Source: Anaerolineae bacterium
Lineage (GTDB): Bacteria > Chloroflexota > Anaerolineae > Anaerolineales > Anaerolineaceae
Direction: 5' to 3'
Length of the DNA stretch: 64,000 nucleotides
Assembly: GCA_013314735.1 (NCBI GenBank)
Contig: JABUFD010000001.1
Location: forward strand, 992,001-1,056,000
Part shown: positions 1-64,000 of the stretch, one piece after another
Layout of the letters: each line of letters begins with the position of its first letter
How positions within the stretch are numbered: position 1 is the stretch's first letter
Notes under the pieces: model-generated
Databases searched by the model: none
What the model was told of the DNA's origin: nothing
The model's input: the letters and a program-made list of their open reading frames with translations, nothing else
Made by a program: the position numbers and the translations under genes

Positions 1-1
1 T

Positions 2-736
2 CGTGTGGGTTGTGCGCCAGACACCTTTCTGGGGCCTGGCATTCAGACAGCCATGAAGGTGTTGGATGATGGATTAATCGGATTCCCTGTTGCTGCTTTT
101 GCCCAAATGGCCGGACATGGGATGGAAGCATGGCACCCGAATCCGGAATTCTTCTATCAGTATGGCGGTGGTCCCATGTTCGATATTGGCCCATACATTT
201 TGACCACATTGGTTGCCATGTTTGGGCCGGTGAAACGGATAACCGGCTCAACCAGGATCAGTTTCCCGGAGCGCACCATCACCAATAAGGAGCGTTACGG
301 GCAAACGTTCAAGGTAGAAGTTCCCACCCATATCACGGGAACGCTTGATTTTGAAAATGGCGCAATAGCAACCATTATTACCTCGTTTGATATGTGGCGT
401 CATGAACTTCCGCGGATTGAGATCTACGGCAGTCTCGGTACGCTCAGTGTTCCCGATCCGAATCAGTTTATGGGCGAGGTAAAGATGTGGCGTCCTGAAG
501 TCGGAGAATGGGAAACCATCCCATTATTGGACTCGCGAGAGGAAACGGGAAGGAGCATTGGTGTGGCAGACATGGTCTGCGCAATTCGAGACAATCGTCC
601 GCATCGCGCAAATGGTGAAATGGCGTTCCATGTTCTAGACCTGATGCATGCCATTCATGAGGCTTCGTCTTCGGGTAAGCATCAAACGATGACCTCCACC
701 TGTGTCCGTCCTACAGCATTAACAGAAGAACTTTGA
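2..736 (+). CDS. Gfo/Idh/MocA-family NAD(P)-dependent oxidoreductase, 5'-truncated by the window edge
   Basis: Only the C-terminal two thirds are inside the window. The frame is open from base 2 and begins RVGCAPDTFLGPG, which matches an internal stretch (RVGGAPDTFLGAG) of the complete paralog at 1417-2517, so the first ATG or GTG here is not the true start. The visible part is the substrate-binding alpha/beta domain, with the GGGPMFDIGPY and GSTRISFPERTI blocks shared with the paralog. The Rossmann nucleotide-binding domain lies outside. The family oxidises or epimerises sugars and inositols. A ThuA-like gene and the paralog follow on the same strand with short gaps, which suggests one carbohydrate operon. 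The substrate cannot be read from the sequence. Confidence 0.9.
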   Translation, partial: RVGCAPDTFLGPGIQTAMKVLDDGLIGFPVAAFAQMAGHGMEAWHPNPEFFYQYGGGPMFDIGPYILTTLVAMFGPVKRITGSTRISFPERTITNKERYGQTFKVEVPTHITGTLDFENGAIATIITSFDMWRHELPRIEIYGSLGTLSVPDPNQFMGEVKMWRPEVGEWETIPLLDSREETGRSIGVADMVCAIRDNRPHRANGEMAFHVLDLMHAIHEASSSGKHQTMTSTCVRPTALTEEL

Positions 737-757
737 ACCACTTGAAAGGAAATGATA

Positions 758-1405
758 ATGAGTAAGAAAGCGTTATTTGTTTGGGGGGGATGGGAAGGCC
801 ATGAGCCAAAACAGTGTGTTGACATTTTCGCCCCCATATTGGAGCAGGATGGATATAGTGTTGAAGTTCATGACTCATTGGACATTTACCTGGACGTTGA
901 ACACTTAAAACAGATGGATTTGATCGTACAGGCTGTAACGATGTCTGAAATTAAGAATGAACAACTGAAAGGACTGCAGGAAGCCATCGCCAGTGGCGTT
1001 GGGTTTGCGGGATGGCATGGTGGTGCCGGTGATTCCTTCCGCCAGGCAACCGATTACCAATTTATGGTTGGCGGCCAATGGGTAGCCCATCCGGGTGGTG
1101 TCATCCATTATCGTGTGAATATCATTGACCACGATGACCCGATCACGGCCGGCTTGGCAGATTTCGAAATGCATTCAGAACAATACTACATGCATGTTGA
1201 TCCTTCGAATGAAGTCCTTGCCACCACTACATTTACTGGCGAACATTGTCCCTGGATTGATGGCGTCGTTATGCCGGTTACCTGGAAACGAACCTGGGGG
1301 AAAGGCCGTGTGTTTTATTCATCACTTGGGCATGTCGCCAAAGATTTCGACGTGTTCGAAGCGCGGGAAATGGTTCGGCGTGGTCTGCATTGGGCAACCC
1401 GCTGA
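758..1405 (+). CDS. ThuA-domain protein (trehalose-utilisation family)
   Basis: A 215-residue ThuA-like protein with a class I glutamine-amidotransferase-like fold. It starts with [16 protein letters not shown] and carries the family signatures [15 protein letters not shown], a HSEQYY block near the middle, and [12 protein letters not shown] near the C-terminus. I chose the ATG at 758 over the one at 752 because AAAGGA at 745-750 sits 7 bases before 758 but only 1 base before 752. ThuA proteins occur with Gfo/Idh/MocA dehydrogenases in sugar catabolism and are thought to act on keto-glycosides or related disaccharides, but their exact reaction is poorly defined. Here the gene lies between two paralogous oxidoreductases and shares an operon-like arrangement with them (11 bases to the next start). 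Confidence 0.88.
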
Positions 1406-1416
1406 TGGAGGAAAAA

Positions 1417-2517
1417 ATGAAAGTCACCACGATCGGAGTCATTGGATGTGGCAATATTTCATCAAACTACATCCGTAATGCACGTCAATATGACAACATC
1501 AAACTTGCAGCATTTGCTGACATTGATCTGGATCGGGCAAAATCGAAAGCGGAAGAAAATGGCGGGGACGCCATATCTTGCACAGTAGACGAGCTTTTAA
1601 ACAATCCCGAGGTATCCATAATACTCAACTTGACCATTCCAAAGGCGCATTTCAGCGTTGCGAAAGCAGCATTGTTGGCCGGGAAATCAGTGTACAATGA
1701 AAAACCACTGACGATCACAAAAGAAGAAGGAATGGAACTGTTGCAACTGGCTGGCCAGAGAGGTCTGCGGGTGGGTGGTGCACCAGATACTTTTCTTGGT
1801 GCAGGCATTCAAACCTGCCGCAAAGTGATCGAGGATGGCTTGATCGGATTTCCTGTTGGGGCGACCGCGTTCATGATGGGTCATGGACATGAGTCATGGC
1901 ATCCGGACCCCGAATTTTATTATGAAGTCGGCGGGGGGCCGATGTTCGACATGGGGCCGTATTACTTGACCGCACTGATTACCTTGTTGGGTCCAATCGA
2001 GAAGGTCGCTGGATCAACCCGGATCAGTTTCCCGGAGCGAACCATTACCAGCGAGAAAAAATTCGGCAAGAAGGTGAAAGTTGAGGTACCTACACATGTG
2101 GTAGGCCTGCTGGACTTCCGCAATGGCGCTATCGGGACAATCATTACCAGTTTTGATGTGTGGGCGCATCACATGCCATGCATCGAAATTTATGGCAGCA
2201 AAGGTACGCTGGTGGTTCCTGATCCCAATGGTTTTGAAGGTAACGTGAAATTATGGACTGAAGCAAGTCGCGAATGGTCAGATGTCCCCCTTCTGGCTGC
2301 TCGCAAGTTTACCGGCCGCAGCCTGGGTGTGGCAGATATGGCCTTTGCCATTGCCAACCAAAGTGAACATAGGGCAAACGGAAAACTGACATATCACGTT
2401 TTAGAAACTATGCATGCGATTCACGAAGCCTCCAACCACGGGAAGGTGGTGGAATTAAGCAAGGTCCTTACAGACAAGCCGCAGCCCCTCTTCTCAGATT
2501 CAGATCTGAGTGGTTAA
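1417..2517 (+). CDS. Gfo/Idh/MocA-family NAD(P)-dependent oxidoreductase
   Basis: A complete 366-residue member of the family. The N-terminal Rossmann motif is TIGVIGCGNIS. The conserved EKP motif (YNEKPLTIT), with the catalytic-region lysine, follows at about residue 95. After it comes the alpha/beta substrate domain with GGGPMFDMGPYYL. The start at 1417 follows GGAGG at 1407-1411. An upstream in-frame ATG at 1405 and a start at 1390 overlap the preceding gene and lack a good ribosome site. The C-terminal two thirds are closely similar to the truncated gene at 2-736, so the pair looks like a tandem duplication with the ThuA-like gene between the copies. The substrate is probably a sugar, a sugar acid or a cyclitol. 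Confidence 0.92.
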   Translation: MKVTTIGVIGCGNISSNYIRNARQYDNIKLAAFADIDLDRAKSKAEENGGDAISCTVDELLNNPEVSIILNLTIPKAHFSVAKAALLAGKSVYNEKPLTITKEEGMELLQLAGQRGLRVGGAPDTFLGAGIQTCRKVIEDGLIGFPVGATAFMMGHGHESWHPDPEFYYEVGGGPMFDMGPYYLTALITLLGPIEKVAGSTRISFPERTITSEKKFGKKVKVEVPTHVVGLLDFRNGAIGTIITSFDVWAHHMPCIEIYGSKGTLVVPDPNGFEGNVKLWTEASREWSDVPLLAARKFTGRSLGVADMAFAIANQSEHRANGKLTYHVLETMHAIHEASNHGKVVELSKVLTDKPQPLFSDSDLSG

Positions 2518-2532
2518 TTCGGAAAAAGCTGC

Positions 2533-2561
2533 TTGACACCATATCCCACACATGGTAATAT
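2533..2561 (+). promoter_or_regulatory. Sigma-70-type promoter of tRNA-Asp
   Basis: TTGACA at 2533-2538 and TAATAT at 2556-2561 are separated by 17 bases. Transcription would start about 4 to 7 bases before the tRNA 5' end at 2572. This is one of the clearest promoters in the window. Confidence 0.85.
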
Positions 2562-2571
2562 TATTGCCGTT

Positions 2572-2647
2572 GGGGGCGTGGTGTAGCGGCTAACATGCGG
2601 CCCTGTCAAGGCCGAGATCGCGGGTTCGAACCCCGTCGCTCCCGCCA
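2572..2647 (+). tRNA. tRNA-Asp (anticodon GTC)
   Basis: A 76-base cloverleaf with acceptor stem GGGGGCG paired to CGCTCCC (one G-U pair). The anticodon stem CGGCC/GGCCG encloses the loop CTGTCAA, placing anticodon GTC at 2605-2607. The T loop contains GGTTCGAA. The discriminator is G73, as expected for tRNA-Asp, and the CCA end is encoded (2645-2647), unlike the two tRNA-Leu genes in the window. Confidence 0.97.
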
Positions 2648-2655
2648 ATATAAAG

Positions 2656-2690
2656 AAAGAGTGTGGCAAAAGCACACTCTTTTATTTTTT
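2656..2690 (+). terminator. Rho-independent terminator after tRNA-Asp
   Basis: A perfect 10-bp stem (AAAGAGTGTG at 2656-2665 with CACACTCTTT at 2673-2682), a 7-base loop and a T-rich tail to 2690. Confidence 0.88.
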
Positions 2691-2707
2691 GATATGAGGT
2701 TTGAACG

Positions 2708-3127
2708 ATGAAAAGCCACAGGAAAGAATTATGGTTTCATCTCCCTGAGCGAGTAGGTTTTGTTAATATCACTCAGGATGTGTCAAAAGCGATTTCAGAA
2801 AGTGGGATACTGGAAGGTATTGTTCTGATCAATGCAATGCATATTACCGCTTCTATTTTCATCAATGATGATGAGGGTGGTTTGCATCACGATTACAAAA
2901 CATGGCTCGAAAACCTTGCACCACACTCCCCCACCGACCAATACTGGCACAATCGAACCGGTGAGGATAATGCTGATGCGCATCTGAAAAGGCAAATCAT
3001 GGGGCGGGAAGTCCTGGTAGCGATCACCAATGGCAAGCTTGATCTCGGTCCCTGGGAACAAATTTTTTATGGCGAGTTTGATGGAAAACGCCCCAAACGA
3101 GTTCTTATGAAAATGATTGGTGAGTAA
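2708..3127 (+). CDS. YjbQ / UPF0047 family protein
   Basis: A 139-residue protein that covers the whole UPF0047 fold. Signatures are [20 protein letters not shown], with conserved His and Asp/Glu residues, then [15 protein letters not shown] and the C-terminal [13 protein letters not shown] block. Members have been reported to have weak thiamin-phosphate synthase activity in vitro and can rescue thiamin defects, but the physiological role is unsettled. It stands alone between the tRNA-Asp terminator and the gyrB promoter, so it is probably a single-gene unit. An AGG-type ribosome site (TGAGGT) lies a few bases before the ATG. Confidence 0.93.
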
Positions 3128-3170
3128 ATAGCAGTATATGCCGATTAAATGAATATGCTACAATAGCATG

Positions 3171-3198
3171 TTGAGGTTTTCAGCTATTTTGGTATAAT
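3171..3198 (+). promoter_or_regulatory. Promoter of the gyrB-gyrA-like operon
   Basis: TTGAGG at 3171-3176 and TATAAT at 3193-3198 with a 16-base spacer. This implies a leader of roughly 85 bases before the ATG at 3290. A small palindrome (ATGCTA, CAA, TAGCAT) at 3155-3169 lies just upstream of the -35 box. Confidence 0.7.
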
Positions 3199-3201
3199 CT
3201 T

Positions 3202-3243
3202 ATTAGAAAATTAATTCTAATATTCTGGAGAAAGCCTTCCAGA
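3202..3243 (+). promoter_or_regulatory. Two consecutive small hairpins in the gyrB-like leader
   Basis: ATTAGAA at 3202-3208 pairs with TTCTAAT at 3215-3221. TCTGGA at 3224-3229 pairs with TCCAGA at 3238-3243. Both lie between the predicted transcription start and the start codon. Neither has a T-run, so they are not terminators. A role in mRNA stability or translation control is possible but unproven. Confidence 0.4.
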
Positions 3244-3289
3244 TTAAGGTAACCAATGCTGTTTACCAATTTGCACTTTTGAGGAGCTT

Positions 3290-5458
3290 ATGACACGATA
3301 CAGCGCAGACCAAATTATCGAATTGGAGTTCCTGGAGGCGGTTCGCCGCAGGCCAGGTATGTATATTGGTAACAACAATATCCACGGTTTGCACCACATC
3401 CTTTTGGAAGTGTTGGATAACTCTGTCGATGAATGCACCGTTGGCGGAGCTACGAAAATAATTGTGACCATTGAGAAGGACGGCACAGTCATGGTTGTTG
3501 ATGATGGCCGTGGGATGCCGATTGATTGGCGTGAAGAGAGTCAGATGAGCGTACTCACCCAGGTCCATGTAAAACCACACGCTGGCGGGAAATTCGGAGG
3601 AAGCGATTCGGCTTATTCCAGCTCCGGCGGGTTGCATGGTATTGGATTGAAATGCACCAATGCCTTCTCCAAATTTCTCGAAGTTGAAGTACATCGGCAT
3701 GGACTTATCTTTCGTCAAAGGTTTGAAAACGGCGGGATTCCCGTAACAGAGGTAGAGATATTTGACGCTTCACAAAAGAAAATCGGCGAAATCAACGGTG
3801 ATACACAGCTCAATCTTGTCAAAAAGGGAGTTGCCACAGCTTTAATTATCAAGGGAAAACGGGTATCGGTTGAGCCGATCGAGGATTTAGGGACAGGTAC
3901 AATCACACGTTTTCGACCTAACAGGGATTGGTTCACTCGTGACATGAACTGGCCTTCACCAGAAAAACATGTGCCATGGAGCTTTGAACGTCTCGACAGT
4001 CGATTCCGTCAAATTGCACATTTATATCCGGGCGTTCGGATTGAATTTAATGATTTGCAGGCCAAACCCGAACACCAGGAGATCTATTTTTCCAAGCATG
4101 GCCTGCTTGATTATATTGAATATTTGAATGAGGGTGAAAAAGCACTTCACAAAGCTATTCTTTTCCATGAGAAGACAGAAATCGATGCAGAAGGGAGCCA
4201 GGCCGAAATTGAGACCGAAATTGCGCTTCAATATGCGGGAGAGGAAACCCAGATCTATAGTTTTGTGAATTCCATCCCTACACCACTGGGCGGAACCCAT
4301 GTCAGTGCCTTTAAGGCAGCTTTAACAAAAGCAGTTAAACAGTTTGCAACCAACAAAAAACTGTTAAAAAAAGAGCAGGACTTCCGGGGAGATGATGCCC
4401 TGCTTGGTCTAACGGGTATTGTTAAAATCACCATGACAAACACCCCGCAGTTTCTTTCCCAGACCAAGGAATCCTTAACAAGCCCTGAAGTTCATGGGCC
4501 GGTATTCACCGCCACTTATAATACTTTGTTGGATTACCTGGAGAAGAACACTGCCACAGGCAAAATCATCGTTAACCAGGCCATGGCAGCTGCCCGTGGG
4601 CGTGAAGCAGCCTCCCAGGCGCGGAAGTTGATGATCAATCGGTCAGCGATGGATGCAGGTGAATATGTCCTTGGAAAACTGGCTGATATACAGCGCAGAG
4701 GCGGTAAATCCGTTGTCCCGATCGAACACACTGCCCTCTACATGGTTGAAGGGGATTCTGCTGGTGGGTCTTGCAAGCAAGCGCGTGATTCACGCTACCA
4801 TGCCATTCTTCCGCTGCGGGGAAAAATTCCCAATGTGGAAAAAATGAAGTTAAACGACATGCTGAAGAACAATGAAATTGCCGCAGTAATCGCCGCGATT
4901 GGCGCTGGGGTTGGTCGTGATATGGAAATTGAGAAGATGCGTTATGGCCGGGCAGTCGTTTTGGTAGATGCCGATGTAGATGGATCACATATAGCCACAC
5001 TGTTGGCCACATTATTCTGGCGAACGATGCGTTCGGTCATTGAAGAGGGTCGGTTTTTCATCGCGCGCCCTCCTCTGTACCTGGTGAAAAATCGGAAAAC
5101 AAAGCAAGAGGAGTATGCCTATTCTGAACCTGAACGAGTTGAAATTGTTAAAGGGTGGGGTTCTGGAAATGTGCAAATCCAGCGGTATAAAGGTTTGGGG
5201 GAAATGAATCCGGATCAACTCCGCAAAACAGTCTTTGTTTTACCAGGAAGTGTTCCCCAAATGAAATCACGAGGGGGAAACGGCTCGACTCATTCGGCGA
5301 CAAGTCAGTTGACACTTGATGATTTTGCGAGGCAGGATGTCAGGATGGTGATTGATGATGTACACCGCACCCGCTCCATTATTGAGAAATTAATGGGCTC
5401 CTCTGTGGGGCCTAGAAAAGAGTGGCTGATGAATACCAATTGGGATGAAGAGGAATAA
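3290..5458 (+). CDS. gyrB: Type IIA DNA topoisomerase subunit B (GyrB/ParE-like)
   Basis: A 722-residue ATPase subunit. Visible in order are: the GHKL ATPase site (DNSVDE near residue 45, DDGRGMP near 70); a glycine-rich lid [19 protein letters not shown]; the QTK loop ([12 protein letters not shown]); and the TOPRIM domain with [19 protein letters not shown] and the metal-binding DADVDGSH. The region after the lid reads GLKCTNAFS where most GyrB proteins have GVSVVNALS, so the protein is a divergent branch. It pairs with the A subunit 2 bases downstream to form the A2B2 enzyme. GAGGAG at 3281-3286 precedes the start. Whether it is gyrase or topoisomerase IV is not settled by this subunit alone. 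Confidence 0.85.
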
Positions 5459-5460
5459 GG

Positions 5461-7977
5461 ATGGCTGAACAAATGATTAATAATGAAGTTCATTCAGCAG
5501 CCCAACCACTGGATGAATTTATCGAGAGCGCATACCGCCGGTATGCGATCCTGACGATTTTAGACCGTGCTTTGCCAGACGCGCGTGATGGTTTGAAGCC
5601 TGTCCAGCGACGCATTTTGTATGCGATGCACGACATGAATATCACATTTAGCGGCCCGCATAAGAAATCTGCACGTGTTGTGGGTGAAGTGATGGGTAAG
5701 TATCATCCCCATGGAGATCAGGCTATATATGACACCATGGTTCGTATGGCGCAGGATTTTTCCATGCGTGAGCCTCTCATTGATGGGCAGGGAAACTTTG
5801 GCTCCATTGATGGCGATTCTGCAGCAGCTATGCGTTATACCGAGGCAAGGCTGACCCGGTTGGGTGAATCAATGCTGGATGACATCGAAAAGAATACAGT
5901 AGACTGGAAACCCAATTTTGATGACTCTCTTCGTGAACCGGCGGTACTGCCTACCCGGTATCCGAACCTGTTGGTTAATGGTAATAGTGGCATCGCGGTA
6001 GGTATGTCTACCTCGATCCTCCCCCATAATCTTGGAGAGGTTTGCGATGCAGTCGTTTACGTGGCGAAAAATTGGAAAACACGTCAAAAAATTACGGTCG
6101 AGAAATTAATGGAATTGATCCCCGGTCCCGATTTTCCAACCGGCGGATTGCTTTACCGGTATCGTTCAGATAAGGATGAGGAAAATGTGGACATGATTAA
6201 AATGGCATATGAAGAGGGCAAAGCTACCCTCGTATGCCAGGCTCGGGCTGAAATCCGCCGGGAAATCGGTGGGGGGAAGTCCGAAATTATTGTGACCGAG
6301 TTACCATATCAGGTCCAGAAAAACACGATATTGGAGCGTATTGCAACAAACAAGGAAAAGTTCCCCGGTTTGACTGATGTGCGTGATGAGTCTGACTTCA
6401 ACGGCATGCGAGTTGTCTTCGAAGTTGGGAGAAATGCAGACCCAAATGAGGTGCTTGATCTGTTATTGACACATACCCAAATGAGATCTAGTTTATCCCA
6501 GAATGCACTCGCATTGGTTCGGGTAAAAAATAATGGCGATGATACATACGCAGAACCACAATACCTGACGCTACGTGACTTCCTAGAGGAATTTATCAAA
6601 CATCGCCTTGAGGTAATCAGCCGGCGCGCAAAATTCGATTTGGAACGGGCAGAAGCCAGGCTTCACATCGTAGAAGGTTTGGTGAAAGCATTAAGCATGA
6701 TTGACGAGGTGGTTGATATCATTCGCCGGTCGCAGAATGCCGAAACTGCAAAAGCAAACCTGGTTAAAAAACTATCGATTACAGAAATACAAGCGCAGGC
6801 GATATTGGATATGCCATTACGACGATTGGCATCATTGGAAAGAAAAAAGTTAACCGATGAAGAAAAGGACCTGAAGTCCCAAATTAAGGATTTGAAAAGC
6901 GTCCTCGCCTCAGAACCCCGGCGACTGGATATTGTTTGTGAAGAATCTCTGGAAATCAAGGAACAGTATGCCACCCCGCGCAGGACGATTATCATCCAAT
7001 CAGAGGAAGGCCATGAAGCACAGATTACTGTGGCTGATCTGGTAACCCCAAAAGAAGACCAGTTAATCATTCTCACCCAGGAAAAAATTCAACGAACGGA
7101 TGCGAAAGGGTATCGGGAAAACATCCAATCCGGGAAACCTACCACCCGTGCTGTCGATATTATATTTAAAAAAATCATAGCCCAGCCTGATGATGAGGTG
7201 ATCCTTGTTACATCAAAAGGCCGATTATGGCATGGCGCGGTTGGGCGGATTCCATTGGAGACCTCCTATCAAGAGTTTGGTTTGCAGCCGCAAGAAAAAG
7301 TAGTTGCCACTGAAATCGCACGCAAGGATTGGTTTTTGGTTATGATAACGACCAGTGGAAATGGGAAACGAGTGGCAATGGAAGACTGCCTTGACCCGCG
7401 CAACGAAGGTTCCTGGGCAAATATCATCGGTCTTGTTGGAAAGGATGATGAAGTTCTTTTTGCTGGCATTGCTTCTGAGCAGGCACACATTATGATTTGT
7501 ACTGGTGGAAGCGAAGAAAACGCCCCCAGAGTTCTCCGTATGGAGGCGTCAGCGATCAATCCCCAGGCCACCTCTTCAGCAAAAGGGATGATTGCCATCA
7601 AAATGATGGATGACATCCTTGTAGCAGCCGGAGTTGCTGAACCTGACCAGTGGATCACAGGAACGGCGGTGGTTCTTTCGGAAACAGGTTTTATCAAGCA
7701 AGTAAATCTTTCAGAGTTTCCCGTTAAAGGGCGCGGGACACAAGGCGTCCAGGTATGGCGAGTAACTAAAAAGACAGGCTTTGTCATTGATTTCACGATC
7801 AGTAATGGGAAAGCACCGCTTGATATCTTTTCTGCCAACAAAAAACGATTGCGTTTGAAACCGGAAGATATACCAAACACAACCCGGGTGGCTGCAGGAC
7901 TAGATCTGAATCAAGCCTTTGGTGATCATGGAACATTATTCATGGATGATCGCATTATGGGGATTGCCAGTCTCTAA
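5461..7977 (+). CDS. gyrA: Type IIA DNA topoisomerase subunit A (GyrA/ParC-like)
   Basis: An 838-residue breakage-reunion subunit. The N-terminal winged-helix region has [13 protein letters not shown] and [13 protein letters not shown], and the DNA-linking tyrosine is Tyr126 in [12 protein letters not shown] coiled-coil region follows, with [15 protein letters not shown] and LDMPLRRL. The C-terminal beta-pinwheel runs from about residue 530. The usual place for the GyrA box in the first blade reads SGKPTTRAV, without the QRRGGKG signature. A degenerate box-like GRGTQGV occurs much later, around residues 755-762. This leaves supercoiling gyrase versus ParC-like decatenase open. It is coupled to the upstream gene (2-base gap, ribosome site overlapping the stop region), and a strong terminator follows. 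Confidence 0.85.
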
Positions 7978-8012
7978 TTAGTTAGCGAACGAAGCTGTAC
8001 CCAGCCCTGGAG

Positions 8013-8054
8013 AAAAACAGCCTGCATTTTCAACAGGAACGCAGGCTGTTTTTT
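8013..8054 (+). terminator. Rho-independent terminator after the gyrA-like gene
   Basis: A 13-bp stem (8013-8025 with 8041-8053; core ACAGCCTGC/GCAGGCTGT) with a 15-base loop. The 3' arm runs into a T-tract. The A-rich 5' flank means it may also stop minus-strand transcription arriving from 8092. Confidence 0.88.
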
Positions 8055-8091
8055 CGCTCTGCCAATTATTGGTGATGAGACGATATGAATG

Positions 8092-8955
8092 TCAGGACCT
8101 GTTTTTGTGGAAACCCTGACGCAGTAACAACACGTATGCGCCTAAAATGACAAGGGTAATTGAGCCCGTATTGCCAATAAATTTTCCAGCATCGGAAGGA
8201 TTACCACCAATATACAGGCCCCATCCTGTAACACTGATCACAAGCGCTGGAATTAATGGCCACCATACAGCTTGTGAATAACTTCGTTTGGAAAAAAGAG
8301 TTATGCATGCCCATCCAATACCAAATACAACCAGCATAACACCTGTTCTGGCCAATGCGTTTGGTTCAGCTGTACCAGGATTCCAACCAAGGTAAACTCC
8401 CAAACATGAACTTACTAACAGGCTGCCCGGGATGATCAACCCAAACAATCGCTGTCCAAGGCCCCAGAGCAACATGCCAAGACCAATACTTACGCCGATA
8501 AAGACCATGTAATCAAGAAAGGATTGTCGTGATGACAGGAAGCTCAGGCCAAGACCGACACCAGAGAGTGCTGGAATGAGGAGCCAGTAATCTGCATAGC
8601 GATTGAGAACATACCTCACGATACCAAAACTGAACCAAAAGCACCCGATAATAAGAAATACGATTCCCAAACGGGTTCTTACATTCCATCCCAATTGGGT
8701 AGTAAAAAAAACCAGGGCTGAAGCGCCGAGGAAAAATGCTGCCAGGCTGAAAGAAATGAATGCTTTTCTCTTTTGGGAATAGCCATACACAAATGCCGAG
8801 ACCGTGAGAAATGTCAATGGAATGATAATTATCCATCCTGTTTTCAAGCGAAGATCGACAAAGATCGTGATTCCAGTAAGGATGATCCCAACACCGGCCC
8901 AGGATGGGATCCCTCTGAACTTGCTTTGAATTTTGCTGTTTTCCATCCGTTTCAT
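8092..8955 (-). CDS. Multi-pass membrane protein of unknown function
   Basis: A 287-residue, strongly hydrophobic protein with roughly nine or ten predicted membrane helices in near-paired repeats, short loops and a charged N-terminus (KRMENSKIQSK). I recognise no catalytic motif or named family. It lies 92 bases downstream of the response regulator on the same strand, so it may be the last gene of the two-component operon and a target or sensor-associated partner. The start is uncertain: ATG at 8955 or at 8946, neither with a convincing ribosome site. Confidence 0.7.
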   Translation of the reverse strand: MKRMENSKIQSKFRGIPSWAGVGIILTGITIFVDLRLKTGWIIIIPLTFLTVSAFVYGYSQKRKAFISFSLAAFFLGASALVFFTTQLGWNVRTRLGIVFLIIGCFWFSFGIVRYVLNRYADYWLLIPALSGVGLGLSFLSSRQSFLDYMVFIGVSIGLGMLLWGLGQRLFGLIIPGSLLVSSCLGVYLGWNPGTAEPNALARTGVMLVVFGIGWACITLFSKRSYSQAVWWPLIPALVISVTGWGLYIGGNPSDAGKFIGNTGSITLVILGAYVLLLRQGFHKNRS

Positions 8956-9047
8956 TCCGTCACAAATATTTCGTATTTAATGTAACAAGGAACGCAGCTT
9001 TCATCATGTGACTGGAGTCATATTTTGACAGAAAGAGATTTCCTATT

Positions 9048-9716
9048 TTACAGGATACCCAATTGTTGCGCATTAATCACTGCCTGCATTCGATCTCTGG
9101 CCTCAAGTTTGGACAGAACAGAACTCACATGGTTTTTCACTGTCCCTTCTGCAATCATCAATGTATCAGCAATTTCTTTATTCGATGCACCTGTTGCCAT
9201 GAGTTGCAGAATTTCCATTTCACGGCTGGAGAGCGGCACATCGAGGATCTCAGCTTGATGTTTGCCGGTTCTGGGCAGCCTTGAAAATTCCGCCAGAAGT
9301 TTCGACGTGACAGAAGGCTGTAAAAAGCCCTCACCACGAGCCGTGGTATAAATCGCCTCAAACAATTTCTCAGATGATACATCCTTCAACAGGTAACCCA
9401 TCGCGCCAGCACGAAGCCCGTCAAATACCGCATCATCGTCATCGAACGTCGTAAGTATGATAATTCTTGCAATACTGTCATTGGGAATCGCTGCGCGAAT
9501 TCTGCGTGTTGCAGTCACTCCGTCAAGCACTGGCATTCGGACATCCATAAGTACGACATCCGGTCTTTCTTGTACTGAGAGCCGAACCGCTTCTTCGCCA
9601 TTTCGCGCTTCGGCAATAATTTCAAAATCATCGTTCACCGAAAGGAGAGTCTTAACCCCCTCGCGGAATAACGCCTGATCATCAACCAATAAAATTCTGA
9701 TTTTCTTCTTGCTCAT
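9048..9716 (-). CDS. NarL/LuxR-family response regulator
   Basis: A 222-residue regulator. The receiver domain shows LLVDDQ near the N-terminus, the phospho-acceptor aspartate in VVLMDVRMP (about residue 56), and the conserved Thr and Lys (ILTTFD, LLKD). The C-terminal LuxR-type helix-turn-helix is LSSREMEILQLMATGASNKEIA with TVKNHVSSVLSKL. It overlaps the 3' end of the sensor kinase gene by 4 bases (ATGA), which indicates translational coupling and a cognate pair. Phosphorylation would trigger dimerisation and DNA binding. Targets are unknown; the adjacent membrane protein gene is a natural candidate. Confidence 0.95.
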   Translation of the reverse strand: MSKKKIRILLVDDQALFREGVKTLLSVNDDFEIIAEARNGEEAVRLSVQERPDVVLMDVRMPVLDGVTATRRIRAAIPNDSIARIIILTTFDDDDAVFDGLRAGAMGYLLKDVSSEKLFEAIYTTARGEGFLQPSVTSKLLAEFSRLPRTGKHQAEILDVPLSSREMEILQLMATGASNKEIADTLMIAEGTVKNHVSSVLSKLEARDRMQAVINAQQLGIL

Positions 9717-10900
9717 CCCGGCACTCCTATGCAGATATGAAAGCCATTTCCTGGCTCTGTCCTTATTTCGCAGTGGCCTTTTAACAAATTGACACGTTCT
9801 CCCAACCCTATGAGACCGAATCCATCACCTGGATTGGATGCACCCTGGCCATCATCATCAATGCACAAAGTAATCCAACTCATCTCTGTGAAATCTAATT
9901 TGATCGTCAAGTTTGATGCTTTTGAATACTTATTCGAATTATTGATACCTTCCTGGACAGCCCGGTAAAGCGTCCAGTTTGTTTGCGGACTTAATTGTTT
10001 TTCCTCACCAACGAGTTCAAAAATTACTGTCATCTCACCAAATTCGGTGTGGTCCAGCAGTCGTTGAATGGCTGCGGATAACGGTATATTTTCGAGGATT
10101 GGAGATCGCAATGTGGAAACACTGTGCCGTACATCTTTCAACGCATCTTGAGCTAGATTTTGGGCTTTCTGCAGTGCATCTTCGGCCTTTTCTGGTTTTT
10201 TTAACAAGACCATGCGTGCGGCTTGAACCTGCATGTAGATTGAAGTAAGGTAATGTCCCAATCCGTCATGGATTTCCCGGGCCATCCGGTTTCTTTCCTG
10301 TGTGATTGCCAACTCCTCAACCTGCAATGCGTAATTGCGTAGATGAGCATTCGCATCTTCCAATTCTGCGATCAATCGGTTGATTTCAACGCGTGAATGT
10401 TCTTCGTTTACTGCCATTTGCGTGAAAAAAACAATAAATATTTGGGCTACAAAAAATAATGGCAGCGAATTAAAAAACGTATTAAGGCCATTGGGTTGTT
10501 TTAATAAAACGAGAATAATCTCTCCCAGAATGATGCTGTTTACCAAAACCAGGCCAATTCGGGGTAGAAGAACCACGCTTTGAACCACAAGCGGTAAAAG
10601 AAGCAACGCGTTCAAACTCAAGTTGCTCATTGTGCTGGAACCAATCATTAAGATTGAACCGCTGAGGATCAGTTGAACAAAAAAGTAACCCGCCCTCATC
10701 ACAAGCGCATCAGATTCCAGTATATAGCGGTAACCATAAATCCCGACCATCAGATAGGCAATTCCCAAAAGAATCATCGAGATCAGTTTGGTAATAGAAA
10801 GATTTTGGGCAGCACTAAATATTGCAAAATAAGCAGCCAATACCACCAGCAGAAAGGCGATATCGGCACCATTGCCCAATTGAATTCTAGTTTTATTCAT
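9713..10900 (-). CDS. Sensor histidine kinase (HisKA_3 / DesK-NarX type)
   Basis: A 395-residue kinase. The N-terminal part has about six membrane helices (residues 15-165). A coiled coil with EINRLIAELEDANAHLRNY leads into the HisKA_3 dimerisation domain, whose phospho-acceptor histidine is in MAREIHDGLGHYLTSI (about residue 213). The HATPase_c domain follows, with the N box (EGINNSNKYS), the G1 region DDDGQG and GFGLIGLGERV. No separate periplasmic sensor domain is seen, so it probably senses something in or near the membrane, as DesK does. It is co-transcribed with the response regulator. A TATAAT box lies only 6 bases before the ATG, so the mRNA may be leaderless. Confidence 0.93.
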   Translation of the reverse strand: MNKTRIQLGNGADIAFLLVVLAAYFAIFSAAQNLSITKLISMILLGIAYLMVGIYGYRYILESDALVMRAGYFFVQLILSGSILMIGSSTMSNLSLNALLLLPLVVQSVVLLPRIGLVLVNSIILGEIILVLLKQPNGLNTFFNSLPLFFVAQIFIVFFTQMAVNEEHSRVEINRLIAELEDANAHLRNYALQVEELAITQERNRMAREIHDGLGHYLTSIYMQVQAARMVLLKKPEKAEDALQKAQNLAQDALKDVRHSVSTLRSPILENIPLSAAIQRLLDHTEFGEMTVIFELVGEEKQLSPQTNWTLYRAVQEGINNSNKYSKASNLTIKLDFTEMSWITLCIDDDGQGASNPGDGFGLIGLGERVNLLKGHCEIRTEPGNGFHICIGVPG

Positions 10901-10906
10901 AGTTTC

Positions 10907-10912
10907 ATTATA
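10907..10912 (-). promoter_or_regulatory. -10 box of the two-component operon, close to the start codon
   Basis: On the minus strand TATAAT is followed by GAAACT and then ATG, so transcription would begin at or within a few bases of the start codon. No ribosome-binding site fits between them. I could not place a good -35 box (TTGATC occurs at only a 13-base spacing). Confidence 0.5.
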
Positions 10913-10952
10913 TCGGAATAAATATGATCAAGGGTAAGCTGTTACAAAACGT

Positions 10953-10986
10953 CACAACGCCCAATCGTTGGTGATTGAGCGTTGTG
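10953..10986 (-). terminator. Hairpin after the carrier-protein gene, probable operon terminator
   Basis: A 14-bp stem with one mismatch (CACAACGC-CAATC arms at 10953-10966 and 10973-10986) around a 6-base loop. On the minus strand it is followed by GACGTTTTG, a weak T-tract. It lies between the acylation operon and the two-component operon, both on the minus strand. Confidence 0.6.
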
Positions 10987-11004
10987 CTTCATATCTATTT
11001 GAAA

Positions 11005-11247
11005 TTATTGCCGCGATTCGATCAACGCAGCTAATTGTTCCAGCGTATCAAATGTATCCGAATTTAGTTCTGAGTCGTCAATGAGAACGCCGAACTCATT
11101 TTCAATCATGATAGAGAGATCGACAAGACTGAATGAATCTATCAGTCCACTTCGTATGATTGACTCACCTGGTGTGATATCTCTGCCTGGTTGCTCCAAA
11201 ATGTCTTCACAAATTTTATTCGTTAATCGCTCTAATACTGATGCCAT
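11005..11247 (-). CDS. Acyl carrier protein, DltC-like
   Basis: An 80-residue carrier protein. The phosphopantetheine attachment site is Ser38 in SGLIDSFSLVDL. The G-L-I/L-D-S-F form of this motif is the one found in DltC, the D-alanyl carrier protein, rather than the ADSL form of fatty-acid ACP. Helix III, with IENEFGVLI, also resembles DltC. The protein would be loaded on the cytoplasmic side and deliver its acyl group to the MBOAT membrane acyltransferase encoded in the same operon. It is the last gene, 15 bases after the SGNH-propeller gene. Neither a DltA-type adenylating enzyme nor a phosphopantetheinyl transferase is in the window, so the acyl group is unknown. Confidence 0.9.
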   Translation of the reverse strand: MASVLERLTNKICEDILEQPGRDITPGESIIRSGLIDSFSLVDLSIMIENEFGVLIDDSELNSDTFDTLEQLAALIESRQ

Positions 11248-11262
11248 AAGGTTCTCCTATTT

Positions 11263-13362
11263 TTACTCTTTCCAAATTAGTGTTGCAATTGTCATAATCG
11301 ATTCCGCAGTAATAGTTATTGAATCCTCCAAAGGAACAACCAAACCTGTTTCCACTTCGGTTAAGCGAATGCCAATTCCATACTCACCTAGCGAATTGAT
11401 AAAGGTACCTCCGGTAATAATGTGAGCGCCATCGGGAGACCATGTGAGAGAGGGGCTCAGGTAATCGGCTGGTTGGTATTCATCAACCAATCCTGTCCGA
11501 ACATCAATGCGGTAGTGCAGAATTTCATTCGCTTTTCCATAATAATCGCTCCTGACCATTTTTAAAACCACAATGGATGTGCCTTCTGGGTTCCAAGCGT
11601 AATCTAGAAGCACGTTGCCATAAAGACTTACAAACTCCGGAGCGGTCACCCCCAGGGTTAGGTAGTAGATGGTCTCAATATCATCCTGGCTCAGATAGTA
11701 TAAGTAATTGGTACCGCTGATATCTACCTTTGGGTCTCCTCCGGTGATGATGACTGTAGTATCTGCTGATAAGATGTTCGTCCGGAATAAAGTCGCATCG
11801 GTACACAATTCGGAAACGCAATCAGTATAATCTGTCCAGTACACAAATCCATTAGAAATACTGACAACCTGCACGTCTGACGAGTCTGTTGCCACTAATA
11901 ATGATTTCATATTGGCATTGACCAAATATATCCCTGGTTTTTCATCCACTATTCCTGCAGCAACAATCTGTTTTGTATCAATAAAAAGGGCACTGTCTGA
12001 AGTCATACCAAGGTCGATCTGTTGTTGTCTTTCAGGACACACCGAATCTATGCACAAGATCGACAAATCTTTAGTGTCTTCGTTTTGCACGAGGATGAAA
12101 CCATCCATACTATCGAGTAAACGATGCCCATTACCCATCAGTTTCACAACCGAACCTTGTGCAGGTGAGATGGCATAAATACCTGCAGCATACCGGTGAT
12201 TGCCTTGCAGAGTTTGCTCTAGCTGCAAGAAAATTGTGCCTTCCAGGTTGGGCATCGGGTTGAACGATTGGGAAAAATCTTTTTCTGGAGCATTAATTTC
12301 TTCATCGATATCTGGAGCATTGTCCGGTTCATAAACTGTGTTATCTGAAATCTCTGCATTTGCAGACCGTAAAAGCGAATCCAAAGTTTTTAGTGCTGTA
12401 TAGCTTCTCTCGTTCCATGCGTCAACCGTAATATGGAAACCATCACGTTCCGGATCAATACCCTGGTATGGAAGTGCCTGGGCAGCAAGCCAGAAATTCC
12501 ATAAAGGAATATCGTACTCATACGCCAAACGGGCTGTGGCCAAATTGATGGAATGATCTCCTTCTACATTGTCTGCTTTCGTTGAAAGGATGGGGAGCAC
12601 GCCCTGGCTTATCGCGTACTCAACAATGTTTCGCATATATTGCTCATACCTTTCCGGTGTGCGGCCATCCCACCAGACCTCCAGGCTGATGATGATCATG
12701 CTGGGATTATGTACCCGTATCTCACATGCCAGTGGATTCTCGCCCGGCTCACAAACCTCCGGGTCCGCCCTAAATGGTGATAATACAGCGGCTGCATTAA
12801 AACCGCCTTTGACTGCATACCCATCTCGGTTAAAAGAGCCGGCAAAATGATCGACTGTTTCCAACAAAAGAGCATCCTCTCCGGCCAGGATATAGCGCCC
12901 AGGTAGATCATAAATGCCCAAAAGCACTTCGCGAATGCTCTGACAGTCACCGACTTTGGAAAATGAATGCGGATCACGTCCTGACGCGAGGCCGGATTGA
13001 TAAATTTGCATTGCCCTTCCTGAAAGCGTCGGAACAACTGGCCAAGTCATCCATTCACTCGGGTCCAAACGAATATCAGGCGTAGGTGTAGTCGTGACAG
13101 ATGGTTGGTCTACAGGAGTTTCTGGATCGGGGGTATTGTTGACCTGGTCTGTGCCCGGACTGGTTGTCTCATGTGGAGTGAGAGTCGACTCTCTTGTTAT
13201 TACTGGTAACATCTCAGATTCTTCACTGCTGTTTGCCGATTCACTGGTGGTTGCTTGGCAACTACTCAGGAAAACCCAACCCAGTAATAGAAAAGAAACA
13301 AGAATGCATACTCCAACATGATGTTGTGGAATCGAAATCAGTAAATATTTTGGTCTATTCAT
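11263..13362 (-). CDS. Lipoprotein with SGNH hydrolase-like domain and C-terminal beta-propeller
   Basis: A 699-residue exported protein. A signal peptide ends in a lipobox, LSSC, with Cys35. A Thr/Pro/Ser-rich linker runs to about residue 100. The SGNH-like domain (about 105-335) has block I VGDCQS and a C-terminal D-x-x-H motif in ERDGFH, so the serine and the Asp/His pair are all present. Residues 370-699 form repeated beta-strand units of PD40/TolB type, for example LTWSPDGAHI. It is paralogous to the next gene upstream in the operon (13382-14383), which lacks the propeller. A likely role is acyl transfer to or from an envelope polymer outside the membrane, with the propeller as a binding module; that is inference. 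Confidence 0.82.
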   Translation of the reverse strand: MNRPKYLLISIPQHHVGVCILVSFLLLGWVFLSSCQATTSESANSSEESEMLPVITRESTLTPHETTSPGTDQVNNTPDPETPVDQPSVTTTPTPDIRLDPSEWMTWPVVPTLSGRAMQIYQSGLASGRDPHSFSKVGDCQSIREVLLGIYDLPGRYILAGEDALLLETVDHFAGSFNRDGYAVKGGFNAAAVLSPFRADPEVCEPGENPLACEIRVHNPSMIIISLEVWWDGRTPERYEQYMRNIVEYAISQGVLPILSTKADNVEGDHSINLATARLAYEYDIPLWNFWLAAQALPYQGIDPERDGFHITVDAWNERSYTALKTLDSLLRSANAEISDNTVYEPDNAPDIDEEINAPEKDFSQSFNPMPNLEGTIFLQLEQTLQGNHRYAAGIYAISPAQGSVVKLMGNGHRLLDSMDGFILVQNEDTKDLSILCIDSVCPERQQQIDLGMTSDSALFIDTKQIVAAGIVDEKPGIYLVNANMKSLLVATDSSDVQVVSISNGFVYWTDYTDCVSELCTDATLFRTNILSADTTVIITGGDPKVDISGTNYLYYLSQDDIETIYYLTLGVTAPEFVSLYGNVLLDYAWNPEGTSIVVLKMVRSDYYGKANEILHYRIDVRTGLVDEYQPADYLSPSLTWSPDGAHIITGGTFINSLGEYGIGIRLTEVETGLVVPLEDSITITAESIMTIATLIWKE

Positions 13363-13381
13363 TTGCCTATTATAACGAAAA

Positions 13382-14383
13382 CTACTGCTCAGGATTCAAC
13401 GTACGCCATACGGAATCTAACGCCTGCAAACTGGTCAACCTATGAATCATGATTCCTTGTTCACTGAGGTATGTATCATCGTTGGGGAGCATACCCTTGT
13501 TTTCGACATCCTGAACCGCAGCCCAGAAATTGAGAACAGGGACTTGATATTCATACGCGACTTTAACCAATTGTTCATTAATGACTGCGTCACCTTCTCT
13601 GGAATCTGCTTTGGTGGAAATAATGGGTACAATGCCCAGGGTGAGGAGTTCCTCAACGATTTTTCGTAAATACATCTCATTGCGCACTTCCCAATGGGTT
13701 CCAAGATTGATAAAGACGATACTTGGATTATGTTGCCGTATTTCACATTCCAACGGGGTTTCGCCAAAAAGGCAACCGCTACGGTCATCGTCGATCCATC
13801 CTTCCCACAAAATAGCTGCCACCGTGGTTCCATTCTTCACAGTTACGGATTCTCGTGAAAAAGATCCCTTAAAATGCTCAATTGTTCGTAAAAGCTCAGG
13901 CTGGTTAGCAGCTTCAATGGGGTCGTCTTCATAAATACCCATATAAACGTCAGGTAAGCTTTGGCAGTCACCGAACACCGAAAAAGCATACGCATTCCTG
14001 CCTTGTCGGATACCTTCCTGATAAATTTCTACCATGCGTGGTGAAATTTCCGGCAGGACCGGCCAGCTCTCCCAATCTTCGGGGACGGGAGGGGAATAGA
14101 GGCTAATGGATTCCTGTGTTCTGTCCGGCGGCAATGCCGTCTTCTCATATGTTGAAGGTGATTCTTGTGTCTTTTCGGTATCGGTCCCGACAACAGTAGG
14201 TATGGTCAGCGTTGATGCGGATTCAGCCAATGTGGTGGTTTCCGTGGGATACTGTTGAGGTTTTGTTGGTATCATAGTATTCGTTTCAATAAAATCCTCG
14301 CCCACAGGCATATGTACCACACCGGTGCAGGATGTCAGGAAAACAAATGGAATCAATATTGTCAAACAAAATAACAATTTCAT
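13382..14383 (-). CDS. SGNH-like lipoprotein with altered catalytic triad
   Basis: A 333-residue lipoprotein with the lipobox LTSC at Cys19, then a Thr/Pro-rich spacer to about residue 105, then an SGNH-like domain homologous to that of the neighbouring 699-residue protein. The nucleophile block is conserved (VFGDCQS against VGDCQS), as is the STKADSREGD/STKADNVEGD block. Where the neighbour has RDGFH, this protein reads DDTYL, so the catalytic histidine is replaced by leucine. It may be a non-catalytic partner or acyl-binding subunit. The ATG overlaps the stop of the preceding SGNH gene (ATGA), so translation is coupled. Confidence 0.82.
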   Translation of the reverse strand: MKLLFCLTILIPFVFLTSCTGVVHMPVGEDFIETNTMIPTKPQQYPTETTTLAESASTLTIPTVVGTDTEKTQESPSTYEKTALPPDRTQESISLYSPPVPEDWESWPVLPEISPRMVEIYQEGIRQGRNAYAFSVFGDCQSLPDVYMGIYEDDPIEAANQPELLRTIEHFKGSFSRESVTVKNGTTVAAILWEGWIDDDRSGCLFGETPLECEIRQHNPSIVFINLGTHWEVRNEMYLRKIVEELLTLGIVPIISTKADSREGDAVINEQLVKVAYEYQVPVLNFWAAVQDVENKGMLPNDDTYLSEQGIMIHRLTSLQALDSVWRTLNPEQ

Positions 14384-15543
14384 TGGACTGCCGTCAATTG
14401 GTATTCTTCCAATATCCTTGTTATAGCCTTTGCAAGGATATCTTCTCCCTCAGGATTCAAGTGAATAGCGCTGTTTGTAAAAAATTGTTCCGGGATGATA
14501 TCCCAGAGGTCATGATAATCTACCCCTCTGGCTTGTGCATACTGGTTCATTAAAGATCGATAAGTATCATAGGCCCATTTTGGATAATAAAAGTTGTATC
14601 GAAGATCGCTATTTTCGCCTGAACTGATCATGATTGGTTCATTGATGATAATTACACTGGTAGAGGCCTCTTCCGTGGCAATCGTTTTCCCAACATTAAA
14701 CACCTCAAACGCAAGAACATCAGAGGTCAATGTTTCCTGTGTCAGTCCATAATACGATATATCGTTTTCCAGGTTACGTTGCGCAGGTGTATAAGCATCT
14801 GGTATGTATTGGTCTACACCTGTAGCTGCCCACATTACACCGTATAGTTGAAGCCGAATCAGGTCGGCAAGTTCCCTTCTACGGCCAAATATTGTTTTAT
14901 CCCAAAAAGTCTCTCTTTTTAACAATGAGGACCTGAGATCATATGGTAGGTTGTACGAAGTGGACATATCTTGAATGAATTCTGGATTATTTTGCACGAT
15001 GGGAGAGGTTAATTGCCGTTCCCATGGCATGGCTTCCAGTGTTACCATCCATAGTATCAGGTCGGGTTGATAATCGCGAACGGCCTGATCCATAATCATT
15101 AAATCTTTAGTGAGTGAAATGGTGGGGTATCCAAGATTGTAAAATCGTACCGGTTTTTTACTTACTTCATCAATGAGTCCCATTCTATTCAGGGATCCTG
15201 TCAGTGTTTGTTCATTGGTCAATAGTGTTCCCCACACCGACGAATCACCAATAACAAGGACAACAAACTCCTCTTTTGTGTCATTCGAATCAATTTTGTG
15301 AGATTTCAACATCGCATCGACATTGTACATGCTGAAATTGTAGGCCAGGTGCGGCGTTTCGCCGAATGGTAAACGTTCCCGACCATGCCAGAGACGACCA
15401 TACAGTGAAAAATGCCCTAGATCGGGATTGATCATCGCAAAAAATACATTTCCCAAAACCAAAATGAGAGCCGTGAACACGATGACACGGACAATTGATT
15501 TCCAGGTTGCAATGGGATTTGGCGAGAATGTGGATTGATCCAT
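14380..15543 (-). CDS. Membrane-anchored SGNH hydrolase-like protein (DltD/AlgJ-like role)
   Basis: A 387-residue protein with one N-terminal membrane helix (about residues 18-38) and an extracytoplasmic SGNH domain. Block I is VLVIGDSSVWG, with the presumed nucleophilic serine. A second block is YNLGYPTISL. Near the C-terminus is TNSAIHLNPEGEDILA, containing the catalytic histidine, but the usual Asp three residues before it is Ser. It follows the MBOAT gene by 4 bases, exactly as DltD-, AlgJ/X- or PatB-type proteins follow their MBOAT partners. The expected role is to receive the acyl group exported through the MBOAT protein and place it on a cell-envelope polymer. Confidence 0.82.
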   Translation of the reverse strand: MDQSTFSPNPIATWKSIVRVIVFTALILVLGNVFFAMINPDLGHFSLYGRLWHGRERLPFGETPHLAYNFSMYNVDAMLKSHKIDSNDTKEEFVVLVIGDSSVWGTLLTNEQTLTGSLNRMGLIDEVSKKPVRFYNLGYPTISLTKDLMIMDQAVRDYQPDLILWMVTLEAMPWERQLTSPIVQNNPEFIQDMSTSYNLPYDLRSSLLKRETFWDKTIFGRRRELADLIRLQLYGVMWAATGVDQYIPDAYTPAQRNLENDISYYGLTQETLTSDVLAFEVFNVGKTIATEEASTSVIIINEPIMISSGENSDLRYNFYYPKWAYDTYRSLMNQYAQARGVDYHDLWDIIPEQFFTNSAIHLNPEGEDILAKAITRILEEYQLTAVQ

Positions 15544-15547
15544 GGAT

Positions 15548-16975
15548 TTATATTATTCCAAAAAGGACACCAAGCGCTTTGAATGCCTGACGAGGCTCGG
15601 GTAGGATGAAAAAGAGCCAGCCAACAGCAACAAAGTGGAAAGTGAGTATACCACCTGCCAGTCTGTTCAGATGGAAGAGGAATGGTTTCTTTGCATCCAT
15701 CATTTTACTATCTAGCAATTCTGACCAACGATTCTGCAAAAATAAACCTGCGCCATGCCATATCCCCCATATGATGAAATTAGTGGTGGCGCCATGCCAA
15801 AGACCGATCAGGATCATAGTCGATAGCTGCATCAATAAAACCATGGCCCAAACGGGAAAGTTTTTCGCGTTTTTTCTGATGTGTCTACTGACCGGGTTAA
15901 AGAAATATGTCCTGAACCACTGGGTCAGTGTTATGTGCCAGTTGTCCCAGAACAATTTTAAATTGTGCTTTAAGTAGGGTGTTCTGAAATTTTCCGGGAG
16001 GTCAATTCCGATGATACAAGATATACCAATGGCAATATCAGTATATCCACTGAAATCAAAAAGGATTTGAAAGGCATATGCATAAAGCATCACCCATAAC
16101 CACCCTGGTTGACTTACCTGAGACACATTGGTCACTGACACCGAAATTAAAGACAAGGTGTCAGCCAGGGCATATTTTTTAAACATACCAATTAAAATCC
16201 GCCTTATTCCCGTGTATAGGTCTTCATTAAGTTTCCTGGGCGTTTGGTTTCTGAGATCACCAAGGAACCGTTGCATTCTGTCAATTGGTCCAGCGCTAAT
16301 GGCGGGATAATAAAACATGTATATGAAAAATTCCTGAAGGTTCACATCCTTTAAGCGCTTGTTTCTTGCATCTACTATGACATGAACCATGCGAAAAACG
16401 ATATATGAAAAACCCAACCAGCGCAGGTCTAACCCACTTGCTCTCAATGTAGTTTGTCCAGCCATTCCTCGCAGAAAAACGCTGGTTTGCAGGCCGAAAA
16501 ATGGTGATTTCTGGATGAGTAGCAACAACAATAAAAAAAGAAGCAACGCACTGAATGTTGCCGGTTTTCCCTGCATTCGGCCACGAAAATAGAACGCCAG
16601 AAAGATAGACACCGCGAATGGCGCTAGAATCATGTATACAGCCGGTGGGCGTGAAGGTGTAATAATCCCGACCATGCTGAAATAACGGGTACTCCCGAGC
16701 ATGATGACGACCAGTGTAATGCACACTGCTGTAGATATGTTGATTGGTGTTAATTGATGTTCTACCGGAGTAATGGAAAGCCACACAAAAAAACCAATCA
16801 ACAGAACCAATAAGGGAAGAAAAAAATCCAAATAACGAATTGGCAGACCAGGCTGCAACCAAAATAGCACTAGTATGCATGACGCCAACAAGAGCCAGCG
16901 TTTTATCGACAAGCTCGGTGCCAGGCGGATGAGAAAGGCAACGCCAATGATGATAAACAATGTATCAAGTTGCAT
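15548..16975 (-). CDS. MBOAT-family membrane acyltransferase (DltB/AlgI-like)
   Basis: A 475-residue multi-pass membrane enzyme with the full bacterial MBOAT signature. It has FYYPAISAGPIDR, then FDFSGYTDIAIGIS with FRTPYLKHNLKLFWDNWHI, a WFRTYFFNPV block, and the invariant catalytic histidine (about His394) in IGLWHGATTN. About eleven helices are expected. The family moves acyl groups from cytoplasmic donors (a thioester carrier or acyl-CoA) to extracytoplasmic acceptors. The donor here is probably the DltC-like carrier in the same operon. The ATG at 16975 directly abuts the stop of the 41-residue microprotein gene, and AGGG a few bases upstream gives a ribosome site. Confidence 0.93.
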   Translation of the reverse strand: MQLDTLFIIIGVAFLIRLAPSLSIKRWLLLASCILVLFWLQPGLPIRYLDFFLPLLVLLIGFFVWLSITPVEHQLTPINISTAVCITLVVIMLGSTRYFSMVGIITPSRPPAVYMILAPFAVSIFLAFYFRGRMQGKPATFSALLLFLLLLLLIQKSPFFGLQTSVFLRGMAGQTTLRASGLDLRWLGFSYIVFRMVHVIVDARNKRLKDVNLQEFFIYMFYYPAISAGPIDRMQRFLGDLRNQTPRKLNEDLYTGIRRILIGMFKKYALADTLSLISVSVTNVSQVSQPGWLWVMLYAYAFQILFDFSGYTDIAIGISCIIGIDLPENFRTPYLKHNLKLFWDNWHITLTQWFRTYFFNPVSRHIRKNAKNFPVWAMVLLMQLSTMILIGLWHGATTNFIIWGIWHGAGLFLQNRWSELLDSKMMDAKKPFLFHLNRLAGGILTFHFVAVGWLFFILPEPRQAFKALGVLFGII

Positions 16976-17101
16976 CTAAAAGCCCTGGTAGATCCACTGT
17001 GGAGAAGCATCCGCGGTCAATATGACCAGTAGTATGATGATCAGAGATAACAACAAGGCAATACTGAAATCTCTAAAAACATGTCTGGTCTGATTATTCA
17101 T
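16976..17101 (-). CDS. 41-residue single-helix microprotein, DltX-like
   Basis: A short gene that fits exactly between its neighbours. Its ATG overlaps the stop of the lipoprotein gene (ATGA at 17098-17101) and its TAG is immediately followed by the MBOAT ATG. The product starts MNNQTRHVFRDF (basic), has one hydrophobic helix (about residues 13-34), and ends ASPQWIYQGF. In the Dlt pathway DltX is a membrane microprotein of about 50 residues encoded next to DltB, with a conserved C-terminal FIYNxF motif; WIYQGF keeps the I-Y and the final F. The basic N-terminus predicts a cytoplasmic N-terminus and an extracellular C-terminus, as for DltX. One caveat is that the codons for YQG also supply the AGGG ribosome site of the MBOAT gene. 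Confidence 0.72.
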   Translation of the reverse strand: MNNQTRHVFRDFSIALLLSLIIILLVILTADASPQWIYQGF

Positions 17102-17487
17102 TGTCCCTGGTAGCCACAAACCTGGCGTTCACCCGCGTTCTCAACAACAATAAATGTTCGATTGCTTAAGTCAAGCGACTGCTGTTCATCATTATAGGTG
17201 GCTAGAATGCTGCCAGTGCACTTCACAAAGGATGTGGAATCTTCCTCGCTGGAAGTTGAGCAACTCACGTTTTCCAACGCAGGAGAAACTGCCAGAAACG
17301 AATCCATTTCGAGCATCGCGTCGAAAATAAAATCCTCGCAAACCAGATTGGTCAATGATGCCTCATCCTGGGCAACAACGGCATTCAAATAACTCTCTAC
17401 TGTTTTCGCGGAAGGATCATCGATCGCACACGCGGTGGTAATTAGTGCAAACAGTGATACTAGTAATAACAATCTTACTAAACGCAT
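17098..17487 (-). CDS. Small secreted lipoprotein, first gene of the acylation operon
   Basis: A 129-residue protein with a signal peptide ending in TTAC, lipobox Cys20. The mature part (AKTVESYLNAVVAQDEASL and several Cys residues) resembles small NTF2-like or DUF4878-type lipoprotein domains, but I cannot assign a family firmly. I chose the ATG at 17487 because AGGAG lies 5 bases upstream; the longer frame from 17505 starts in front of that site. It overlaps the microprotein gene by 4 bases. Its co-transcription with MBOAT and SGNH genes suggests an envelope role. Confidence 0.75.
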   Translation of the reverse strand: MRLVRLLLLVSLFALITTACAIDDPSAKTVESYLNAVVAQDEASLTNLVCEDFIFDAMLEMDSFLAVSPALENVSCSTSSEEDSTSFVKCTGSILATYNDEQQSLDLSNRTFIVVENAGERQVCGYQGQ

Positions 17488-17528
17488 TTCAGCTCCTGTT
17501 GTCATTGTGGATATATCAGAATCGTTTC

Positions 17529-17558
17529 ATTATAGTATAACCACTCATCATGGTGCAA
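17529..17558 (-). promoter_or_regulatory. Probable promoter of the acylation operon
   Basis: Minus-strand TTGCAC (17553-17558) and TATAAT (17529-17534) are 18 bases apart, about 40 bases before the start at 17487. A plus-strand TATAAT at 17566-17571 probably serves the divergent fucA-like gene, but no good -35 box is seen for it. Confidence 0.5.
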
Positions 17559-17607
17559 GATGGTCTATAATTCGGGAGTCATAACATTCTATTATAAGGA
17601 GCGAATC

Positions 17608-18255
17608 GTGATACTTGTCAATGAGCGTGAAAATGTGTTGAAGTATTGCCAAAAAATGCTGGACCAAAAGCTAACAACGGGTTCGGGTGGAAATATTAGT
17701 ATTTACAACCGGGAGGAAAATCTGGTGGCAATCAGCCCCGGCAGTATGGATTATTATGCGATCTCTGCAGCTGACGTTATGGTTGTCGATATTGAAGGAA
17801 ATATCATCGATGGAAAGAATAATCCATCCAGTGAAATGGCTTTTCATCTTGCCTTGTTAAAGGCTAGAGAAGACATCAACGCGGTTATTCATACTCACTC
17901 CATCTATGCAACAGCCATGGCTTGCCTTCGGATGGAAATTCCCCCTCTTCACTATCTGGTTGGTTTGATAGGGGACAAGGTCCCAGTTGCTGAGTATGCC
18001 ACTTTCGCCACCCCTGAATTGGCACAGCACATCATCCGTGATATTCAGGGTTATAATGCATGTCTTTTGGCCAATCACGGAGTGGTTGCAGTTGGTCCTG
18101 ACATTGAGAAATGCTTCATTATCGCTGAGCACGTGGAGCTCGCTGCGCAGATATACCTGGCAGCAGTAAATGCTGGCTCCCCTGTACTACTGGGAAATGA
18201 TGAAATGGATCGCCTTCAACAGAAGTTCCGCCAATATGTATTGAAACCGAAATAG
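17608..18255 (+). CDS. fucA: L-fuculose-phosphate aldolase-type class II aldolase
   Basis: A 215-residue class II aldolase/adducin-family enzyme, the usual FucA length. It has TGSGGNIS near the N-terminus, the phosphate-binding SPGSMDY, the catalytic glutamate in SSEMAFH, and zinc-binding His residues in VIHTHSIYATA, with the third in LANHGVVA. FucA cleaves L-fuculose 1-phosphate to dihydroxyacetone phosphate and L-lactaldehyde. The GTG at 17608 is preferred because AAGGAG lies 6 bases upstream; an in-frame codon at 17560 adds an unconserved extension. The isomerase and kinase of the pathway are about 20 kb away. A related aldolase substrate (rhamnulose- or ribulose-phosphate) cannot be excluded. 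Confidence 0.85.
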   Translation: MILVNERENVLKYCQKMLDQKLTTGSGGNISIYNREENLVAISPGSMDYYAISAADVMVVDIEGNIIDGKNNPSSEMAFHLALLKAREDINAVIHTHSIYATAMACLRMEIPPLHYLVGLIGDKVPVAEYATFATPELAQHIIRDIQGYNACLLANHGVVAVGPDIEKCFIIAEHVELAAQIYLAAVNAGSPVLLGNDEMDRLQQKFRQYVLKPK

Positions 18256-18264
18256 AAGGCTAAA

Positions 18265-19443
18265 ATGAAAAAAGAGACGCGGATTACCATCGTTTTAATT
18301 GTATTTCAGGTTTTGTTGGTAGTCTTGGCATTTATGCTTGGTATATTTATTCAAAAAAATAATGGCTATGCGCAGTTTAATTTGCCGATTCTGAACCAGT
18401 CCTTGGAAATTTTGCGCGCTAACGGCTTGCCAACTCCTCCGCCAGACCCTGCTCTCGAATACGGTATGATTCGCGGTATGCTCCAGGCCTATGGTGACCC
18501 GTTTTCTTCATTCTCTGAACCCGCCCAGGCAGAGCTTCAGTCTGATCAATTGGCTGGAAAGTTTGGTGGGGTTGGTGCGAATATCATTCAAAATGCCGAT
18601 GGATTTTTCTACCTCCTCCCCTACCCGGATTCTCCGGCTGAAAATGCCGGCGTAGTTGAAAATGACCGGTTAATAGCAGTTGATGATGTTATAGTTGATT
18701 CGAACTTTACCTCAGATCAGGTTGCAGCTTTGATTCGCGGTCCAGAAAATTCCAGGGTAAAACTCACTCTAACCCACCCTCCTGAATACACAGAAACAAC
18801 AATATTGACCATCAAGCGTGTTGAAGTTCCATTACCATCGCTCCATTATTTCCTTGCCCAGAACCAGCCCCAAATTGGCATTATCCAATTGAACATAATT
18901 GCCGAAACATCTCCCGATGAAATTTCTGCCGCGATTGAGGACTTGCTGGAGAGGGAAGCAAAAGCTTTTGTGATAGATTTACGCAACAACGGGGGCGGCT
19001 TGCTCGATTCTGGTATAGAATTGGCGGAGCTCTTTTTATCCAGGGGAAACCTGATTATTGAGAGACGCTCCAAAAACCAACCGTCAGAATTAATCACTGC
19101 CACAAAAAACGGCAGGTATGCTGACCTGCCAATCGTAATCATTACCAACGGTAATACAGCCAGTGCGGCTGAAATTTTTGCTGGTGCATTGCAAGCAAAC
19201 GGACGTTGCAAGTTGGTTGGTTTCCCGACATACGGAAAAAATACCATCCAGCTTGTTTTTAGCCTCCAGGACGGTTCTTCTCTTCACATCACGTCCTCTG
19301 AGTGGGGGTTTCCCGCATTGCCCGACTTTTCAGCAGGTAATGGTCTTATTCCAGAATTCACCTTCCAGGATATGGATAGTATGGATCCACAAATTATGGA
19401 AAACGCCGTTAATTTTCTGCTAACCGAGCAAGAAACCCCATGA
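18265..19443 (+). CDS. S41-family C-terminal processing peptidase
   Basis: A 392-residue serine protease anchored by an N-terminal membrane helix (residues 8-28). A PDZ domain (about 95-190, with GVGANI and DSPAENAGVVENDRLIAV) precedes the S41 catalytic domain. The catalytic pair is Ser300 in NGNTASAAEIFAGAL and Lys325 in TYGKNTIQ, the normal 25-residue spacing of CtpA-type enzymes. The active site faces outside the membrane, where these enzymes trim or degrade envelope proteins. It starts 9 bases after the aldolase stop, so the two are probably co-transcribed although functionally unrelated. Confidence 0.93.
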   Translation: MKKETRITIVLIVFQVLLVVLAFMLGIFIQKNNGYAQFNLPILNQSLEILRANGLPTPPPDPALEYGMIRGMLQAYGDPFSSFSEPAQAELQSDQLAGKFGGVGANIIQNADGFFYLLPYPDSPAENAGVVENDRLIAVDDVIVDSNFTSDQVAALIRGPENSRVKLTLTHPPEYTETTILTIKRVEVPLPSLHYFLAQNQPQIGIIQLNIIAETSPDEISAAIEDLLEREAKAFVIDLRNNGGGLLDSGIELAELFLSRGNLIIERRSKNQPSELITATKNGRYADLPIVIITNGNTASAAEIFAGALQANGRCKLVGFPTYGKNTIQLVFSLQDGSSLHITSSEWGFPALPDFSAGNGLIPEFTFQDMDSMDPQIMENAVNFLLTEQETP

Positions 19444-19467
19444 ACGAGTGTAATCTGACATCGAAGA

Positions 19468-21696
19468 TCACAATTTTCCCAGCCCACGCAGTACACGTTC
19501 TGGTGTGAGTGGGAACTCGTCAAACCAGATGCCAGTGGCATCGTGAAGTGCGTCCATCACGGCGGGGGCAAATGCAAGGTAGGGCAATTCTCCCACCCCC
19601 CTGGCGCCCCAGGGCCCTCTCGGATCAGGGAACTCAAGAATACGGTTATCGACGCGTTCAGGGATGTCGAGAACCGTTGGTATCAAGTAGGTGGAAAAAC
19701 GGTACGTTTTCGGGTGACCGTCTTCCTGTATAAAGTTTTCTAACAAAGTATATCCCGCCGCCTGAACAACAGCGCCTTCAATTTGCCCCCGCACCTGCCG
19801 GGGGTTAATTGCTATCCCGACGTCATCCGATACGATCACTTTCAACAAGCGAATGATCCCTGTTTCTGTATCAACCTCCAATTCTACACATTCCGAAGCG
19901 TAGGCGTAACTGAAATTGGGCATACTATACCCCGTTTCGGGGTCCAGATTCGTAGTTTGAGGAGCAAGATAACGGTGGACAACCTTGACCGGTCTTTCTC
20001 CGTTATCCCACCGATGGAGGGCAATTTTTGCAGCTTCCTTCACGGAGTTACCAGCCATAAACGTCATACGCGAAGCGGAAACACTTCCAGAACTTCTGGA
20101 GGTTAAAGTGTCTGAATAGTCATATTCTATGATATTGATATCAACCCCCAGCGCTTCAGCTGTCATTTGCAGAATAGCTGTATGCGCTCCCTGTCCAACC
20201 TCTGCGGCGGCGTGACGCAGGACAACTTTTTCGATGTCTGTAGTTCCAAACAGCTCTATGGTTGCCCAGCAATGTTCCGGGTAGCCATAAGAAAAACCAA
20301 TATTTTTGAAACCAGCAGCAATTCCCACACCTTTCTGAATGTGGGTTGCTTTATTTTGATAATTTCGCAGTGATGGCCGTCGCCATTTTCCATTTTCTAG
20401 AATCCAGCCAGCCTGAACGCAACAATCCAGCAAAGTTTCCGCCATCGTCACACCTTCAGGAATAGGTGTGTTTACATTAATTAAGGAACCTTCTCGCAGA
20501 ATATTACGCATCCGGACTTCGACCGGATCCATACCCAATGCTTCTGCCAGTTTGTTCATCTGCATTTCGCCAGCAAAGATTGCCTGTGGCCCTCCAAAGC
20601 CACGGAATGCAGCCCCTGGTATGTTGTTCGTGTAAACAGCATACGCATCTATGGCGACGTTGGGGATTTCGTACGGGCCATTACAAAGCAAGATGGCGTT
20701 TCCCATAACCTTGTTCGAGGTATACATATACGCGCCAGCATCCTCGATAATCCGGGTTTCCGATACGATTACCTTTCCTTCTTTAGTTGCCCCCCATTTC
20801 GAATGAATATGATACCGGTGGCGTTTTCCATGCCCCATGATGGATTCCTCGCGGCTCCACACACATTTCACCGGACGAACGATCCCGATTTCTTCCAGGC
20901 GATAAACGGCCAATGCGAGAACAATCTGCAGAGACATGTCTTCACGACCGCCAAACGCCCCGCCTATCGCGGGATAGATCACCCTGATTTTTTCTAAGGG
21001 CAACCCCAATGAATGTGCAATCTGATGCTGGTCATCATGCGCCCATTGCCCACCGATGATAACAACTATTCTCCCATCATCATCCAGATAGGAGCATCCG
21101 GCTTCCGGTTGTAAATATGCATGTTCCTGCACAGGTGTAATATAGTCATTTTCAATAATGACATCACACCGGCTGAAACCTTCTTCAGGATTTCCTTTCC
21201 GTACCCTGTCATACCACGCAATATTGTTCTTCACATTCTCATGCAGACGAATACAGTTGTCTGACATCGCCTCTTCAGGATTGACTACTACAGGGAGATG
21301 CTTATAAGATATCTGGATTTTCTCAACTGCTTCCTCTGCGCCTTCAAGCGTTTCGGCGATAACGCAGGCAACCTGGTCGCCAACGAATCTGACATGGTCT
21401 GCTCCCGGAATATCAGAACCTGGTCCACACAAGACTGGCTGATCTTTTACCTGAAGACCATATTCGTTCACAGGAACATCTTTTGCCGTCAGAATCATCA
21501 ACACCCCGGAGACCTGGTTAGCATCACGGAGATCAATAGCTTCTATCACGGCGTGGGGCACCTCCGCGAATTTCACTTTCATATAAAGCTGATTATCAAA
21601 GATAAAGTCACCCGGATATTTTGCTGCCCCGGTGACTTTTGCTTCGGCGTCAATCCGTGGAAGTGATTGGTTAATATACCGCTTCGACATTTCCAT
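19468..21696 (-). CDS. Molybdenum hydroxylase large subunit (xanthine dehydrogenase/CoxL family)
   Basis: A 742-residue molybdopterin-binding subunit. It has the N-terminal a/b-hammerhead domain (LPRIDAEAKVTGAAKYPGDF), the molybdopterin-binding blocks IGGAFGGRED, AAFRGFGGPQ and EVGQGAHT, and the catalytic-glutamate loop GARGVGELP near the C-terminus. It oxidises an N-heterocycle or aldehyde by water-derived hydroxylation. No CO-dehydrogenase active-site loop (VAYRCSFR) is present, so a purine, nicotinate or other heterocycle is more likely. Electrons would pass to the FAD/[2Fe-2S] protein encoded two genes upstream. The ATG at 21696 follows AGGA by about 9 bases; an ATG two codons later is also possible. 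Confidence 0.92.
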   Translation of the reverse strand: MEMSKRYINQSLPRIDAEAKVTGAAKYPGDFIFDNQLYMKVKFAEVPHAVIEAIDLRDANQVSGVLMILTAKDVPVNEYGLQVKDQPVLCGPGSDIPGADHVRFVGDQVACVIAETLEGAEEAVEKIQISYKHLPVVVNPEEAMSDNCIRLHENVKNNIAWYDRVRKGNPEEGFSRCDVIIENDYITPVQEHAYLQPEAGCSYLDDDGRIVVIIGGQWAHDDQHQIAHSLGLPLEKIRVIYPAIGGAFGGREDMSLQIVLALAVYRLEEIGIVRPVKCVWSREESIMGHGKRHRYHIHSKWGATKEGKVIVSETRIIEDAGAYMYTSNKVMGNAILLCNGPYEIPNVAIDAYAVYTNNIPGAAFRGFGGPQAIFAGEMQMNKLAEALGMDPVEVRMRNILREGSLINVNTPIPEGVTMAETLLDCCVQAGWILENGKWRRPSLRNYQNKATHIQKGVGIAAGFKNIGFSYGYPEHCWATIELFGTTDIEKVVLRHAAAEVGQGAHTAILQMTAEALGVDINIIEYDYSDTLTSRSSGSVSASRMTFMAGNSVKEAAKIALHRWDNGERPVKVVHRYLAPQTTNLDPETGYSMPNFSYAYASECVELEVDTETGIIRLLKVIVSDDVGIAINPRQVRGQIEGAVVQAAGYTLLENFIQEDGHPKTYRFSTYLIPTVLDIPERVDNRILEFPDPRGPWGARGVGELPYLAFAPAVMDALHDATGIWFDEFPLTPERVLRGLGKL

Positions 21697-21705
21697 CAAC
21701 CAATC

Positions 21706-22065
21706 CTAACGTTTATAATCTTTCCCACGGTAGCGAGCCTGGGGTACGTCTTGTGGCCCATATCGGCTGGGGCCAAGGGCTGCGTTTGCCACGAATGTGA
21801 ATACCATAAAAATGATGTATAAAATCAGACTAAAAGCGAACGTTAACCCGATTTTGATGTATAGAAACGCATCATTACCCGGTGCTGCAAACTCACTCGG
21901 CCAGGTGATCAGGTGATTTTCGCCATTGTACTCCAGAAACAACAATGCACCAGTGAAAGCAATGACAGGGATGATGACGATCATCACACAACCAATCGCC
22001 CTCCACACTGGATGGATTTTTTGCTTCTCTTCTTTTTCTTTATGAACAGATGTTTGATAGCCCAT
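21706..22065 (-). CDS. Two-helix membrane protein inside the Mo-hydroxylase operon
   Basis: A 119-residue protein beginning MGYQTSVHKEKEEKQ. It has two hydrophobic helices (about residues 24-46 and 70-98) and a hydrophilic C-terminus rich in Gly, Pro, Arg and Tyr (PSRYGPQDVPQARYRG). The start lies one base after the stop of the FAD/iron-sulfur gene; the longer open frame only overlaps that gene. I do not recognise the family. Its position between the electron-transfer and molybdenum subunits suggests a membrane anchor or a partner of the complex, but this is only contextual. Confidence 0.7.
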   Translation of the reverse strand: MGYQTSVHKEKEEKQKIHPVWRAIGCVMIVIIPVIAFTGALLFLEYNGENHLITWPSEFAAPGNDAFLYIKIGLTFAFSLILYIIFMVFTFVANAALGPSRYGPQDVPQARYRGKDYKR

Positions 22066-22066
22066 T

Positions 22067-23488
22067 TTACTCAAGCTCCTTAGCCGCGTTTTCAATCGCC
22101 TCGATAATTTGATAATAACCAGTGCATCGGCACAAATTACCCGATATGGCTGCTTTAATTTCATCCCTGGTTGGGGAAGCATTTTCTTCCAATAACTTTG
22201 TCGCCGACATAACAAATCCTGGTGTACAAAATCCGCATTGTACCGCTCCGCCATCTACAAATGCCTGTTGCACTGGTGACAGGTGTCCATCAATTGACAA
22301 CCCTTCGATCGTGTTGATGGAGGATTCATGCGCTCGTCCAGCGGGGATAAGGCATGCGAGGACGGCTGCACCGTCCAGGTAAACTGTACAGGCACCGCAT
22401 TCACCTTCAGCACAGCCTTCTTTCGTTCCCATCAGATGCAAATCATCTCGCAACATCTGAAGTAAGGTTTTTTTTGATGCGGATTTCACCTGGTACCGCT
22501 TTCCATTCACAAGAGTGTCGATCGTATCTATGGGTTCGCTTCGGCCAATCGTTGGAATCAGCGGATTGGCGTGAAGCGGGTTGCTTTCATGCCCCCATAA
22601 CAAAACCGGTTTTTCTGGAAACTCTGACACACGAGTATCGCGCAAAGAGAGCAGGGCTCGTCGTAGCAGGACCGCGCTCATTGCCTTACGGTAGGCGGCC
22701 GAACAGCGGATATCGCTGATCGGTGATACCTCTGTCTGGGCCAAATCTTCTGCTCTTTTGATGACGGAATCTTCAAGATTTCTCTTTTTTAAGTAGTCTT
22801 CCACTCCCCGTGCGTGGATAATCATTGGTGCAACTGCACCATAGGTCACAACACAGTGAGTAATCAGGTTTTCTGACACCTGTAATATGACAGTGCAATT
22901 GACCAGTGAAATCGCCTGCGCATTGCGCAAGGCATGCTTGATGAATACACCACGCATCGTTTCGTCCATTGATGGAATTAATATTTCCGTGACAAGTTCG
23001 TTAGGTGCAAGGATGGTTTTTCGGACACCCAAATAGAACTCGCTCAAAGGCACCATCCGCTGACCTTGGTGTGATTCGATCTTGACTTTGGCATCCAACG
23101 CAATCAAAGGTGAGATGGTATCATTTGCAGGAGAAGCGGTCACCAGATTCCCAATCACTGTACCGCGATTTCGGATTTGTGGAGAGCCCACGCTCCAGCA
23201 TGCTTGCGCCAATGGGAACGCATGCCTTCGGATCACTGCTGAGGCCACACAATCACTATGGCTGACCATCATACCAAGATGGATGTCTTGATTTTCATCA
23301 ATCCAAATGTTTCCCTGGTCAGGTATCCGGCTGACATCAATGATTACCGAAACGTCCTTCCGATTTCCATTGCGAAACTCTAAAATCAGGTCAGTTGCTC
23401 CGGCAGAAATTTTTGCTGTCCGCCCGAATTCATCAAGCAAATCCAGCGTTTGTTGTATCGTGGATGGCTGGTAGTAAGTAGACCACAT
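22067..23488 (-). CDS. Fused FAD-binding and [2Fe-2S] subunit of a molybdenum hydroxylase
   Basis: A 473-residue fusion. Residues 1-300 are a CoxM-type FAD domain (ISAGATDL, GSPQIRNRGTVIGN, and a C-terminal CO_deh_flav_C domain). Residues from about 330 are a CoxS-type protein with the plant ferredoxin-like cluster (GCAEGECGACTV ... C) and the helical cluster (CGFCTPGF ... CRC). The order FAD then iron-sulfur is the reverse of the usual XdhA order and follows the coxM-coxS gene order. I chose the ATG at 23488 just after the previous stop; the longer frame to 23527 overlaps that gene. The subunit carries electrons from molybdenum to FAD and then to an acceptor. Confidence 0.9.
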   Translation of the reverse strand: MWSTYYQPSTIQQTLDLLDEFGRTAKISAGATDLILEFRNGNRKDVSVIIDVSRIPDQGNIWIDENQDIHLGMMVSHSDCVASAVIRRHAFPLAQACWSVGSPQIRNRGTVIGNLVTASPANDTISPLIALDAKVKIESHQGQRMVPLSEFYLGVRKTILAPNELVTEILIPSMDETMRGVFIKHALRNAQAISLVNCTVILQVSENLITHCVVTYGAVAPMIIHARGVEDYLKKRNLEDSVIKRAEDLAQTEVSPISDIRCSAAYRKAMSAVLLRRALLSLRDTRVSEFPEKPVLLWGHESNPLHANPLIPTIGRSEPIDTIDTLVNGKRYQVKSASKKTLLQMLRDDLHLMGTKEGCAEGECGACTVYLDGAAVLACLIPAGRAHESSINTIEGLSIDGHLSPVQQAFVDGGAVQCGFCTPGFVMSATKLLEENASPTRDEIKAAISGNLCRCTGYYQIIEAIENAAKELE

Positions 23489-23501
23489 ACCGGGCTCTTG
23501 T

Positions 23502-24512
23502 TTATAGTTTGGGTGAAAATGTATCAATCAACAAACGGATATCACCGCCAACCGAATACATAATCGGACTGGCACATCCGTTTTTCATGTATTCACCCAC
23601 CTTGGCACGGGCTTCGTCAGGTGTGCCAGATGCTGTGATCCTGCAGATGAGGTCGTCAGGTACAAGATGTTTCGCTTTCTGAATTTGTTCATGAGTTGCG
23701 GGCCAGCCCAGGATAGATTGTATTTTGCCAACCACCTCATCACTCACACCAGAAGCTTTGGCGATATGGGGTTGCTGTGCCAGGTATTGTGTCAATAACT
23801 CGCGTGTATTATCAATCGCTGTGTCGTGATCATGGTCCACAGAACACACAATCAACTGTGGTCTGTCAATGTCATCCACCCGTCGATTCGACTTTTTCGC
23901 GCCTTTGTCCAGCAATTCCATCGCCTGGATGTTGTATTTCGGTTCGACACAATAGTTCAAGACCACACCATCAGCGATTTCTCCTGCCATTTCCATCATG
24001 TTCGGGCCGGTTGCGCCGATATACACTGGCACATAACGCGGTTCCTTCCGGCCATGGACCACATCAAGTTCGATGCCATCCACATTAACAAATTCACCAT
24101 GAAATGTGACATTTTCCATGGCCAATAAACGTTTCATTACCTGAAGGGTTTCTTTCATTGCGGTCAGGGGTTTTCTGCGATCAATTCCGACATTTTTGGC
24201 GAGGGGATCCCACCATGCGCCAATCCCGCATATGATCCGGTTCGGAGCGAGGTCATCCAATGTAAGGAAAGTCGCTGCAAGCAAACCAATATTGCGCGTC
24301 CAGTTATTGATGACTCCCGATCCCACCTTGATGTGTTCGGTCACAGCAGCATATGCAGCCATCGGAACAATCGCATCCCGCACCAATCGACTTTCTGCTT
24401 GCCATACAGCGTCAAAGCCCTTCTCTTCCGCGTACCGCACATAGTTCAGACCATCTCTGAGGTCATGAGAGTCCTGCAAGTAGATTGCCGGCCGTTTGAT
24501 CTGCTCCATCAT
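23502..24512 (-). CDS. LLM-class (luciferase-like) F420-dependent oxidoreductase, Mer-like
   Basis: A 336-residue TIM-barrel protein of the bacterial luciferase superfamily. It has [43 protein letters not shown] and [25 protein letters not shown], a pattern seen in F420-dependent methylene-tetrahydromethanopterin reductase-like proteins. GGAGG a few bases before the ATG at 24512 fixes the start; the frame extends upstream without one. Neighbouring F420 genes (NpdG and CofE) support F420 rather than FMN as cofactor. The substrate is unknown; a role in one-carbon metabolism or in reducing the Mo-hydroxylase product are alternatives. Confidence 0.88.
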
Positions 24513-24589
24513 CTTTCCTCCATTTTTTCGAACATGTTGGTGCACTTACTGAATAAGTCTGTTTTGATTGTAGCATTATATCGATGAAA

Positions 24590-25384
24590 TTAGCGGAATA
24601 AATCTTTCTCTTTTGGCCGAATCACCTCTGATATGGATGATTGCCGCAGTGGATAAGGAAAGCCTCGGACATGCACGGCAGGGATACCCTCCTCGGCTTC
24701 ACCCATTACCAGCGCAGCAGCAGCAGCCAATTGATCCGCGGCCGCAATGATTGTCGCCTTTAACTCATATCCAAAAAGATCCCTGTCCCCAATTCTGTTC
24801 ACCAATTCGGGCACATCACTCGTACCGATTGATATCCCAACCGTTCCATTCCTCCAGGCGCGTCCATGTGAATCTGTAATGAGAACACCAATGTGTTGGT
24901 TGCTACGAATCATCAAACCTTGTTGAAGACGTGCAGCGCTTTGATCAGCATTTTCTGGCAGCAAAAGGTACCAACCTCCGTCTGAGCTGTCATCAGATGC
25001 TATATTGGATGTGCTTACATTGGAATGATCAATACCGGCATTGGCGCAAACAAAACCATTCCTGTGCTGACAAATCAGTAATCCAGGGCGTATCCGCAGC
25101 AATTCTGCACTTTCACGTAACACCAGTTCTACATAACGGGCATCTTTCCCGCTTACCAATGCTAGCTGGTTGGCTTTCTCTGAAGGGGTGATCTCCTGGA
25201 GGTTAACCAACCTGCCTTCTGCTTTTGAGACTACTTTTTGTGCGATAACCAGAATGTCCTCATCCTTGAGAGATATTCCATTCTTATCCAGACCTTCCCA
25301 CAGGATTCCAGCAAGATCATCACCTTGTTTCACCAAAGGCAAGCCTGATATCGGTGTAATAACTAACGGATTTCTGGTGGGCAA
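24590..25384 (-). CDS. cofE: Coenzyme F420-0:L-glutamate ligase (CofE-like)
   Basis: A 264-residue CofE-family protein: ITPISGLPLVKQGDDLAG, ILVIAQKVVSKAEGR, then ITDSHGRAWRNGTVGISIG and RDLFGYELKATIIAAADQLAAAA. CofE adds glutamates to F420-0 using GTP. The start is probably the TTG at 25384, which follows the npdG stop by 2 bases with GAGGGA as ribosome site. The long open frame to 25552 only shadows npdG. The FbiB-type nitroreductase domain of actinobacteria is absent. No other F420 biosynthesis gene is in the window. Confidence 0.9.
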   Translation of the reverse strand: MPTRNPLVITPISGLPLVKQGDDLAGILWEGLDKNGISLKDEDILVIAQKVVSKAEGRLVNLQEITPSEKANQLALVSGKDARYVELVLRESAELLRIRPGLLICQHRNGFVCANAGIDHSNVSTSNIASDDSSDGGWYLLLPENADQSAARLQQGLMIRSNQHIGVLITDSHGRAWRNGTVGISIGTSDVPELVNRIGDRDLFGYELKATIIAAADQLAAAAALVMGEAEEGIPAVHVRGFPYPLRQSSISEVIRPKEKDLFR

Positions 25385-25386
25385 GG

Positions 25387-26064
25387 TTATTCCCTCGGTA
25401 TGCCAGTGATTTGTATGCCAGCGGATTTCACGCCGTATTTTCGGTTTAACCCAATCAACACAGAGGTCAGTCCCTCTACTACAACTGAATTCTCCAGATA
25501 CCCGGCGTCCCAACCTACCAGGCCCGCATCTGAAATCAGGCTGAGGACACATTCACGGGCTTCCCGCGTACGACCGCAAACAAGAATGTCACATTCAGGA
25601 ACAACATCAGTCATCAGGTGCTCGAATGACACATTCTGAAACGCAGCAACAACTGTCACACCATCGCCCAACAATCCTTGAGCCTGCATGGCCGCGCTGC
25701 CCTCCCGTGGCATCTGCACCATGCTTACTTTCGGCGGAACCAATGGGACAGTTACATCTATCAATATTTTTCCCTGTAGGGCTGGACGGAGGTAATCAAG
25801 CGTATCCACATGGACTGCGTAGGGTACCGTGAGGACCACGATTTCGGCGCTTTCTGCGGCAGCAAAATTTTCATATCCCTCCAGGTCTGCATCATGAAGT
25901 CCGGGTTTTCCTCGCAGTTCACTCACAGTCTGCATCGCCTTTACCGCATCACGTGAGCCGATCAAAATGCGATGGCCTGCTTTTCCCCATCGATATGCAA
26001 GGCCCTTTCCTTCTTTACCTGTTCCACCAATGATGGCAATCGTTCTTTTACAGGTTTCTGTCAT
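25387..26064 (-). CDS. npdG: F420H2:NADP+ oxidoreductase (NpdG-like)
   Basis: A 225-residue Rossmann protein. The N-terminal IIGGTGKEGKGLAYRWGKAG and ILIGSRD form the NADP-binding region of the NADPH-dependent F420 reductase family. VVLTVPYAVH and LIDVTVPLVPP follow. It moves a hydride between NADPH and F420. AAAGGA lies 7 bases before the ATG at 26064. It sits between ssnA and cofE with gaps of 20 and 2 bases. Its presence in a Mo-hydroxylase operon suggests that electrons from that pathway, or reducing power for it, are exchanged with F420. Confidence 0.9.
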   Translation of the reverse strand: MTETCKRTIAIIGGTGKEGKGLAYRWGKAGHRILIGSRDAVKAMQTVSELRGKPGLHDADLEGYENFAAAESAEIVVLTVPYAVHVDTLDYLRPALQGKILIDVTVPLVPPKVSMVQMPREGSAAMQAQGLLGDGVTVVAAFQNVSFEHLMTDVVPECDILVCGRTREARECVLSLISDAGLVGWDAGYLENSVVVEGLTSVLIGLNRKYGVKSAGIQITGIPRE

Positions 26065-26084
26065 AGACAAATCCTTTCACCCTG

Positions 26085-27428
26085 TTAATGTGGGAATTGC
26101 GTCTGGTACCTATGCCAGACAAGGGGCACCAGTTCCTGCGTTCGTTCATTAATTTCTTTAATGTCAATTGTTAACAATTTACGGTCTTGCATGAGAATTT
26201 TCCCATCAACCATCGTCGTTGTTACCATACCATCGCGAAAACCGAATAAGACATGCCAGGGCAAATTTCCACTATGGATTGGCGTTATTGGGTGATAATC
26301 CACAAAAATAATATCCGCTTTTGCGCCAGGTCGCAGATAACCGATATCTGCGGAAAATTGCTGGCTCGCAAACGCGGCATTTCCATCAATCGCAATATCC
26401 TTCAACGCCATGCCGTTCATCCATCGCGGGTCCAGGTGCCATAATTTGTGTGCCAGATATGTTGTCCGCCATTCATCCCACATTGCATTGGAAAAGCCAT
26501 CATTACCAAGAACGATCCGGCAACCCATACGCAGCATTGAATGAATATCTGACATGCCCACCGCGTTATTCATATTCGATCTTGGTTGATGGCTGATCCA
26601 TGTCTTTGTATCGGCCAGTATTGCCATTTCTTTTGCATCAATATGGACACCGTGCGCCACCTGACTTCGCTGACCCAAAATGCCATGCCGAAGCAATCGA
26701 TCGATAACGCGCTCGCCGTACTTCATGACACTATCATCCTGATCAACCGCGTGTTCAGCAGCATGGATGTGAAAACCCGCCGCGCCATTATTCAATCCTA
26801 CTGCGCGTTCCAGCGTCTCCTCACTCAAGGATAGACTGGCGTGTAAACCGAACATGGCGGACACACGGCCATCGCCCGTCCCTCCACTCATGATCCGTTT
26901 GATGAATCGCGCGTTTTCCTTCAGCGCTTCCACCGATTTGTTTGGACCATCCCGATCTGATGATTCATAGCACAAAGAGGCCCGTATCCCGCTGTTGAGT
27001 ACTGCTTCGCAAAGTATGTCCAATGAGTTTTCGATGCAATTAAACGAAGCATGGTGATCAAACAATGTCGTCGTCCCATGTTGAATGGCATCTGCAATAC
27101 ATACAAGCGCAGATAATTTCACATCCTCAGGTGTCAACGCCCGATCCAGCTTCCACCACAAATTGCTTAATATTTCTGGGAAATCCCTGGGCGGACAGCC
27201 GGGAATTGCCATACCGCGTGAAAAAATGCCATAAAAATGAGTGTGAGCACAAATATTCCCCGGCATCACAAACTGGCTTTTCGCATCAAGGAGATCCTCC
27301 TCTGGAAACTGATCGAGTAGTTTGGTTTGATCTTCGATTTGCGTTATAACGCCATTCCTGATCAGAATGGCTTTCTTTTCCAGTATGTCTTCTCCCCAGG
27401 TGATGATCTTTCCATTGGTGATGATCAT
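26085..27428 (-). CDS. ssnA: SsnA-like amidohydrolase
   Basis: A 447-residue metal-dependent hydrolase of the amidohydrolase superfamily. Metal ligands are visible in AHTHFYGIFSRGM, DHHAS, FHIHAAEH, AHGVHID and LGNDGF. The block from HTHFYGIFSRGM through NLWWKLDRAL and DHHAS matches SsnA of the E. coli selenium-dependent molybdenum hydroxylase (ygf) locus, rather than generic guanine deaminase. The expected reaction is deamination or ring hydrolysis of a heterocycle. It is the first gene of the minus-strand operon that includes the Mo-hydroxylase, so it probably acts on that enzyme's substrate or product. Divergent M20 peptidase gene begins 156 bases away. Confidence 0.88.
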   Translation of the reverse strand: MIITNGKIITWGEDILEKKAILIRNGVITQIEDQTKLLDQFPEEDLLDAKSQFVMPGNICAHTHFYGIFSRGMAIPGCPPRDFPEILSNLWWKLDRALTPEDVKLSALVCIADAIQHGTTTLFDHHASFNCIENSLDILCEAVLNSGIRASLCYESSDRDGPNKSVEALKENARFIKRIMSGGTGDGRVSAMFGLHASLSLSEETLERAVGLNNGAAGFHIHAAEHAVDQDDSVMKYGERVIDRLLRHGILGQRSQVAHGVHIDAKEMAILADTKTWISHQPRSNMNNAVGMSDIHSMLRMGCRIVLGNDGFSNAMWDEWRTTYLAHKLWHLDPRWMNGMALKDIAIDGNAAFASQQFSADIGYLRPGAKADIIFVDYHPITPIHSGNLPWHVLFGFRDGMVTTTMVDGKILMQDRKLLTIDIKEINERTQELVPLVWHRYQTQFPH

Positions 27429-27584
27429 ATATACTCCTTAGGAACAGTATTCGCAGTCCACGCAATAATTCAGTATAATGTCGTAACGTTTATTTTCAAA
27501 CGCATATAATACTAATCGCTATTATATGTGATTGGCTCGTACGTTTTTTTTTCATTCTAGCACAAACCGGAAACGGGGTGAGGT

Positions 27585-28985
27585 ATGCAAGTTTATCAAA
27601 AAGCACTCGACTATGCACGTAGTCATTACGATCAGTTTACACAAGCACTGATTAGTTTCACTTCAATCCAATCTGTTTCCACAGATCCTGAAAGAAAACG
27701 CCAGGTGATTGACGCTGCGCGGTGGCTCGCTACGAAACTGGAACTTTTGGAATGTTCCAACGTGCAGATCATACCCACAAATATGCATCCAGTCGTTTAC
27801 GGTGAGAAAATGATCGACTCGAAGCTACCTACCGTGCTGGTTTATGGGCACTACGACGTGCAGCCGGAAGACCCTGTTTCGCTCTGGAATACGGATTCAC
27901 CATTTAAGCCGGTATTATCGGGAGACATGCTAATCGCCAGAGGCGTCACTGACATGAAAGGACAAGTTATGGCTGGGCTGGCAGCTATCGAATCGATCAT
28001 GGCCGTGGATCAAACACTGCCTGTCAATGTAAAGTTTATCTATGAAGGTGAAGAAGAAATCGGATCACCATCAATCCATGATTTTTTGATGTGCCATCGA
28101 GAATTGCTCAGGGCAGATATTGTCCTAAATTTGGATGCAGGCATGCTTGCACCCGATATTCCCACGATTACATATGCATTGCGCGGCCTTTCTTACTATG
28201 AACTTACGATATTTGGGCCGAAAACAGATCTGCATTCAGGAATCTTTGGTGGAATTATCGACAATCCGGCCATGGTATTATGCAAATTACTCTCCGCAAT
28301 GAAAGATGAAAACTCCCGGATTTGCCTGCCAGATTTCTATAATGACGTTGTCGAATTAACAGAATCCGATCGCATCCATTTACGAGCTATGCCCCAGACC
28401 GATGATGTTCTGTTGGAACAGACTGGTGTGCCCAAATTGAAGGGCGAAACTGGTTATTCCCGGGTGGAACAAAATACTGCCCGTCCCACACTCGACATCC
28501 ACGGCTTGCTTTCTGGATTCACAGGAAAAGGAGCAAAGACCGTCATTCCCAGTTGGGCAATGGCAAAATTCTCAATGCGTACAGTGCCCAACCAGACCCC
28601 CGCGATTATTGATGATCAGCTTCGATCATTTATCGCCGAACACGCCCCAGACACTGTTACATGGGAATTGAAAACATACAAAGGTGGGTATCCTGCTTAC
28701 TGTGACCCGAGCCATCCAGCGACCCAGGCAATGTCTGCTGCTTTGGCCGAAGCATGGGGAACAGACCCCGTTTTTAAGCGTGAAGGCGCAAGCATTCCGA
28801 TCGTTACAGAAATGCAAAACATTCTCGGAATGGATTCCGTGCTCTCTGGATTTGCCCTTCCCACAGATAACATGCATGCACCGAACGAGACATTGAATCT
28901 TGAGGTATGGAAAAAAGGAATTGCCGCTGTGATCGCCTTCTTTTATATTTATGGAAAATCAGCGGTAGAAAAGAAATCGATATGA
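27585..28985 (+). CDS. M20-family dipeptidase-like metallohydrolase
   Basis: A 466-residue dizinc hydrolase. Metal and catalytic residues are in VYGHYDVQPED (His and catalytic Asp), RGVTDMKGQ (bridging Asp), EGEEEIGS (general-base Glu and ligand), NLDAG and DNMHAPNE. A lid/dimerisation domain occupies about residues 190-350. The pattern resembles carnosinase/dipeptidase-type M20 enzymes, which cut dipeptides in the cytoplasm; an acylase activity is also possible. A GTGAGG ribosome site directly precedes the ATG. Its stop overlaps the start of the DUF1385 gene (ATGA). Confidence 0.92.
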   Translation: MQVYQKALDYARSHYDQFTQALISFTSIQSVSTDPERKRQVIDAARWLATKLELLECSNVQIIPTNMHPVVYGEKMIDSKLPTVLVYGHYDVQPEDPVSLWNTDSPFKPVLSGDMLIARGVTDMKGQVMAGLAAIESIMAVDQTLPVNVKFIYEGEEEIGSPSIHDFLMCHRELLRADIVLNLDAGMLAPDIPTITYALRGLSYYELTIFGPKTDLHSGIFGGIIDNPAMVLCKLLSAMKDENSRICLPDFYNDVVELTESDRIHLRAMPQTDDVLLEQTGVPKLKGETGYSRVEQNTARPTLDIHGLLSGFTGKGAKTVIPSWAMAKFSMRTVPNQTPAIIDDQLRSFIAEHAPDTVTWELKTYKGGYPAYCDPSHPATQAMSAALAEAWGTDPVFKREGASIPIVTEMQNILGMDSVLSGFALPTDNMHAPNETLNLEVWKKGIAAVIAFFYIYGKSAVEKKSI

Positions 28986-29884
28986 ATACAAACCAATTAA
29001 AACTCCCATCATATGGAGGACAGGCTCTCATCGAAGGTGTATTAATGCGTGGAAAGAAAGCACTTGCCGCTGCATATCGAACCCCACAAGGAGAGATTGT
29101 TATCGAACAAGAAGAACTCAAAGGCATCTACACCAGCAAAATCAGAGACTTGCCGATCCTTCGGGGTCTTATATTGTTATGGGATGCCCTTGGTCTGGGC
29201 TTGAAGTATCTCACAGCATCCGCCAACATCCAAACAGGCGAAGAAGAGAAGATAGAAGGTCCTGAATTATACGGATCATTGATCGTCTCGTTCACCTTTG
29301 CTATTGCTCTATTTTTCGTTGCGCCAGCCTTGCTAAGCGGTTTGGCAGAAAAATGGTTCTTACTGACAGCCTGGCTCTCAAACCTTGTGGAGGGACTGAT
29401 CCGACTTTGTTTGATGATCGGGTATATATGGGGCATCGGTCGGATGCATGAAATCCAGCGTGTCTTTGCTTATCATGGGGCTGAACACAAAACAATCAAT
29501 GCATTTGAGAGCGGTGCAGAATTAACACCAAAGGAGGTTAAAAAATTCTCACTGGAACACCCCAGATGCGGCACCTCTTTCTTGCTGACGTTGGTCTTGA
29601 TCTCCATAATCATGTTTACCTTGATTGGTCCACTTCCCATGCTCTGGCGCATCCTGACAAGAATAGTATTAATTCCTTTGGTGGCCGGCCTTGCTTATGA
29701 GTACACCAGGTGGGTATCCAACCATTTGGATTCACAATTCATCCGGTGGATGATCAAACCTAATTTAGCCCTTCAACGGCTAACAACCAGGGAACCCGAT
29801 GAAGAGGTCATTGAAGTTGCTATCGCCGCATTCCAGGCGATGTTGGAACTGGAGACCGTGCTTTCACCTTCTCACAAGTCCTAA
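28982..29884 (+). CDS. DUF1385 (YqhQ-like) membrane protein
   Basis: A 300-residue member of DUF1385. The N-terminal YGGQALIEGVLMRGK and the IRDLPILRGL block are the family hallmarks. Around four membrane helices follow (about 100-165 and 205-255), with the conserved loop VFAYHGAEHKTINAFE and HPRCGTSFL. The function of the family is unknown. Because the ATG overlaps the M20 gene stop, translation is probably coupled. An in-frame start at 28907 lies inside the M20 gene and was not chosen. Confidence 0.92.
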   Translation: MNTNQLKLPSYGGQALIEGVLMRGKKALAAAYRTPQGEIVIEQEELKGIYTSKIRDLPILRGLILLWDALGLGLKYLTASANIQTGEEEKIEGPELYGSLIVSFTFAIALFFVAPALLSGLAEKWFLLTAWLSNLVEGLIRLCLMIGYIWGIGRMHEIQRVFAYHGAEHKTINAFESGAELTPKEVKKFSLEHPRCGTSFLLTLVLISIIMFTLIGPLPMLWRILTRIVLIPLVAGLAYEYTRWVSNHLDSQFIRWMIKPNLALQRLTTREPDEEVIEVAIAAFQAMLELETVLSPSHKS

Positions 29885-29935
29885 TGTCGTCCGGTACTTA
29901 TTACTTTTTCTCCATTTTCCACTACAATATCAGGT

Positions 29936-30529
29936 ATGGAAAATCACACTTCCCAATCAAAAGCTGAAAGGAATACAGGCAAAAACCAGGTTGTGCTGGG
30001 TGTTTTATTAGGTTTGTTTTTGTCAGGTGGAATATTGCTGTTATCAGCGAATGTGAAACCCAACCCAATCCTAATCAACCCGACACCAACAGCTGCGCCA
30101 CTGATTGTCCAGGTCTCTGGTGCTGTTACCTTCCCTGGTGTGTATGAACTACCACCCATGAGCCGCGCCAACGATGCCATCGATCTGGCAGGCGGTTTTG
30201 CAGCAGATGCTGATACCGCCCAGATCAATGCTGCCGCTTTTATCTACGATGGGCAACAGATCCATGTCCCGCACGTGAATGAAAACGCAATTCTCATCGA
30301 TTCAGATCGCTTACCAACTATTAATGAGCAACTGTATCCAATCAACATTAATTATTGCACACAAGCCGAACTCGAAACTTTACCAGGGATCGGCCCTCAA
30401 AAAGCGGCGGCAGTCATCTCCTACCGTGACCAATATGGACCCTTTTCTGTCATCGAAGATATCATGAATGTTCCTGGTATAGGTGAAACGATTTTCGACG
30501 GCATTAAAGACTTTCTGACTGTCCGATAA
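29936..30529 (+). CDS. comEA: ComEA-like DNA-binding competence protein
   Basis: A 197-residue protein with a membrane anchor (about residues 22-40), a Pro/Thr spacer, a SLBB domain (VQVSGAVTFPGVYELP ... AGGF) and a C-terminal helix-hairpin-helix pair (INYCTQAELETLPGIGPQKAAAVISYR, NVPGIGETIFDGI). ComEA binds double-stranded DNA outside the membrane and feeds it to the ComEC channel. No comEC or comF is nearby, so the gene stands alone. A -10-like TACAAT at 29923-29928 lies close upstream and the ribosome site is weak. Confidence 0.9.
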   Translation: MENHTSQSKAERNTGKNQVVLGVLLGLFLSGGILLLSANVKPNPILINPTPTAAPLIVQVSGAVTFPGVYELPPMSRANDAIDLAGGFAADADTAQINAAAFIYDGQQIHVPHVNENAILIDSDRLPTINEQLYPININYCTQAELETLPGIGPQKAAAVISYRDQYGPFSVIEDIMNVPGIGETIFDGIKDFLTVR

Positions 30530-30614
30530 TCAAGGTTGTTTATGCTACAATCAGATAGACGTCTTGCTGTGATCCAATACATGAATTTAAGTACAAATCC
30601 TAAGGCCAGGTATT

Positions 30615-31058
30615 ATGAACTTAAGAGATGAATTGACCAATGCATTAAAAGAGTCAATGAAAAGCGGTAATACGGTTCGGAAACAGACCGTGCGCATGAT
30701 CCTTTCAAACATTAAGAACGCAGAAATTGATTCTGGCAAAATACTTGATGATGGTGAGATCATCAATATCCTTTTCAAAGAAGTCAAAATTCGCCAGGAT
30801 GCCATAGATGAAGCACATAAAGGCAATAGGTTCGATATCGTCGCATCCAATCAAGCGGAACTATCGGTTGTTGAATCCTTCCTACCAAAACCATTCTCCG
30901 AAGAAGAGCTGCGTCAATTGGTTCAAACAGTCATTGATAACGTGGGGGCGGAATCGAAGCGGCAGATGGGAATTGTGATGAAGGAATTGATTCCTCGTTT
31001 ACAAGGTCGAGCCAGTAGTGCTGAAGCATCCAAAATTGTTCAGGATTTGTTGCCGTAA
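30615..31058 (+). CDS. GatB/YqeY domain protein
   Basis: A 147-residue all-helical protein matching the YqeY family: a DELTNALKESMKSGN opening, then RMILSNIKNAEID and LFKEVKIRQDAIDEA, and a C-terminal GATase-tail-like part with QMGIVMKELIPRLQGRAS. Its domain is homologous to the C-terminal tRNA-binding region of GatB, but it has no amidotransferase domain. The role of stand-alone YqeY is not firmly known. It lies directly upstream of the 7TM-HD phosphodiesterase and YbeY genes, an arrangement that suggests one operon. Confidence 0.92.
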   Translation: MNLRDELTNALKESMKSGNTVRKQTVRMILSNIKNAEIDSGKILDDGEIINILFKEVKIRQDAIDEAHKGNRFDIVASNQAELSVVESFLPKPFSEEELRQLVQTVIDNVGAESKRQMGIVMKELIPRLQGRASSAEASKIVQDLLP

Positions 31059-31085
31059 TTTCCCATGCTAGATATTAAGGCAACA

Positions 31086-33161
31086 ATGCAAAGAAAACCT
31101 CATCCTCCCCTGATCAGGATTCTGATCTCGTTTTTTTTTACGCTTGCAGTAACAGCAATCATGGTGATCCCAATTTATCAGAATGGATCATCAGAGCAAA
31201 AGGGGATTGGAGAGGTTAGCAGCGAAGATATCCATGCGCCATATACACTGACTTACATCAGTGATATCCTGACAGAAAACGCAAAGGATATTGCGGTTGC
31301 TGGAGTCGAACAGGTTTTTTATCCTGTCGATCCCAGTATCGCCAGGCAGCAGATCGAGCGGCTGCAAACCATTTTAAATTACATTAACCTGGTCAGAAAT
31401 GACAATTTCGCATCCACCGATCAAAAAGTTCAGGATGTTTTGGTTGTACCAGAGATTATATTTACCAATGATGAAATTGTTATCCTGCTAAGCCTCCCGA
31501 CAGCTGATTGGCAATTACTGCAACAGGAATCGGTGATTGTGTTGGAACAGGTGATGCGAAACACAATCCGGGAAGGTACAACACAGGACGCTATATCTCA
31601 AGTTCCTAGACTGATCTCTTTTAAACTCAACGAAGATTTAGCAAGCCTTGTTACAAAATTGGTGACCCCATTAATCGCTGCCAACAGTTTATACAACGAA
31701 GAGGCAACAGAGAGTGCATTTCAAACAGCTCGAGATAATGTCCCTGATGTAACAACAACATATGTTGCGGGACAAACCATTGTCAACAGCGGTGAGGTGA
31801 TCAGCCCTCTCGTATGGGAAGCACTCAGTAGCTACAGCCTGCTGCAAACATCGGATACAACACGGGATATCATTGCTGCCGTACTCGTATCTCTGGTTTC
31901 ATCCATCAGTTTGTTAGCGTTCCTCAACGCATTGGAGGATACCCAGGTCAACACGACATTGGGCTATTTCCTGGTATTAGCCTTCTTTTTGGTCTATCTA
32001 ATAATCGCCCGGATTACGATTCCCGGCCACACCGTTTTGCCCTATTTCTTTCCCCTGGCTGGATTTGGCCTTGTTCTGAGCGGAATCTACTCAGTAAACA
32101 TTGCACTGGTCTCGACCGTCATTGTATCAATACTTGCCGCCTATAACCTTCCCATCGATTTGGAGCTGACGGTTTTTTACATGATCACCACCTTCGTCGG
32201 TTTGTATTCCATCGGAAATGGTCGCCGGATTTCATCCTTTCTAAGTGCTGGTTTCTTTATCGGCATTGCCGGTACAGGTCTCATTGTAGGATATCGCCTC
32301 CCCAATCCAAGTTCAGATTGGATTGGCATCATCACTCTTATATTTGCTGCATTTTTTAATGGGATCGCCTCAGGCAGCCTTGCGCTGCTCCTTCGCCTTT
32401 TCTTTGGCAGAGCGTTGGGAATCATCACACCATTGGAACTCCTGGACCTTTCTCGTCCAGATCATCCATTATTACAGGAGCTGATGAGAATTGCCCCTGG
32501 TACATATCAACACAGCCTCCAGGTTGCCAACCTGGCAGAACAAGCCGCTGAGGCTATCGGTGCAGATGCCTTATTAACCCGTGTTGGAGCGTTATTCCAT
32601 GATATTGGTAAGATGGCGACTCCCCATTATTTTATTGAGAATCAGATCCCTGGGCAGGATAATCCCCATGATCAGATATCGCCACTCAACAGTTCCAAGG
32701 TTATCCAAAATCATGTTGTCGAAGGAGTAGAACTTGCAAAGGAATTTCACCTGCCCAAACAAATTCAAAACTTCATATTGGAACACCATGGGACAACGAT
32801 CACTCGATACCAATATGTGAAAGCGGTTCAAGAAGCAGGTTATCCCAGCCAGGTAGCCAAAGAAGAATTCCAATATCCTGGCCCAGCCCCGATGTCACGA
32901 GAAACAGCAATTGTAATGATGGCTGATGGGTGTGAGGCAAGATTCAGGGCAGAGTTACCGCAGGACGAAGATAGCTTGAGGGATCTGATAAAATCTCAAT
33001 TTGAACACGCCAGAAAAGCGGAACAATTGCGCTTTACTCACCTTTCGTTGATCGACATAGAGATCATTCAGGACACATTTGTTCGGACTTTGAAAAATAT
33101 GCAGCATCTGCGTATCAAATACCCAAAATTGGAAGAGACGACCGGGGCGGCATCAGAATGA
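31086..33161 (+). CDS. 7TM-HD family phosphodiesterase (PgpH-like)
   Basis: A 691-residue protein. It has an N-terminal helix, an extracellular 7TM-HDED domain (to about residue 260), seven membrane helices (about 265-460) and a cytoplasmic HD domain. Metal-binding residues appear in GTYQHSLQVANLAE, GALFHDIGKM, ILEHHGT and MMADGCEA. The family hydrolyses the second messenger c-di-AMP. I prefer the ATG at 31086, which AAGG precedes by 5 bases, over the one at 31065. ybeY overlaps its stop by 4 bases; the pgpH-ybeY order is common in Gram-positive and related bacteria. Confidence 0.92.
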   Translation: MQRKPHPPLIRILISFFFTLAVTAIMVIPIYQNGSSEQKGIGEVSSEDIHAPYTLTYISDILTENAKDIAVAGVEQVFYPVDPSIARQQIERLQTILNYINLVRNDNFASTDQKVQDVLVVPEIIFTNDEIVILLSLPTADWQLLQQESVIVLEQVMRNTIREGTTQDAISQVPRLISFKLNEDLASLVTKLVTPLIAANSLYNEEATESAFQTARDNVPDVTTTYVAGQTIVNSGEVISPLVWEALSSYSLLQTSDTTRDIIAAVLVSLVSSISLLAFLNALEDTQVNTTLGYFLVLAFFLVYLIIARITIPGHTVLPYFFPLAGFGLVLSGIYSVNIALVSTVIVSILAAYNLPIDLELTVFYMITTFVGLYSIGNGRRISSFLSAGFFIGIAGTGLIVGYRLPNPSSDWIGIITLIFAAFFNGIASGSLALLLRLFFGRALGIITPLELLDLSRPDHPLLQELMRIAPGTYQHSLQVANLAEQAAEAIGADALLTRVGALFHDIGKMATPHYFIENQIPGQDNPHDQISPLNSSKVIQNHVVEGVELAKEFHLPKQIQNFILEHHGTTITRYQYVKAVQEAGYPSQVAKEEFQYPGPAPMSRETAIVMMADGCEARFRAELPQDEDSLRDLIKSQFEHARKAEQLRFTHLSLIDIEIIQDTFVRTLKNMQHLRIKYPKLEETTGAASE

Positions 33162-33619
33162 TCCATTTTATTACTCGAGAGAAATCTTTTACCCGCCTAA
33201 AAAAGATGCGATTGCGAAGGGCAGCCCGAACCGCATTACGGTTTCTTAATAGGAATCCCGGCCAAACCGAAATTTCGATCATCTTTGTTGGCAGTGAAGA
33301 AATGCAGCATTTAAATGCTTCATATCGAGAAGTCGATAAAACAACCGATGTGTTATCATTTACAGAAGATTATATGAATCCTGAATCGGGACGAAATTAT
33401 CTGGGTGATATCGTCATATGCTATCCGGTTGTTGTGGAACAATCTGCTGCTGCAGGGCATTCAATCAATACTGAAGCCATGGTACTCATGGTACATGGAA
33501 TACTTCATCTCATGGGGTATGACCATGTTTTGCCTGACGAGAAGGAAAAAATGTGGCAAAAGCAAGAGGAAATTTTTGTGCGAATCGGCCTTCAGCCAAA
33601 ACAGCTTCCGGAATCCTAA
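33158..33619 (+). CDS. ybeY: Endoribonuclease YbeY
   Basis: A 153-residue protein with the YbeY zinc motif [13 protein letters not shown] (His-x3-His-x5-His) and the upstream DVLSFTEDY and GDIVICYPV blocks. It takes part in 16S rRNA 3'-end maturation and ribosome quality control. It overlaps the upstream pgpH-like gene by 4 bases. Its last 4 bases overlap the 3' end of the convergent response regulator gene, so there is no room for a terminator between them. Confidence 0.95.
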
Positions 33620-34275
33620 CTTTCCAGGTACTCCCTCAAATTGTGCTCGACAGCATACGCAGCAGCCTCGGCCCGGTTGCTGACTCCCAGCTTGGACAGT
33701 ATGCTGCTGACATAATTCCGAACTGTTCCCTCTCCGAGGTACAAAGCCTTAGCAATTTCCCGATTTGTTTTGCCTTCCGACACCAGTTGAAGCACATGCC
33801 GTTCCTGTTGGCTCAAATTCGCAAAAGCGGCTGATTCCTCTTCCTTCACTGCCCGACGCACCTCCTGAAACACACGCTGGGTCACAGCGGGGTCAAGCGA
33901 GGCTTCTCCACGCCCAACAGCTTTCAGTGAGCGAATGAGGTCGTCGCCCCCAATCTGCTTGAGGACATATCCTGAAGCCCCGGCACGTATGGCTGAAAAC
34001 AACATGTCATCATCTGCGTATGAAGTGAGCATGATCACTCGAATTCTGGGATGTTTACTGACAATCTGCTCACAGGCGTCAATTCCGGAAATCCCTGGCA
34101 GCCTGATATCCATTAACACAATATCGGGTTGATGTCTGTCAACCTGTTCAATCGCTTCCTTTGCCGAACCGGCTTCTCCAATCACCTCAAATTCTTCCTG
34201 GTGATTCAGGAGCGTTTTTAGTCCAAGTCGAACTACTTCGTGGTCATCAACCAGCAGGATCGTTTTCTTTGCCAA
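33616..34275 (-). CDS. Orphan NarL/LuxR-family response regulator
   Basis: A 219-residue regulator. The receiver domain has [17 protein letters not shown], the phospho-acceptor in [10 protein letters not shown] (about Asp56), and [10 protein letters not shown] and [11 protein letters not shown]. The LuxR helix-turn-helix is [22 protein letters not shown] with [16 protein letters not shown]. The start is a TTG at 34275 with GGAGG 4 bases upstream. No kinase gene adjoins it. It is a second, distinct regulator of the type encoded at 9048-9716. Confidence 0.93.
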
Positions 34276-34396
34276 TTCGCCTCCAAGAACAAGAATTCAT
34301 GGATATTGTACACCACTTTTTCCCGTTTGGAGTATTGAAGCCACCCACATAAGGAAGCTCCCTTTGGGATTATTGACATTGGTTTCCTTGCCAACA

Positions 34397-35572
34397 TTAC
34401 CCCACCGACTTACGCCACACCTGCGATTCTTCTATCCAATCCCAATCATTGTTAAGCAAATGCGATACATCGTTTTTCATCCAGCCAGAACGAATTCTGC
34501 CGAGGGTGCTATCCCAATCCCGAACACCACTGAGTGCATCAGCCTGTTCTACATTACAGGCCCCTACGGCAGCAGCGATGTTGACGGCTTCCTCTGGTTC
34601 CTTGCCATGCAGAATTGCAGCCAGAAAACCAGCAATGGCAGCATCTCCGGCCCCAGTTGTGCCAACCACCCGCACCCGATAACAAGGGCTCCATATATAT
34701 TTGTTCGACCACCTGGCAGGATCAGTTAGCAGCTTGCCAATGTTTGATTCCCTGTTGATGCTGTTTGCGGTGCGCAGGAACAACCCCTGGTCGCCCAATT
34801 TTATTAATACAACCTGAACACCAAACTCGATTAATTTCTGGCTGACATTCATCAGAAGCTCAGCGGATACTTGCGCCAATACTTCACCTTTGGCAGCAAG
34901 ATCAGCATATTGGCTGGGAAACAGCATGAAAAGGATTTCTTCGATCGATGGGCAGAAAATATCGACATATTCAAGCGCGTTGCCAAGAATGGTCTCCCAA
35001 TGTACCTGCCCCATTTCCGTGGATGGATCGGGAAACGTCACATCCAGCGAGGTAACCACACCCGCATCTCTGACTTCGTGAAACATCCGCGCCAGATTCC
35101 TGCCATTTTCTATATACATCTGTCGCATCAATTGGGGATATCCAAAATGGAACAGTTGGGTATTTGCGATTCGTCCAAAATCCAGTTCATCGCCAGTGAA
35201 ATGGTCGTTAGCACCTGGCGAATGAAGAAAAATTCGATCAACCCCTTTTGGATTGATAATCACTGTATACGAAGTTGAGCCTGCCGGATCAATCAGCAGA
35301 TCATCTCCAATGCCCTGATGATATTCTTCGAGGATCTCTTTCACCAGGATCCCAAAAGGGTCCTGGCCGACTTTCGCGATAATGGAAGTGTCAATACCAA
35401 GCTTTGAGAGAGCGAGGCCAGTATTCGATGCTGCGCCACCCGTCGAAATGGAGGCAGTATCCACCTGTAGTAGGCGCCCAGGTTGAAATAATGAGAAAAA
35501 TTGTTGTCCGTCAACACTGCTCAACCCTGGGATAATATCAAGACATAGATGACCAGCGACAATTGCCTTCAT
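34397..35572 (-). CDS. PfkB-family carbohydrate kinase
   Basis: A 391-residue ribokinase-like protein. It has a Gly-Gly hinge (STGGAASNTGLALSKLG) near residue 46 and the anion-hole and catalytic-base motif GTTGAGDAAIAGF in the C-terminal part. The N-terminal opening, KAIVAGHLCLDIIPGL, is typical. The reaction is ATP-dependent phosphorylation of a sugar or nucleoside. It lies 12 bases downstream of the D-lyxose isomerase gene on the same strand, so a ketose such as D-xylulose or D-fructose made by that isomerase is a reasonable but unproven substrate. Confidence 0.9.
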   Translation of the reverse strand: MKAIVAGHLCLDIIPGLSSVDGQQFFSLFQPGRLLQVDTASISTGGAASNTGLALSKLGIDTSIIAKVGQDPFGILVKEILEEYHQGIGDDLLIDPAGSTSYTVIINPKGVDRIFLHSPGANDHFTGDELDFGRIANTQLFHFGYPQLMRQMYIENGRNLARMFHEVRDAGVVTSLDVTFPDPSTEMGQVHWETILGNALEYVDIFCPSIEEILFMLFPSQYADLAAKGEVLAQVSAELLMNVSQKLIEFGVQVVLIKLGDQGLFLRTANSINRESNIGKLLTDPARWSNKYIWSPCYRVRVVGTTGAGDAAIAGFLAAILHGKEPEEAVNIAAAVGACNVEQADALSGVRDWDSTLGRIRSGWMKNDVSHLLNNDWDWIEESQVWRKSVG

Positions 35573-35584
35573 GTTCCCACCAGC

Positions 35585-36271
35585 TCAACCACGATAATAA
35601 TTGGCATAATCAGAAACAAGCAGGAATAATGGAGCTTCATCCTCGGCAATCACAGGAAATCGGCCAACCGGGTCCAAAAACCGGTTATCTGTTTCGTCGT
35701 CATTCACCATCGAAACCTCGCCAATTAATACCCTCTCTTCAGATCCCCAGAACGAATGATACAGAAACGGTGTCAGGGTTATGCTTTCTCCGGGATGCAG
35801 AACAATCTGCTCTCCCGCGTCGAACAACTTCTCGACCCCATCAATGGAGACGTGCACCTTCGTTTGATCCAATAAGCCATCAGGAGTTGCATTGTAAAGC
35901 TCAATCACCAATTTTCCGCCCCCCCGATTAATTATATCTTCTGTTTTGTGCCAATGGAAATGCATCGGTGTTCTTTGCCCGGGCTCAGAAATCATTATCT
36001 TCTCTGCATATTGCTTTCCGGTGAGTGAAGGCGATGTGGACAGACTCCCGTTTCGAAGAGTAAACAAAAACAATCCTGTTGCCTCAAAATTACCAGAACC
36101 AAAATCAGTAATGTCCCAACCCAATCCATTCGAAACAATTTCGGCGCATTCAGGCCCTTTCTGTTTCCACTCATTGGCTGACCAGTAAGCAAATGGGGGT
36201 AGGTAAAACTGATGTTTTCGCATAAATTGGTCGGCTGTTTTTATGATCTGATTAATTTGTGACCGTTTCAT
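35585..36271 (-). CDS. D-lyxose ketol-isomerase family cupin
   Basis: A 228-residue cupin protein. Metal ligands are in MHFHWHKTEDIINRG, with another His in YHSFWGSEER near the C-terminal part, and the PGESITLTPFLYH strand is typical. Known members interconvert D-lyxose and D-xylulose and often D-mannose and D-fructose. The ATG at 36271 has CAGGAG 7 bases upstream. It forms a two-gene unit with the PfkB kinase and is divergent from the fucI-like gene, with about 200 bases of shared promoter region. Confidence 0.87.
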   Translation of the reverse strand: MKRSQINQIIKTADQFMRKHQFYLPPFAYWSANEWKQKGPECAEIVSNGLGWDITDFGSGNFEATGLFLFTLRNGSLSTSPSLTGKQYAEKIMISEPGQRTPMHFHWHKTEDIINRGGGKLVIELYNATPDGLLDQTKVHVSIDGVEKLFDAGEQIVLHPGESITLTPFLYHSFWGSEERVLIGEVSMVNDDETDNRFLDPVGRFPVIAEDEAPLFLLVSDYANYYRG

Positions 36272-36357
36272 AAACACACTCCTGATTTTCTTAGATTATA
36301 GCGGAACTTTTTAAATTCGGAACATGAGACATTTTCATATGAATAATTTAATCTTAA

Positions 36358-36379
36358 AATATGGAATCGTTGCCATATT
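36358..36379. promoter_or_regulatory. Inverted repeat, candidate sugar-regulator operator
   Basis: AATATGG at 36358-36364 and CCATATT at 36373-36379 form a perfect 7-bp inverted repeat with an 8-base spacer. It lies in the divergent region between the D-lyxose isomerase and L-fucose isomerase genes, about 30 bases upstream of a TATAAT. The geometry suits a dimeric repressor or activator; no regulator gene is adjacent. Confidence 0.4.
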
Positions 36380-36407
36380 GATATGGGTGATCAATAGTCT
36401 GGATAAG

Positions 36408-36413
36408 TATAAT
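36408..36413 (+). promoter_or_regulatory. -10 box of the fucI-like gene
   Basis: TATAAT about 55 bases before the ATG at 36469. No good -35 hexamer is found at normal spacing, so activation by a bound regulator at the nearby inverted repeat is possible. Confidence 0.45.
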
Positions 36414-36468
36414 CATAAAATAAGTCGATGAAGATCAAACTTGGATAATTACAACCGAAGGAGGTTTT

Positions 36469-38262
36469 ATGGTATACAAAAATTTTGGGCCGGTAGGCGA
36501 AATGCCGAAAGTCGGAATACGCCCAACAATAGATGGCCGCCGTAAAGGTGTCCGCGAATCACTGGAAAAGCAAACCATGAATATGGCGAAATTGGCAGCC
36601 GATTTGATCACATCGAATTTACGGTATCCTGATGGAACCAAAGTTCAGTGTGTTATCGCCAATACAACCATCGGTGGAGCGACAGAAGCAGCCATTGTTG
36701 CAGATCAATTCCGAAAGGAAGGCGTCGGTGTATCCCTGACTGTTACTCCGTGTTGGTGTTATGGGTCAGAGACAATGGATTTGGATCCGTCAATTCCCAA
36801 AGCAGTCTGGGGATTTAACGGGACCGAACGGCCAGGCGCTGTATATCTGGCAGCTGTCCTCGCTGCGCACAACCAGAAAGGATTGCCTGCTTTTGGCATT
36901 TATGGGCATGATGTTCAGGATGCCAATGACGATACCATACCCAAAGATGTGGCTAATAAAATTCTTCAATTTGTCAAATCAGGCCTGGCTGTAGCCTTTA
37001 TGCGCGGAAAATCATACCTGTCGATTGGCAGTGTTTCCATGGGAATTGCCGGCTCAATCATTGATCAGGGTTTTTTTGAAGACTATTTGGGAATGCGGTG
37101 TGAATCCGTTGATATGTCAGAAATAACACGGCGAATCGATGAAGAAATTTTTGATCCGGAAGAATACAAACTTGCCATTGCTTGGGTTAAAGAGAATTGC
37201 CAGGAAGGCAAGGATAATAACCCCACAGACAAACAACAAACACGAGAGCAGAAGGATCGCAATTGGGAATTTGTGACAAAAATGACCCTCATTGGCCGCG
37301 ATTTGATGGTCGGAAACCATCGGTTGGCTGAAATCGGTTATGGCGAGGAATCTTTGGGACACAATGCAATCGCTGCCGGTTTCCAGGGACAACGACAATG
37401 GACCGACCATTTACCCAATGGCGATTTCATGGAAGCCATCTTGTGCTCCTCTTTTGACTGGAACGGAATTCGTGCACCGTATGTGATGGCAACTGAAAAT
37501 GACACTCTCAATGCGGTATCCATGTTGTTCGCCTATCTTCTTACCAATGTACCCAGCATTTTTGCGGATGTGCGAACATATTGGAGTCCGGACGCTGTGA
37601 AAAGAGTAACTGGTTACCAATTGGGAGGAGTTGCCCAACATGGGTTAATCCACATGGTGAATTCCGGGGCTGCCTCTCTCGATGGATCAGGGCAGATGTC
37701 TGATAATAATGACAACCCTGTGATGAAACCTTTCTGGCAAATAGCTGATAAGGACGTAGACGCTTGTTTACAGGCAACCCAATGGCGACCTGCCACGCTG
37801 GAGTATTTCCGGGGAGGTGGTTATTCATCGAACTTTCTTACCCGGGGAGGTATGCCCCTCACCGCTATCCGTACCAATATCGTCAAGGGTTTGGGGCCGG
37901 TGTTGCAATTTGCCGAAGGTTGGTCGATTGACTTGCCTGATAAGGTAGCCAGCACACTCGATCAACGTACAGATCCTACTTGGCCAACGACATGGTTTGT
38001 TCCCCGACTAACAGGTGAGCACCCATTCAACGATGTGTATTCGGTAATGAATAACTGGGGTGCCAACCATGCGGCACTCGCATTTGGACATATCGGCGGT
38101 GACTTGATCACATTATGCTCGATCCTGCGAATCCCGGTTTATATGCACAACCTGCCATCTGAACAAATTTTCCGTCCATCAGCCTGGTCTTCTTTCGGTA
38201 CGAAAGACCTCGAGGGGGCTGATTTCCGCGCATGTGCTGTGTATGGCCCGTTGTATCGGTAA
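36469..38262 (+). CDS. fucI: L-fucose isomerase
   Basis: A 597-residue enzyme of the usual FucI length. The N-terminal [19 protein letters not shown] is typical. The catalytic Glu and metal-binding Asp appear in [18 protein letters not shown] and [23 protein letters not shown] and [14 protein letters not shown] are also family blocks. It isomerises L-fucose to L-fuculose (and D-arabinose to D-ribulose) with Mn2+. GGAGG lies upstream of the ATG. The convergent gene beyond the terminator is a rhamnulokinase-like kinase, and a fuculose-phosphate aldolase-type gene is at 17.6 kb, so a full three-step pathway can be assembled from this window. Confidence 0.96.
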
Positions 38263-38303
38263 ACGACATGAGTTTATGAGCCTCAATCATCTTCAGCAAT
38301 AGC

Positions 38304-38347
38304 AAAGAAACGAACTACCGCTTAGGCAGTTCGTTTCTTTTTTTATG
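38304..38347. terminator. Bidirectional terminator between fucI and the FGGY kinase gene
   Basis: A perfect 13-bp stem (38304-38316 with 38328-38340) and an 11-base loop. A T-tract follows on the plus strand, and an A-rich 5' arm gives T residues on the minus strand. It separates the convergent genes. Confidence 0.88.
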
Positions 38348-38380
38348 AACCCACACTCAATTCAGGTATTAAGATCAGGT

Positions 38381-39865
38381 TCATTCTAGTTTTCGAATGG
38401 ACAGATACCTTTCATAGGATGCTTCCCATCCAGAAATGTTAGAGGGAGTATAAACTTGAGTATCAAAGGAATTCCGAACAACTTCTCGGGCTTCATCTGT
38501 CGATGATAGAACCCCCAATGCCATCAACTGTCCTAAAATATTACCAATTGCTGTAGCTTCCACCGGACCGGTAATTACCTTTCGGTTTAATGCATTGGCT
38601 GTAAATTGATTAAGCAACAAATTCTGGGTTCCACCACCCACGATGTGCATTGTTTCGATTCGATTTCCTGCCATCTGCTCGATGTTGGTAAATTCTTCTT
38701 TGTACTTTAATGCAAGACTTTCCAGAATGATTCGAACGATTTCCCCTTTGGTCTCAGGTACTTTCTGTCCTGTTTCTCGGCAGAATTTTTGAACTTTAAT
38801 GGGCATATCACCCGGCTTCAAAAATTCCTGGTAATCCGTGTCAATAAAAGCAATGGAGGGTGCAGCTTCTTCAGCCATACGTGTTAGGTCTGTGTAATTA
38901 ATTTCCTCACCGTGGGTTGCCCAATACCGCCTGCATTCCTGGACAATCCATAAGCCGGTAATGTTTTTCAAAAACCGGAAATGCCCTCCTACACAGCCTT
39001 CGTTAGTAAAATTCATAGCCAATGATTGATCAGTAATGATGGGTTTATCAACCTCCATACCAATCAAGGACCATGTACCAGAACTGAGAAAGGCAACCCC
39101 ACTCTCTTCAGCGGGTACAGAAAGCACGGCGCTTCCTGTATCATGGCAGGCTGGCGCAATCACTTTCAGACCAAAAGCGCCTGTTTCTTCCGCAATATAT
39201 GGCAATAAATCACCAAGTAGCGAACAGGCTGGCACAATTTCTGGAAATATATGAACGGGAATACCCAATTCCAAAAGCAATTCCCGAGCCCAGTCATTTT
39301 TAATTGGGTCATAACATTGGGTCGTTGTAGCAATGGAAAATTCGCAAACCTTCTTGCCCGTGAGCCAGTAGTTTAACAGGTCAGGGATTGTTAAAAAATG
39401 GACAGCTGACTGAAGAGCAGGTGAATTGCATTTTTTCAACGCCATCAATTGATACAACGTATTAAATTGTAAAAATTGTAAACCTGTGTTTTGGTAAATT
39501 CTTGACCTGGGTACAAGATCAAATACCTCCTCCATTATTCCATCCGTCCGATTATCGCGGTAATGGAAAGGCAGGAAGGTCAAACTCCCGTTTTGGTCCA
39601 ATAATCCGTGATCAACACCCCACGTGTCTAGTCCTACACTCACTGGAAGCTGGTCCAATTTCGCCACTGCATTCCGTATGCCGATCTTTAACTGGTTGAA
39701 TAGATATGGTAAGTCCCAATGCAGGCCATCAGGCAAACGGACAGAGATATTTGGATATCGATGCACCTCTTCAATGGACAATTTCCCCTGCGAATATTGA
39801 CCAACGATCGCCCGTCCGCTCTCTGCCCCCATGTCAATGGCGATCACATTGATTGTTTCTCCCAT
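38381..39865 (-). CDS. FGGY-family kinase, rhamnulokinase/fuculokinase type
   Basis: A 494-residue sugar kinase. The N-terminal ATP-binding motif is IAIDMGAESGRAIVG. SVGLDTWGVDHGLLD contains the catalytic aspartate region, and the C-terminal lobe has ACHDTGSAV, SSGTWSLIG and HIVGGGTQNLLLNQ. The closest pattern I recall is rhamnulokinase (RhaB), but the genomic setting (FucI opposite, FucA-type aldolase elsewhere) makes L-fuculose a plausible substrate. The ATG at 39865 has GGAGG 6 bases upstream; the longer frame to 39892 lacks a site. Confidence 0.88.
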   Translation of the reverse strand: MGETINVIAIDMGAESGRAIVGQYSQGKLSIEEVHRYPNISVRLPDGLHWDLPYLFNQLKIGIRNAVAKLDQLPVSVGLDTWGVDHGLLDQNGSLTFLPFHYRDNRTDGIMEEVFDLVPRSRIYQNTGLQFLQFNTLYQLMALKKCNSPALQSAVHFLTIPDLLNYWLTGKKVCEFSIATTTQCYDPIKNDWARELLLELGIPVHIFPEIVPACSLLGDLLPYIAEETGAFGLKVIAPACHDTGSAVLSVPAEESGVAFLSSGTWSLIGMEVDKPIITDQSLAMNFTNEGCVGGHFRFLKNITGLWIVQECRRYWATHGEEINYTDLTRMAEEAAPSIAFIDTDYQEFLKPGDMPIKVQKFCRETGQKVPETKGEIVRIILESLALKYKEEFTNIEQMAGNRIETMHIVGGGTQNLLLNQFTANALNRKVITGPVEATAIGNILGQLMALGVLSSTDEAREVVRNSFDTQVYTPSNISGWEASYERYLSIRKLE

Positions 39866-40060
39866 ATTAGCCTCCAGTTCCCATATTTCCAAATATCATT
39901 ACCAAGTATAAACAATTTTATTGCATGACAACATGGTTCTATTGGAACATCCCAACCAGGCGAAAAATTCTTTCATTGAGCCAAACCGATTTCTTTCCCC
40001 GCTAGCCATTTGTGTGGAGGTTCACCAATCTTGGCAGATCATTGCTGAAGGCAATCCAGA

Positions 40061-40144
40061 TAGGCCGGGTGGGACTCGAACCCACAAGGTGCTACCACCG
40101 TCAGATTTTAAGTCTGATGCGTTTGCCAATTCCGCCACCGGCCC
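40061..40144 (-). tRNA. tRNA-Leu (anticodon TAA)
   Basis: An 84-base type II tRNA. The acceptor stem is GGGCCGG with CCGGCCT (G1-U72), the D-arm has the Leu-type TGGCGGAATTGGC, the anticodon loop is CTTAAAA (TAA, plus-strand 40108-40110), the variable arm is long, and the T-arm is GTGGGTTCGAGTCCCAC. The discriminator is A73, and CCA is not encoded. Confidence 0.96.
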
Positions 40145-40155
40145 TCTGTCTGTTT

Positions 40156-40183
40156 AGTTTAACAAAAGTTGCCCGGATGTCAA
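40156..40183 (-). promoter_or_regulatory. Promoter of tRNA-Leu(TAA), overlapping the PHP gene end
   Basis: Minus-strand TTGACA (40178-40183) and TAAACT (40156-40161), 16-base spacer. The -35 box overlaps the last codons of the upstream PHP gene (stop at 40180). The start would fall a few bases before the tRNA 5' end at 40144. Confidence 0.72.
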
Positions 40184-40863
40184 GGATTCGATGAATGGTG
40201 CCGTAAAACAGCATAACGTGACAGAGCATGCACCCAAAAAGGTGATCTTACTGTAACATGTTGAGCTTTCCCAATTACCTTGCGGAATGTCTCAGGCAAG
40301 CTGATATGATCACATTCGAAGTCATCCCAAAGGTGGTATGATTTTCCAATCTCCCCAACGCTATGGGCGTCAGATCCCACCAGTTGATCTTTACCAAATT
40401 GCTTCGCCAGGTCCATTGCGCACCGGTTGTGCACTGGTTTCCAGCAACGGCTGTTAAAAACTTCGATCCCGTCAACATGGGGCATGATTTCCTTGAGCAG
40501 GTGAGTTGTCCAACGGGTCCGCATTGTATCGCATGGATGAGGGATACTGATATATGCTTTCTGTCGCTTTAACTGGCCAACGACCCATTCCACGTCTTTT
40601 CCGCCCGGCACCTCCTCCTGTAGGAAGTAACCGATAATTTCACCGACAAATTTTCCCATTGAAGTGACCTCAATTTCTTCGCCGACAATGATTCTTTCTG
40701 GGAACATTTTTTTAAAAAATTCCGCCGCTTTGATTGAGTTGTGATCAGTAATTGCTATAATTGTTTCAGGGTTGCTGCGCAAGAAACTCTCAAAATTAGA
40801 AAAACTGGTTAAACTATCGTTTGAAATGCTAGTGTGGCAATGCAGCTCAATTTTGTGTACCAT
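40180..40863 (-). CDS. PHP-domain metal-dependent phosphoesterase
   Basis: A 227-residue PHP-domain protein. Metal-binding residues are seen in IELHCHTSISNDS, AITDHNS, VGEEIEVTS, ISIPHPCD and VGSDAHSVGEIG. Stand-alone PHP proteins of this size hydrolyse nucleotide 3'-phosphates or related phosphoesters; the substrate here cannot be read. It is transcribed divergently from psuG, with 75 bases between the starts, and is followed directly by tRNA-Leu. Confidence 0.88.
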   Translation of the reverse strand: MVHKIELHCHTSISNDSLTSFSNFESFLRSNPETIIAITDHNSIKAAEFFKKMFPERIIVGEEIEVTSMGKFVGEIIGYFLQEEVPGGKDVEWVVGQLKRQKAYISIPHPCDTMRTRWTTHLLKEIMPHVDGIEVFNSRCWKPVHNRCAMDLAKQFGKDQLVGSDAHSVGEIGKSYHLWDDFECDHISLPETFRKVIGKAQHVTVRSPFWVHALSRYAVLRHHSSNP

Positions 40864-40938
40864 AAAATTTTTACTCCATTTGAATATTGTACTTCATGCA
40901 GGTTTAAACCAAACCCTTCTCCTGAAAGGACGTTCGAT

Positions 40939-41880
40939 ATGATGCAGATATATAAGGTATCTCAGTCAGTTCAATTTGCCCAACAGATGCATCAACCAAT
41001 CGTTGCGCTGGAAACAGCAGTGTTAACACACGGTTTGCCATTCCCGCAGAATGTCGAGTTGGCGAAAGAGATGGAGGCAATCGTTAAGCAGAATAACGCC
41101 GTTCCTGCCACCACCGCATTTATCAATGGCGAGTTGACAATTGGTATGGGAACTGACGATTTGGCATGGCTCGGTAACCCAGAAACCCCTGTTAGGAAGA
41201 TCAGCCGTCGTGATTTTGGGATCGCCTCTGCCAACAGGCTCAACGGTGGGACAACGGTCTGCGGAACCATGATGGCAGCCAGCCTGGCAGGTATCCAGGT
41301 ATTCGCCACTGGCGGAATTGGTGGCGTTCACCGCCACGCACCGATGGATGTTTCAGCAGACCTGGAGGCATTGCGCGACATACCCATGGTGGTTGCTTGT
41401 GCCGGCGCGAAGTCAATATTGGACCTGCCGGGAACCCTCGAAGTTCTGGAGACATATGGCGTGCCCGTAATCGGTTATCAGACCTCCGAGTTTCCTGCTT
41501 TTTACTCTCGCCAAAGTGGTTTGCCAGTGGATTGGATTGTGAATACTCCAATTGAAGTTGCCACAATTGCAATGAAACAATGGCAGTATGGGCTTTCCAA
41601 TGCTATCCTGTTGGTAATCCCCCCTCCTGATGATGCTGATTTGCCGCAGAATGTTGTGGAAGGATGGATAAATACAGCTGTTGAAGAAGCAGAGCAGAAC
41701 GGCATTAGAGGTGCGTCAATGACGCCCTATTTACTTGAGCGGATCAATCAATTAAGCAACGGCTTGTCGATGCACACCAACCTGGCGTTGTTGAAAAACA
41801 ATGCCGTAATTGCTTCTCTTGTGGCAATTGAGTTAAATAAGATGCAATTATCAAAAGTCGAAGCCCAGCAAGTTTATTGA
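40939..41880 (+). CDS. psuG: Pseudouridine-5'-phosphate glycosidase
   Basis: A 313-residue PsuG enzyme. It has PIVALETAVLTHGLPFPQN with the catalytic Glu, TTVCGTMMAASLAGIQVFATGGIGGVHR, CAGAKSILDLPGTLEVLET with the Schiff-base-forming Lys, and YQTSEFPAFY. It cleaves pseudouridine 5'-phosphate to uracil and ribose 5-phosphate. AAAGGA at 40925-40930 supports the start at 40939 (a second ATG follows at once). The usual partner kinase PsuK is not adjacent; a PfkB kinase lies about 5 kb away but next to D-lyxose isomerase. Confidence 0.96.
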   Translation: MMQIYKVSQSVQFAQQMHQPIVALETAVLTHGLPFPQNVELAKEMEAIVKQNNAVPATTAFINGELTIGMGTDDLAWLGNPETPVRKISRRDFGIASANRLNGGTTVCGTMMAASLAGIQVFATGGIGGVHRHAPMDVSADLEALRDIPMVVACAGAKSILDLPGTLEVLETYGVPVIGYQTSEFPAFYSRQSGLPVDWIVNTPIEVATIAMKQWQYGLSNAILLVIPPPDDADLPQNVVEGWINTAVEEAEQNGIRGASMTPYLLERINQLSNGLSMHTNLALLKNNAVIASLVAIELNKMQLSKVEAQQVY

Positions 41881-42647
41881 CCCTCAGAATCATCTCCCTC
41901 TTCCACAAGAAATTTTCCTGATGTAATCCAGCGGGTTCCCAGGAATATTTGCACATCGTACTCGCCAGTGACCCAATCCTGTGCAGGCAATTGGCATTGC
42001 GTGAACCCGTACCCGCCAGTGAATTCCTCCCATACGAGGGTTTCATAACAAATAATATCCTGGCTTGGGCTGACCCATATCGCCGTCCATTGTGATCCTG
42101 GTGTCATGGAATCAAAGCTGAACGTTGCAAAAATCTCATCAAAACCTGGGGCAAACGTAGTTTTCGGAGCGACCGACTGTAAATTTTCATCCATCTCCAA
42201 TGAGAAAGACAGCGGACTGAAGACTGCATCAGGGTTGGGGGTACGTTCTGCTCGAAATTCTGACAGAATATTTGCAGGAACTTCTGGTGTTGGACTGATG
42301 GCAAGCGTCAATGTTAATGTGGGCGTAAGTGTCAGTGTCGGCGTAAGGGTTAACGTCGGCGTTTGTGTGATGGTAGGTGTCAGGGTGATTGTAGGAGATG
42401 GAATGTAAAAAGTATAAATGATTGGTTCGGCATATTGACTCGCTGCTAAAGCAATCATCACAACCAACAAAGCCCATAGTACCGAAAGCCAGCCCCGTTG
42501 AATGAATGACCGTCTCTTCTCACCGTAAGTTACTGTTGCTCCATATTGAATAATTTTGCCACCCCGCCAAATTAAGAAAATACCAAGGACAATCAACAAC
42601 CCGATAAAAAGCACAACGGTAGTATGAATATCAAGATTCAAGTCCAT
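41874..42647 (-). CDS. Membrane protein with Thr/Pro-rich repeat linker and extracytoplasmic domain
   Basis: A 257-residue protein of unknown function. It has two N-terminal membrane helices (about residues 9-27 and 52-74), then a low-complexity linker (about 83-120) built of repeated TPTLTL units, then an approximately 130-residue globular domain with beta-strand character (for example WTAIWVSPSQD and WVTGEYDVQIFLG). The linker suggests a stalk that holds the C-terminal domain away from the membrane. Its last 7 bases overlap the end of the convergent psuG gene. I recognise no named family. Confidence 0.75.
   Translation of the reverse strand: MDLNLDIHTTVVLFIGLLIVLGIFLIWRGGKIIQYGATVTYGEKRRSFIQRGWLSVLWALLVVMIALAASQYAEPIIYTFYIPSPTITLTPTITQTPTLTLTPTLTLTPTLTLTLAISPTPEVPANILSEFRAERTPNPDAVFSPLSFSLEMDENLQSVAPKTTFAPGFDEIFATFSFDSMTPGSQWTAIWVSPSQDIICYETLVWEEFTGGYGFTQCQLPAQDWVTGEYDVQIFLGTRWITSGKFLVEEGDDSEGQ
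42309..42410. repeat. Degenerate coding repeat for TPTLTL units
   Basis: Imperfect 18-base periodic units (plus-strand form close to GTTAACGTCGGCGTAAGTGT) encoding the linker of the minus-strand membrane protein. The repeat keeps the reading frame, and its number is likely to vary between strains. Confidence 0.7.
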
Positions 42648-42770
42648 GGTAACCCAATAACATATCTATAATGTAAAGAAGCCTCAAAATCGTTCACACA
42701 TTATAGCATTATTCAATGTTATAATTTTTCAAGCCCAATAACACCTCTTAATATCAAAGGATGAGCAATA

Positions 42771-43157
42771 ATGGCAGCCGAAAAAAAAGTGATAATTTGC
42801 GACACCGCTCCGGCAGCAATAGGACCCTATTCCAGTGGCATCAATGCAGGCACTTTCATTTTTACAGCCGGGCAATTAGGAGTGGATCCAAAGTCTGGGA
42901 ATCTTGTTCAGGGTGGCATTAAAGCACAAACAAGGCAAGCGTTAACAAATCTCGGGGCCATTTTGGAAACCGCGGGATCTAACCTGGCGAAAGTGGTGAA
43001 AGTGACCGTTTTCCTCTCTGACATTTCCGAATTTCAACAGATGAATGAGGTTTATGCAGACTTCTTTCCAGTAGATCCCCCCGCAAGGTCAGCTTTCCAG
43101 GTTGCCGCCTTGCCACGTGGCGCTGCTGTTGAGATCGAAGCAATTGCGTTGAGTTAA
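42771..43157 (+). CDS. ridA: RidA-family enamine/imine deaminase
   Basis: A 128-residue RidA/YjgF protein. It has AAIGPYSSGINAG, FTAGQLGVDP and the catalytic Arg in PPARSAFQVAALPRGA, followed by VEIEAIAL. It hydrolyses reactive enamines or imines released by PLP enzymes. AAAGGATGAG upstream serves as ribosome site, and a TATAAT at 42720-42725 may be its -10 box. The glycosyltransferase gene follows after 2 bases, so it heads the polysaccharide cluster although its function is unrelated. Confidence 0.95.
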   Translation: MAAEKKVIICDTAPAAIGPYSSGINAGTFIFTAGQLGVDPKSGNLVQGGIKAQTRQALTNLGAILETAGSNLAKVVKVTVFLSDISEFQQMNEVYADFFPVDPPARSAFQVAALPRGAAVEIEAIALS

Positions 43158-43159
43158 CT

Positions 43160-44191
43160 TTGCCTGCTGTTTCTATCATCATCCCTTGCCTGAATGAAGA
43201 AAAGCGGATATACCCGCTTCTTCAAGCTTTGTGTCGCCAGACCTACCCGCTAGAAGAGATGGAAGTTGTGATTGCGGATGGGATGTCAACAGATCAAACA
43301 AGGGCCGAAATTGATCGGTTTAAATACGAAAATGTACAACGCTTGCACCTTCAGGTGGTCAATAATCCCCTCAGGCACATTCCCGTTGCATTGAATCTGG
43401 CGATCAAACAAGCATCTGGTGATTTCATCATACGTATGGACGCACACTCCATCCCCAAACAAGACTATGTTGAACGATGTGTTGCAGCTCTGCGAGATGA
43501 GAAAGCAGAAAATGTGGGCGGTATTTGGCTGGTTATGCCTGGTGATGATTCGGTGATGGCTGCGGGGATAGCGTTGGCAGCCCAACACCCGGTTGGCGTA
43601 GGTGATGCATTATACCGGGTCAAACCACAATCTCCGGTGTTTGTCGATACAGTCCCATTCGGCTCTTATCGCAGAGAGCTTTTGGTCGCAATGGGGGGAT
43701 ATGATGAAAACCTTGCCAGTAACGAAGATTATGAACTGAATGCACGAATTCGCAAAGCGGGGGGACGCATCTTGCTGGATCCAGAGATTGTAACAACGTA
43801 TTTTGCGAGAACCAATCTGAAATCATTGAGCAAACAATATTGCCGTTACGGCTATTGGAAGCTTCATATGTTAAAAAAATATCCCGACACGATACGGCTT
43901 CGCCAAGCCGCTCCGCCAGTATTTATCCTCAGTATTTCTGCATTGATATTGGCCTCACTCCTGAATGCACGATATTGGCCGTTGTTTGTGGCAGAAATGG
44001 CTCTTTATATTCTGGTAATCACAGGCCTGACATTCAAAACCGCAATCACCCGACGAATTCCCATTAAAGTATGGTTTGCCATGATACTATCAATAATGAC
44101 CATGCACTTTTCATGGGGATCAGCATTCCTGTGGGGATTGCTGAAGACGCTTTTTACCAAGGACCATAAACGCAATGAAGCAAAACATTGA
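43160..44191 (+). CDS. Family 2 glycosyltransferase with C-terminal membrane helices
   Basis: A 343-residue GT-A enzyme. It begins VSIIIPCLNEEKRIYPLL, has the UDP-sugar Asp in VVIADGMSTDQT and the metal-binding region RMDAHSIP, and ends in two or three membrane helices (about 255-330). It resembles cellulose/succinoglycan-type and ExoA-like transferases, which lengthen polysaccharides on the cytoplasmic side. The start is a TTG at 43160, 2 bases after the ridA stop. The sugar transferred is unknown. Confidence 0.88.
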   Translation: MPAVSIIIPCLNEEKRIYPLLQALCRQTYPLEEMEVVIADGMSTDQTRAEIDRFKYENVQRLHLQVVNNPLRHIPVALNLAIKQASGDFIIRMDAHSIPKQDYVERCVAALRDEKAENVGGIWLVMPGDDSVMAAGIALAAQHPVGVGDALYRVKPQSPVFVDTVPFGSYRRELLVAMGGYDENLASNEDYELNARIRKAGGRILLDPEIVTTYFARTNLKSLSKQYCRYGYWKLHMLKKYPDTIRLRQAAPPVFILSISALILASLLNARYWPLFVAEMALYILVITGLTFKTAITRRIPIKVWFAMILSIMTMHFSWGSAFLWGLLKTLFTKDHKRNEAKH

Positions 44192-45599
44192 AAAACAACA
44201 ACCGATATGGCGTTTACGATCGAGGGAAAGGGTAGCATTATTACTATTCGGTGACATTGTTGCGGCATACATCGCGCTGTTTATTTCAATCTACTTATGG
44301 TCCCTGTTCGATGCCTGGCTGGATTTTTCACTTGAATTCCTGCAAGCGAAAACACCTGAATGGTTTTTTTTACTTCCATTGATTTGGTTGGTTCTGATCT
44401 TTGAGTTATATGACACACGAAGAGCCAGCAGACGAAAAGAAACTTTGCTTGCCATTAGTCTTGCAGCGGCCATTGGTTTTGGTTTGTACTTGATCGTTTA
44501 CTTCACCACTGACCCAAATACACCATTACCAAGAATTGCCATCGCTTTATTCATACCATTGTGTGCACTGTTCAATTTTTGTTGGCGCTACATATACATT
44601 AAACTCTTTACCACACCAATTTTTATGCGCAGGGTGATCATCGTCGGTGCAGGAAAAGCCGGTCAGGCATTGGTTGATACGATTCAATCAATCACCCCCA
44701 AGCCATTTGTCCTTGTAGGACTTCTGGATGACGATCTTGACAAACAGAATATGGAGTTACATGGATTCCAGGTGCTGGGGAAATGCCTGGACCTGGACCG
44801 GATCATCCATCAGTTTGATGTAACAGATATCATTTCCGCAATCTCCGATAACATACGCCCCGAAATTTTGCAAAGCTTAATTAATGCGGAAGAAAAAGGA
44901 ATCGAAGTAACAACAATGCCGATTGCTTACGAAGACCTCACAGGTCGAATCCCCGTAAGGTATTTAAAATCCGAATGGCTGCTGAGGACTTTTTTTGACC
45001 AAGCTCATGTTTCAGAGAGTTATATCCTTATCAAGCGCTTTATCGATATTATAGTGTCCGCCATTGGTCTGCTTGCTTTGGCCGCCACATATCCATTCAT
45101 TGCCGCCTTCATCAAAGTTGATTCTCATGGACCAATATTCTTAAGGCAGGAACGTATCGGGAAGAATGGAAAACCCTATACGATTTTAAAATATAGAACC
45201 ATGGTTCACGATCCTGGGGTAGGCTCTGTCACCCCCACCCAAAAAAATGATGCGAGGATTACCCGAATAGGAAAAATCCTGCGTAAAAGCCATATCGATG
45301 AACTACCGCAGGTGCTGAATATCCTTAAAAGTGATATGTCAGTCGTTGGCCCTCGCGCCGAAATTACCAGTCTGGTTGAGATGTTTTCCGAACACATACC
45401 TTTCTACCGATCCCGGTTGATGGTCAAACCCGGATTAACAGGTTGGGCGCAAATTCACCAACCGTATGCAGCAACCATCGAGGAGACAATCGAAAAGCTG
45501 GAGTATGATTTGTACTACATTAAGCACCGTTCCATCATTTTCGACTTTCATATCATGGTAAGAACAGCCAGCCAGGTGCTTGGTTTTCGCGGAAGATAG
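44175..45599 (+). CDS. Polyprenyl glycosylphosphotransferase (sugar transferase initiating exopolysaccharide)
   Basis: A 474-residue protein. Residues 1-140 hold four membrane helices, a Rossmann-like CoA-binding-type domain follows (IIVGAGKAGQAL), and a C-terminal bacterial sugar transferase domain begins with a membrane-inserted helix near residue 290. Catalytic blocks are RQERIGKNGKPYTILKYRTM, SHIDELPQVLNIL and VGPRAE, with KPGLTGWAQI after. It transfers a phosphosugar from a UDP-sugar to undecaprenyl phosphate and starts repeat-unit assembly. It overlaps the preceding gene by 17 bases. Confidence 0.94.
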   Translation: MKQNIEKQQPIWRLRSRERVALLLFGDIVAAYIALFISIYLWSLFDAWLDFSLEFLQAKTPEWFFLLPLIWLVLIFELYDTRRASRRKETLLAISLAAAIGFGLYLIVYFTTDPNTPLPRIAIALFIPLCALFNFCWRYIYIKLFTTPIFMRRVIIVGAGKAGQALVDTIQSITPKPFVLVGLLDDDLDKQNMELHGFQVLGKCLDLDRIIHQFDVTDIISAISDNIRPEILQSLINAEEKGIEVTTMPIAYEDLTGRIPVRYLKSEWLLRTFFDQAHVSESYILIKRFIDIIVSAIGLLALAATYPFIAAFIKVDSHGPIFLRQERIGKNGKPYTILKYRTMVHDPGVGSVTPTQKNDARITRIGKILRKSHIDELPQVLNILKSDMSVVGPRAEITSLVEMFSEHIPFYRSRLMVKPGLTGWAQIHQPYAATIEETIEKLEYDLYYIKHRSIIFDFHIMVRTASQVLGFRGR

Positions 45600-45603
45600 T
45601 GCC

Positions 45604-47499
45604 ATGCCAAAAAGAAAACACATTCGGAATGCATTCTTTTTTGCCGCTGATTTGTTATTGATCAGTCTTTCCATCATCCTGAGCTACATTCTCCGTTTAG
45701 AATTTCTCACCGCTTTTCAAGTGTACCGGGTCAGCATGATATGGTTTTTAGTTACTGCCCTGGTAATCAAACCTGTGATCTCATATTTGTTTGGAGTGTA
45801 TCGGCGAATTTGGCTATACGCAGGGGTTAAGGAGTTAAAACTGATCATCACTTCGGTTTCAGCCGGGTCATTGGTCACCAGCACAGTGATGATGTCGCTT
45901 TTCTTTTTGGATGTTTTCCGAGCTTTTCCACGCTCCGTTCTTATCATTGACTGGATTCTAAGCCTGATTTTCGCAGGCGGCATTCGCTTAATGCTCCGCG
46001 TTTTACTTGAACGTCGATTGTCGCAGAAAATGAGTCAATCTTTCGTAATCCCAAAACAAGTCTTAATTGTTGGCGCTGGTGATGCTGGCGCTATGGTTGT
46101 ACGGGAGTTAAACAAATCACCCTATCTCAATCTCAGCCCGGTGGGTTTTCTCGATGACGACCCAACGAAAAACAACCTTGTCATCAATGATGTCAGAGTT
46201 ATTGGAACGGTAACAGAAATTGACAAAATTCTCGACCAGATGAAAATTGACGAGGTGATTATTGCAATTCCCTCCGCGCCCGGTCGGGTTGCTCGTCTTG
46301 TGGCAGCGGCCTGCCACAAACATGATGTCCCCTTTAGAACGATCCCTGGAATTTATGAATTGATCGAAGGAAAAGTAGGGATTAGCCGATTAAGAGATGT
46401 TGAAATTACCGACCTCCTCCGGCGGAAACCAACCCGGTTGAATGATGACAAAATCCGTGAACTCCTTCAGTCAAAGGTGATCCTTGTTACTGGAGCTGGT
46501 GGATCTATTGGCAGCGAGTTGTGCAGGCAAATCGCTCGTCGAAAACCGGGTATACTTTACTTGCTTGGCCATGGCGAGAATTCTATCTTTGAAATTCACC
46601 AGGAACTGAAAGAGAATTTTCCATCCATCAAAACAGTGCCCATCATTGTAGATATCAGGGATTACAAACGATTAGCCACGATTTTCGAGACAACCAAGCC
46701 AGACATTGTTTTCCACGCAGCCGCTCACAAGCATGTTCCGCTGATGGAATACAATGTGGTGGAGGCTATCACCAACAATGTCATTGGCACGCAGAACGTT
46801 GTGCGGCTGGCATCAAATCATCATGTAAAACGACTGGTGATGATCTCAACCGATAAAGCAATACATCCGATTAATATCATGGGCGCATCAAAGCGAATGG
46901 CAGAAATGGTTGTGTTGGATGAAGCACAACACGCACTTGGTGATTACTCAATTGTTCGGTTTGGTAATGTACTTGGCAGCCGGGGGAGCGTCGTTCCGAT
47001 CTTCAAACAACAAATCGCTCGTGGCGGCCCTGTCACGATCACCCATCCTGACATGAAGCGCTTTTTTATGACGATACCTGAAGCAGTGTACCTCGTTTTA
47101 CAATCCGTGACATTTGGAGAGCGTGCAGATATTTTTGTTCTGAACATGGGTGAACAGATTCGGATTCTCGATCTGGCAGAGGACTTAATTCGTCTCTCAG
47201 GATTGGAACCGGGACGCGATATTGAAATCGTGTTCACCGGGATTCGTCCTGGTGATAAACTCAGCGAAGATCTTTGGGATGAAGGTCACATCTTCAAACC
47301 GACCCCCCATCCAGATATATATCGTCTTGACAACCAGAAAAACCTAAAAAACGGAGAGCTGCGATCAGTGATAACTCATCTAGAGACCCTTGTTGCTGAA
47401 GGGCGTTCTGAGGAAATCATCAATATGCTGGAAACTGCCATTCCTGATGCGAAAATTCATCGTTTGGAAAACGGAAATGACTACTCAATTAACGAATAA
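45604..47499 (+). CDS. CapD/PglF-like nucleoside-diphosphate-sugar 4,6-dehydratase
   Basis: A 631-residue membrane protein with four N-terminal helices, a first Rossmann domain (LIVGAGDAGAMVV) and a second SDR domain with VTGAGGSIGSELCRQIARR. The active site has TDKAIHPINIMGASKRMAE, where Met replaces the usual SDR Tyr before the Lys, as in PglF and WbpM. These enzymes make UDP-4-keto-6-deoxy sugars for glycans. The ATG at 45604 is 4 bases after the previous gene. Its 3' end overlaps the first FemAB gene by 23 bases. Confidence 0.94.
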   Translation: MPKRKHIRNAFFFAADLLLISLSIILSYILRLEFLTAFQVYRVSMIWFLVTALVIKPVISYLFGVYRRIWLYAGVKELKLIITSVSAGSLVTSTVMMSLFFLDVFRAFPRSVLIIDWILSLIFAGGIRLMLRVLLERRLSQKMSQSFVIPKQVLIVGAGDAGAMVVRELNKSPYLNLSPVGFLDDDPTKNNLVINDVRVIGTVTEIDKILDQMKIDEVIIAIPSAPGRVARLVAAACHKHDVPFRTIPGIYELIEGKVGISRLRDVEITDLLRRKPTRLNDDKIRELLQSKVILVTGAGGSIGSELCRQIARRKPGILYLLGHGENSIFEIHQELKENFPSIKTVPIIVDIRDYKRLATIFETTKPDIVFHAAAHKHVPLMEYNVVEAITNNVIGTQNVVRLASNHHVKRLVMISTDKAIHPINIMGASKRMAEMVVLDEAQHALGDYSIVRFGNVLGSRGSVVPIFKQQIARGGPVTITHPDMKRFFMTIPEAVYLVLQSVTFGERADIFVLNMGEQIRILDLAEDLIRLSGLEPGRDIEIVFTGIRPGDKLSEDLWDEGHIFKPTPHPDIYRLDNQKNLKNGELRSVITHLETLVAEGRSEEIINMLETAIPDAKIHRLENGNDYSINE

Positions 47500-48484
47500 C
47501 ATCGAAGCACAATGGCATTCATTCCTTCAGAAGTATCCTGATCATCACCTGCTCCAATCAACGGAATGGGGCAGGTTTAAGGCCAATTTTGGATGGCAAA
47601 ATGAAAAAATTATCGACCACAATGTCGGTGCTTCGATTTTGTTTCGAACACTGCCGTTTGGCATCTCAATTGGGTATGTGCCCAAAGGTCCGGTTGGACC
47701 TGTAAACGAATGGCCGCGATTATGGCCTCAACTCGACGCTCTGTGCCGCCAGAAACATGCCATATTTGTGAAAATCGAACCAGACCTCTGGGAATCTAAC
47801 ACCACAAGCTCAGACTTACTGGCGGTTTTTGGTAACCACGCAATCCCGGCCTCGCCCATTCAGCCGAGAAGAACAATGATCATCGACCTGACTGGTTCAC
47901 CAGAATCCTGGTTATCACAAATGAAACAAAAAACCAGGTACAACATCAGACTTGCAGAAAAAAAAGACATAACAATACAGGAAACCAACGATATTGAGTC
48001 GTTTCAACGATTAATGGAAATCACTGGTACCCGGAATGAATTTGGTGTTCATAGTTATGAGTATTACCGAATGGTTCATGCCATAATGGCCCCCCAACAT
48101 TGTGTAATTCTGCAAGCGTCCTTTCAGAAAACCGTTCTTGCAGCGATCATGGTGTTCTACTCGGGGAAAAGGGCCTGGTACTTTTACGGAGCATCTTCTG
48201 ATGACGAGCGGCATCGAATGCCAACATATCTACTACAATTCGAGGCAATGCGCTGGGCTGCCTCAAAGGGCTGCATAGAATATGACTTTTGGGGAATCCC
48301 TGATGCTGAGGAGGAGGAGTTAGAAAATTCCTTCACGGCTCGCTCAGATGGTTTGTGGGGAGTGTATCGCTTCAAACGCGGTTTTGGTGGAAAAATTAAA
48401 CGCAGTGTCGGCGCATTCGACAGAGTTTACCAGCCCTTGATGTATAAGCTTTACCGCCGGGTAACGAAAAACAATCATGATTAG
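47477..48484 (+). CDS. FemAB-family aminoacyltransferase-like protein (copy 1)
   Basis: A 335-residue protein of the FemX/FemAB (double GNAT) family. It has HLLQSTEWGRFKANFGW, the GYVPKGPVGP block and MKQKTRYNIRLAEKK, then a C-terminal GNAT half with YFYGASSDDERHRMPTYLLQFEAMRWA and YDFWGIPD. Classical members add amino acids from aminoacyl-tRNA to the peptidoglycan interpeptide bridge; related proteins act in polysaccharide clusters. The ATG at 47477 is inside the end of the dehydratase gene; the longer frame from 47390 has no support. It lies in tandem with a second copy and overlaps it by 8 bases. Confidence 0.9.
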   Translation: MTTQLTNNIEAQWHSFLQKYPDHHLLQSTEWGRFKANFGWQNEKIIDHNVGASILFRTLPFGISIGYVPKGPVGPVNEWPRLWPQLDALCRQKHAIFVKIEPDLWESNTTSSDLLAVFGNHAIPASPIQPRRTMIIDLTGSPESWLSQMKQKTRYNIRLAEKKDITIQETNDIESFQRLMEITGTRNEFGVHSYEYYRMVHAIMAPQHCVILQASFQKTVLAAIMVFYSGKRAWYFYGASSDDERHRMPTYLLQFEAMRWAASKGCIEYDFWGIPDAEEEELENSFTARSDGLWGVYRFKRGFGGKIKRSVGAFDRVYQPLMYKLYRRVTKNNHD

Positions 48485-49604
48485 ATTATCCATCACAGAA
48501 CTCACCCAACTTCAGGATTGGAACACGCTGTTGCTGTCCTTCCAGAACCCACATTTTTTGCAAACAACACAATGGGCCAATGTGAAGCGATCAACAGGCT
48601 GGACAACGATACTCGCCAGGTGGGTGGACACATTTGACAATGTCGTGGCCGCAGCATTGATTTTAAAGAAATCCATTTATCTTCGGGGATGGAAACTGCC
48701 TTTCTCCATCCTCTATCTGCCTCGCGGACCTCTTCTGAATTGGGATGATACCGAATTACGGGACCTTGTTATGCAGGATATTCGGCGAATTGGACTGCAA
48801 CATCAAGCGATCTTTGTAAAGATAGATCCGGAGGTCGTTGTTGGCACAGGCATACCTGATGAGGAAAACACGAAGGAGGATCTATCAGGCATTGCAGTAA
48901 TGAAGATGCTGCAACAAGCAGGATGGATGTATTCAAAAGAACAAGTTCAATTTCAAAACACTGTCATCCTCGATCTCACTCTTGGCGAAGAAGAAATTCT
49001 GGCTCGAATGAAGCAAAAAACAAGATATAACATCCGTTTGGCAGAAAAAAAGGGAGTTAATATCAGAATCGGCACCCAGGCTGACTTTGAAACCCTGTAC
49101 AGAATGTATGCTGAAACATCAATACGGGATGGGTTCGTTATCAGACCCAGAGAGTACTATTTTAATGTTTGGAACACTTTTTATGCATCAGGTCAGTTAA
49201 CCCCCCTGATTGCGTCTGTAACCGGCCAGGACGTCGCAGGATTAATGTTATTCCATTTCGGCAATACGGCATGGTATGTATATGGTATGTCCCGTGATAT
49301 CCATCGAAACATGATGCCAACATATTTACTCCAATGGGCTGCCATTCAAACCGCTCGTGAAAAAGGGTGCTCCACCTATGATCTCTGGGGAGCCCCCTTT
49401 ACATTTTCAGAAATGGACAGTATGTGGGGTGTGTTTCGCTATAAGCTGGGTTTGGGAGGACAAACCATCAGGACAATTGGCGCATGGGACTTGCCCATCA
49501 AACGATTAATGTATCAACTGTATACAAACATTCTGCCTGCTTTCCTGGCAATTTTACGTAAAAAAGGATGGAAACAAACCCGTCAATCTCTGATGGGGTC
49601 TTAA
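48477..49604 (+). CDS. FemAB-family aminoacyltransferase-like protein (copy 2)
   Basis: A 375-residue paralog of the preceding protein. It shares HFLQTTQWANVKRSTGW, MKQKTRYNIRLAEKK, YVYGMSRDIHRNMMPTYLLQWAAIQTA and YDLWGAP, and has an extended C-terminus. In Gram-positive peptidoglycan bridge formation, tandem Fem proteins add successive residues. Two copies here suggest two transfer steps or two acceptors. It ends 40 bases before the convergent kinase gene, and no terminator is obvious in the gap. Confidence 0.9.
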   Translation: MIRLSITELTQLQDWNTLLLSFQNPHFLQTTQWANVKRSTGWTTILARWVDTFDNVVAAALILKKSIYLRGWKLPFSILYLPRGPLLNWDDTELRDLVMQDIRRIGLQHQAIFVKIDPEVVVGTGIPDEENTKEDLSGIAVMKMLQQAGWMYSKEQVQFQNTVILDLTLGEEEILARMKQKTRYNIRLAEKKGVNIRIGTQADFETLYRMYAETSIRDGFVIRPREYYFNVWNTFYASGQLTPLIASVTGQDVAGLMLFHFGNTAWYVYGMSRDIHRNMMPTYLLQWAAIQTAREKGCSTYDLWGAPFTFSEMDSMWGVFRYKLGLGGQTIRTIGAWDLPIKRLMYQLYTNILPAFLAILRKKGWKQTRQSLMGS

Positions 49605-49644
49605 CTGAATGCCGGGTTCTGATTTGCCTTTTCTCAGTAGTGAC

Positions 49645-51738
49645 TTATGGTTGCCACTTCACATCGAAATCATACCATTCATCTGACGTCAATGGTTCCA
49701 ATAATCCTCCATTTGCCAGCATCAAAAATATGTCGCGATTGGTACCTTCACCTAACCCCGTAAATGTGACCCAGAAATCATCAGGTGAGAAATCCAATCC
49801 CCAAATGGGGTTCGGTTCGCTCAAAATAAAATCGGACGCTGTTAAATTGTTCACCTGTTTGCCCACCAAAACGGGCAAGCTGTTTCCCTGCGAAAAATAA
49901 ATTAACGAGCCATCGTTAGACCATGCCGGCCCTGTGCTTTCCAACGCCGATTTGGATATTTCTTTACGCTTTAGGTCCTCGACGCCCATTGAATATACCT
50001 GGTTGACACCATTGAAGACACTTTGGAAAGCGAGTGATGTGCCATCTGGTGACCAAACGGGTGCGCGGTCATAAGCATTAATTGGGCTCAGTTCAGTAAC
50101 GGTTTTTTCCACAAGATTGTAAATATACAAATGTGGCCGATTGTTATTGCGATATGAAGTAAATGCAATGATATTCGGATCGACAGGATTCCATGCAGGA
50201 TCATAATCACCGCCGGGAACTGTGTTCAATGGCAGCATCCCGCTTCCATCGATATTCATAATAAAGAGTCTTGCACCTTTGTAATCCACCTGTTCCCGTT
50301 CACAGGGAGAGGTGAACACAATTTGACTGGCATCTGGAGACCAATCCGGTTGACATGCTCCTCCAGTGATAAACGTCAGTTGAGTGATTTCTCTTGTTGC
50401 CAAATCTATTAAATAAATCTGTGGAATAGCCCCATTTCGATCAGAGGCGAAGGCAATTGTCCCCCTTCCACCGCCAACTGGGGTTTGTGTGACCTCCAGC
50501 GTGAAGGTAGGCGCAGGTTCCTCGGTAACTGTTGCAGCGATATCGGGTTCCGGGGTTGACGTCGGGAAGTCGTCCTGTTCGTCTGTTTCGCCAGAATCGT
50601 CAGCCGTGGGATCAACAGATGTCGTTGGTGTCCCGACCGACTCCTCTTCATATCCCATTAATTCTGCTGATGTTAAACTGGGCTCGAGTGCCTGGTTACT
50701 TTCACCATCCTTGCCAGATAGTAAAAATACCATAATCAATACTATGAAAACCACAAGAATTCCGCCTCCACCAACGAAATACCATTTTCTCCGCCCATGT
50801 TTAGATCTTGGTAAAACTTCATCCATTCGCTCATTTAAGCCTGAAACGCCGGCGACAACTGTCCGGTCCATGGATGTGTTGGGCTTTTGCTGTGATTCAG
50901 GTTGGGCGAATTCAGATGTCGGTTCTTTACTCGATGCTTCTAAAGAAATCAATGCCGTATACATTTCCGCTGCGGATTGGTAACGGTCTGTGGGCGAAAT
51001 AGCCATCGCAGTTTGTATGATTTGCTCAAGTCCTTGTGAAATTTGCGGATTCTTGCTCCGAATATCCATTATCATGTTGGGGGTCACAGCACGCGTCAAG
51101 CCATCGGGTGGTGAGTCGACAGTCACAGCTGCATAAAGCGTGGCTCCTAATGAATAAATGTCTGATCGATGATCTGTTCCCTGACCATATTGCTCCGGCG
51201 GTGCAAATCCAGGTGTCAATGCCTGAGCCCCGGTCATCGTTACCTCACCGGCTGCCGCCTGTTTTGCAAGACCAAAATCAACCAGGATGATCTCGTTCGC
51301 TTCAGTAATTTTAATATTTCCCGGTTTGATATCACGATGGATGATTGGTGGTGTCAATGAGTGCAGGTACATTAATGCCTGACAGGTCGATTTTGCGATT
51401 TCGAGCGCTTCTTGTTCAGTAATCGCTCCGCGCTCAACGATGATTTCTTTTAAGTCCTTGCCCCCGATATAGTCCATCACCAGATATTGCCCCTGGTCTT
51501 GAATCACAAAATGGTCAGTCACGCGTGGCAGGTTGGAATGGCGCATATTCGCAAGGATTCTTGCTTCCGCCTGGAACTGGCGTGAGGATTCATCTGCTGC
51601 ATACAGGTTCTCTTTGACCGCAACAGTAATGCCCAACGATACATCCGTCGCCCGGTAGATCGCTCCCATACCACCTTGCGCCAGGATTGATTCGATTTGG
51701 TAACGGTTGTGCAGTAAATCACCAACTTTTAAAGTCAT
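49645..51738 (-). CDS. Receptor Ser/Thr protein kinase with extracytoplasmic PD40 propeller (copy 1)
   Basis: A 697-residue protein. The N-terminal Hanks-type kinase domain (about 10-265) has LAQGGMGAIYRATD, VAVKEN, the catalytic loop IHRDIKPGNIK, LVDFGLAKQ and TPGFAPPEQYGQG. A membrane helix lies at about 322-344, followed by an acidic/Thr/Pro linker and a beta-propeller of PD40/TolB repeats (IAFASDRNG, PDWSPDASQIVFTS, PVWSPDGTSLAFQS). The propeller would face outward and bind a ligand or protein. It is paralogous to the gene 15 bases upstream. Confidence 0.93.
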   Translation of the reverse strand: MTLKVGDLLHNRYQIESILAQGGMGAIYRATDVSLGITVAVKENLYAADESSRQFQAEARILANMRHSNLPRVTDHFVIQDQGQYLVMDYIGGKDLKEIIVERGAITEQEALEIAKSTCQALMYLHSLTPPIIHRDIKPGNIKITEANEIILVDFGLAKQAAAGEVTMTGAQALTPGFAPPEQYGQGTDHRSDIYSLGATLYAAVTVDSPPDGLTRAVTPNMIMDIRSKNPQISQGLEQIIQTAMAISPTDRYQSAAEMYTALISLEASSKEPTSEFAQPESQQKPNTSMDRTVVAGVSGLNERMDEVLPRSKHGRRKWYFVGGGGILVVFIVLIMVFLLSGKDGESNQALEPSLTSAELMGYEEESVGTPTTSVDPTADDSGETDEQDDFPTSTPEPDIAATVTEEPAPTFTLEVTQTPVGGGRGTIAFASDRNGAIPQIYLIDLATREITQLTFITGGACQPDWSPDASQIVFTSPCEREQVDYKGARLFIMNIDGSGMLPLNTVPGGDYDPAWNPVDPNIIAFTSYRNNNRPHLYIYNLVEKTVTELSPINAYDRAPVWSPDGTSLAFQSVFNGVNQVYSMGVEDLKRKEISKSALESTGPAWSNDGSLIYFSQGNSLPVLVGKQVNNLTASDFILSEPNPIWGLDFSPDDFWVTFTGLGEGTNRDIFLMLANGGLLEPLTSDEWYDFDVKWQP

Positions 51739-51753
51739 TGAAGTTCTCCTTCT

Positions 51754-53961
51754 TCAGCGCCAATCAGGATCAATATCATAATAAATACTGGTGGTAAGTC
51801 GAACAAGGTCGCTTCCATCCACTTTCATCGTATAAATATCACGGTTGGTACCATCCGGCCAGCTCTCGAAAATGATCATATCACCGTTCTGGGAAAATTT
51901 TGGACCCAGAATTGGAATTATAAATTCACTTCCTTGTGCATACAGGTTATTTTCCAGTGTACTTCCAAAATTTCCTGTAAACAACTTAACCAACCAGGGC
52001 ACCCTGGATTCATTGCTTTGCGAAAAAAGAACATATTTACCATCAGGAGCCCATACAGGCTGCACATTATTTACATTCCCACTCAGAGATACCTGATTCA
52101 AGCCATTCCCGTCGATGTTTATTTCCCAGATCACCCAATTCACACGAAACCTGCTGAAAATAATCCGCTGGCCATCAGGATGCCACGATGGATATCTGTC
52201 TTCCAAAGGGCTATTTGATAATTCTATAACATCTCGGTTTTCAATTTGATACAGGAAAATATGGGGAATACCAGTATGGACCGATGTAAATACTACACTC
52301 TTACCATCAGGCGACCAGGCAGGTTCAAAATTGCCGGTTCGAACCTCGGAATTCTCTTTGCCGATCAATGGAATTATGCTTTCATCCAAAAAATCATACA
52401 CATATAATAGCGAATCTTCATAATATTCTTGAACACTTCTGCATGGAGAAACAAATATAATTTGTGTTCCATCGGGTGACCAATCTGGTTGACAGGCCCC
52501 CTCTGGCATGTCGGTCAAACGCAGTTGGGTTTCCCCGGTTTGGTCCATCAGCCATAACTGCATCGTACCGCTCCGATTTGACGCAAAAACAATTGGATAA
52601 TCTTCAGCCAGGAAATTACCAGAGTCTTCTGTTGGCAACAAAACCTCTGGAGGTGGGGTCAGTGAGGGCTGGGCTGGCCTTTGTGTTGGTGATCGGGTTG
52701 GTTGAGGTGCCAATGCACTCCTCTCAGACGTGGGAGTTCTGCTCGGTGTTGTGAGTGAGGGAGTTGGCATTTGGGTGGCGACAGATTGTTTTGAAACTGA
52801 TGCCGCAGGTAGTTCTGTCACTTCGTGCGTTACAGTTTTTGTGGGAATTTGTGTCGGACCAAGCTGTACAAGTGAGTCATTCATCTCAATCCCAAGCAAT
52901 GATCGCACTTGGTTTGATAAGCTCGTGTTTAGGGAAAATAGCCCCACAATAGCAGCAAGGATTATCGCTGAAATGAAGATGGTATGGCGAAGTGGGCGAC
53001 CTTTCTTGCCGTCGGCAGGTAGTACCGAATGTCGTTTTTGCTTTGGCAAATAACTAGCTTCACTTTCCGATTGCGTAGATTGGGCAGGTGTACTTTCCGG
53101 TAGGCACCGAAAAAATGAGAGGGCTCGGGCTTGTTCAGAAACGTTCTCCAGTCCGCTCACAGAAAGCAAGGCGCGCTTAAATTCCGCCGCTGTCTGAAAA
53201 CGATCATCTGGCTCAATTGCCAGTGACCTGTTGATCACATTGATCAACTCACTGTCGATACCATGTTGATTCTCCCAATGGAGGCTGCGCAATCCCTTGT
53301 TTGTGATTCGATCCAATGCATCATCAGGCACAGAACCTGTTAAGGCATGAAATAGCGTCGCGCCCAATGAATAGATGTCTGATCGGGCGTCAGTTCTCGC
53401 GGTTCCATACTGTTCTGGTGGTGAATATCCCGGTGTCATCGCCCTAGCACCGGTGATCGTCAACTGTTGTGGATTTTCTACCTGTTTCGCGAGCCCAAAA
53501 TCGACCAGGTATACCCTGTGATCACTTGTTACCTTTATATTACCCGGTTTTATGTCACGATGAACCACGGGTGGTACTTGCTGATGCAAATATTCCAATG
53601 CGTCACAAATATGGTAACCGATCAGGATGACATCCTGCTGATCCAATTTCCCCCATTTTTTGATTAGATCGCGCAAATCATCTCCCGCTATATAATCCAT
53701 AACAAGATATTGGCCTTGCCCTGGAACACAGCAGAAGTCAACCACTCTGGGAAGTGAATGGTGCTTTACAGACGCCAATATTTTTGTCTCTTGTTCAAAT
53801 TGGCGTGTGTATTCACCGGATAAAAATAAGTTTTCCTTGACGGCAACAGGAATGCCCAGTAACTCATCATAGGCCTGGTAAACAGCCCCCATTCCACCTT
53901 GCCCAAGAACGCTCTCGATGCGGTACCGCTCCTTTAACATCATGCCATTCGATAATGCCAT
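51754..53961 (-). CDS. Receptor Ser/Thr protein kinase with extracytoplasmic PD40 propeller (copy 2)
   Basis: A 735-residue paralog with the same layout: kinase domain (LGQGGMGAVYQAYD, VHRDIKPGNIKV, LVDFGLAKQ, TPGYSPPEQYGTA), a membrane helix at about 330-350, a long Thr/Pro/Ser linker, and PD40 repeats (IVFASNRSG, PDWSPDGTQIIFVS, PAWSPDGKSVVFTS). It is the first gene of the pair on the minus strand. A divergent promoter region of about 160 bases separates it from tRNA-Leu. The kinases probably signal from outside to cytoplasmic targets; no phosphatase gene is adjacent. Confidence 0.93.
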   Translation of the reverse strand: MALSNGMMLKERYRIESVLGQGGMGAVYQAYDELLGIPVAVKENLFLSGEYTRQFEQETKILASVKHHSLPRVVDFCCVPGQGQYLVMDYIAGDDLRDLIKKWGKLDQQDVILIGYHICDALEYLHQQVPPVVHRDIKPGNIKVTSDHRVYLVDFGLAKQVENPQQLTITGARAMTPGYSPPEQYGTARTDARSDIYSLGATLFHALTGSVPDDALDRITNKGLRSLHWENQHGIDSELINVINRSLAIEPDDRFQTAAEFKRALLSVSGLENVSEQARALSFFRCLPESTPAQSTQSESEASYLPKQKRHSVLPADGKKGRPLRHTIFISAIILAAIVGLFSLNTSLSNQVRSLLGIEMNDSLVQLGPTQIPTKTVTHEVTELPAASVSKQSVATQMPTPSLTTPSRTPTSERSALAPQPTRSPTQRPAQPSLTPPPEVLLPTEDSGNFLAEDYPIVFASNRSGTMQLWLMDQTGETQLRLTDMPEGACQPDWSPDGTQIIFVSPCRSVQEYYEDSLLYVYDFLDESIIPLIGKENSEVRTGNFEPAWSPDGKSVVFTSVHTGIPHIFLYQIENRDVIELSNSPLEDRYPSWHPDGQRIIFSRFRVNWVIWEINIDGNGLNQVSLSGNVNNVQPVWAPDGKYVLFSQSNESRVPWLVKLFTGNFGSTLENNLYAQGSEFIIPILGPKFSQNGDMIIFESWPDGTNRDIYTMKVDGSDLVRLTTSIYYDIDPDWR

Positions 53962-54086
53962 CTATCATCCTTTGCCGCAATCAACCTCACATCATTATAC
54001 ATTGAAGTCAATCCAGGTATCGTTATCTGGATATCTGCCAATCTATACATTTTTTTTGGAAATGCAGAAACAAGCAAATTTTTTGT

Positions 54087-54115
54087 TTGCGCTTTTATGG
54101 TGCCTGCTTTATAAT
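54087..54115 (+). promoter_or_regulatory. Promoter of tRNA-Leu(TAG)
   Basis: TTGCGC at 54087-54092 and a consensus TATAAT at 54110-54115 with a 17-base spacer. The start would fall close to the tRNA 5' end at 54126. Confidence 0.7.
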
Positions 54116-54125
54116 GGAAGGTCGC

Positions 54126-54208
54126 GGGGAAGTGCTGGAATTGGCAGACAGGCGTGACTTAGGATCACGTGCCGATCAGGCGTGAGGGTTCGAGCCCCTC
54201 CTTCCCCA
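54126..54208 (+). tRNA. tRNA-Leu (anticodon TAG)
   Basis: An 83-base type II tRNA. The acceptor stem is GGGGAAG with CTTCCCC, the D-arm is TGGAATTGGCAGACA, the anticodon stem is GTGA/TCAC around CTTAGGA, the variable arm is long, the T-arm is GAGGGTTCGAGCCCCTC, and the discriminator is A73. CCA is not encoded. The trigger factor gene starts 36 bases later and may share the transcript. Confidence 0.95.
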
Positions 54209-54244
54209 CAAAAACAAATGCAATTTTTAAACAAATGTGAGGAT

Positions 54245-55681
54245 ATGACCTTGAAAATCGAAACCCAATTACAAGCCGACCACCAGATGACAGTTGTTGT
54301 TGAATTGGACCAGGAACTTCTGGAAAAACACAAACACCGCGCTGTCCGTGCTATTTCTAAACAAGCCAAAATTCCCGGGTTCCGACCTGGAAAAGCGCCA
54401 TATTCGGTGCTATTGCGGCACTTCGGTGAAGAAGTCATTCTGGAAGAAGCACTTGAGTCACTGGTCAACGAAGTTTACCCACAGGTCATTGATGAAGCGC
54501 AAATCAAACCGTTCGGGCCTGGTTCATTGAATGAAATTCTCTCCAAAGAGCCACCCAAATTTTCGTTTTCAATTCCGCTGATGCCCGAAGTGGAATTATT
54601 TGATTACCTTGCTGTGCGTAAAGAGTATGAATTACAAAAACCAACCGATGAAGAAATTGAGCAGGTGCTGAAAAATATCCAGGTTCAACAAGCTGTTACT
54701 GAACCTGTTGAACAACGGCCCGTAGAGCCTGGCGACATGGTTCAAATTAAACTAACCGAAACGATTCTTAATCCAGAAGAGAATCAAGACTCCAACCTTG
54801 CTGAAGACATGACTCAATCGGTTTATGTCAATAAAGAATATGACCACAAAGATACTCTGCCCTATCAGGGCTTTATGGATCAACTGATCGGAATGAATGT
54901 TGGCGACGAAAAAACTGTAACACATACATTTAATGAGGTCGAGCCGGATGATGCGTTGTTCGAAAAAGAAGTGGAATTAAAATTTTCCATTGTTGCCATC
55001 AGCACCGCCGTATTACCGGAATTGACTGATGAATTCGCACAAAGTGTCAGCACGGAATATGCCACTGTTGATGATCTTCGTAAATCGATAGGCGAGCAGA
55101 TCGAAACATATCGCAAACAAAATTACGATAATGAATACCTGACCGCATTAATGGATGAAATTGTCTCACAATCTCCTGTCAAATACCCGCCCCAATTATT
55201 TGACCAGGAAGTTGAAGCCTATTTGGAACAAACCGAACATGAACTCAGCCATCAAGGCATGGAATTCGATGCCTACCTCAAGGTTTTGGGGAAAACCAAA
55301 GAGGAATTTGTCGAAGACCATAAAGAAGAAATCGAAACCAAAATTCATCGGGTGCTGGTTCTGGAAGAAATTTCCCGGAGAGAGAATTTGCAGGTAAACC
55401 AACAGGAGTTGCAGCAAAGCGTTGCTGAAATGACAATGCGTTACGGCCTATACCAGTACATGAAACAGCTGCCCAAGCAACAGGCAGACCGTATCGCACA
55501 ACGGATTACCATGGATGCTGCAAACCAAATTCTGAATGACAAGCTGATGAAACGCCTGATCTACATCGGGTCCGGACAGATGGAACTGGAAGCCGAACTA
55601 CGTTCATTGGACAGTTCGACAGAAGAGGATTCATTAGAAGCAACAGAATCAGAAACAGAAACCGCAGAACCTGTAGAATAG
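54245..55681 (+). CDS. tig: Trigger factor
   Basis: A 478-residue ribosome-associated chaperone. The N-terminal ribosome-binding domain has the signature AKIPGFRPGKAP. A central FKBP-type peptidyl-prolyl isomerase region follows (about 160-245, with EPGDMVQIK and GDEKTVTHTF), and then the long helical C-terminal domain. The extreme C-terminus is acidic and rich in Glu, Thr and Ser. The ATG at 54245 has TGAGGA just upstream; the frame open from 54182 runs through the tRNA. A terminator follows, and clpP is next, the common tig-clpP order (clpX is not present here). Confidence 0.95.
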   Translation: MTLKIETQLQADHQMTVVVELDQELLEKHKHRAVRAISKQAKIPGFRPGKAPYSVLLRHFGEEVILEEALESLVNEVYPQVIDEAQIKPFGPGSLNEILSKEPPKFSFSIPLMPEVELFDYLAVRKEYELQKPTDEEIEQVLKNIQVQQAVTEPVEQRPVEPGDMVQIKLTETILNPEENQDSNLAEDMTQSVYVNKEYDHKDTLPYQGFMDQLIGMNVGDEKTVTHTFNEVEPDDALFEKEVELKFSIVAISTAVLPELTDEFAQSVSTEYATVDDLRKSIGEQIETYRKQNYDNEYLTALMDEIVSQSPVKYPPQLFDQEVEAYLEQTEHELSHQGMEFDAYLKVLGKTKEEFVEDHKEEIETKIHRVLVLEEISRRENLQVNQQELQQSVAEMTMRYGLYQYMKQLPKQQADRIAQRITMDAANQILNDKLMKRLIYIGSGQMELEAELRSLDSSTEEDSLEATESETETAEPVE

Positions 55682-55735
55682 ATCAATTACTCGGCAAGGT
55701 GTCTGTATACATAACGTTAATATAGATTGGCTATA

Positions 55736-55776
55736 ATAATGAGGGCAGGCAATGATGCCTGTCCCCATTATTTTTC
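55736..55776 (+). terminator. Rho-independent terminator after tig
   Basis: A long hairpin: ATAATG (55736-55741) pairs with CATTAT (55766-55771), and GGGCAGGC (55743-55750) with GCCTGTCC (55757-55764), with one A-C mismatch between the two helices and a 6-base loop. A TTTTT tract follows. The TATAAT-like string at 55732-55737 is part of this stem. Confidence 0.82.
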
Positions 55777-55792
55777 AAACAGGAGAAACAAC

Positions 55793-56398
55793 ATGGATTT
55801 CAACAAAATTAATGCCCTGGTTCCAATGGTTGTTGAGGTCAGCAATCGTGGAGAACGCGCATATGATATTTACTCGCTCCTGCTCAAAGAGCGGGTTATT
55901 TTCCTTGGAACTCCCATCAATGACCAGGTAGCCAACTCTATTGTCGCACAATTGTTATATTTGAGCCGTGAAGATCCAGAACGCGAAATCCAGATGTACA
56001 TCAATTCGCCGGGTGGGGTTGTTTACTCAGGAATGGCAATATATGACACAATGAAAATGATCCCGAACGTGATCAATACAGTGGCAGTTGGTGTCACCGC
56101 CTCCTTTGGCACCGTGATCCTGACCGCTGGCACAAAAGGCCACCGGTTCGTCTTACCAAATGCCACAGTCCATATGCATCAACCCCTCGGCGGCGCCGAA
56201 GGACAGGCTTCCGATATCGAAATCCAGGCCCGTGAAATTTTGCGCCTGAAAGCAAGATTGAATAATATTCTATCTGAGTGTACTGGCCAACCACTGGATG
56301 TCATTGAACGCGATACAGACCGTGACGTCTATTTTGATGCTGCACAAGCTGTTGAATATGGCCTGGTTGACAAGGTATTGGAACCGCCCAAAAAGTAA
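55793..56398 (+). CDS. clpP: ATP-dependent Clp protease proteolytic subunit
   Basis: A 201-residue ClpP. The catalytic serine is Ser104 in [11 protein letters not shown] (most ClpPs read AASMGAF, so this is a divergent form), the histidine is His129 in HMHQPLGG, and the acid is in [29 protein letters not shown] is conserved. It forms the tetradecameric chamber that works with ClpX or ClpA/C ATPases. AGGAG lies 8 bases before the ATG at 55793; the frame upstream to 55727 spans a terminator and is not coding. Confidence 0.95.
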
Positions 56399-56415
56399 AA
56401 GGAATTAAAGTTACT

Positions 56416-56447
56416 GGCCGGATATTTATTTTCTATCCGGCCTTTTT
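56416..56447 (+). terminator. Rho-independent terminator after clpP
   Basis: A perfect 9-bp GC-rich stem (GGCCGGATA at 56416-56424 with TATCCGGCC at 56434-56442), a 9-base loop and a T5 tail. Confidence 0.93.
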
Positions 56448-56467
56448 CTTCAAAATGGAGTTATAAG

Positions 56468-57268
56468 ATGGTCGGTCTGAATCACATCAATGCGCTCATA
56501 CTCGATATGGATGGGGTACTGTGGAAAAGCACAGAACCGATCGGTGATTTACCAACCATCTTCGCGAATATAGCTCTCGCAGATATCAAAGTATGTTTTG
56601 CTACCAATAACGCAACACGCGATGAACAGCAATATATTGAAAAGCTCAAAGGATTTGGTTTAACAGCAACGACAGAACAAATTGTGAATTCTTGCATCGC
56701 CACAGCCTTATACTTACGCCAGCAATATCCACAGGGTGGACCGCTATACATCATTGGAGAATCAGGATTGACCAACACCCTGGGCCGATTTGGCTTTTTC
56801 CATGATGAACAACAACCGCTGGCTGTCGTTGTTGGCATGGATCAAAAAATCACTTATGCCAAAATGGCAAAGGCAGCCATCTTGATCAACCGTGGTGTTC
56901 CCTTCATCGGAACCAATCCGGACACCTCATTCCCCACACCAGAAGGCGAGACCATCGGGACTGGCGCAATACTTGCCGCGATAGAGGCCGCTACCAAGGT
57001 TGCACCAACCATTTGCGGAAAACCCTATCCCAACATGATGGACATAGCAATCGAAAAAATGAAAACGAAGCGAGAAGAAACCCTGGTGGTAGGCGACCGT
57101 TATGAAACAGATATCCTCGGGGGCATTAATGCCAATTGCCCCACCGCTCTTGTGTTGTCTGGTGTAACCCCAATAGAAGCTGTTCCTACTCTTTCGCCAG
57201 CCCCCACCTATGTATTTCAGGACCTTACCGATCTGGTTGACCAACTGATTGCGAGCAAAGGATTTTGA
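56468..57268 (+). CDS. HAD-superfamily class IIA phosphatase (NagD-like)
   Basis: A 266-residue HAD hydrolase. The nucleophile motif is ILDMDGVLW, motif II is FATNNATRD, the conserved Lys region is CGKPYPNMMDIA, and motif III is VVGDRYETDILGG. The cap domain sits between motifs II and III, as in NagD, 4-nitrophenylphosphatase and phosphoglycolate phosphatase-like enzymes. The substrate is probably a small phosphorylated metabolite. The stop overlaps the rlmN ATG by one base, so the two are coupled. Confidence 0.92.
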   Translation: MVGLNHINALILDMDGVLWKSTEPIGDLPTIFANIALADIKVCFATNNATRDEQQYIEKLKGFGLTATTEQIVNSCIATALYLRQQYPQGGPLYIIGESGLTNTLGRFGFFHDEQQPLAVVVGMDQKITYAKMAKAAILINRGVPFIGTNPDTSFPTPEGETIGTGAILAAIEAATKVAPTICGKPYPNMMDIAIEKMKTKREETLVVGDRYETDILGGINANCPTALVLSGVTPIEAVPTLSPAPTYVFQDLTDLVDQLIASKGF

Positions 57269-58317
57269 TGGAAAACCTTTATTCATCAACATATGCAGAA
57301 TTGCTTCCGGAAATCCAGCGCAACGGGTTGCCAAGGTTTCGGGCAGACCAAATTTGGCAGGGACTCTATAAGAATGGTTGGCAGGATTGGCAGCAATTTT
57401 CCAATCTCTCTAAAGAGATCCGTCAGCAGCTTGCAGAGAAATACTCTCTGATGGAATTGACCCCCATTCGCGAATTGCATTCCACAGATGGACAGACATC
57501 CAAGATATTATTCCAACTGCCTGATGAGAAACTCATCGAGGCGGTTTTAATGAAATACAAAACACGAAACACACTCTGCCTTTCCACGCAGATTGGCTGT
57601 GCAATGAATTGCAATTTCTGCGCAACAGGACAAATGGGGTTCACGCGAAACCTCTCCGCCGGTGAGATCGTCCAACAAGTGTTGTTTTTCACGGGGCTAT
57701 TGCTCGCCCAGCAAGAATCACTCACCAACATCGTATACATGGGAATGGGTGAACCCTTTCACAATTATGATGCGGTAATGAAATCGATTGAAATATTAAA
57801 TGATCATCAGGGGTTTAATTTCAGCCAGCGAAGAATCACCATTTCAACAGTCGGTCTGGTTCCGGAAATTCACCGTTTCACAAATGAACACAGCCAGGTG
57901 AACCTTGCCATCAGTCTTCATGCTGCCACAGATGAAATCAGAAACAAATTGATCCCCATCAACCGCAAGTATCCAGTGAATGAATTGATTGGCGCTTGTA
58001 AAAGCTATGTAAACGCAACAAGACGACGGATCACTTTCGAATATGCATTAATCCATGGGCTAAATGACTCAGTACAGGAAGCCGAGAATTTGGCGCAACT
58101 GCTTCACGGAATTTTGTGCCACGTTAATTTGATACCGTTAAATGATACACCCCAGACCAACCTGGAAGCAAGCTCAACCTCTGCGGTCACAGCGTTCCAA
58201 CAGACTCTGGAGCGCCGACATATTCCAACCAGTATTCGTCTACGCCGAGGGTTGGATATCGCCGCAGGTTGCGGACAATTGGCCACGAACCCAAATTTAG
58301 GCTTAGGATATAATTAG
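57268..58317 (+). CDS. rlmN: Dual-specificity 23S rRNA/tRNA adenine-C2 methyltransferase RlmN
   Basis: A 349-residue radical SAM enzyme. The iron-sulfur cysteines are in CAMNCNFCATGQMGF, the S-adenosylmethionine-binding GMGEPFHNYDAV and RRITISTVGLVP follow, and the C-terminal methyl-carrying cysteine is in DIAAGCGQL. RlmN methylates A2503 of 23S rRNA and A37 of certain tRNAs. The start is the ATG at 57268 overlapping the previous stop; the extra TTG codon before it was not chosen. Confidence 0.96.
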   Translation: MENLYSSTYAELLPEIQRNGLPRFRADQIWQGLYKNGWQDWQQFSNLSKEIRQQLAEKYSLMELTPIRELHSTDGQTSKILFQLPDEKLIEAVLMKYKTRNTLCLSTQIGCAMNCNFCATGQMGFTRNLSAGEIVQQVLFFTGLLLAQQESLTNIVYMGMGEPFHNYDAVMKSIEILNDHQGFNFSQRRITISTVGLVPEIHRFTNEHSQVNLAISLHAATDEIRNKLIPINRKYPVNELIGACKSYVNATRRRITFEYALIHGLNDSVQEAENLAQLLHGILCHVNLIPLNDTPQTNLEASSTSAVTAFQQTLERRHIPTSIRLRRGLDIAAGCGQLATNPNLGLGYN

Positions 58318-58321
58318 AACC

Positions 58322-59245
58322 ATGGCAAATGTATTTTCAAAATGGATCCAGGGTCTGGATAAAACAAGAAAAGTAACCTTCGGAAGAATCGCTGGCATTT
58401 TCGGTGCAACTGAAATTAAACCGGATACATGGGACGACCTTGAGGCGTTGCTGATTCAGGCTGATCTCGGAATCGAGACCACACAAACAGTCATTGATTC
58501 GTTGAAACAGGCGGTTCGGGCCCAAGGTATCACACAATCAAACGAGTTGGAAAGTATCATGAAAACTTTCCTGGCTTCGCTCTTAAGCCCACCGCCGGAA
58601 ACCTTTCTTCCACCGCCACACCCCAACGTCATTCTCATGGTCGGTGTTAACGGTTCCGGCAAAACAACAACCACAGCGAAACTGGCCAGTAAATTTTCAC
58701 AGGAAGGGAAAAAGGTCATTCTGGGAGCAGCAGATACCTTTCGAGCAGCTGCGATTGATCAACTGCAAGTCTGGGGACAACGGTTAAATATTCCTGTCAT
58801 TGCGGGTCAGCCAGGCGGAGATTCAGCAGCTGTCGCGTACGACACAATCCAATCAGCAATCAGCAACAAAATGGACATCGCCATTATCGATACGGCGGGC
58901 AGGCTGCATACCCGCTACAACCTGATGGAAGAATTAAAAAAGGTGCATCGCGTATCCGGTAAAGCCCTTCCAGGCGCGCCCAGCGCCACCTGGCTGGTAC
59001 TTGATGCCACAACCGGCCAAAATGCACTCCAGCAGGCACGGGCATTCAGAGAGGCTGTATCCATCAATGGGATCATCCTGGCCAAGCTGGACTCTTCAGC
59101 CAAAGGCGGAATGGCATTTGCCATTCAAAGAGAACTGAATACACCCATTGTCTTTGCTGGCCTGGGGGAAAAACCTGAAGATCTGGTGGCATTTGATCGC
59201 GAAGCTTTTGTGGAAGGTATATTTAACAACAGGAACCCTGGATGA
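58322..59245 (+). CDS. ftsY: Signal recognition particle receptor FtsY
   Basis: A 307-residue SRP receptor GTPase with a short N-terminus and no long acidic A domain. The NG domain contains the P-loop GVNGSGKTTTTAKLA, AADTFRAAAIDQL, DTAGRLHTRYNLMEELKK and AKLDSSAKGGMA. It docks the SRP-ribosome complex at the membrane. It starts 4 bases after the rlmN stop and is followed by prfB, so HAD phosphatase, rlmN, ftsY and prfB form one probable operon. Confidence 0.96.
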   Translation: MANVFSKWIQGLDKTRKVTFGRIAGIFGATEIKPDTWDDLEALLIQADLGIETTQTVIDSLKQAVRAQGITQSNELESIMKTFLASLLSPPPETFLPPPHPNVILMVGVNGSGKTTTTAKLASKFSQEGKKVILGAADTFRAAAIDQLQVWGQRLNIPVIAGQPGGDSAAVAYDTIQSAISNKMDIAIIDTAGRLHTRYNLMEELKKVHRVSGKALPGAPSATWLVLDATTGQNALQQARAFREAVSINGIILAKLDSSAKGGMAFAIQRELNTPIVFAGLGEKPEDLVAFDREAFVEGIFNNRNPG

Positions 59246-59297
59246 TACCGGCAAAAGGTTCCTGGTATGATAGTGCAGAAAATAATTTGGAGGACAT

Positions 59298-60402
59298 ATG
59301 CGTGAACTGGTTACTCGATTGAGCAATTGCTCAACGAAAATTAAAGCCCTACTGGTGTATCTTTGACCTCGCTCATAAAGAAGACCAATTAAGGCAGCTC
59401 GAGTTGCAGTCTGGAGATCAGGAGTTATGGAGTAATCCTGCAAAGGCACAGCAGCTGATGAAGCAAATTTCTGACCTCAGGGAGGAGGTAGTCGATTGGA
59501 ATCATTTGACTGACAAAATCCACAGCCTGTTGGAATTGGCTGAATTGGGTGATATGTCGCTTGCTGATGAGATCGAATCCGAACTCGGAGGAATTGAAGC
59601 GGAGTTGGATCATCGCGAATTGACTTTACTGCTCTCCGGCCAATATGATAAAGGCAATGCCTTACTTGCCATTCATGCCGGCGCTGGCGGCACTGAATCT
59701 CAGGATTGGGCCGATATGTTGCAGCGAATGTACCTTCGATGGGCTGAACAAAATAAATTTGAAGCTGAAATACTGGATTTCACGCCAGGCGAAGAAGCAG
59801 GCATTAAGACTGTCACTATTGCCATCAATGGCAAGTACGCTTATGGCAATCTGCAATCTGAGAAGGGTACCCATCGGCTTGTCCGTATCAGCCCTTATGA
59901 TGCCAACCACCGTCGGCATACCTCATTTGCTATGGTGGAAATCCTTCCCGAAGTTGATGACAATGATGAGATCACGATTCAACCTGACGAAATCAAGGTT
60001 GATGTGTACAAATCATCAGGCGCTGGCGGACAGAATGTGCAAAAAAATGCAACAGCCATTCGAATCACCCACCTGCCAACGGGAATGGTTGTTTCATGTC
60101 AAAATGAACGTTCCCAGCTCCAAAACAGAGAAAGCGCCCTACGCGTATTACGGGCACGTTTGCTGGAGATCAAGCAGGAACAACAGGATAAGGAACTGGC
60201 TGAGCTGCGAGGCGAGTATAAAAAAGCCGAATGGGGCAGCCAGATTCGTTCGTATGTGTTGCACCCTTATCAATTGGTTAAGGACCATCGAACAAATCAT
60301 GAGGAAGGTAATGCGCAAGCAGTGCTCGATGGAAACCTGAATCCTTTTATTGAAGCTTATTTACGATACAACGCCGAATCTGACAGATCAGGCGGGCAAT
60401 AA
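59298..60402 (+). CDS. prfB: Peptide chain release factor 2, with programmed +1 frameshift
   Basis: RF2 of 367 residues, made from two frames. Frame one starts at the ATG at 59298 (GGAGG at 59289-59293) and gives MRELVTRLSNCSTKIKALLVYL, then meets TGA at 59364-59366. Slippage by +1 at CTT TGA C continues with DLAHKEDQLRQLELQSGDQELW to the TAA at 60400-60402. The peptidyl-hydrolysis motif GGQ is at residues 243-245. The stop-codon recognition tripeptide reads SPY (198-200) rather than the usual RF2 SPF. RF2 reads UGA and UAA, so low RF2 favours frameshifting and autoregulates synthesis. It is the last gene of the ftsY operon. Confidence 0.95.
59354..59367 (+). other. RF2 +1 programmed frameshift site
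   Basis: CTT (59361-59363), TGA (59364-59366) and C (59367) form the classic slippery site. A Shine-Dalgarno-like GGTG at 59354-59357 lies three bases before CTT, at the position of the GGGGG stimulator in E. coli. The reading frames before and after join exactly here. Confidence 0.93.
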
Positions 60403-60412
60403 GAAATCATCA

Positions 60413-60449
60413 AAACCTCGTTGGTCACCTTCAACCAACGGGGTTTATT
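60413..60449 (+). terminator. Hairpin after prfB, probable terminator
   Basis: A 13-bp stem with one T-G pair (AAACCTCGTTGGT at 60413-60425 with ACCAACGGGGTTT at 60434-60446), 8-base loop. The downstream T-tract is short (TTTATT), so efficiency may be moderate. Confidence 0.7.
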
Positions 60450-60502
60450 GAGTACAATTGGACAGTATCACCCAATTATTATTCGCCACATCACTGGAAT
60501 TC

Positions 60503-62611
60503 ATGGAACAAAACAGAATCACCAAACACCCAATTCTCATGCCGCGAGATGCGGCTTCGGTTGAATTCTCATGGAATGGGCAATCTTTAACAGGCCTGAC
60601 ATCAGACACAATCGCCTCTGCATTAATTGCGAACGGCATCCAAATTTTTGGACATCATCCGAAAGATGGCTCACCACAAGGATTGTTTTGTGCCAATGGC
60701 CAATGCGCCCAATGCACAGTCCTTGTCAATGGTATCCCACAAAAAGCGTGTATGACACGATTACTGCCTGGAATGGAGATACTTGAACTTAACCAATTGC
60801 CAGAAATCAATCAACACAGATCATACGATGTCATTTCTCCTACTCTACCAATTCATGAAAAATCGTACGATGTATTAATCATCGGTGGAGGACCAGCCGG
60901 AATGTCTGCTGCCATCACCCTGGGGAGCTGTGGCATTCAAACACTCCTGGTCGATGACAAACCTCACCTGGGCGGGAAACTTGTTCTTCAAACACATCGT
61001 TTTTTTGGGTCTGCGGAGGATGTGCATGCGGGGATGCGGGGGATCGAAATCGCCAACCTCATGGAAAAAGAAATTCGCCAGTATCCATCTGTCAATGTCT
61101 GGAATGCTGCCCGGGCAGTGGGGGTTTTTTCGGATCATGCAGCGGGAATTATTGATCAACAAAACCTGTACCATCTGGTCAAACCCAAAATGCTGCTGAT
61201 TGCCACAGGAGCGCGCGAAAATACCCTGATTTTCCCCGGAAATGCGCTTCCTGGCGTATATGGTGCTGGTGCATTTCAAACCCTGATAAATCGCGATTTG
61301 GTCAAGCCTGCCAACAGTGTGTTCATTGTTGGCGGTGGGAATGTTGGATTAATCACCGGATATCATGCGCTGCAAGCCGGTATAAGGGTGGTTAGTTTAA
61401 TTGAGGCTGCCCCACAGTGTGGTGGCTATAAAGTTCACGAACAAAAACTCGCCCGTCTCGGTGTACCAATTTTAACATCGCATACCATTATTTCCGCGAA
61501 TGGATCGGATCACGTGGAATCAATAACCTATGCCAGGTGCAGTGATGATTTCACCCCGATTGTTGGAACAGAGCAGACAGTACCATGTGATGCAATTCTG
61601 GTTGCCGTAGGTTTAACACCGGTGAATGAATTTGTTAAAAAAGCACGTGAATTTGGTATACAGTGCTTTTCCGCTGGAGATGCTGCTGAAATTGCAGAGG
61701 CATCTGCCGCCATCATATCCGGTAGAATTGAGGCGAACAAAATCCTTCAATGCATGGGACGGGATCCGATTGATGATTTGATGCGTTTGGAATTGCTTGC
61801 GGAAAAATTAAAATCCAGACCGGGAAAAACCGTTAATATTCACAATATACCAGTCGAATACCCGGTGATCCAGCCGATCATTCATTGCAACCAGGAGATT
61901 CCATGCAACCCATGTTCGATATCATGCCCATTGCATAATATCGTGATACCTGAGGGAAACATACTCTCCATCCCCCAGTATGACCCGAAAAACAAAGTTT
62001 GTATTAATTGTGAGCGTTGCCTCACTATCTGTCCGGGCTTGGCGATCACAATTCTTGACCCAAACCATGAAAAAGGATATGCGATTGTCAGCATCCCATT
62101 TGAGATGAACCTCGATGAGATCAATCAGTCAACCATCGTGGTTGATGAATGTGGCACCCCATTAATGGAAGCTGAGGTGATTTCCAAAAAGGCCCCCCTT
62201 CGTCATGACCATACAGCAACAATAAAAGTCAAAGTGCCTCCCGAAATTGCAGATAAGGTCGCAGGCATTCAAGTTCAACAACAGGCAACACGCAAGGATA
62301 TAATTCCTGAAGCCGGGGCACTGCCTAATGAAACCATCATTTGCCGATGTGAGCGTGTCAGTGCCGGAGAAATTCGGTCACTCATCAAAAGAGGCATACG
62401 CGATATCAATGAAATCAAAGCGATCACGCGAGCCGGAATGGGAGCGTGTGGATCGAAAACTTGCCATAACTTGATATTGCGGCTGTTCCGCGAAGAGGGT
62501 ATTCCGCCGTCGTCAATCCAACCGAATACCGATCGCCCACTGTTTTATGAAATTGAGTTGGGTATCCTCGCCGCCACAGGCAAGAGTAAGGGATCAACCA
62601 CTCATGAGTAA
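60503..62611 (+). CDS. Multi-domain iron-sulfur/FAD oxidoreductase subunit (HcnA-HcnB / sarcosine oxidase alpha-like)
   Basis: A 702-residue protein. It starts with a [2Fe-2S] domain (CANGQCAQCTVLVNG and a fourth Cys), then a pyridine-nucleotide-disulfide-type FAD domain (VLIIGGGPAGMSAAITLG; FIVGGGNVGLITGYHALQAG; LVAVGLTPVN). A ferredoxin-like region follows (CNPCSISCPL; CINCERCLTICPG), and a BFD-like [2Fe-2S] domain (ICRCERVSAGEI ... GACGSKTC). The layout matches amine/amino-acid dehydrogenases such as proline dehydrogenase, opine oxidase and HcnABC complexes. The catalytic FAD subunit is encoded next. The ATG at 60503 is preferred; an in-frame TTG at 60458 is possible. Confidence 0.88.
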   Translation: MEQNRITKHPILMPRDAASVEFSWNGQSLTGLTSDTIASALIANGIQIFGHHPKDGSPQGLFCANGQCAQCTVLVNGIPQKACMTRLLPGMEILELNQLPEINQHRSYDVISPTLPIHEKSYDVLIIGGGPAGMSAAITLGSCGIQTLLVDDKPHLGGKLVLQTHRFFGSAEDVHAGMRGIEIANLMEKEIRQYPSVNVWNAARAVGVFSDHAAGIIDQQNLYHLVKPKMLLIATGARENTLIFPGNALPGVYGAGAFQTLINRDLVKPANSVFIVGGGNVGLITGYHALQAGIRVVSLIEAAPQCGGYKVHEQKLARLGVPILTSHTIISANGSDHVESITYARCSDDFTPIVGTEQTVPCDAILVAVGLTPVNEFVKKAREFGIQCFSAGDAAEIAEASAAIISGRIEANKILQCMGRDPIDDLMRLELLAEKLKSRPGKTVNIHNIPVEYPVIQPIIHCNQEIPCNPCSISCPLHNIVIPEGNILSIPQYDPKNKVCINCERCLTICPGLAITILDPNHEKGYAIVSIPFEMNLDEINQSTIVVDECGTPLMEAEVISKKAPLRHDHTATIKVKVPPEIADKVAGIQVQQQATRKDIIPEAGALPNETIICRCERVSAGEIRSLIKRGIRDINEIKAITRAGMGACGSKTCHNLILRLFREEGIPPSSIQPNTDRPLFYEIELGILAATGKSKGSTTHE

Positions 62612-63758
62612 CATCTATGACGTCATCATCATCGGTGCGGGTTCTGTCGGTATTCCGATTGCAATGGAATTGGCGTACAGTAATAAAAAGATTTTAGTAT
62701 TGGACCGGGAAGCAAGTCCGGGGCAGGGCTCGAATAAGAGTGCGATCGGTGGCATACGTGCCACGCATACAGACCCTGGAAAAATTTTTTTATCACAGGA
62801 AAGCCTGGAGATTTTCTCGACCTGGCAGCAAAAAAATGGTGATGACATCGAGTGGTATAGGGGCGGTTATACATTCCTTGCGTACACCGAAGCGATCAAA
62901 CAAACTCTTTTGGCAACACTGGATATCCAGAAAAAAAGCGGGGCTCGTATTGACTGGCTGGAAGCAGACTCTTTGAGAGAACGAATTCCATGTTTAAACG
63001 ACCAGCAATTGCTTGGTGGGACCTGGTCGCCTGATGATGGAAGCGCGTCTCCGCTTCGGGCATCTCTCGCTTTCTACCGAAAGGCTTGTGAAGCTGGTGC
63101 CATTTTCCACTTTCATGAACCGGTTATTGCCATCGAACACAAGGGCGGACATGTCACAGGTGTTGTTACAGAAAAAACCAGGTATCACTGCAACTATTTG
63201 GTCAATTGCGCAGGAGCATGGTCCAACCAGATTGCCTCGTTAACCAACTCGGAGCTGCCAGTTCGTCCCAATGCCCACGAAGCCGGCGTTACTGAACCTA
63301 TTGCACATTTCATTGACCCCATGATTGTCGATATGCGTGGTTTTGCAGACACCGCCAATTTTTATTTCTACCAGCACAAAACTGGCCAGATCATATTTTG
63401 CACCACACCCTCAGATGATGTCTGGGGGTATGACACCCACGAAACATCTACTTTTCTCCCGGTCGCGGCACAAAGACTTTTATCCATTTTGCCCAGCTTA
63501 GATTCAGTGAAAGTAAGGCGAACCTGGCGCGGCTTATACCCAATGACGCCAGATGGTCTGCCTTTAATTGGCTGGGACCGTCAGGTGGAAGGGCTTTTCA
63601 TCGCTGCTGGGATGTGCGGGCAGGGATTCATGCTTGGGCCAGGTGTCGGCCGCCTGGTCTCCCGAATTTTGGATGGCAAAACCACCCCGACCGACCAGTT
63701 TATCTTGGATTCCCATTCTCCTTACCGTGACTTCTCCACAACTGAAACATTGAAGTAA
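62604..63758 (+). CDS. DAO-family FAD-dependent amino-acid/amine oxidoreductase (beta subunit)
   Basis: A 384-residue D-amino-acid-oxidase/sarcosine-oxidase-beta-type flavoprotein. It opens with VIIIGAGSVGIPIAMELA (FAD dinucleotide fold) and LDREASPGQGSNKSAIGGIRATHTD, and ends with RRTWRGLYPMTPDGLPLIGW and AAGMCGQGFMLGPGVG, the usual flavin-contacting C-terminal region. It should oxidise a secondary amine or amino acid (for example proline, sarcosine or an opine) and pass electrons to the upstream subunit. The ATG overlaps the end of that gene by 8 bases. Confidence 0.9.
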   Translation: MSNIYDVIIIGAGSVGIPIAMELAYSNKKILVLDREASPGQGSNKSAIGGIRATHTDPGKIFLSQESLEIFSTWQQKNGDDIEWYRGGYTFLAYTEAIKQTLLATLDIQKKSGARIDWLEADSLRERIPCLNDQQLLGGTWSPDDGSASPLRASLAFYRKACEAGAIFHFHEPVIAIEHKGGHVTGVVTEKTRYHCNYLVNCAGAWSNQIASLTNSELPVRPNAHEAGVTEPIAHFIDPMIVDMRGFADTANFYFYQHKTGQIIFCTTPSDDVWGYDTHETSTFLPVAAQRLLSILPSLDSVKVRRTWRGLYPMTPDGLPLIGWDRQVEGLFIAAGMCGQGFMLGPGVGRLVSRILDGKTTPTDQFILDSHSPYRDFSTTETLK

Positions 63759-63764
63759 GTAGAA

Positions 63765-63810
63765 CATAATCCAGCAGGAACTCGCCTGCTGGATTATGCA
63801 TCTTTTTTTT
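63765..63810 (+). terminator. Rho-independent terminator after the DAO-family gene
   Basis: A perfect 14-bp stem (63765-63778 with 63785-63798; core CCAGCAGG/CCTGCTGG), 6-base loop and a T8 run at 63803-63810. It also faces the end of the convergent pfkA-like gene. Confidence 0.93.
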
Positions 63811-63822
63811 GGTACCTAAAAA

Positions 63823-64000
63823 TTAATCAAGAATACGCTGCAGTTCGAACAAGCTTAAGTCCAAAGGTTTCTTTGTAGTAACGACTTCGCCAATCGGTGT
63901 GGTGGCGATCTCACTTTTGATCATGCCAACCAGGACACCATATTCACCGCGCGCTAAAGCAGCTGTTGCGCCTGCACCCAAACGGCTCGCAAGGGTGCGA
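63823..64000 (-). CDS. pfkA: 6-phosphofructokinase, C-terminal fragment at window edge
   Basis: The last 58 residues of a minus-strand gene whose start is beyond the window. Reading back from the TAA at 63823-63825, the end is RTLASRLGAGATAALARG, then EYGVLVGMIKSEIATTP and KKPLDLSLFELQRILD. The R-x-LA-x-RLG block and the KKPLDL tail match the C-terminus of PFKs, where this block follows the LGHxQRGG motif. Whether it uses ATP or pyrophosphate cannot be judged from this part. Confidence 0.75.
   Translation of the reverse strand, partial: RTLASRLGAGATAALARGEYGVLVGMIKSEIATTPIGEVVTTKKPLDLSLFELQRILD

Follow-up and report, generated by a model that had tools for sequence, protein, structure and literature searches.

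Within the 64,000-nucleotide stretch of Anaerolineae DNA that we analysed, hereafter called the window, the minus strand carries a short frame encoding a 41-residue microprotein, followed by genes of an apparent acylation operon (Table 1). Translated from the minus strand, the frame runs from an ATG start through MNNQTRHVFRDFSIALLLSLIIILLVILTADASPQWIYQGF to a TAG stop, and the plus-strand reading of the same interval contains internal stops. A first-pass annotation had described the frame as fitting tightly between two genes, and this proved accurate, since its start overlaps the upstream lipoprotein gene by four bases (ATGA) and its stop is immediately followed by the ATG (16975) of a gene encoding an MBOAT acyltransferase. 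The YQG tripeptide said to end the previous gene was also found, the lipoprotein gene ending in CGYQGQ and its TACCAGGGA preceding the microprotein ATG. Downstream of the MBOAT gene, on the same strand, lie genes for an SGNH protein, two SGNH-like proteins, and an acyl carrier protein; beyond the carrier protein are a sensor kinase and a response regulator, which by inspection appear unrelated.

Table 1. Features of the microprotein locus, with positions in the window
Feature	Position	Strand	Basis
Small Cys-containing lipoprotein, 135 aa (lipoprotein by inspection)	17098-17505	minus	ATGA overlap with microprotein gene
Microprotein gene, 41 aa, single-pass, probable acyl shuttle, C terminus PQWIYQGF	16976-17101	minus	translation, alignment, hydropathy
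WIYQGF hexapeptide codons; Tyr38 is the predicted acyl acceptor	16979-16996	minus	alignment, codon counts; role by analogy with DltX and PatA (PMC12148441, partial text)
MBOAT acyltransferase, 475 aa, DltB-like, no fused C-terminal motif, conserved His347 and His394	15548-16975	minus	family searches, alignment, fold
SGNH protein, 387 aa, one N-terminal helix, DltD-like, Ser101 and His361 invariant in 12 aligned	14380-15543	minus	alignment, fold
SGNH-like lipoprotein with GDCQS, Cys at the expected nucleophilic Ser	13382-14383	minus	family search, alignment
Second GDCQS SGNH-like domain (by inspection) and long C-terminal part	11263-13362	minus	no Pfam match
Acyl carrier protein, 80 aa, DSF motif, Ser38 by inspection	11005-11247	minus	family searches; orthologs near MBOAT in relatives

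The microprotein is predicted to cross the membrane once. Residues 12 to 30 form its only hydrophobic stretch (best 19-residue Kyte-Doolittle mean, 3.02), flanked by a net charge of +1 on the N-side and -1 on the C-side, in agreement with the single helix and inside-positive N terminus reported at first reading. Each of the 27 microproteins aligned below has one strongly hydrophobic 19-residue window (means, 2.22 to 3.02), and the N-side is more positive than the C-side in 24 of them, according to a simple prediction that relies on manually assigned start codons in the relatives. Among the 886 start-to-stop frames of at least 25 codons in the window, the microprotein is the only one ending in [FWL]IYxxF, and three end in the looser [FWLYIM]xYxxF. 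No Pfam family matched the window microprotein at E values up to 10, and the sole NCBIfam match was SecDF, with an E value of 0.09 and far under its cut-off.

An unbroken frame and conservation of the terminal I-Y and F had been set in advance as the test of the microprotein. Searching 61 genomes with the MBOAT protein as the query yielded 30 ortholog loci, window included, from which L032, L033, and L034 were left out, their contigs ending at or just before the MBOAT gene; four more ortholog matches (second copy of G014, G057, G017, G047) came without a locus and were covered by the profile search only, and L003, a chance match to the loose tail pattern, was excluded from the counts. In all 27 readable loci (L001 and L006 to L031), the frame is intact before the MBOAT gene, and I, Y, and F are invariant. 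The full set of invariant residues is A15, P34, W36, I37, Y38, G40, and F41; position 39 is Gln in 26 proteins and Ser in one, giving WIYQGF (26) or WIYSGF (1). The codons of this tail vary at all five positions able to do so (Ile, 15/12; Tyr, 15/12; Gly, 12/6/5/4; and Phe, 14/13 over the 27 loci; Gln, mostly CAG, also CAA). Over the last 24 codons, pairwise differences were 0.36, 0.14, and 0.57 at the first, second, and third codon positions, respectively. Judged by its sequence, the frame is thus a conserved gene.

We then looked at how far the microprotein extends and how closely it is linked to the MBOAT. Of 396 genomes sampled from the class Anaerolineae, 103 had a match to a microprotein profile at E ≤ 0.01 and 95 at E ≤ 1e-5, and in a draw of 400 genomes from the phylum, for which the outside-class share is not given, all 34 profile matches fell within the class. 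All 38 profile matches that were read end in WIYQGF, a count that includes three profile seeds and is not fully independent, since the profile contains the tail. These 38 consist of 30 loci of the class-draw profile search and 8 of the 12 loci of a second profile search, some of the 8 being the same places as named MBOAT loci; the other four of the 12 are L221, which also ends in WIYQGF, and three weak matches. The MBOAT gene lies directly behind the microprotein in 33 of the 38, and in three the contig stops 85 to 309 bases after the microprotein. In the other two (L090 and L093), an SGNH-like gene of about 1 kb, matching the SGNH-like family of the operon (E values of 3e-80 and 5e-70), stands between microprotein and MBOAT.

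Co-occurrence across the 61 genomes was close. With thresholds of at least 260 bits for the MBOAT ortholog and E ≤ 0.001 for the microprotein, 33 genomes carry the former, 31 the latter, 30 both, and 27 neither; the discordant cases (MBOAT only in G029, G041, and G059; microprotein only in G033) are all four at contig ends. Nine of the 61 genomes have only other MBOATs, and the microprotein was present in one of these nine (G033). Two MBOATs of the Anaerolineae clade, L096 and L104, have no adjacent microprotein frame. The Anaerolineales genome of L096 holds a second clade MBOAT (L221) paired with a microprotein, which the two MBOATs may share; the profile search of the genome of L104 found no microprotein, the best E value being 0.37. 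The named members of the clade are Chloroflexota, mostly Anaerolineae, and include the cultured Leptolinea tardivitalis YMTK-2 (L100). Upstream of the microprotein, the small lipoprotein gene was present in 14 of the 17 relatives' loci compared, often ending near CGY.

The partner MBOAT resembles DltB. A PDB sequence search with the MBOAT profile (E ≤ 0.001) returned DltB chains only (6bug and 8jem), DltB gave the top matches in a fold search with a microprotein-MBOAT read-through model, and the sole NCBIfam match of the window MBOAT was TIGR04091 (DltB), at 219.7 bits and hence under the family cut-off of 375. This AlphaFold2 model, for which the alignment comprised the 12 of 27 loci where stop and start abut without a gap, had a mean pLDDT of 81.5, with residues 28 to 40 below 50 and the tail unplaced. 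The 25 ortholog MBOATs aligned to that of the window share 38 to 46% identity with it, and His394, singled out in the first-pass annotation, is the histidine of a WHG motif and is invariant in the 26 aligned MBOATs (L014 is present only in the microprotein alignment of 27). His347 and His394 form an invariant pair in these 26 MBOATs with a spacing of 47 residues, the same as that of His289 and His336 in DltB (PMC11035591, partial text).

Clade MBOATs have no tail of the kind seen in typical bacterial MBOATs, where it bears the fused motif. The WHG histidine is followed by 78 to 96 residues in 42 of 42 clade MBOATs, compared to 136 to 190 in 65 fused MBOATs and 63 to 80 in 10 DltB proteins, and the fused motif was found in none of the 42, a set including L096, L104, and the duplicates L100 (= L020) and L101 (= L008). 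The four other MBOATs of the host genome carry the fused motif, ending in TIYGNF, FIYFQF, FLYAQF, and FLYFQF. According to the partial text of PMC12148441, fused MBOATs bear the motif on two extra helices without counterpart in DltB. Scanning contigs with the single MBOAT protein gave no matches, and an alignment query yielded 588 relatives, the best 80 of which were taken as named loci. Fourteen of these fall inside the Anaerolineae clade, none of them fused: 10 have an adjacent microprotein, L097 has masked sequence, L105 meets a contig end, and L096 and L104 are the two without the frame. The 66 loci outside the clade comprise 61 fused MBOATs (ending in xxYxxF), 3 with a separate small frame (L111, L113, and L127), L142, which is cut by a contig end, and L162, which has neither.

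The SGNH partner encoded behind the MBOAT had DltD as its top fold match, although the likeness is modest (TM, 0.39) and general SGNH esterases follow close behind. The usual SGNH motif is DxxH, and this protein has no Asp three residues before the conserved His. It is predicted to take the acyl group and hand it to an envelope target. In the SGNH-like proteins, the Cys-for-Ser replacement of GDCQS was seen in 17 of 18 aligned sequences, L055 having GDSNS; in L090 and L093, the family member that separates the microprotein from the MBOAT has GDS instead. The GDCQS proteins could use Cys as a nucleophile or be inactive paralogs. The longer of the two in the window is the best blastp partner of many operon members of 320 to 350 aa in relatives.

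We next compared clade and fused loci for carrier proteins and ligases. We required at least 6 kb downstream and dropped the duplicates L100, L101, and L105, which left 27 clade loci (a different set from the 27 of the microprotein alignment), 49 fused loci, and 3 others. Of the 27 clade loci, 18 encode a carrier protein on the same strand farther downstream, compared to only 2 of the 49 fused loci (Fisher P = 5e-9, a value that overstates independence because the loci share ancestry). On either strand, the clade count rises to 20, and for the remaining 7 a carrier protein was not detected in the flanking sequence read. Likewise, a FAAL-like ligase is present in 19 of the 27 clade loci and 1 of the 49 fused loci. 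For six ligases of relatives, the best model was fatty acyl-AMP ligase in five and long-chain acyl-CoA ligase in one, all below curated cut-offs, and DltA was absent among the 25 best of the 101 to 107 matching families. In the window, no ligase gene adjoins the operon, and no FAAL-like ligase ortholog was found in the genome, which is 95.5% complete (best match E value of 1.2e-12 over 107 residues); its six AMP-binding genes all lie away from the operon. We predict that the carrier protein is the acyl donor to the MBOAT. In view of the FAAL-like ligase gene that lies next to the carrier protein gene in most relatives, a non-amino carboxylic acid, perhaps a fatty one, is the most likely cargo, and D-alanine is probably not carried. 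The pairing of separate shuttles with carrier proteins and of fused motifs with CoA is strong, not absolute: L114 and L120 are fused and have a carrier protein, and L120, an Acidobacteria contig, combines a fused-motif MBOAT with both a carrier protein and a FAAL-like ligase, an exception to the rule that fused means acyl-CoA.

The notion of an acyl shuttle was reportedly defined in a 2023 paper. To our knowledge, a separate tiny acyl-carrying protein is known so far only as DltX, in the D-alanine pathway of Gram-positive bacteria. The conserved microprotein of Anaerolineae, linked to a tailless MBOAT and to DltB-, DltD-, and carrier-protein-like partners, is very probably the detached acyl-shuttle arm of the DltB-like MBOAT, passing an acyl group to a partner outside. 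On its cytoplasmic side, the MBOAT would be supplied with an acyl thioester by the carrier protein and, via His394, would move the acyl group onto Tyr38 of the microprotein, whose WIYQGF tail is predicted to be extracellular. This tail would then swing to the SGNH partner, where Ser101 would take the acyl group and subsequently pass it to an envelope polymer. We infer the cargo from the ligases of relatives, and the acylation of Tyr38, the direction of transfer, and the target by analogy, an acyl-Tyr in a C-terminal hexapeptide having been described for DltX and PatA (PMC12148441, partial text).

The likeness to DltX (PF12459, Bacillota) is one of architecture. Both are single-pass microproteins of roughly 40 to 50 aa that end in aromatic-x-Tyr-x-x-Phe (16 DltX sequences aligned), beside a DltB-like MBOAT without a motif of its own, a DltD-like SGNH protein, and a carrier protein. 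With DltB-, DltC-, DltD-, and DltX-like parts in the same arrangement, the microprotein might be a true DltX ortholog in an operon that D-alanylates a polymer, and the MBOAT tree (66 of 122 sequences) sets the Anaerolineae clade, a starred group, beside DltB and away from the fused MBOATs, at 94/90, an unstarred node with long branches. Common descent of the split design with DltB is possible. We nevertheless regard DltX orthology and D-alanylation as improbable. The homology to DltX suggested in the first-pass annotation was not detectable: PF12459 matched none of the 27 microproteins at E values up to 10, and over the 61 relatives it gave nothing above its cut-off and no weaker match at any microprotein locus. 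As a positive control, the same model scored above cut-off in 16 of 121 genomes from the class of a Paenibacillus genome, as well as in B. subtilis and L. lactis. An hhalign comparison of the microprotein alignment with 16 DltX sequences gave a probability of 16%, over 15 C-terminal columns only. In HMM cross-scoring, where all scores were tiny, the DltX model averaged 2.7 bits on the microproteins (1.6 without the tail) and the microprotein model 1.4 bits on DltX (1.6 without the tail), compared to -0.6 and -1.1 bits, respectively, for the fully shuffled control. Membership of the DltX family was thus rejected, neither Pfam nor the cross-scores with their tail-removed and shuffled controls nor hhalign placing the microprotein in it.

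Further differences from DltX are that the first position of the strict C-terminal pattern FxYxxF is Trp instead of Phe, only the relaxed aromatic-x-Tyr-x-x-Phe being kept, and that no sequence homology was detected outside the tail. The microprotein gene stands directly before the MBOAT gene in most loci read and belongs to Chloroflexota, and the ligase accompanying the operon in relatives is FAAL-like. We conclude that the microprotein is a protein working, in our reading, like DltX, yet not detectably a member of the DltX family.

A purely structural role was also considered, in which the microprotein joins MBOAT and SGNH protein while its Tyr stays unacylated and the acyl group passes directly. 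DltX does form a single complex in which it binds DltB as well as DltD (PMC12148441, partial text), and the microprotein may have a scaffold function. There is little chance that a purely structural role suffices here, as the Tyr-bearing tail is the most constrained part of the microprotein and the clade MBOATs are devoid of the tail that holds the acyl-Tyr in PatA (same partial text). Finally, it is scarcely credible that the frame is not a protein and that WIYQGF merely combines the MBOAT ribosome site (TACCAGGG) with chance, a caution raised in the first-pass annotation: AGGG lies at ribosome-site distance from the MBOAT start in the window, stop and start abut without a gap in 12 of 27 loci, and the Gln codon is CAG in 23 of 27, but W, I, Y, and F are invariant although a ribosome site does not require them, all four Gly codons are in use, the motif is kept where the nominal MBOAT start is 11 to 31 nt away (6 of 27 loci) and, in L090 and L093, despite the intervening SGNH-like gene, and the codon-position differences show the body of the microprotein to be conserved as protein. 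The ribosome-site explanation was therefore rejected on codon variation and on the distant motifs.

The detached-shuttle reading also invites comparison with fused MBOAT-SGNH systems such as PatA/PatB, which likewise combine an MBOAT and an SGNH protein with a C-terminal hexapeptide, in their case an acyl-Tyr hexapeptide (PMC12148441, partial text). Unlike in PatA/PatB, the motif here is on a separate gene, the MBOAT has no tail, and the likely donor is a carrier protein rather than acyl-CoA. We lean slightly towards the wider view that this is a second microprotein shuttle, fed by a carrier protein and moving a non-amino, perhaps fatty, acyl group to an extracellular polymer in Anaerolineae, and maybe recurrent across phyla. 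Such a shuttle would imply that the detached design is not peculiar to D-alanylation. Separate-shuttle SGNH-MBOAT operons were also seen in single Chisholmbacteria, Peregrinibacteria, and possibly Actinomycetota contigs, so the design may recur across phyla.

In its partial text, the 2025 PatAB paper describes MBOAT/SGNH acylation pathways besides Dlt as being without a DltX-like microprotein or a similar carrier protein (PMC12148441). The class of bacteria studied here has both, together with a different ligase, so that a link between separate shuttles and carrier-protein donors can be tested. Acyl-Tyr transfer could also be dissected in this second system, the microprotein represents a family matched by neither Pfam nor NCBIfam models in our searches, and an envelope polymer of Chloroflexota is predicted to be acylated. 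Among the open-licence papers listed in our literature searches, we found no report tying DltX or MBOAT shuttle microproteins to Chloroflexota.

Among the relatives outside the clade, two contigs encode separate 36-aa shuttle-like proteins beside SGNH and MBOAT genes, one ending in FIYVDF in Candidatus Chisholmbacteria (L113:3547-3657) and one ending in FIYNNF in Candidatus Peregrinibacteria (L127:3887-3997). PF12459 gave no match to either protein, and a carrier protein was not detected in the flanks of these two loci, where the shuttle is nonetheless separate. In an Actinomycetota contig (L111, approximately 9861-10037), a frame encoding a C-terminal QFIYIAF overlaps the last part of an unfused MBOAT gene. 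MBOAT relatives were also present in 32 viral contigs (L243 to L274).
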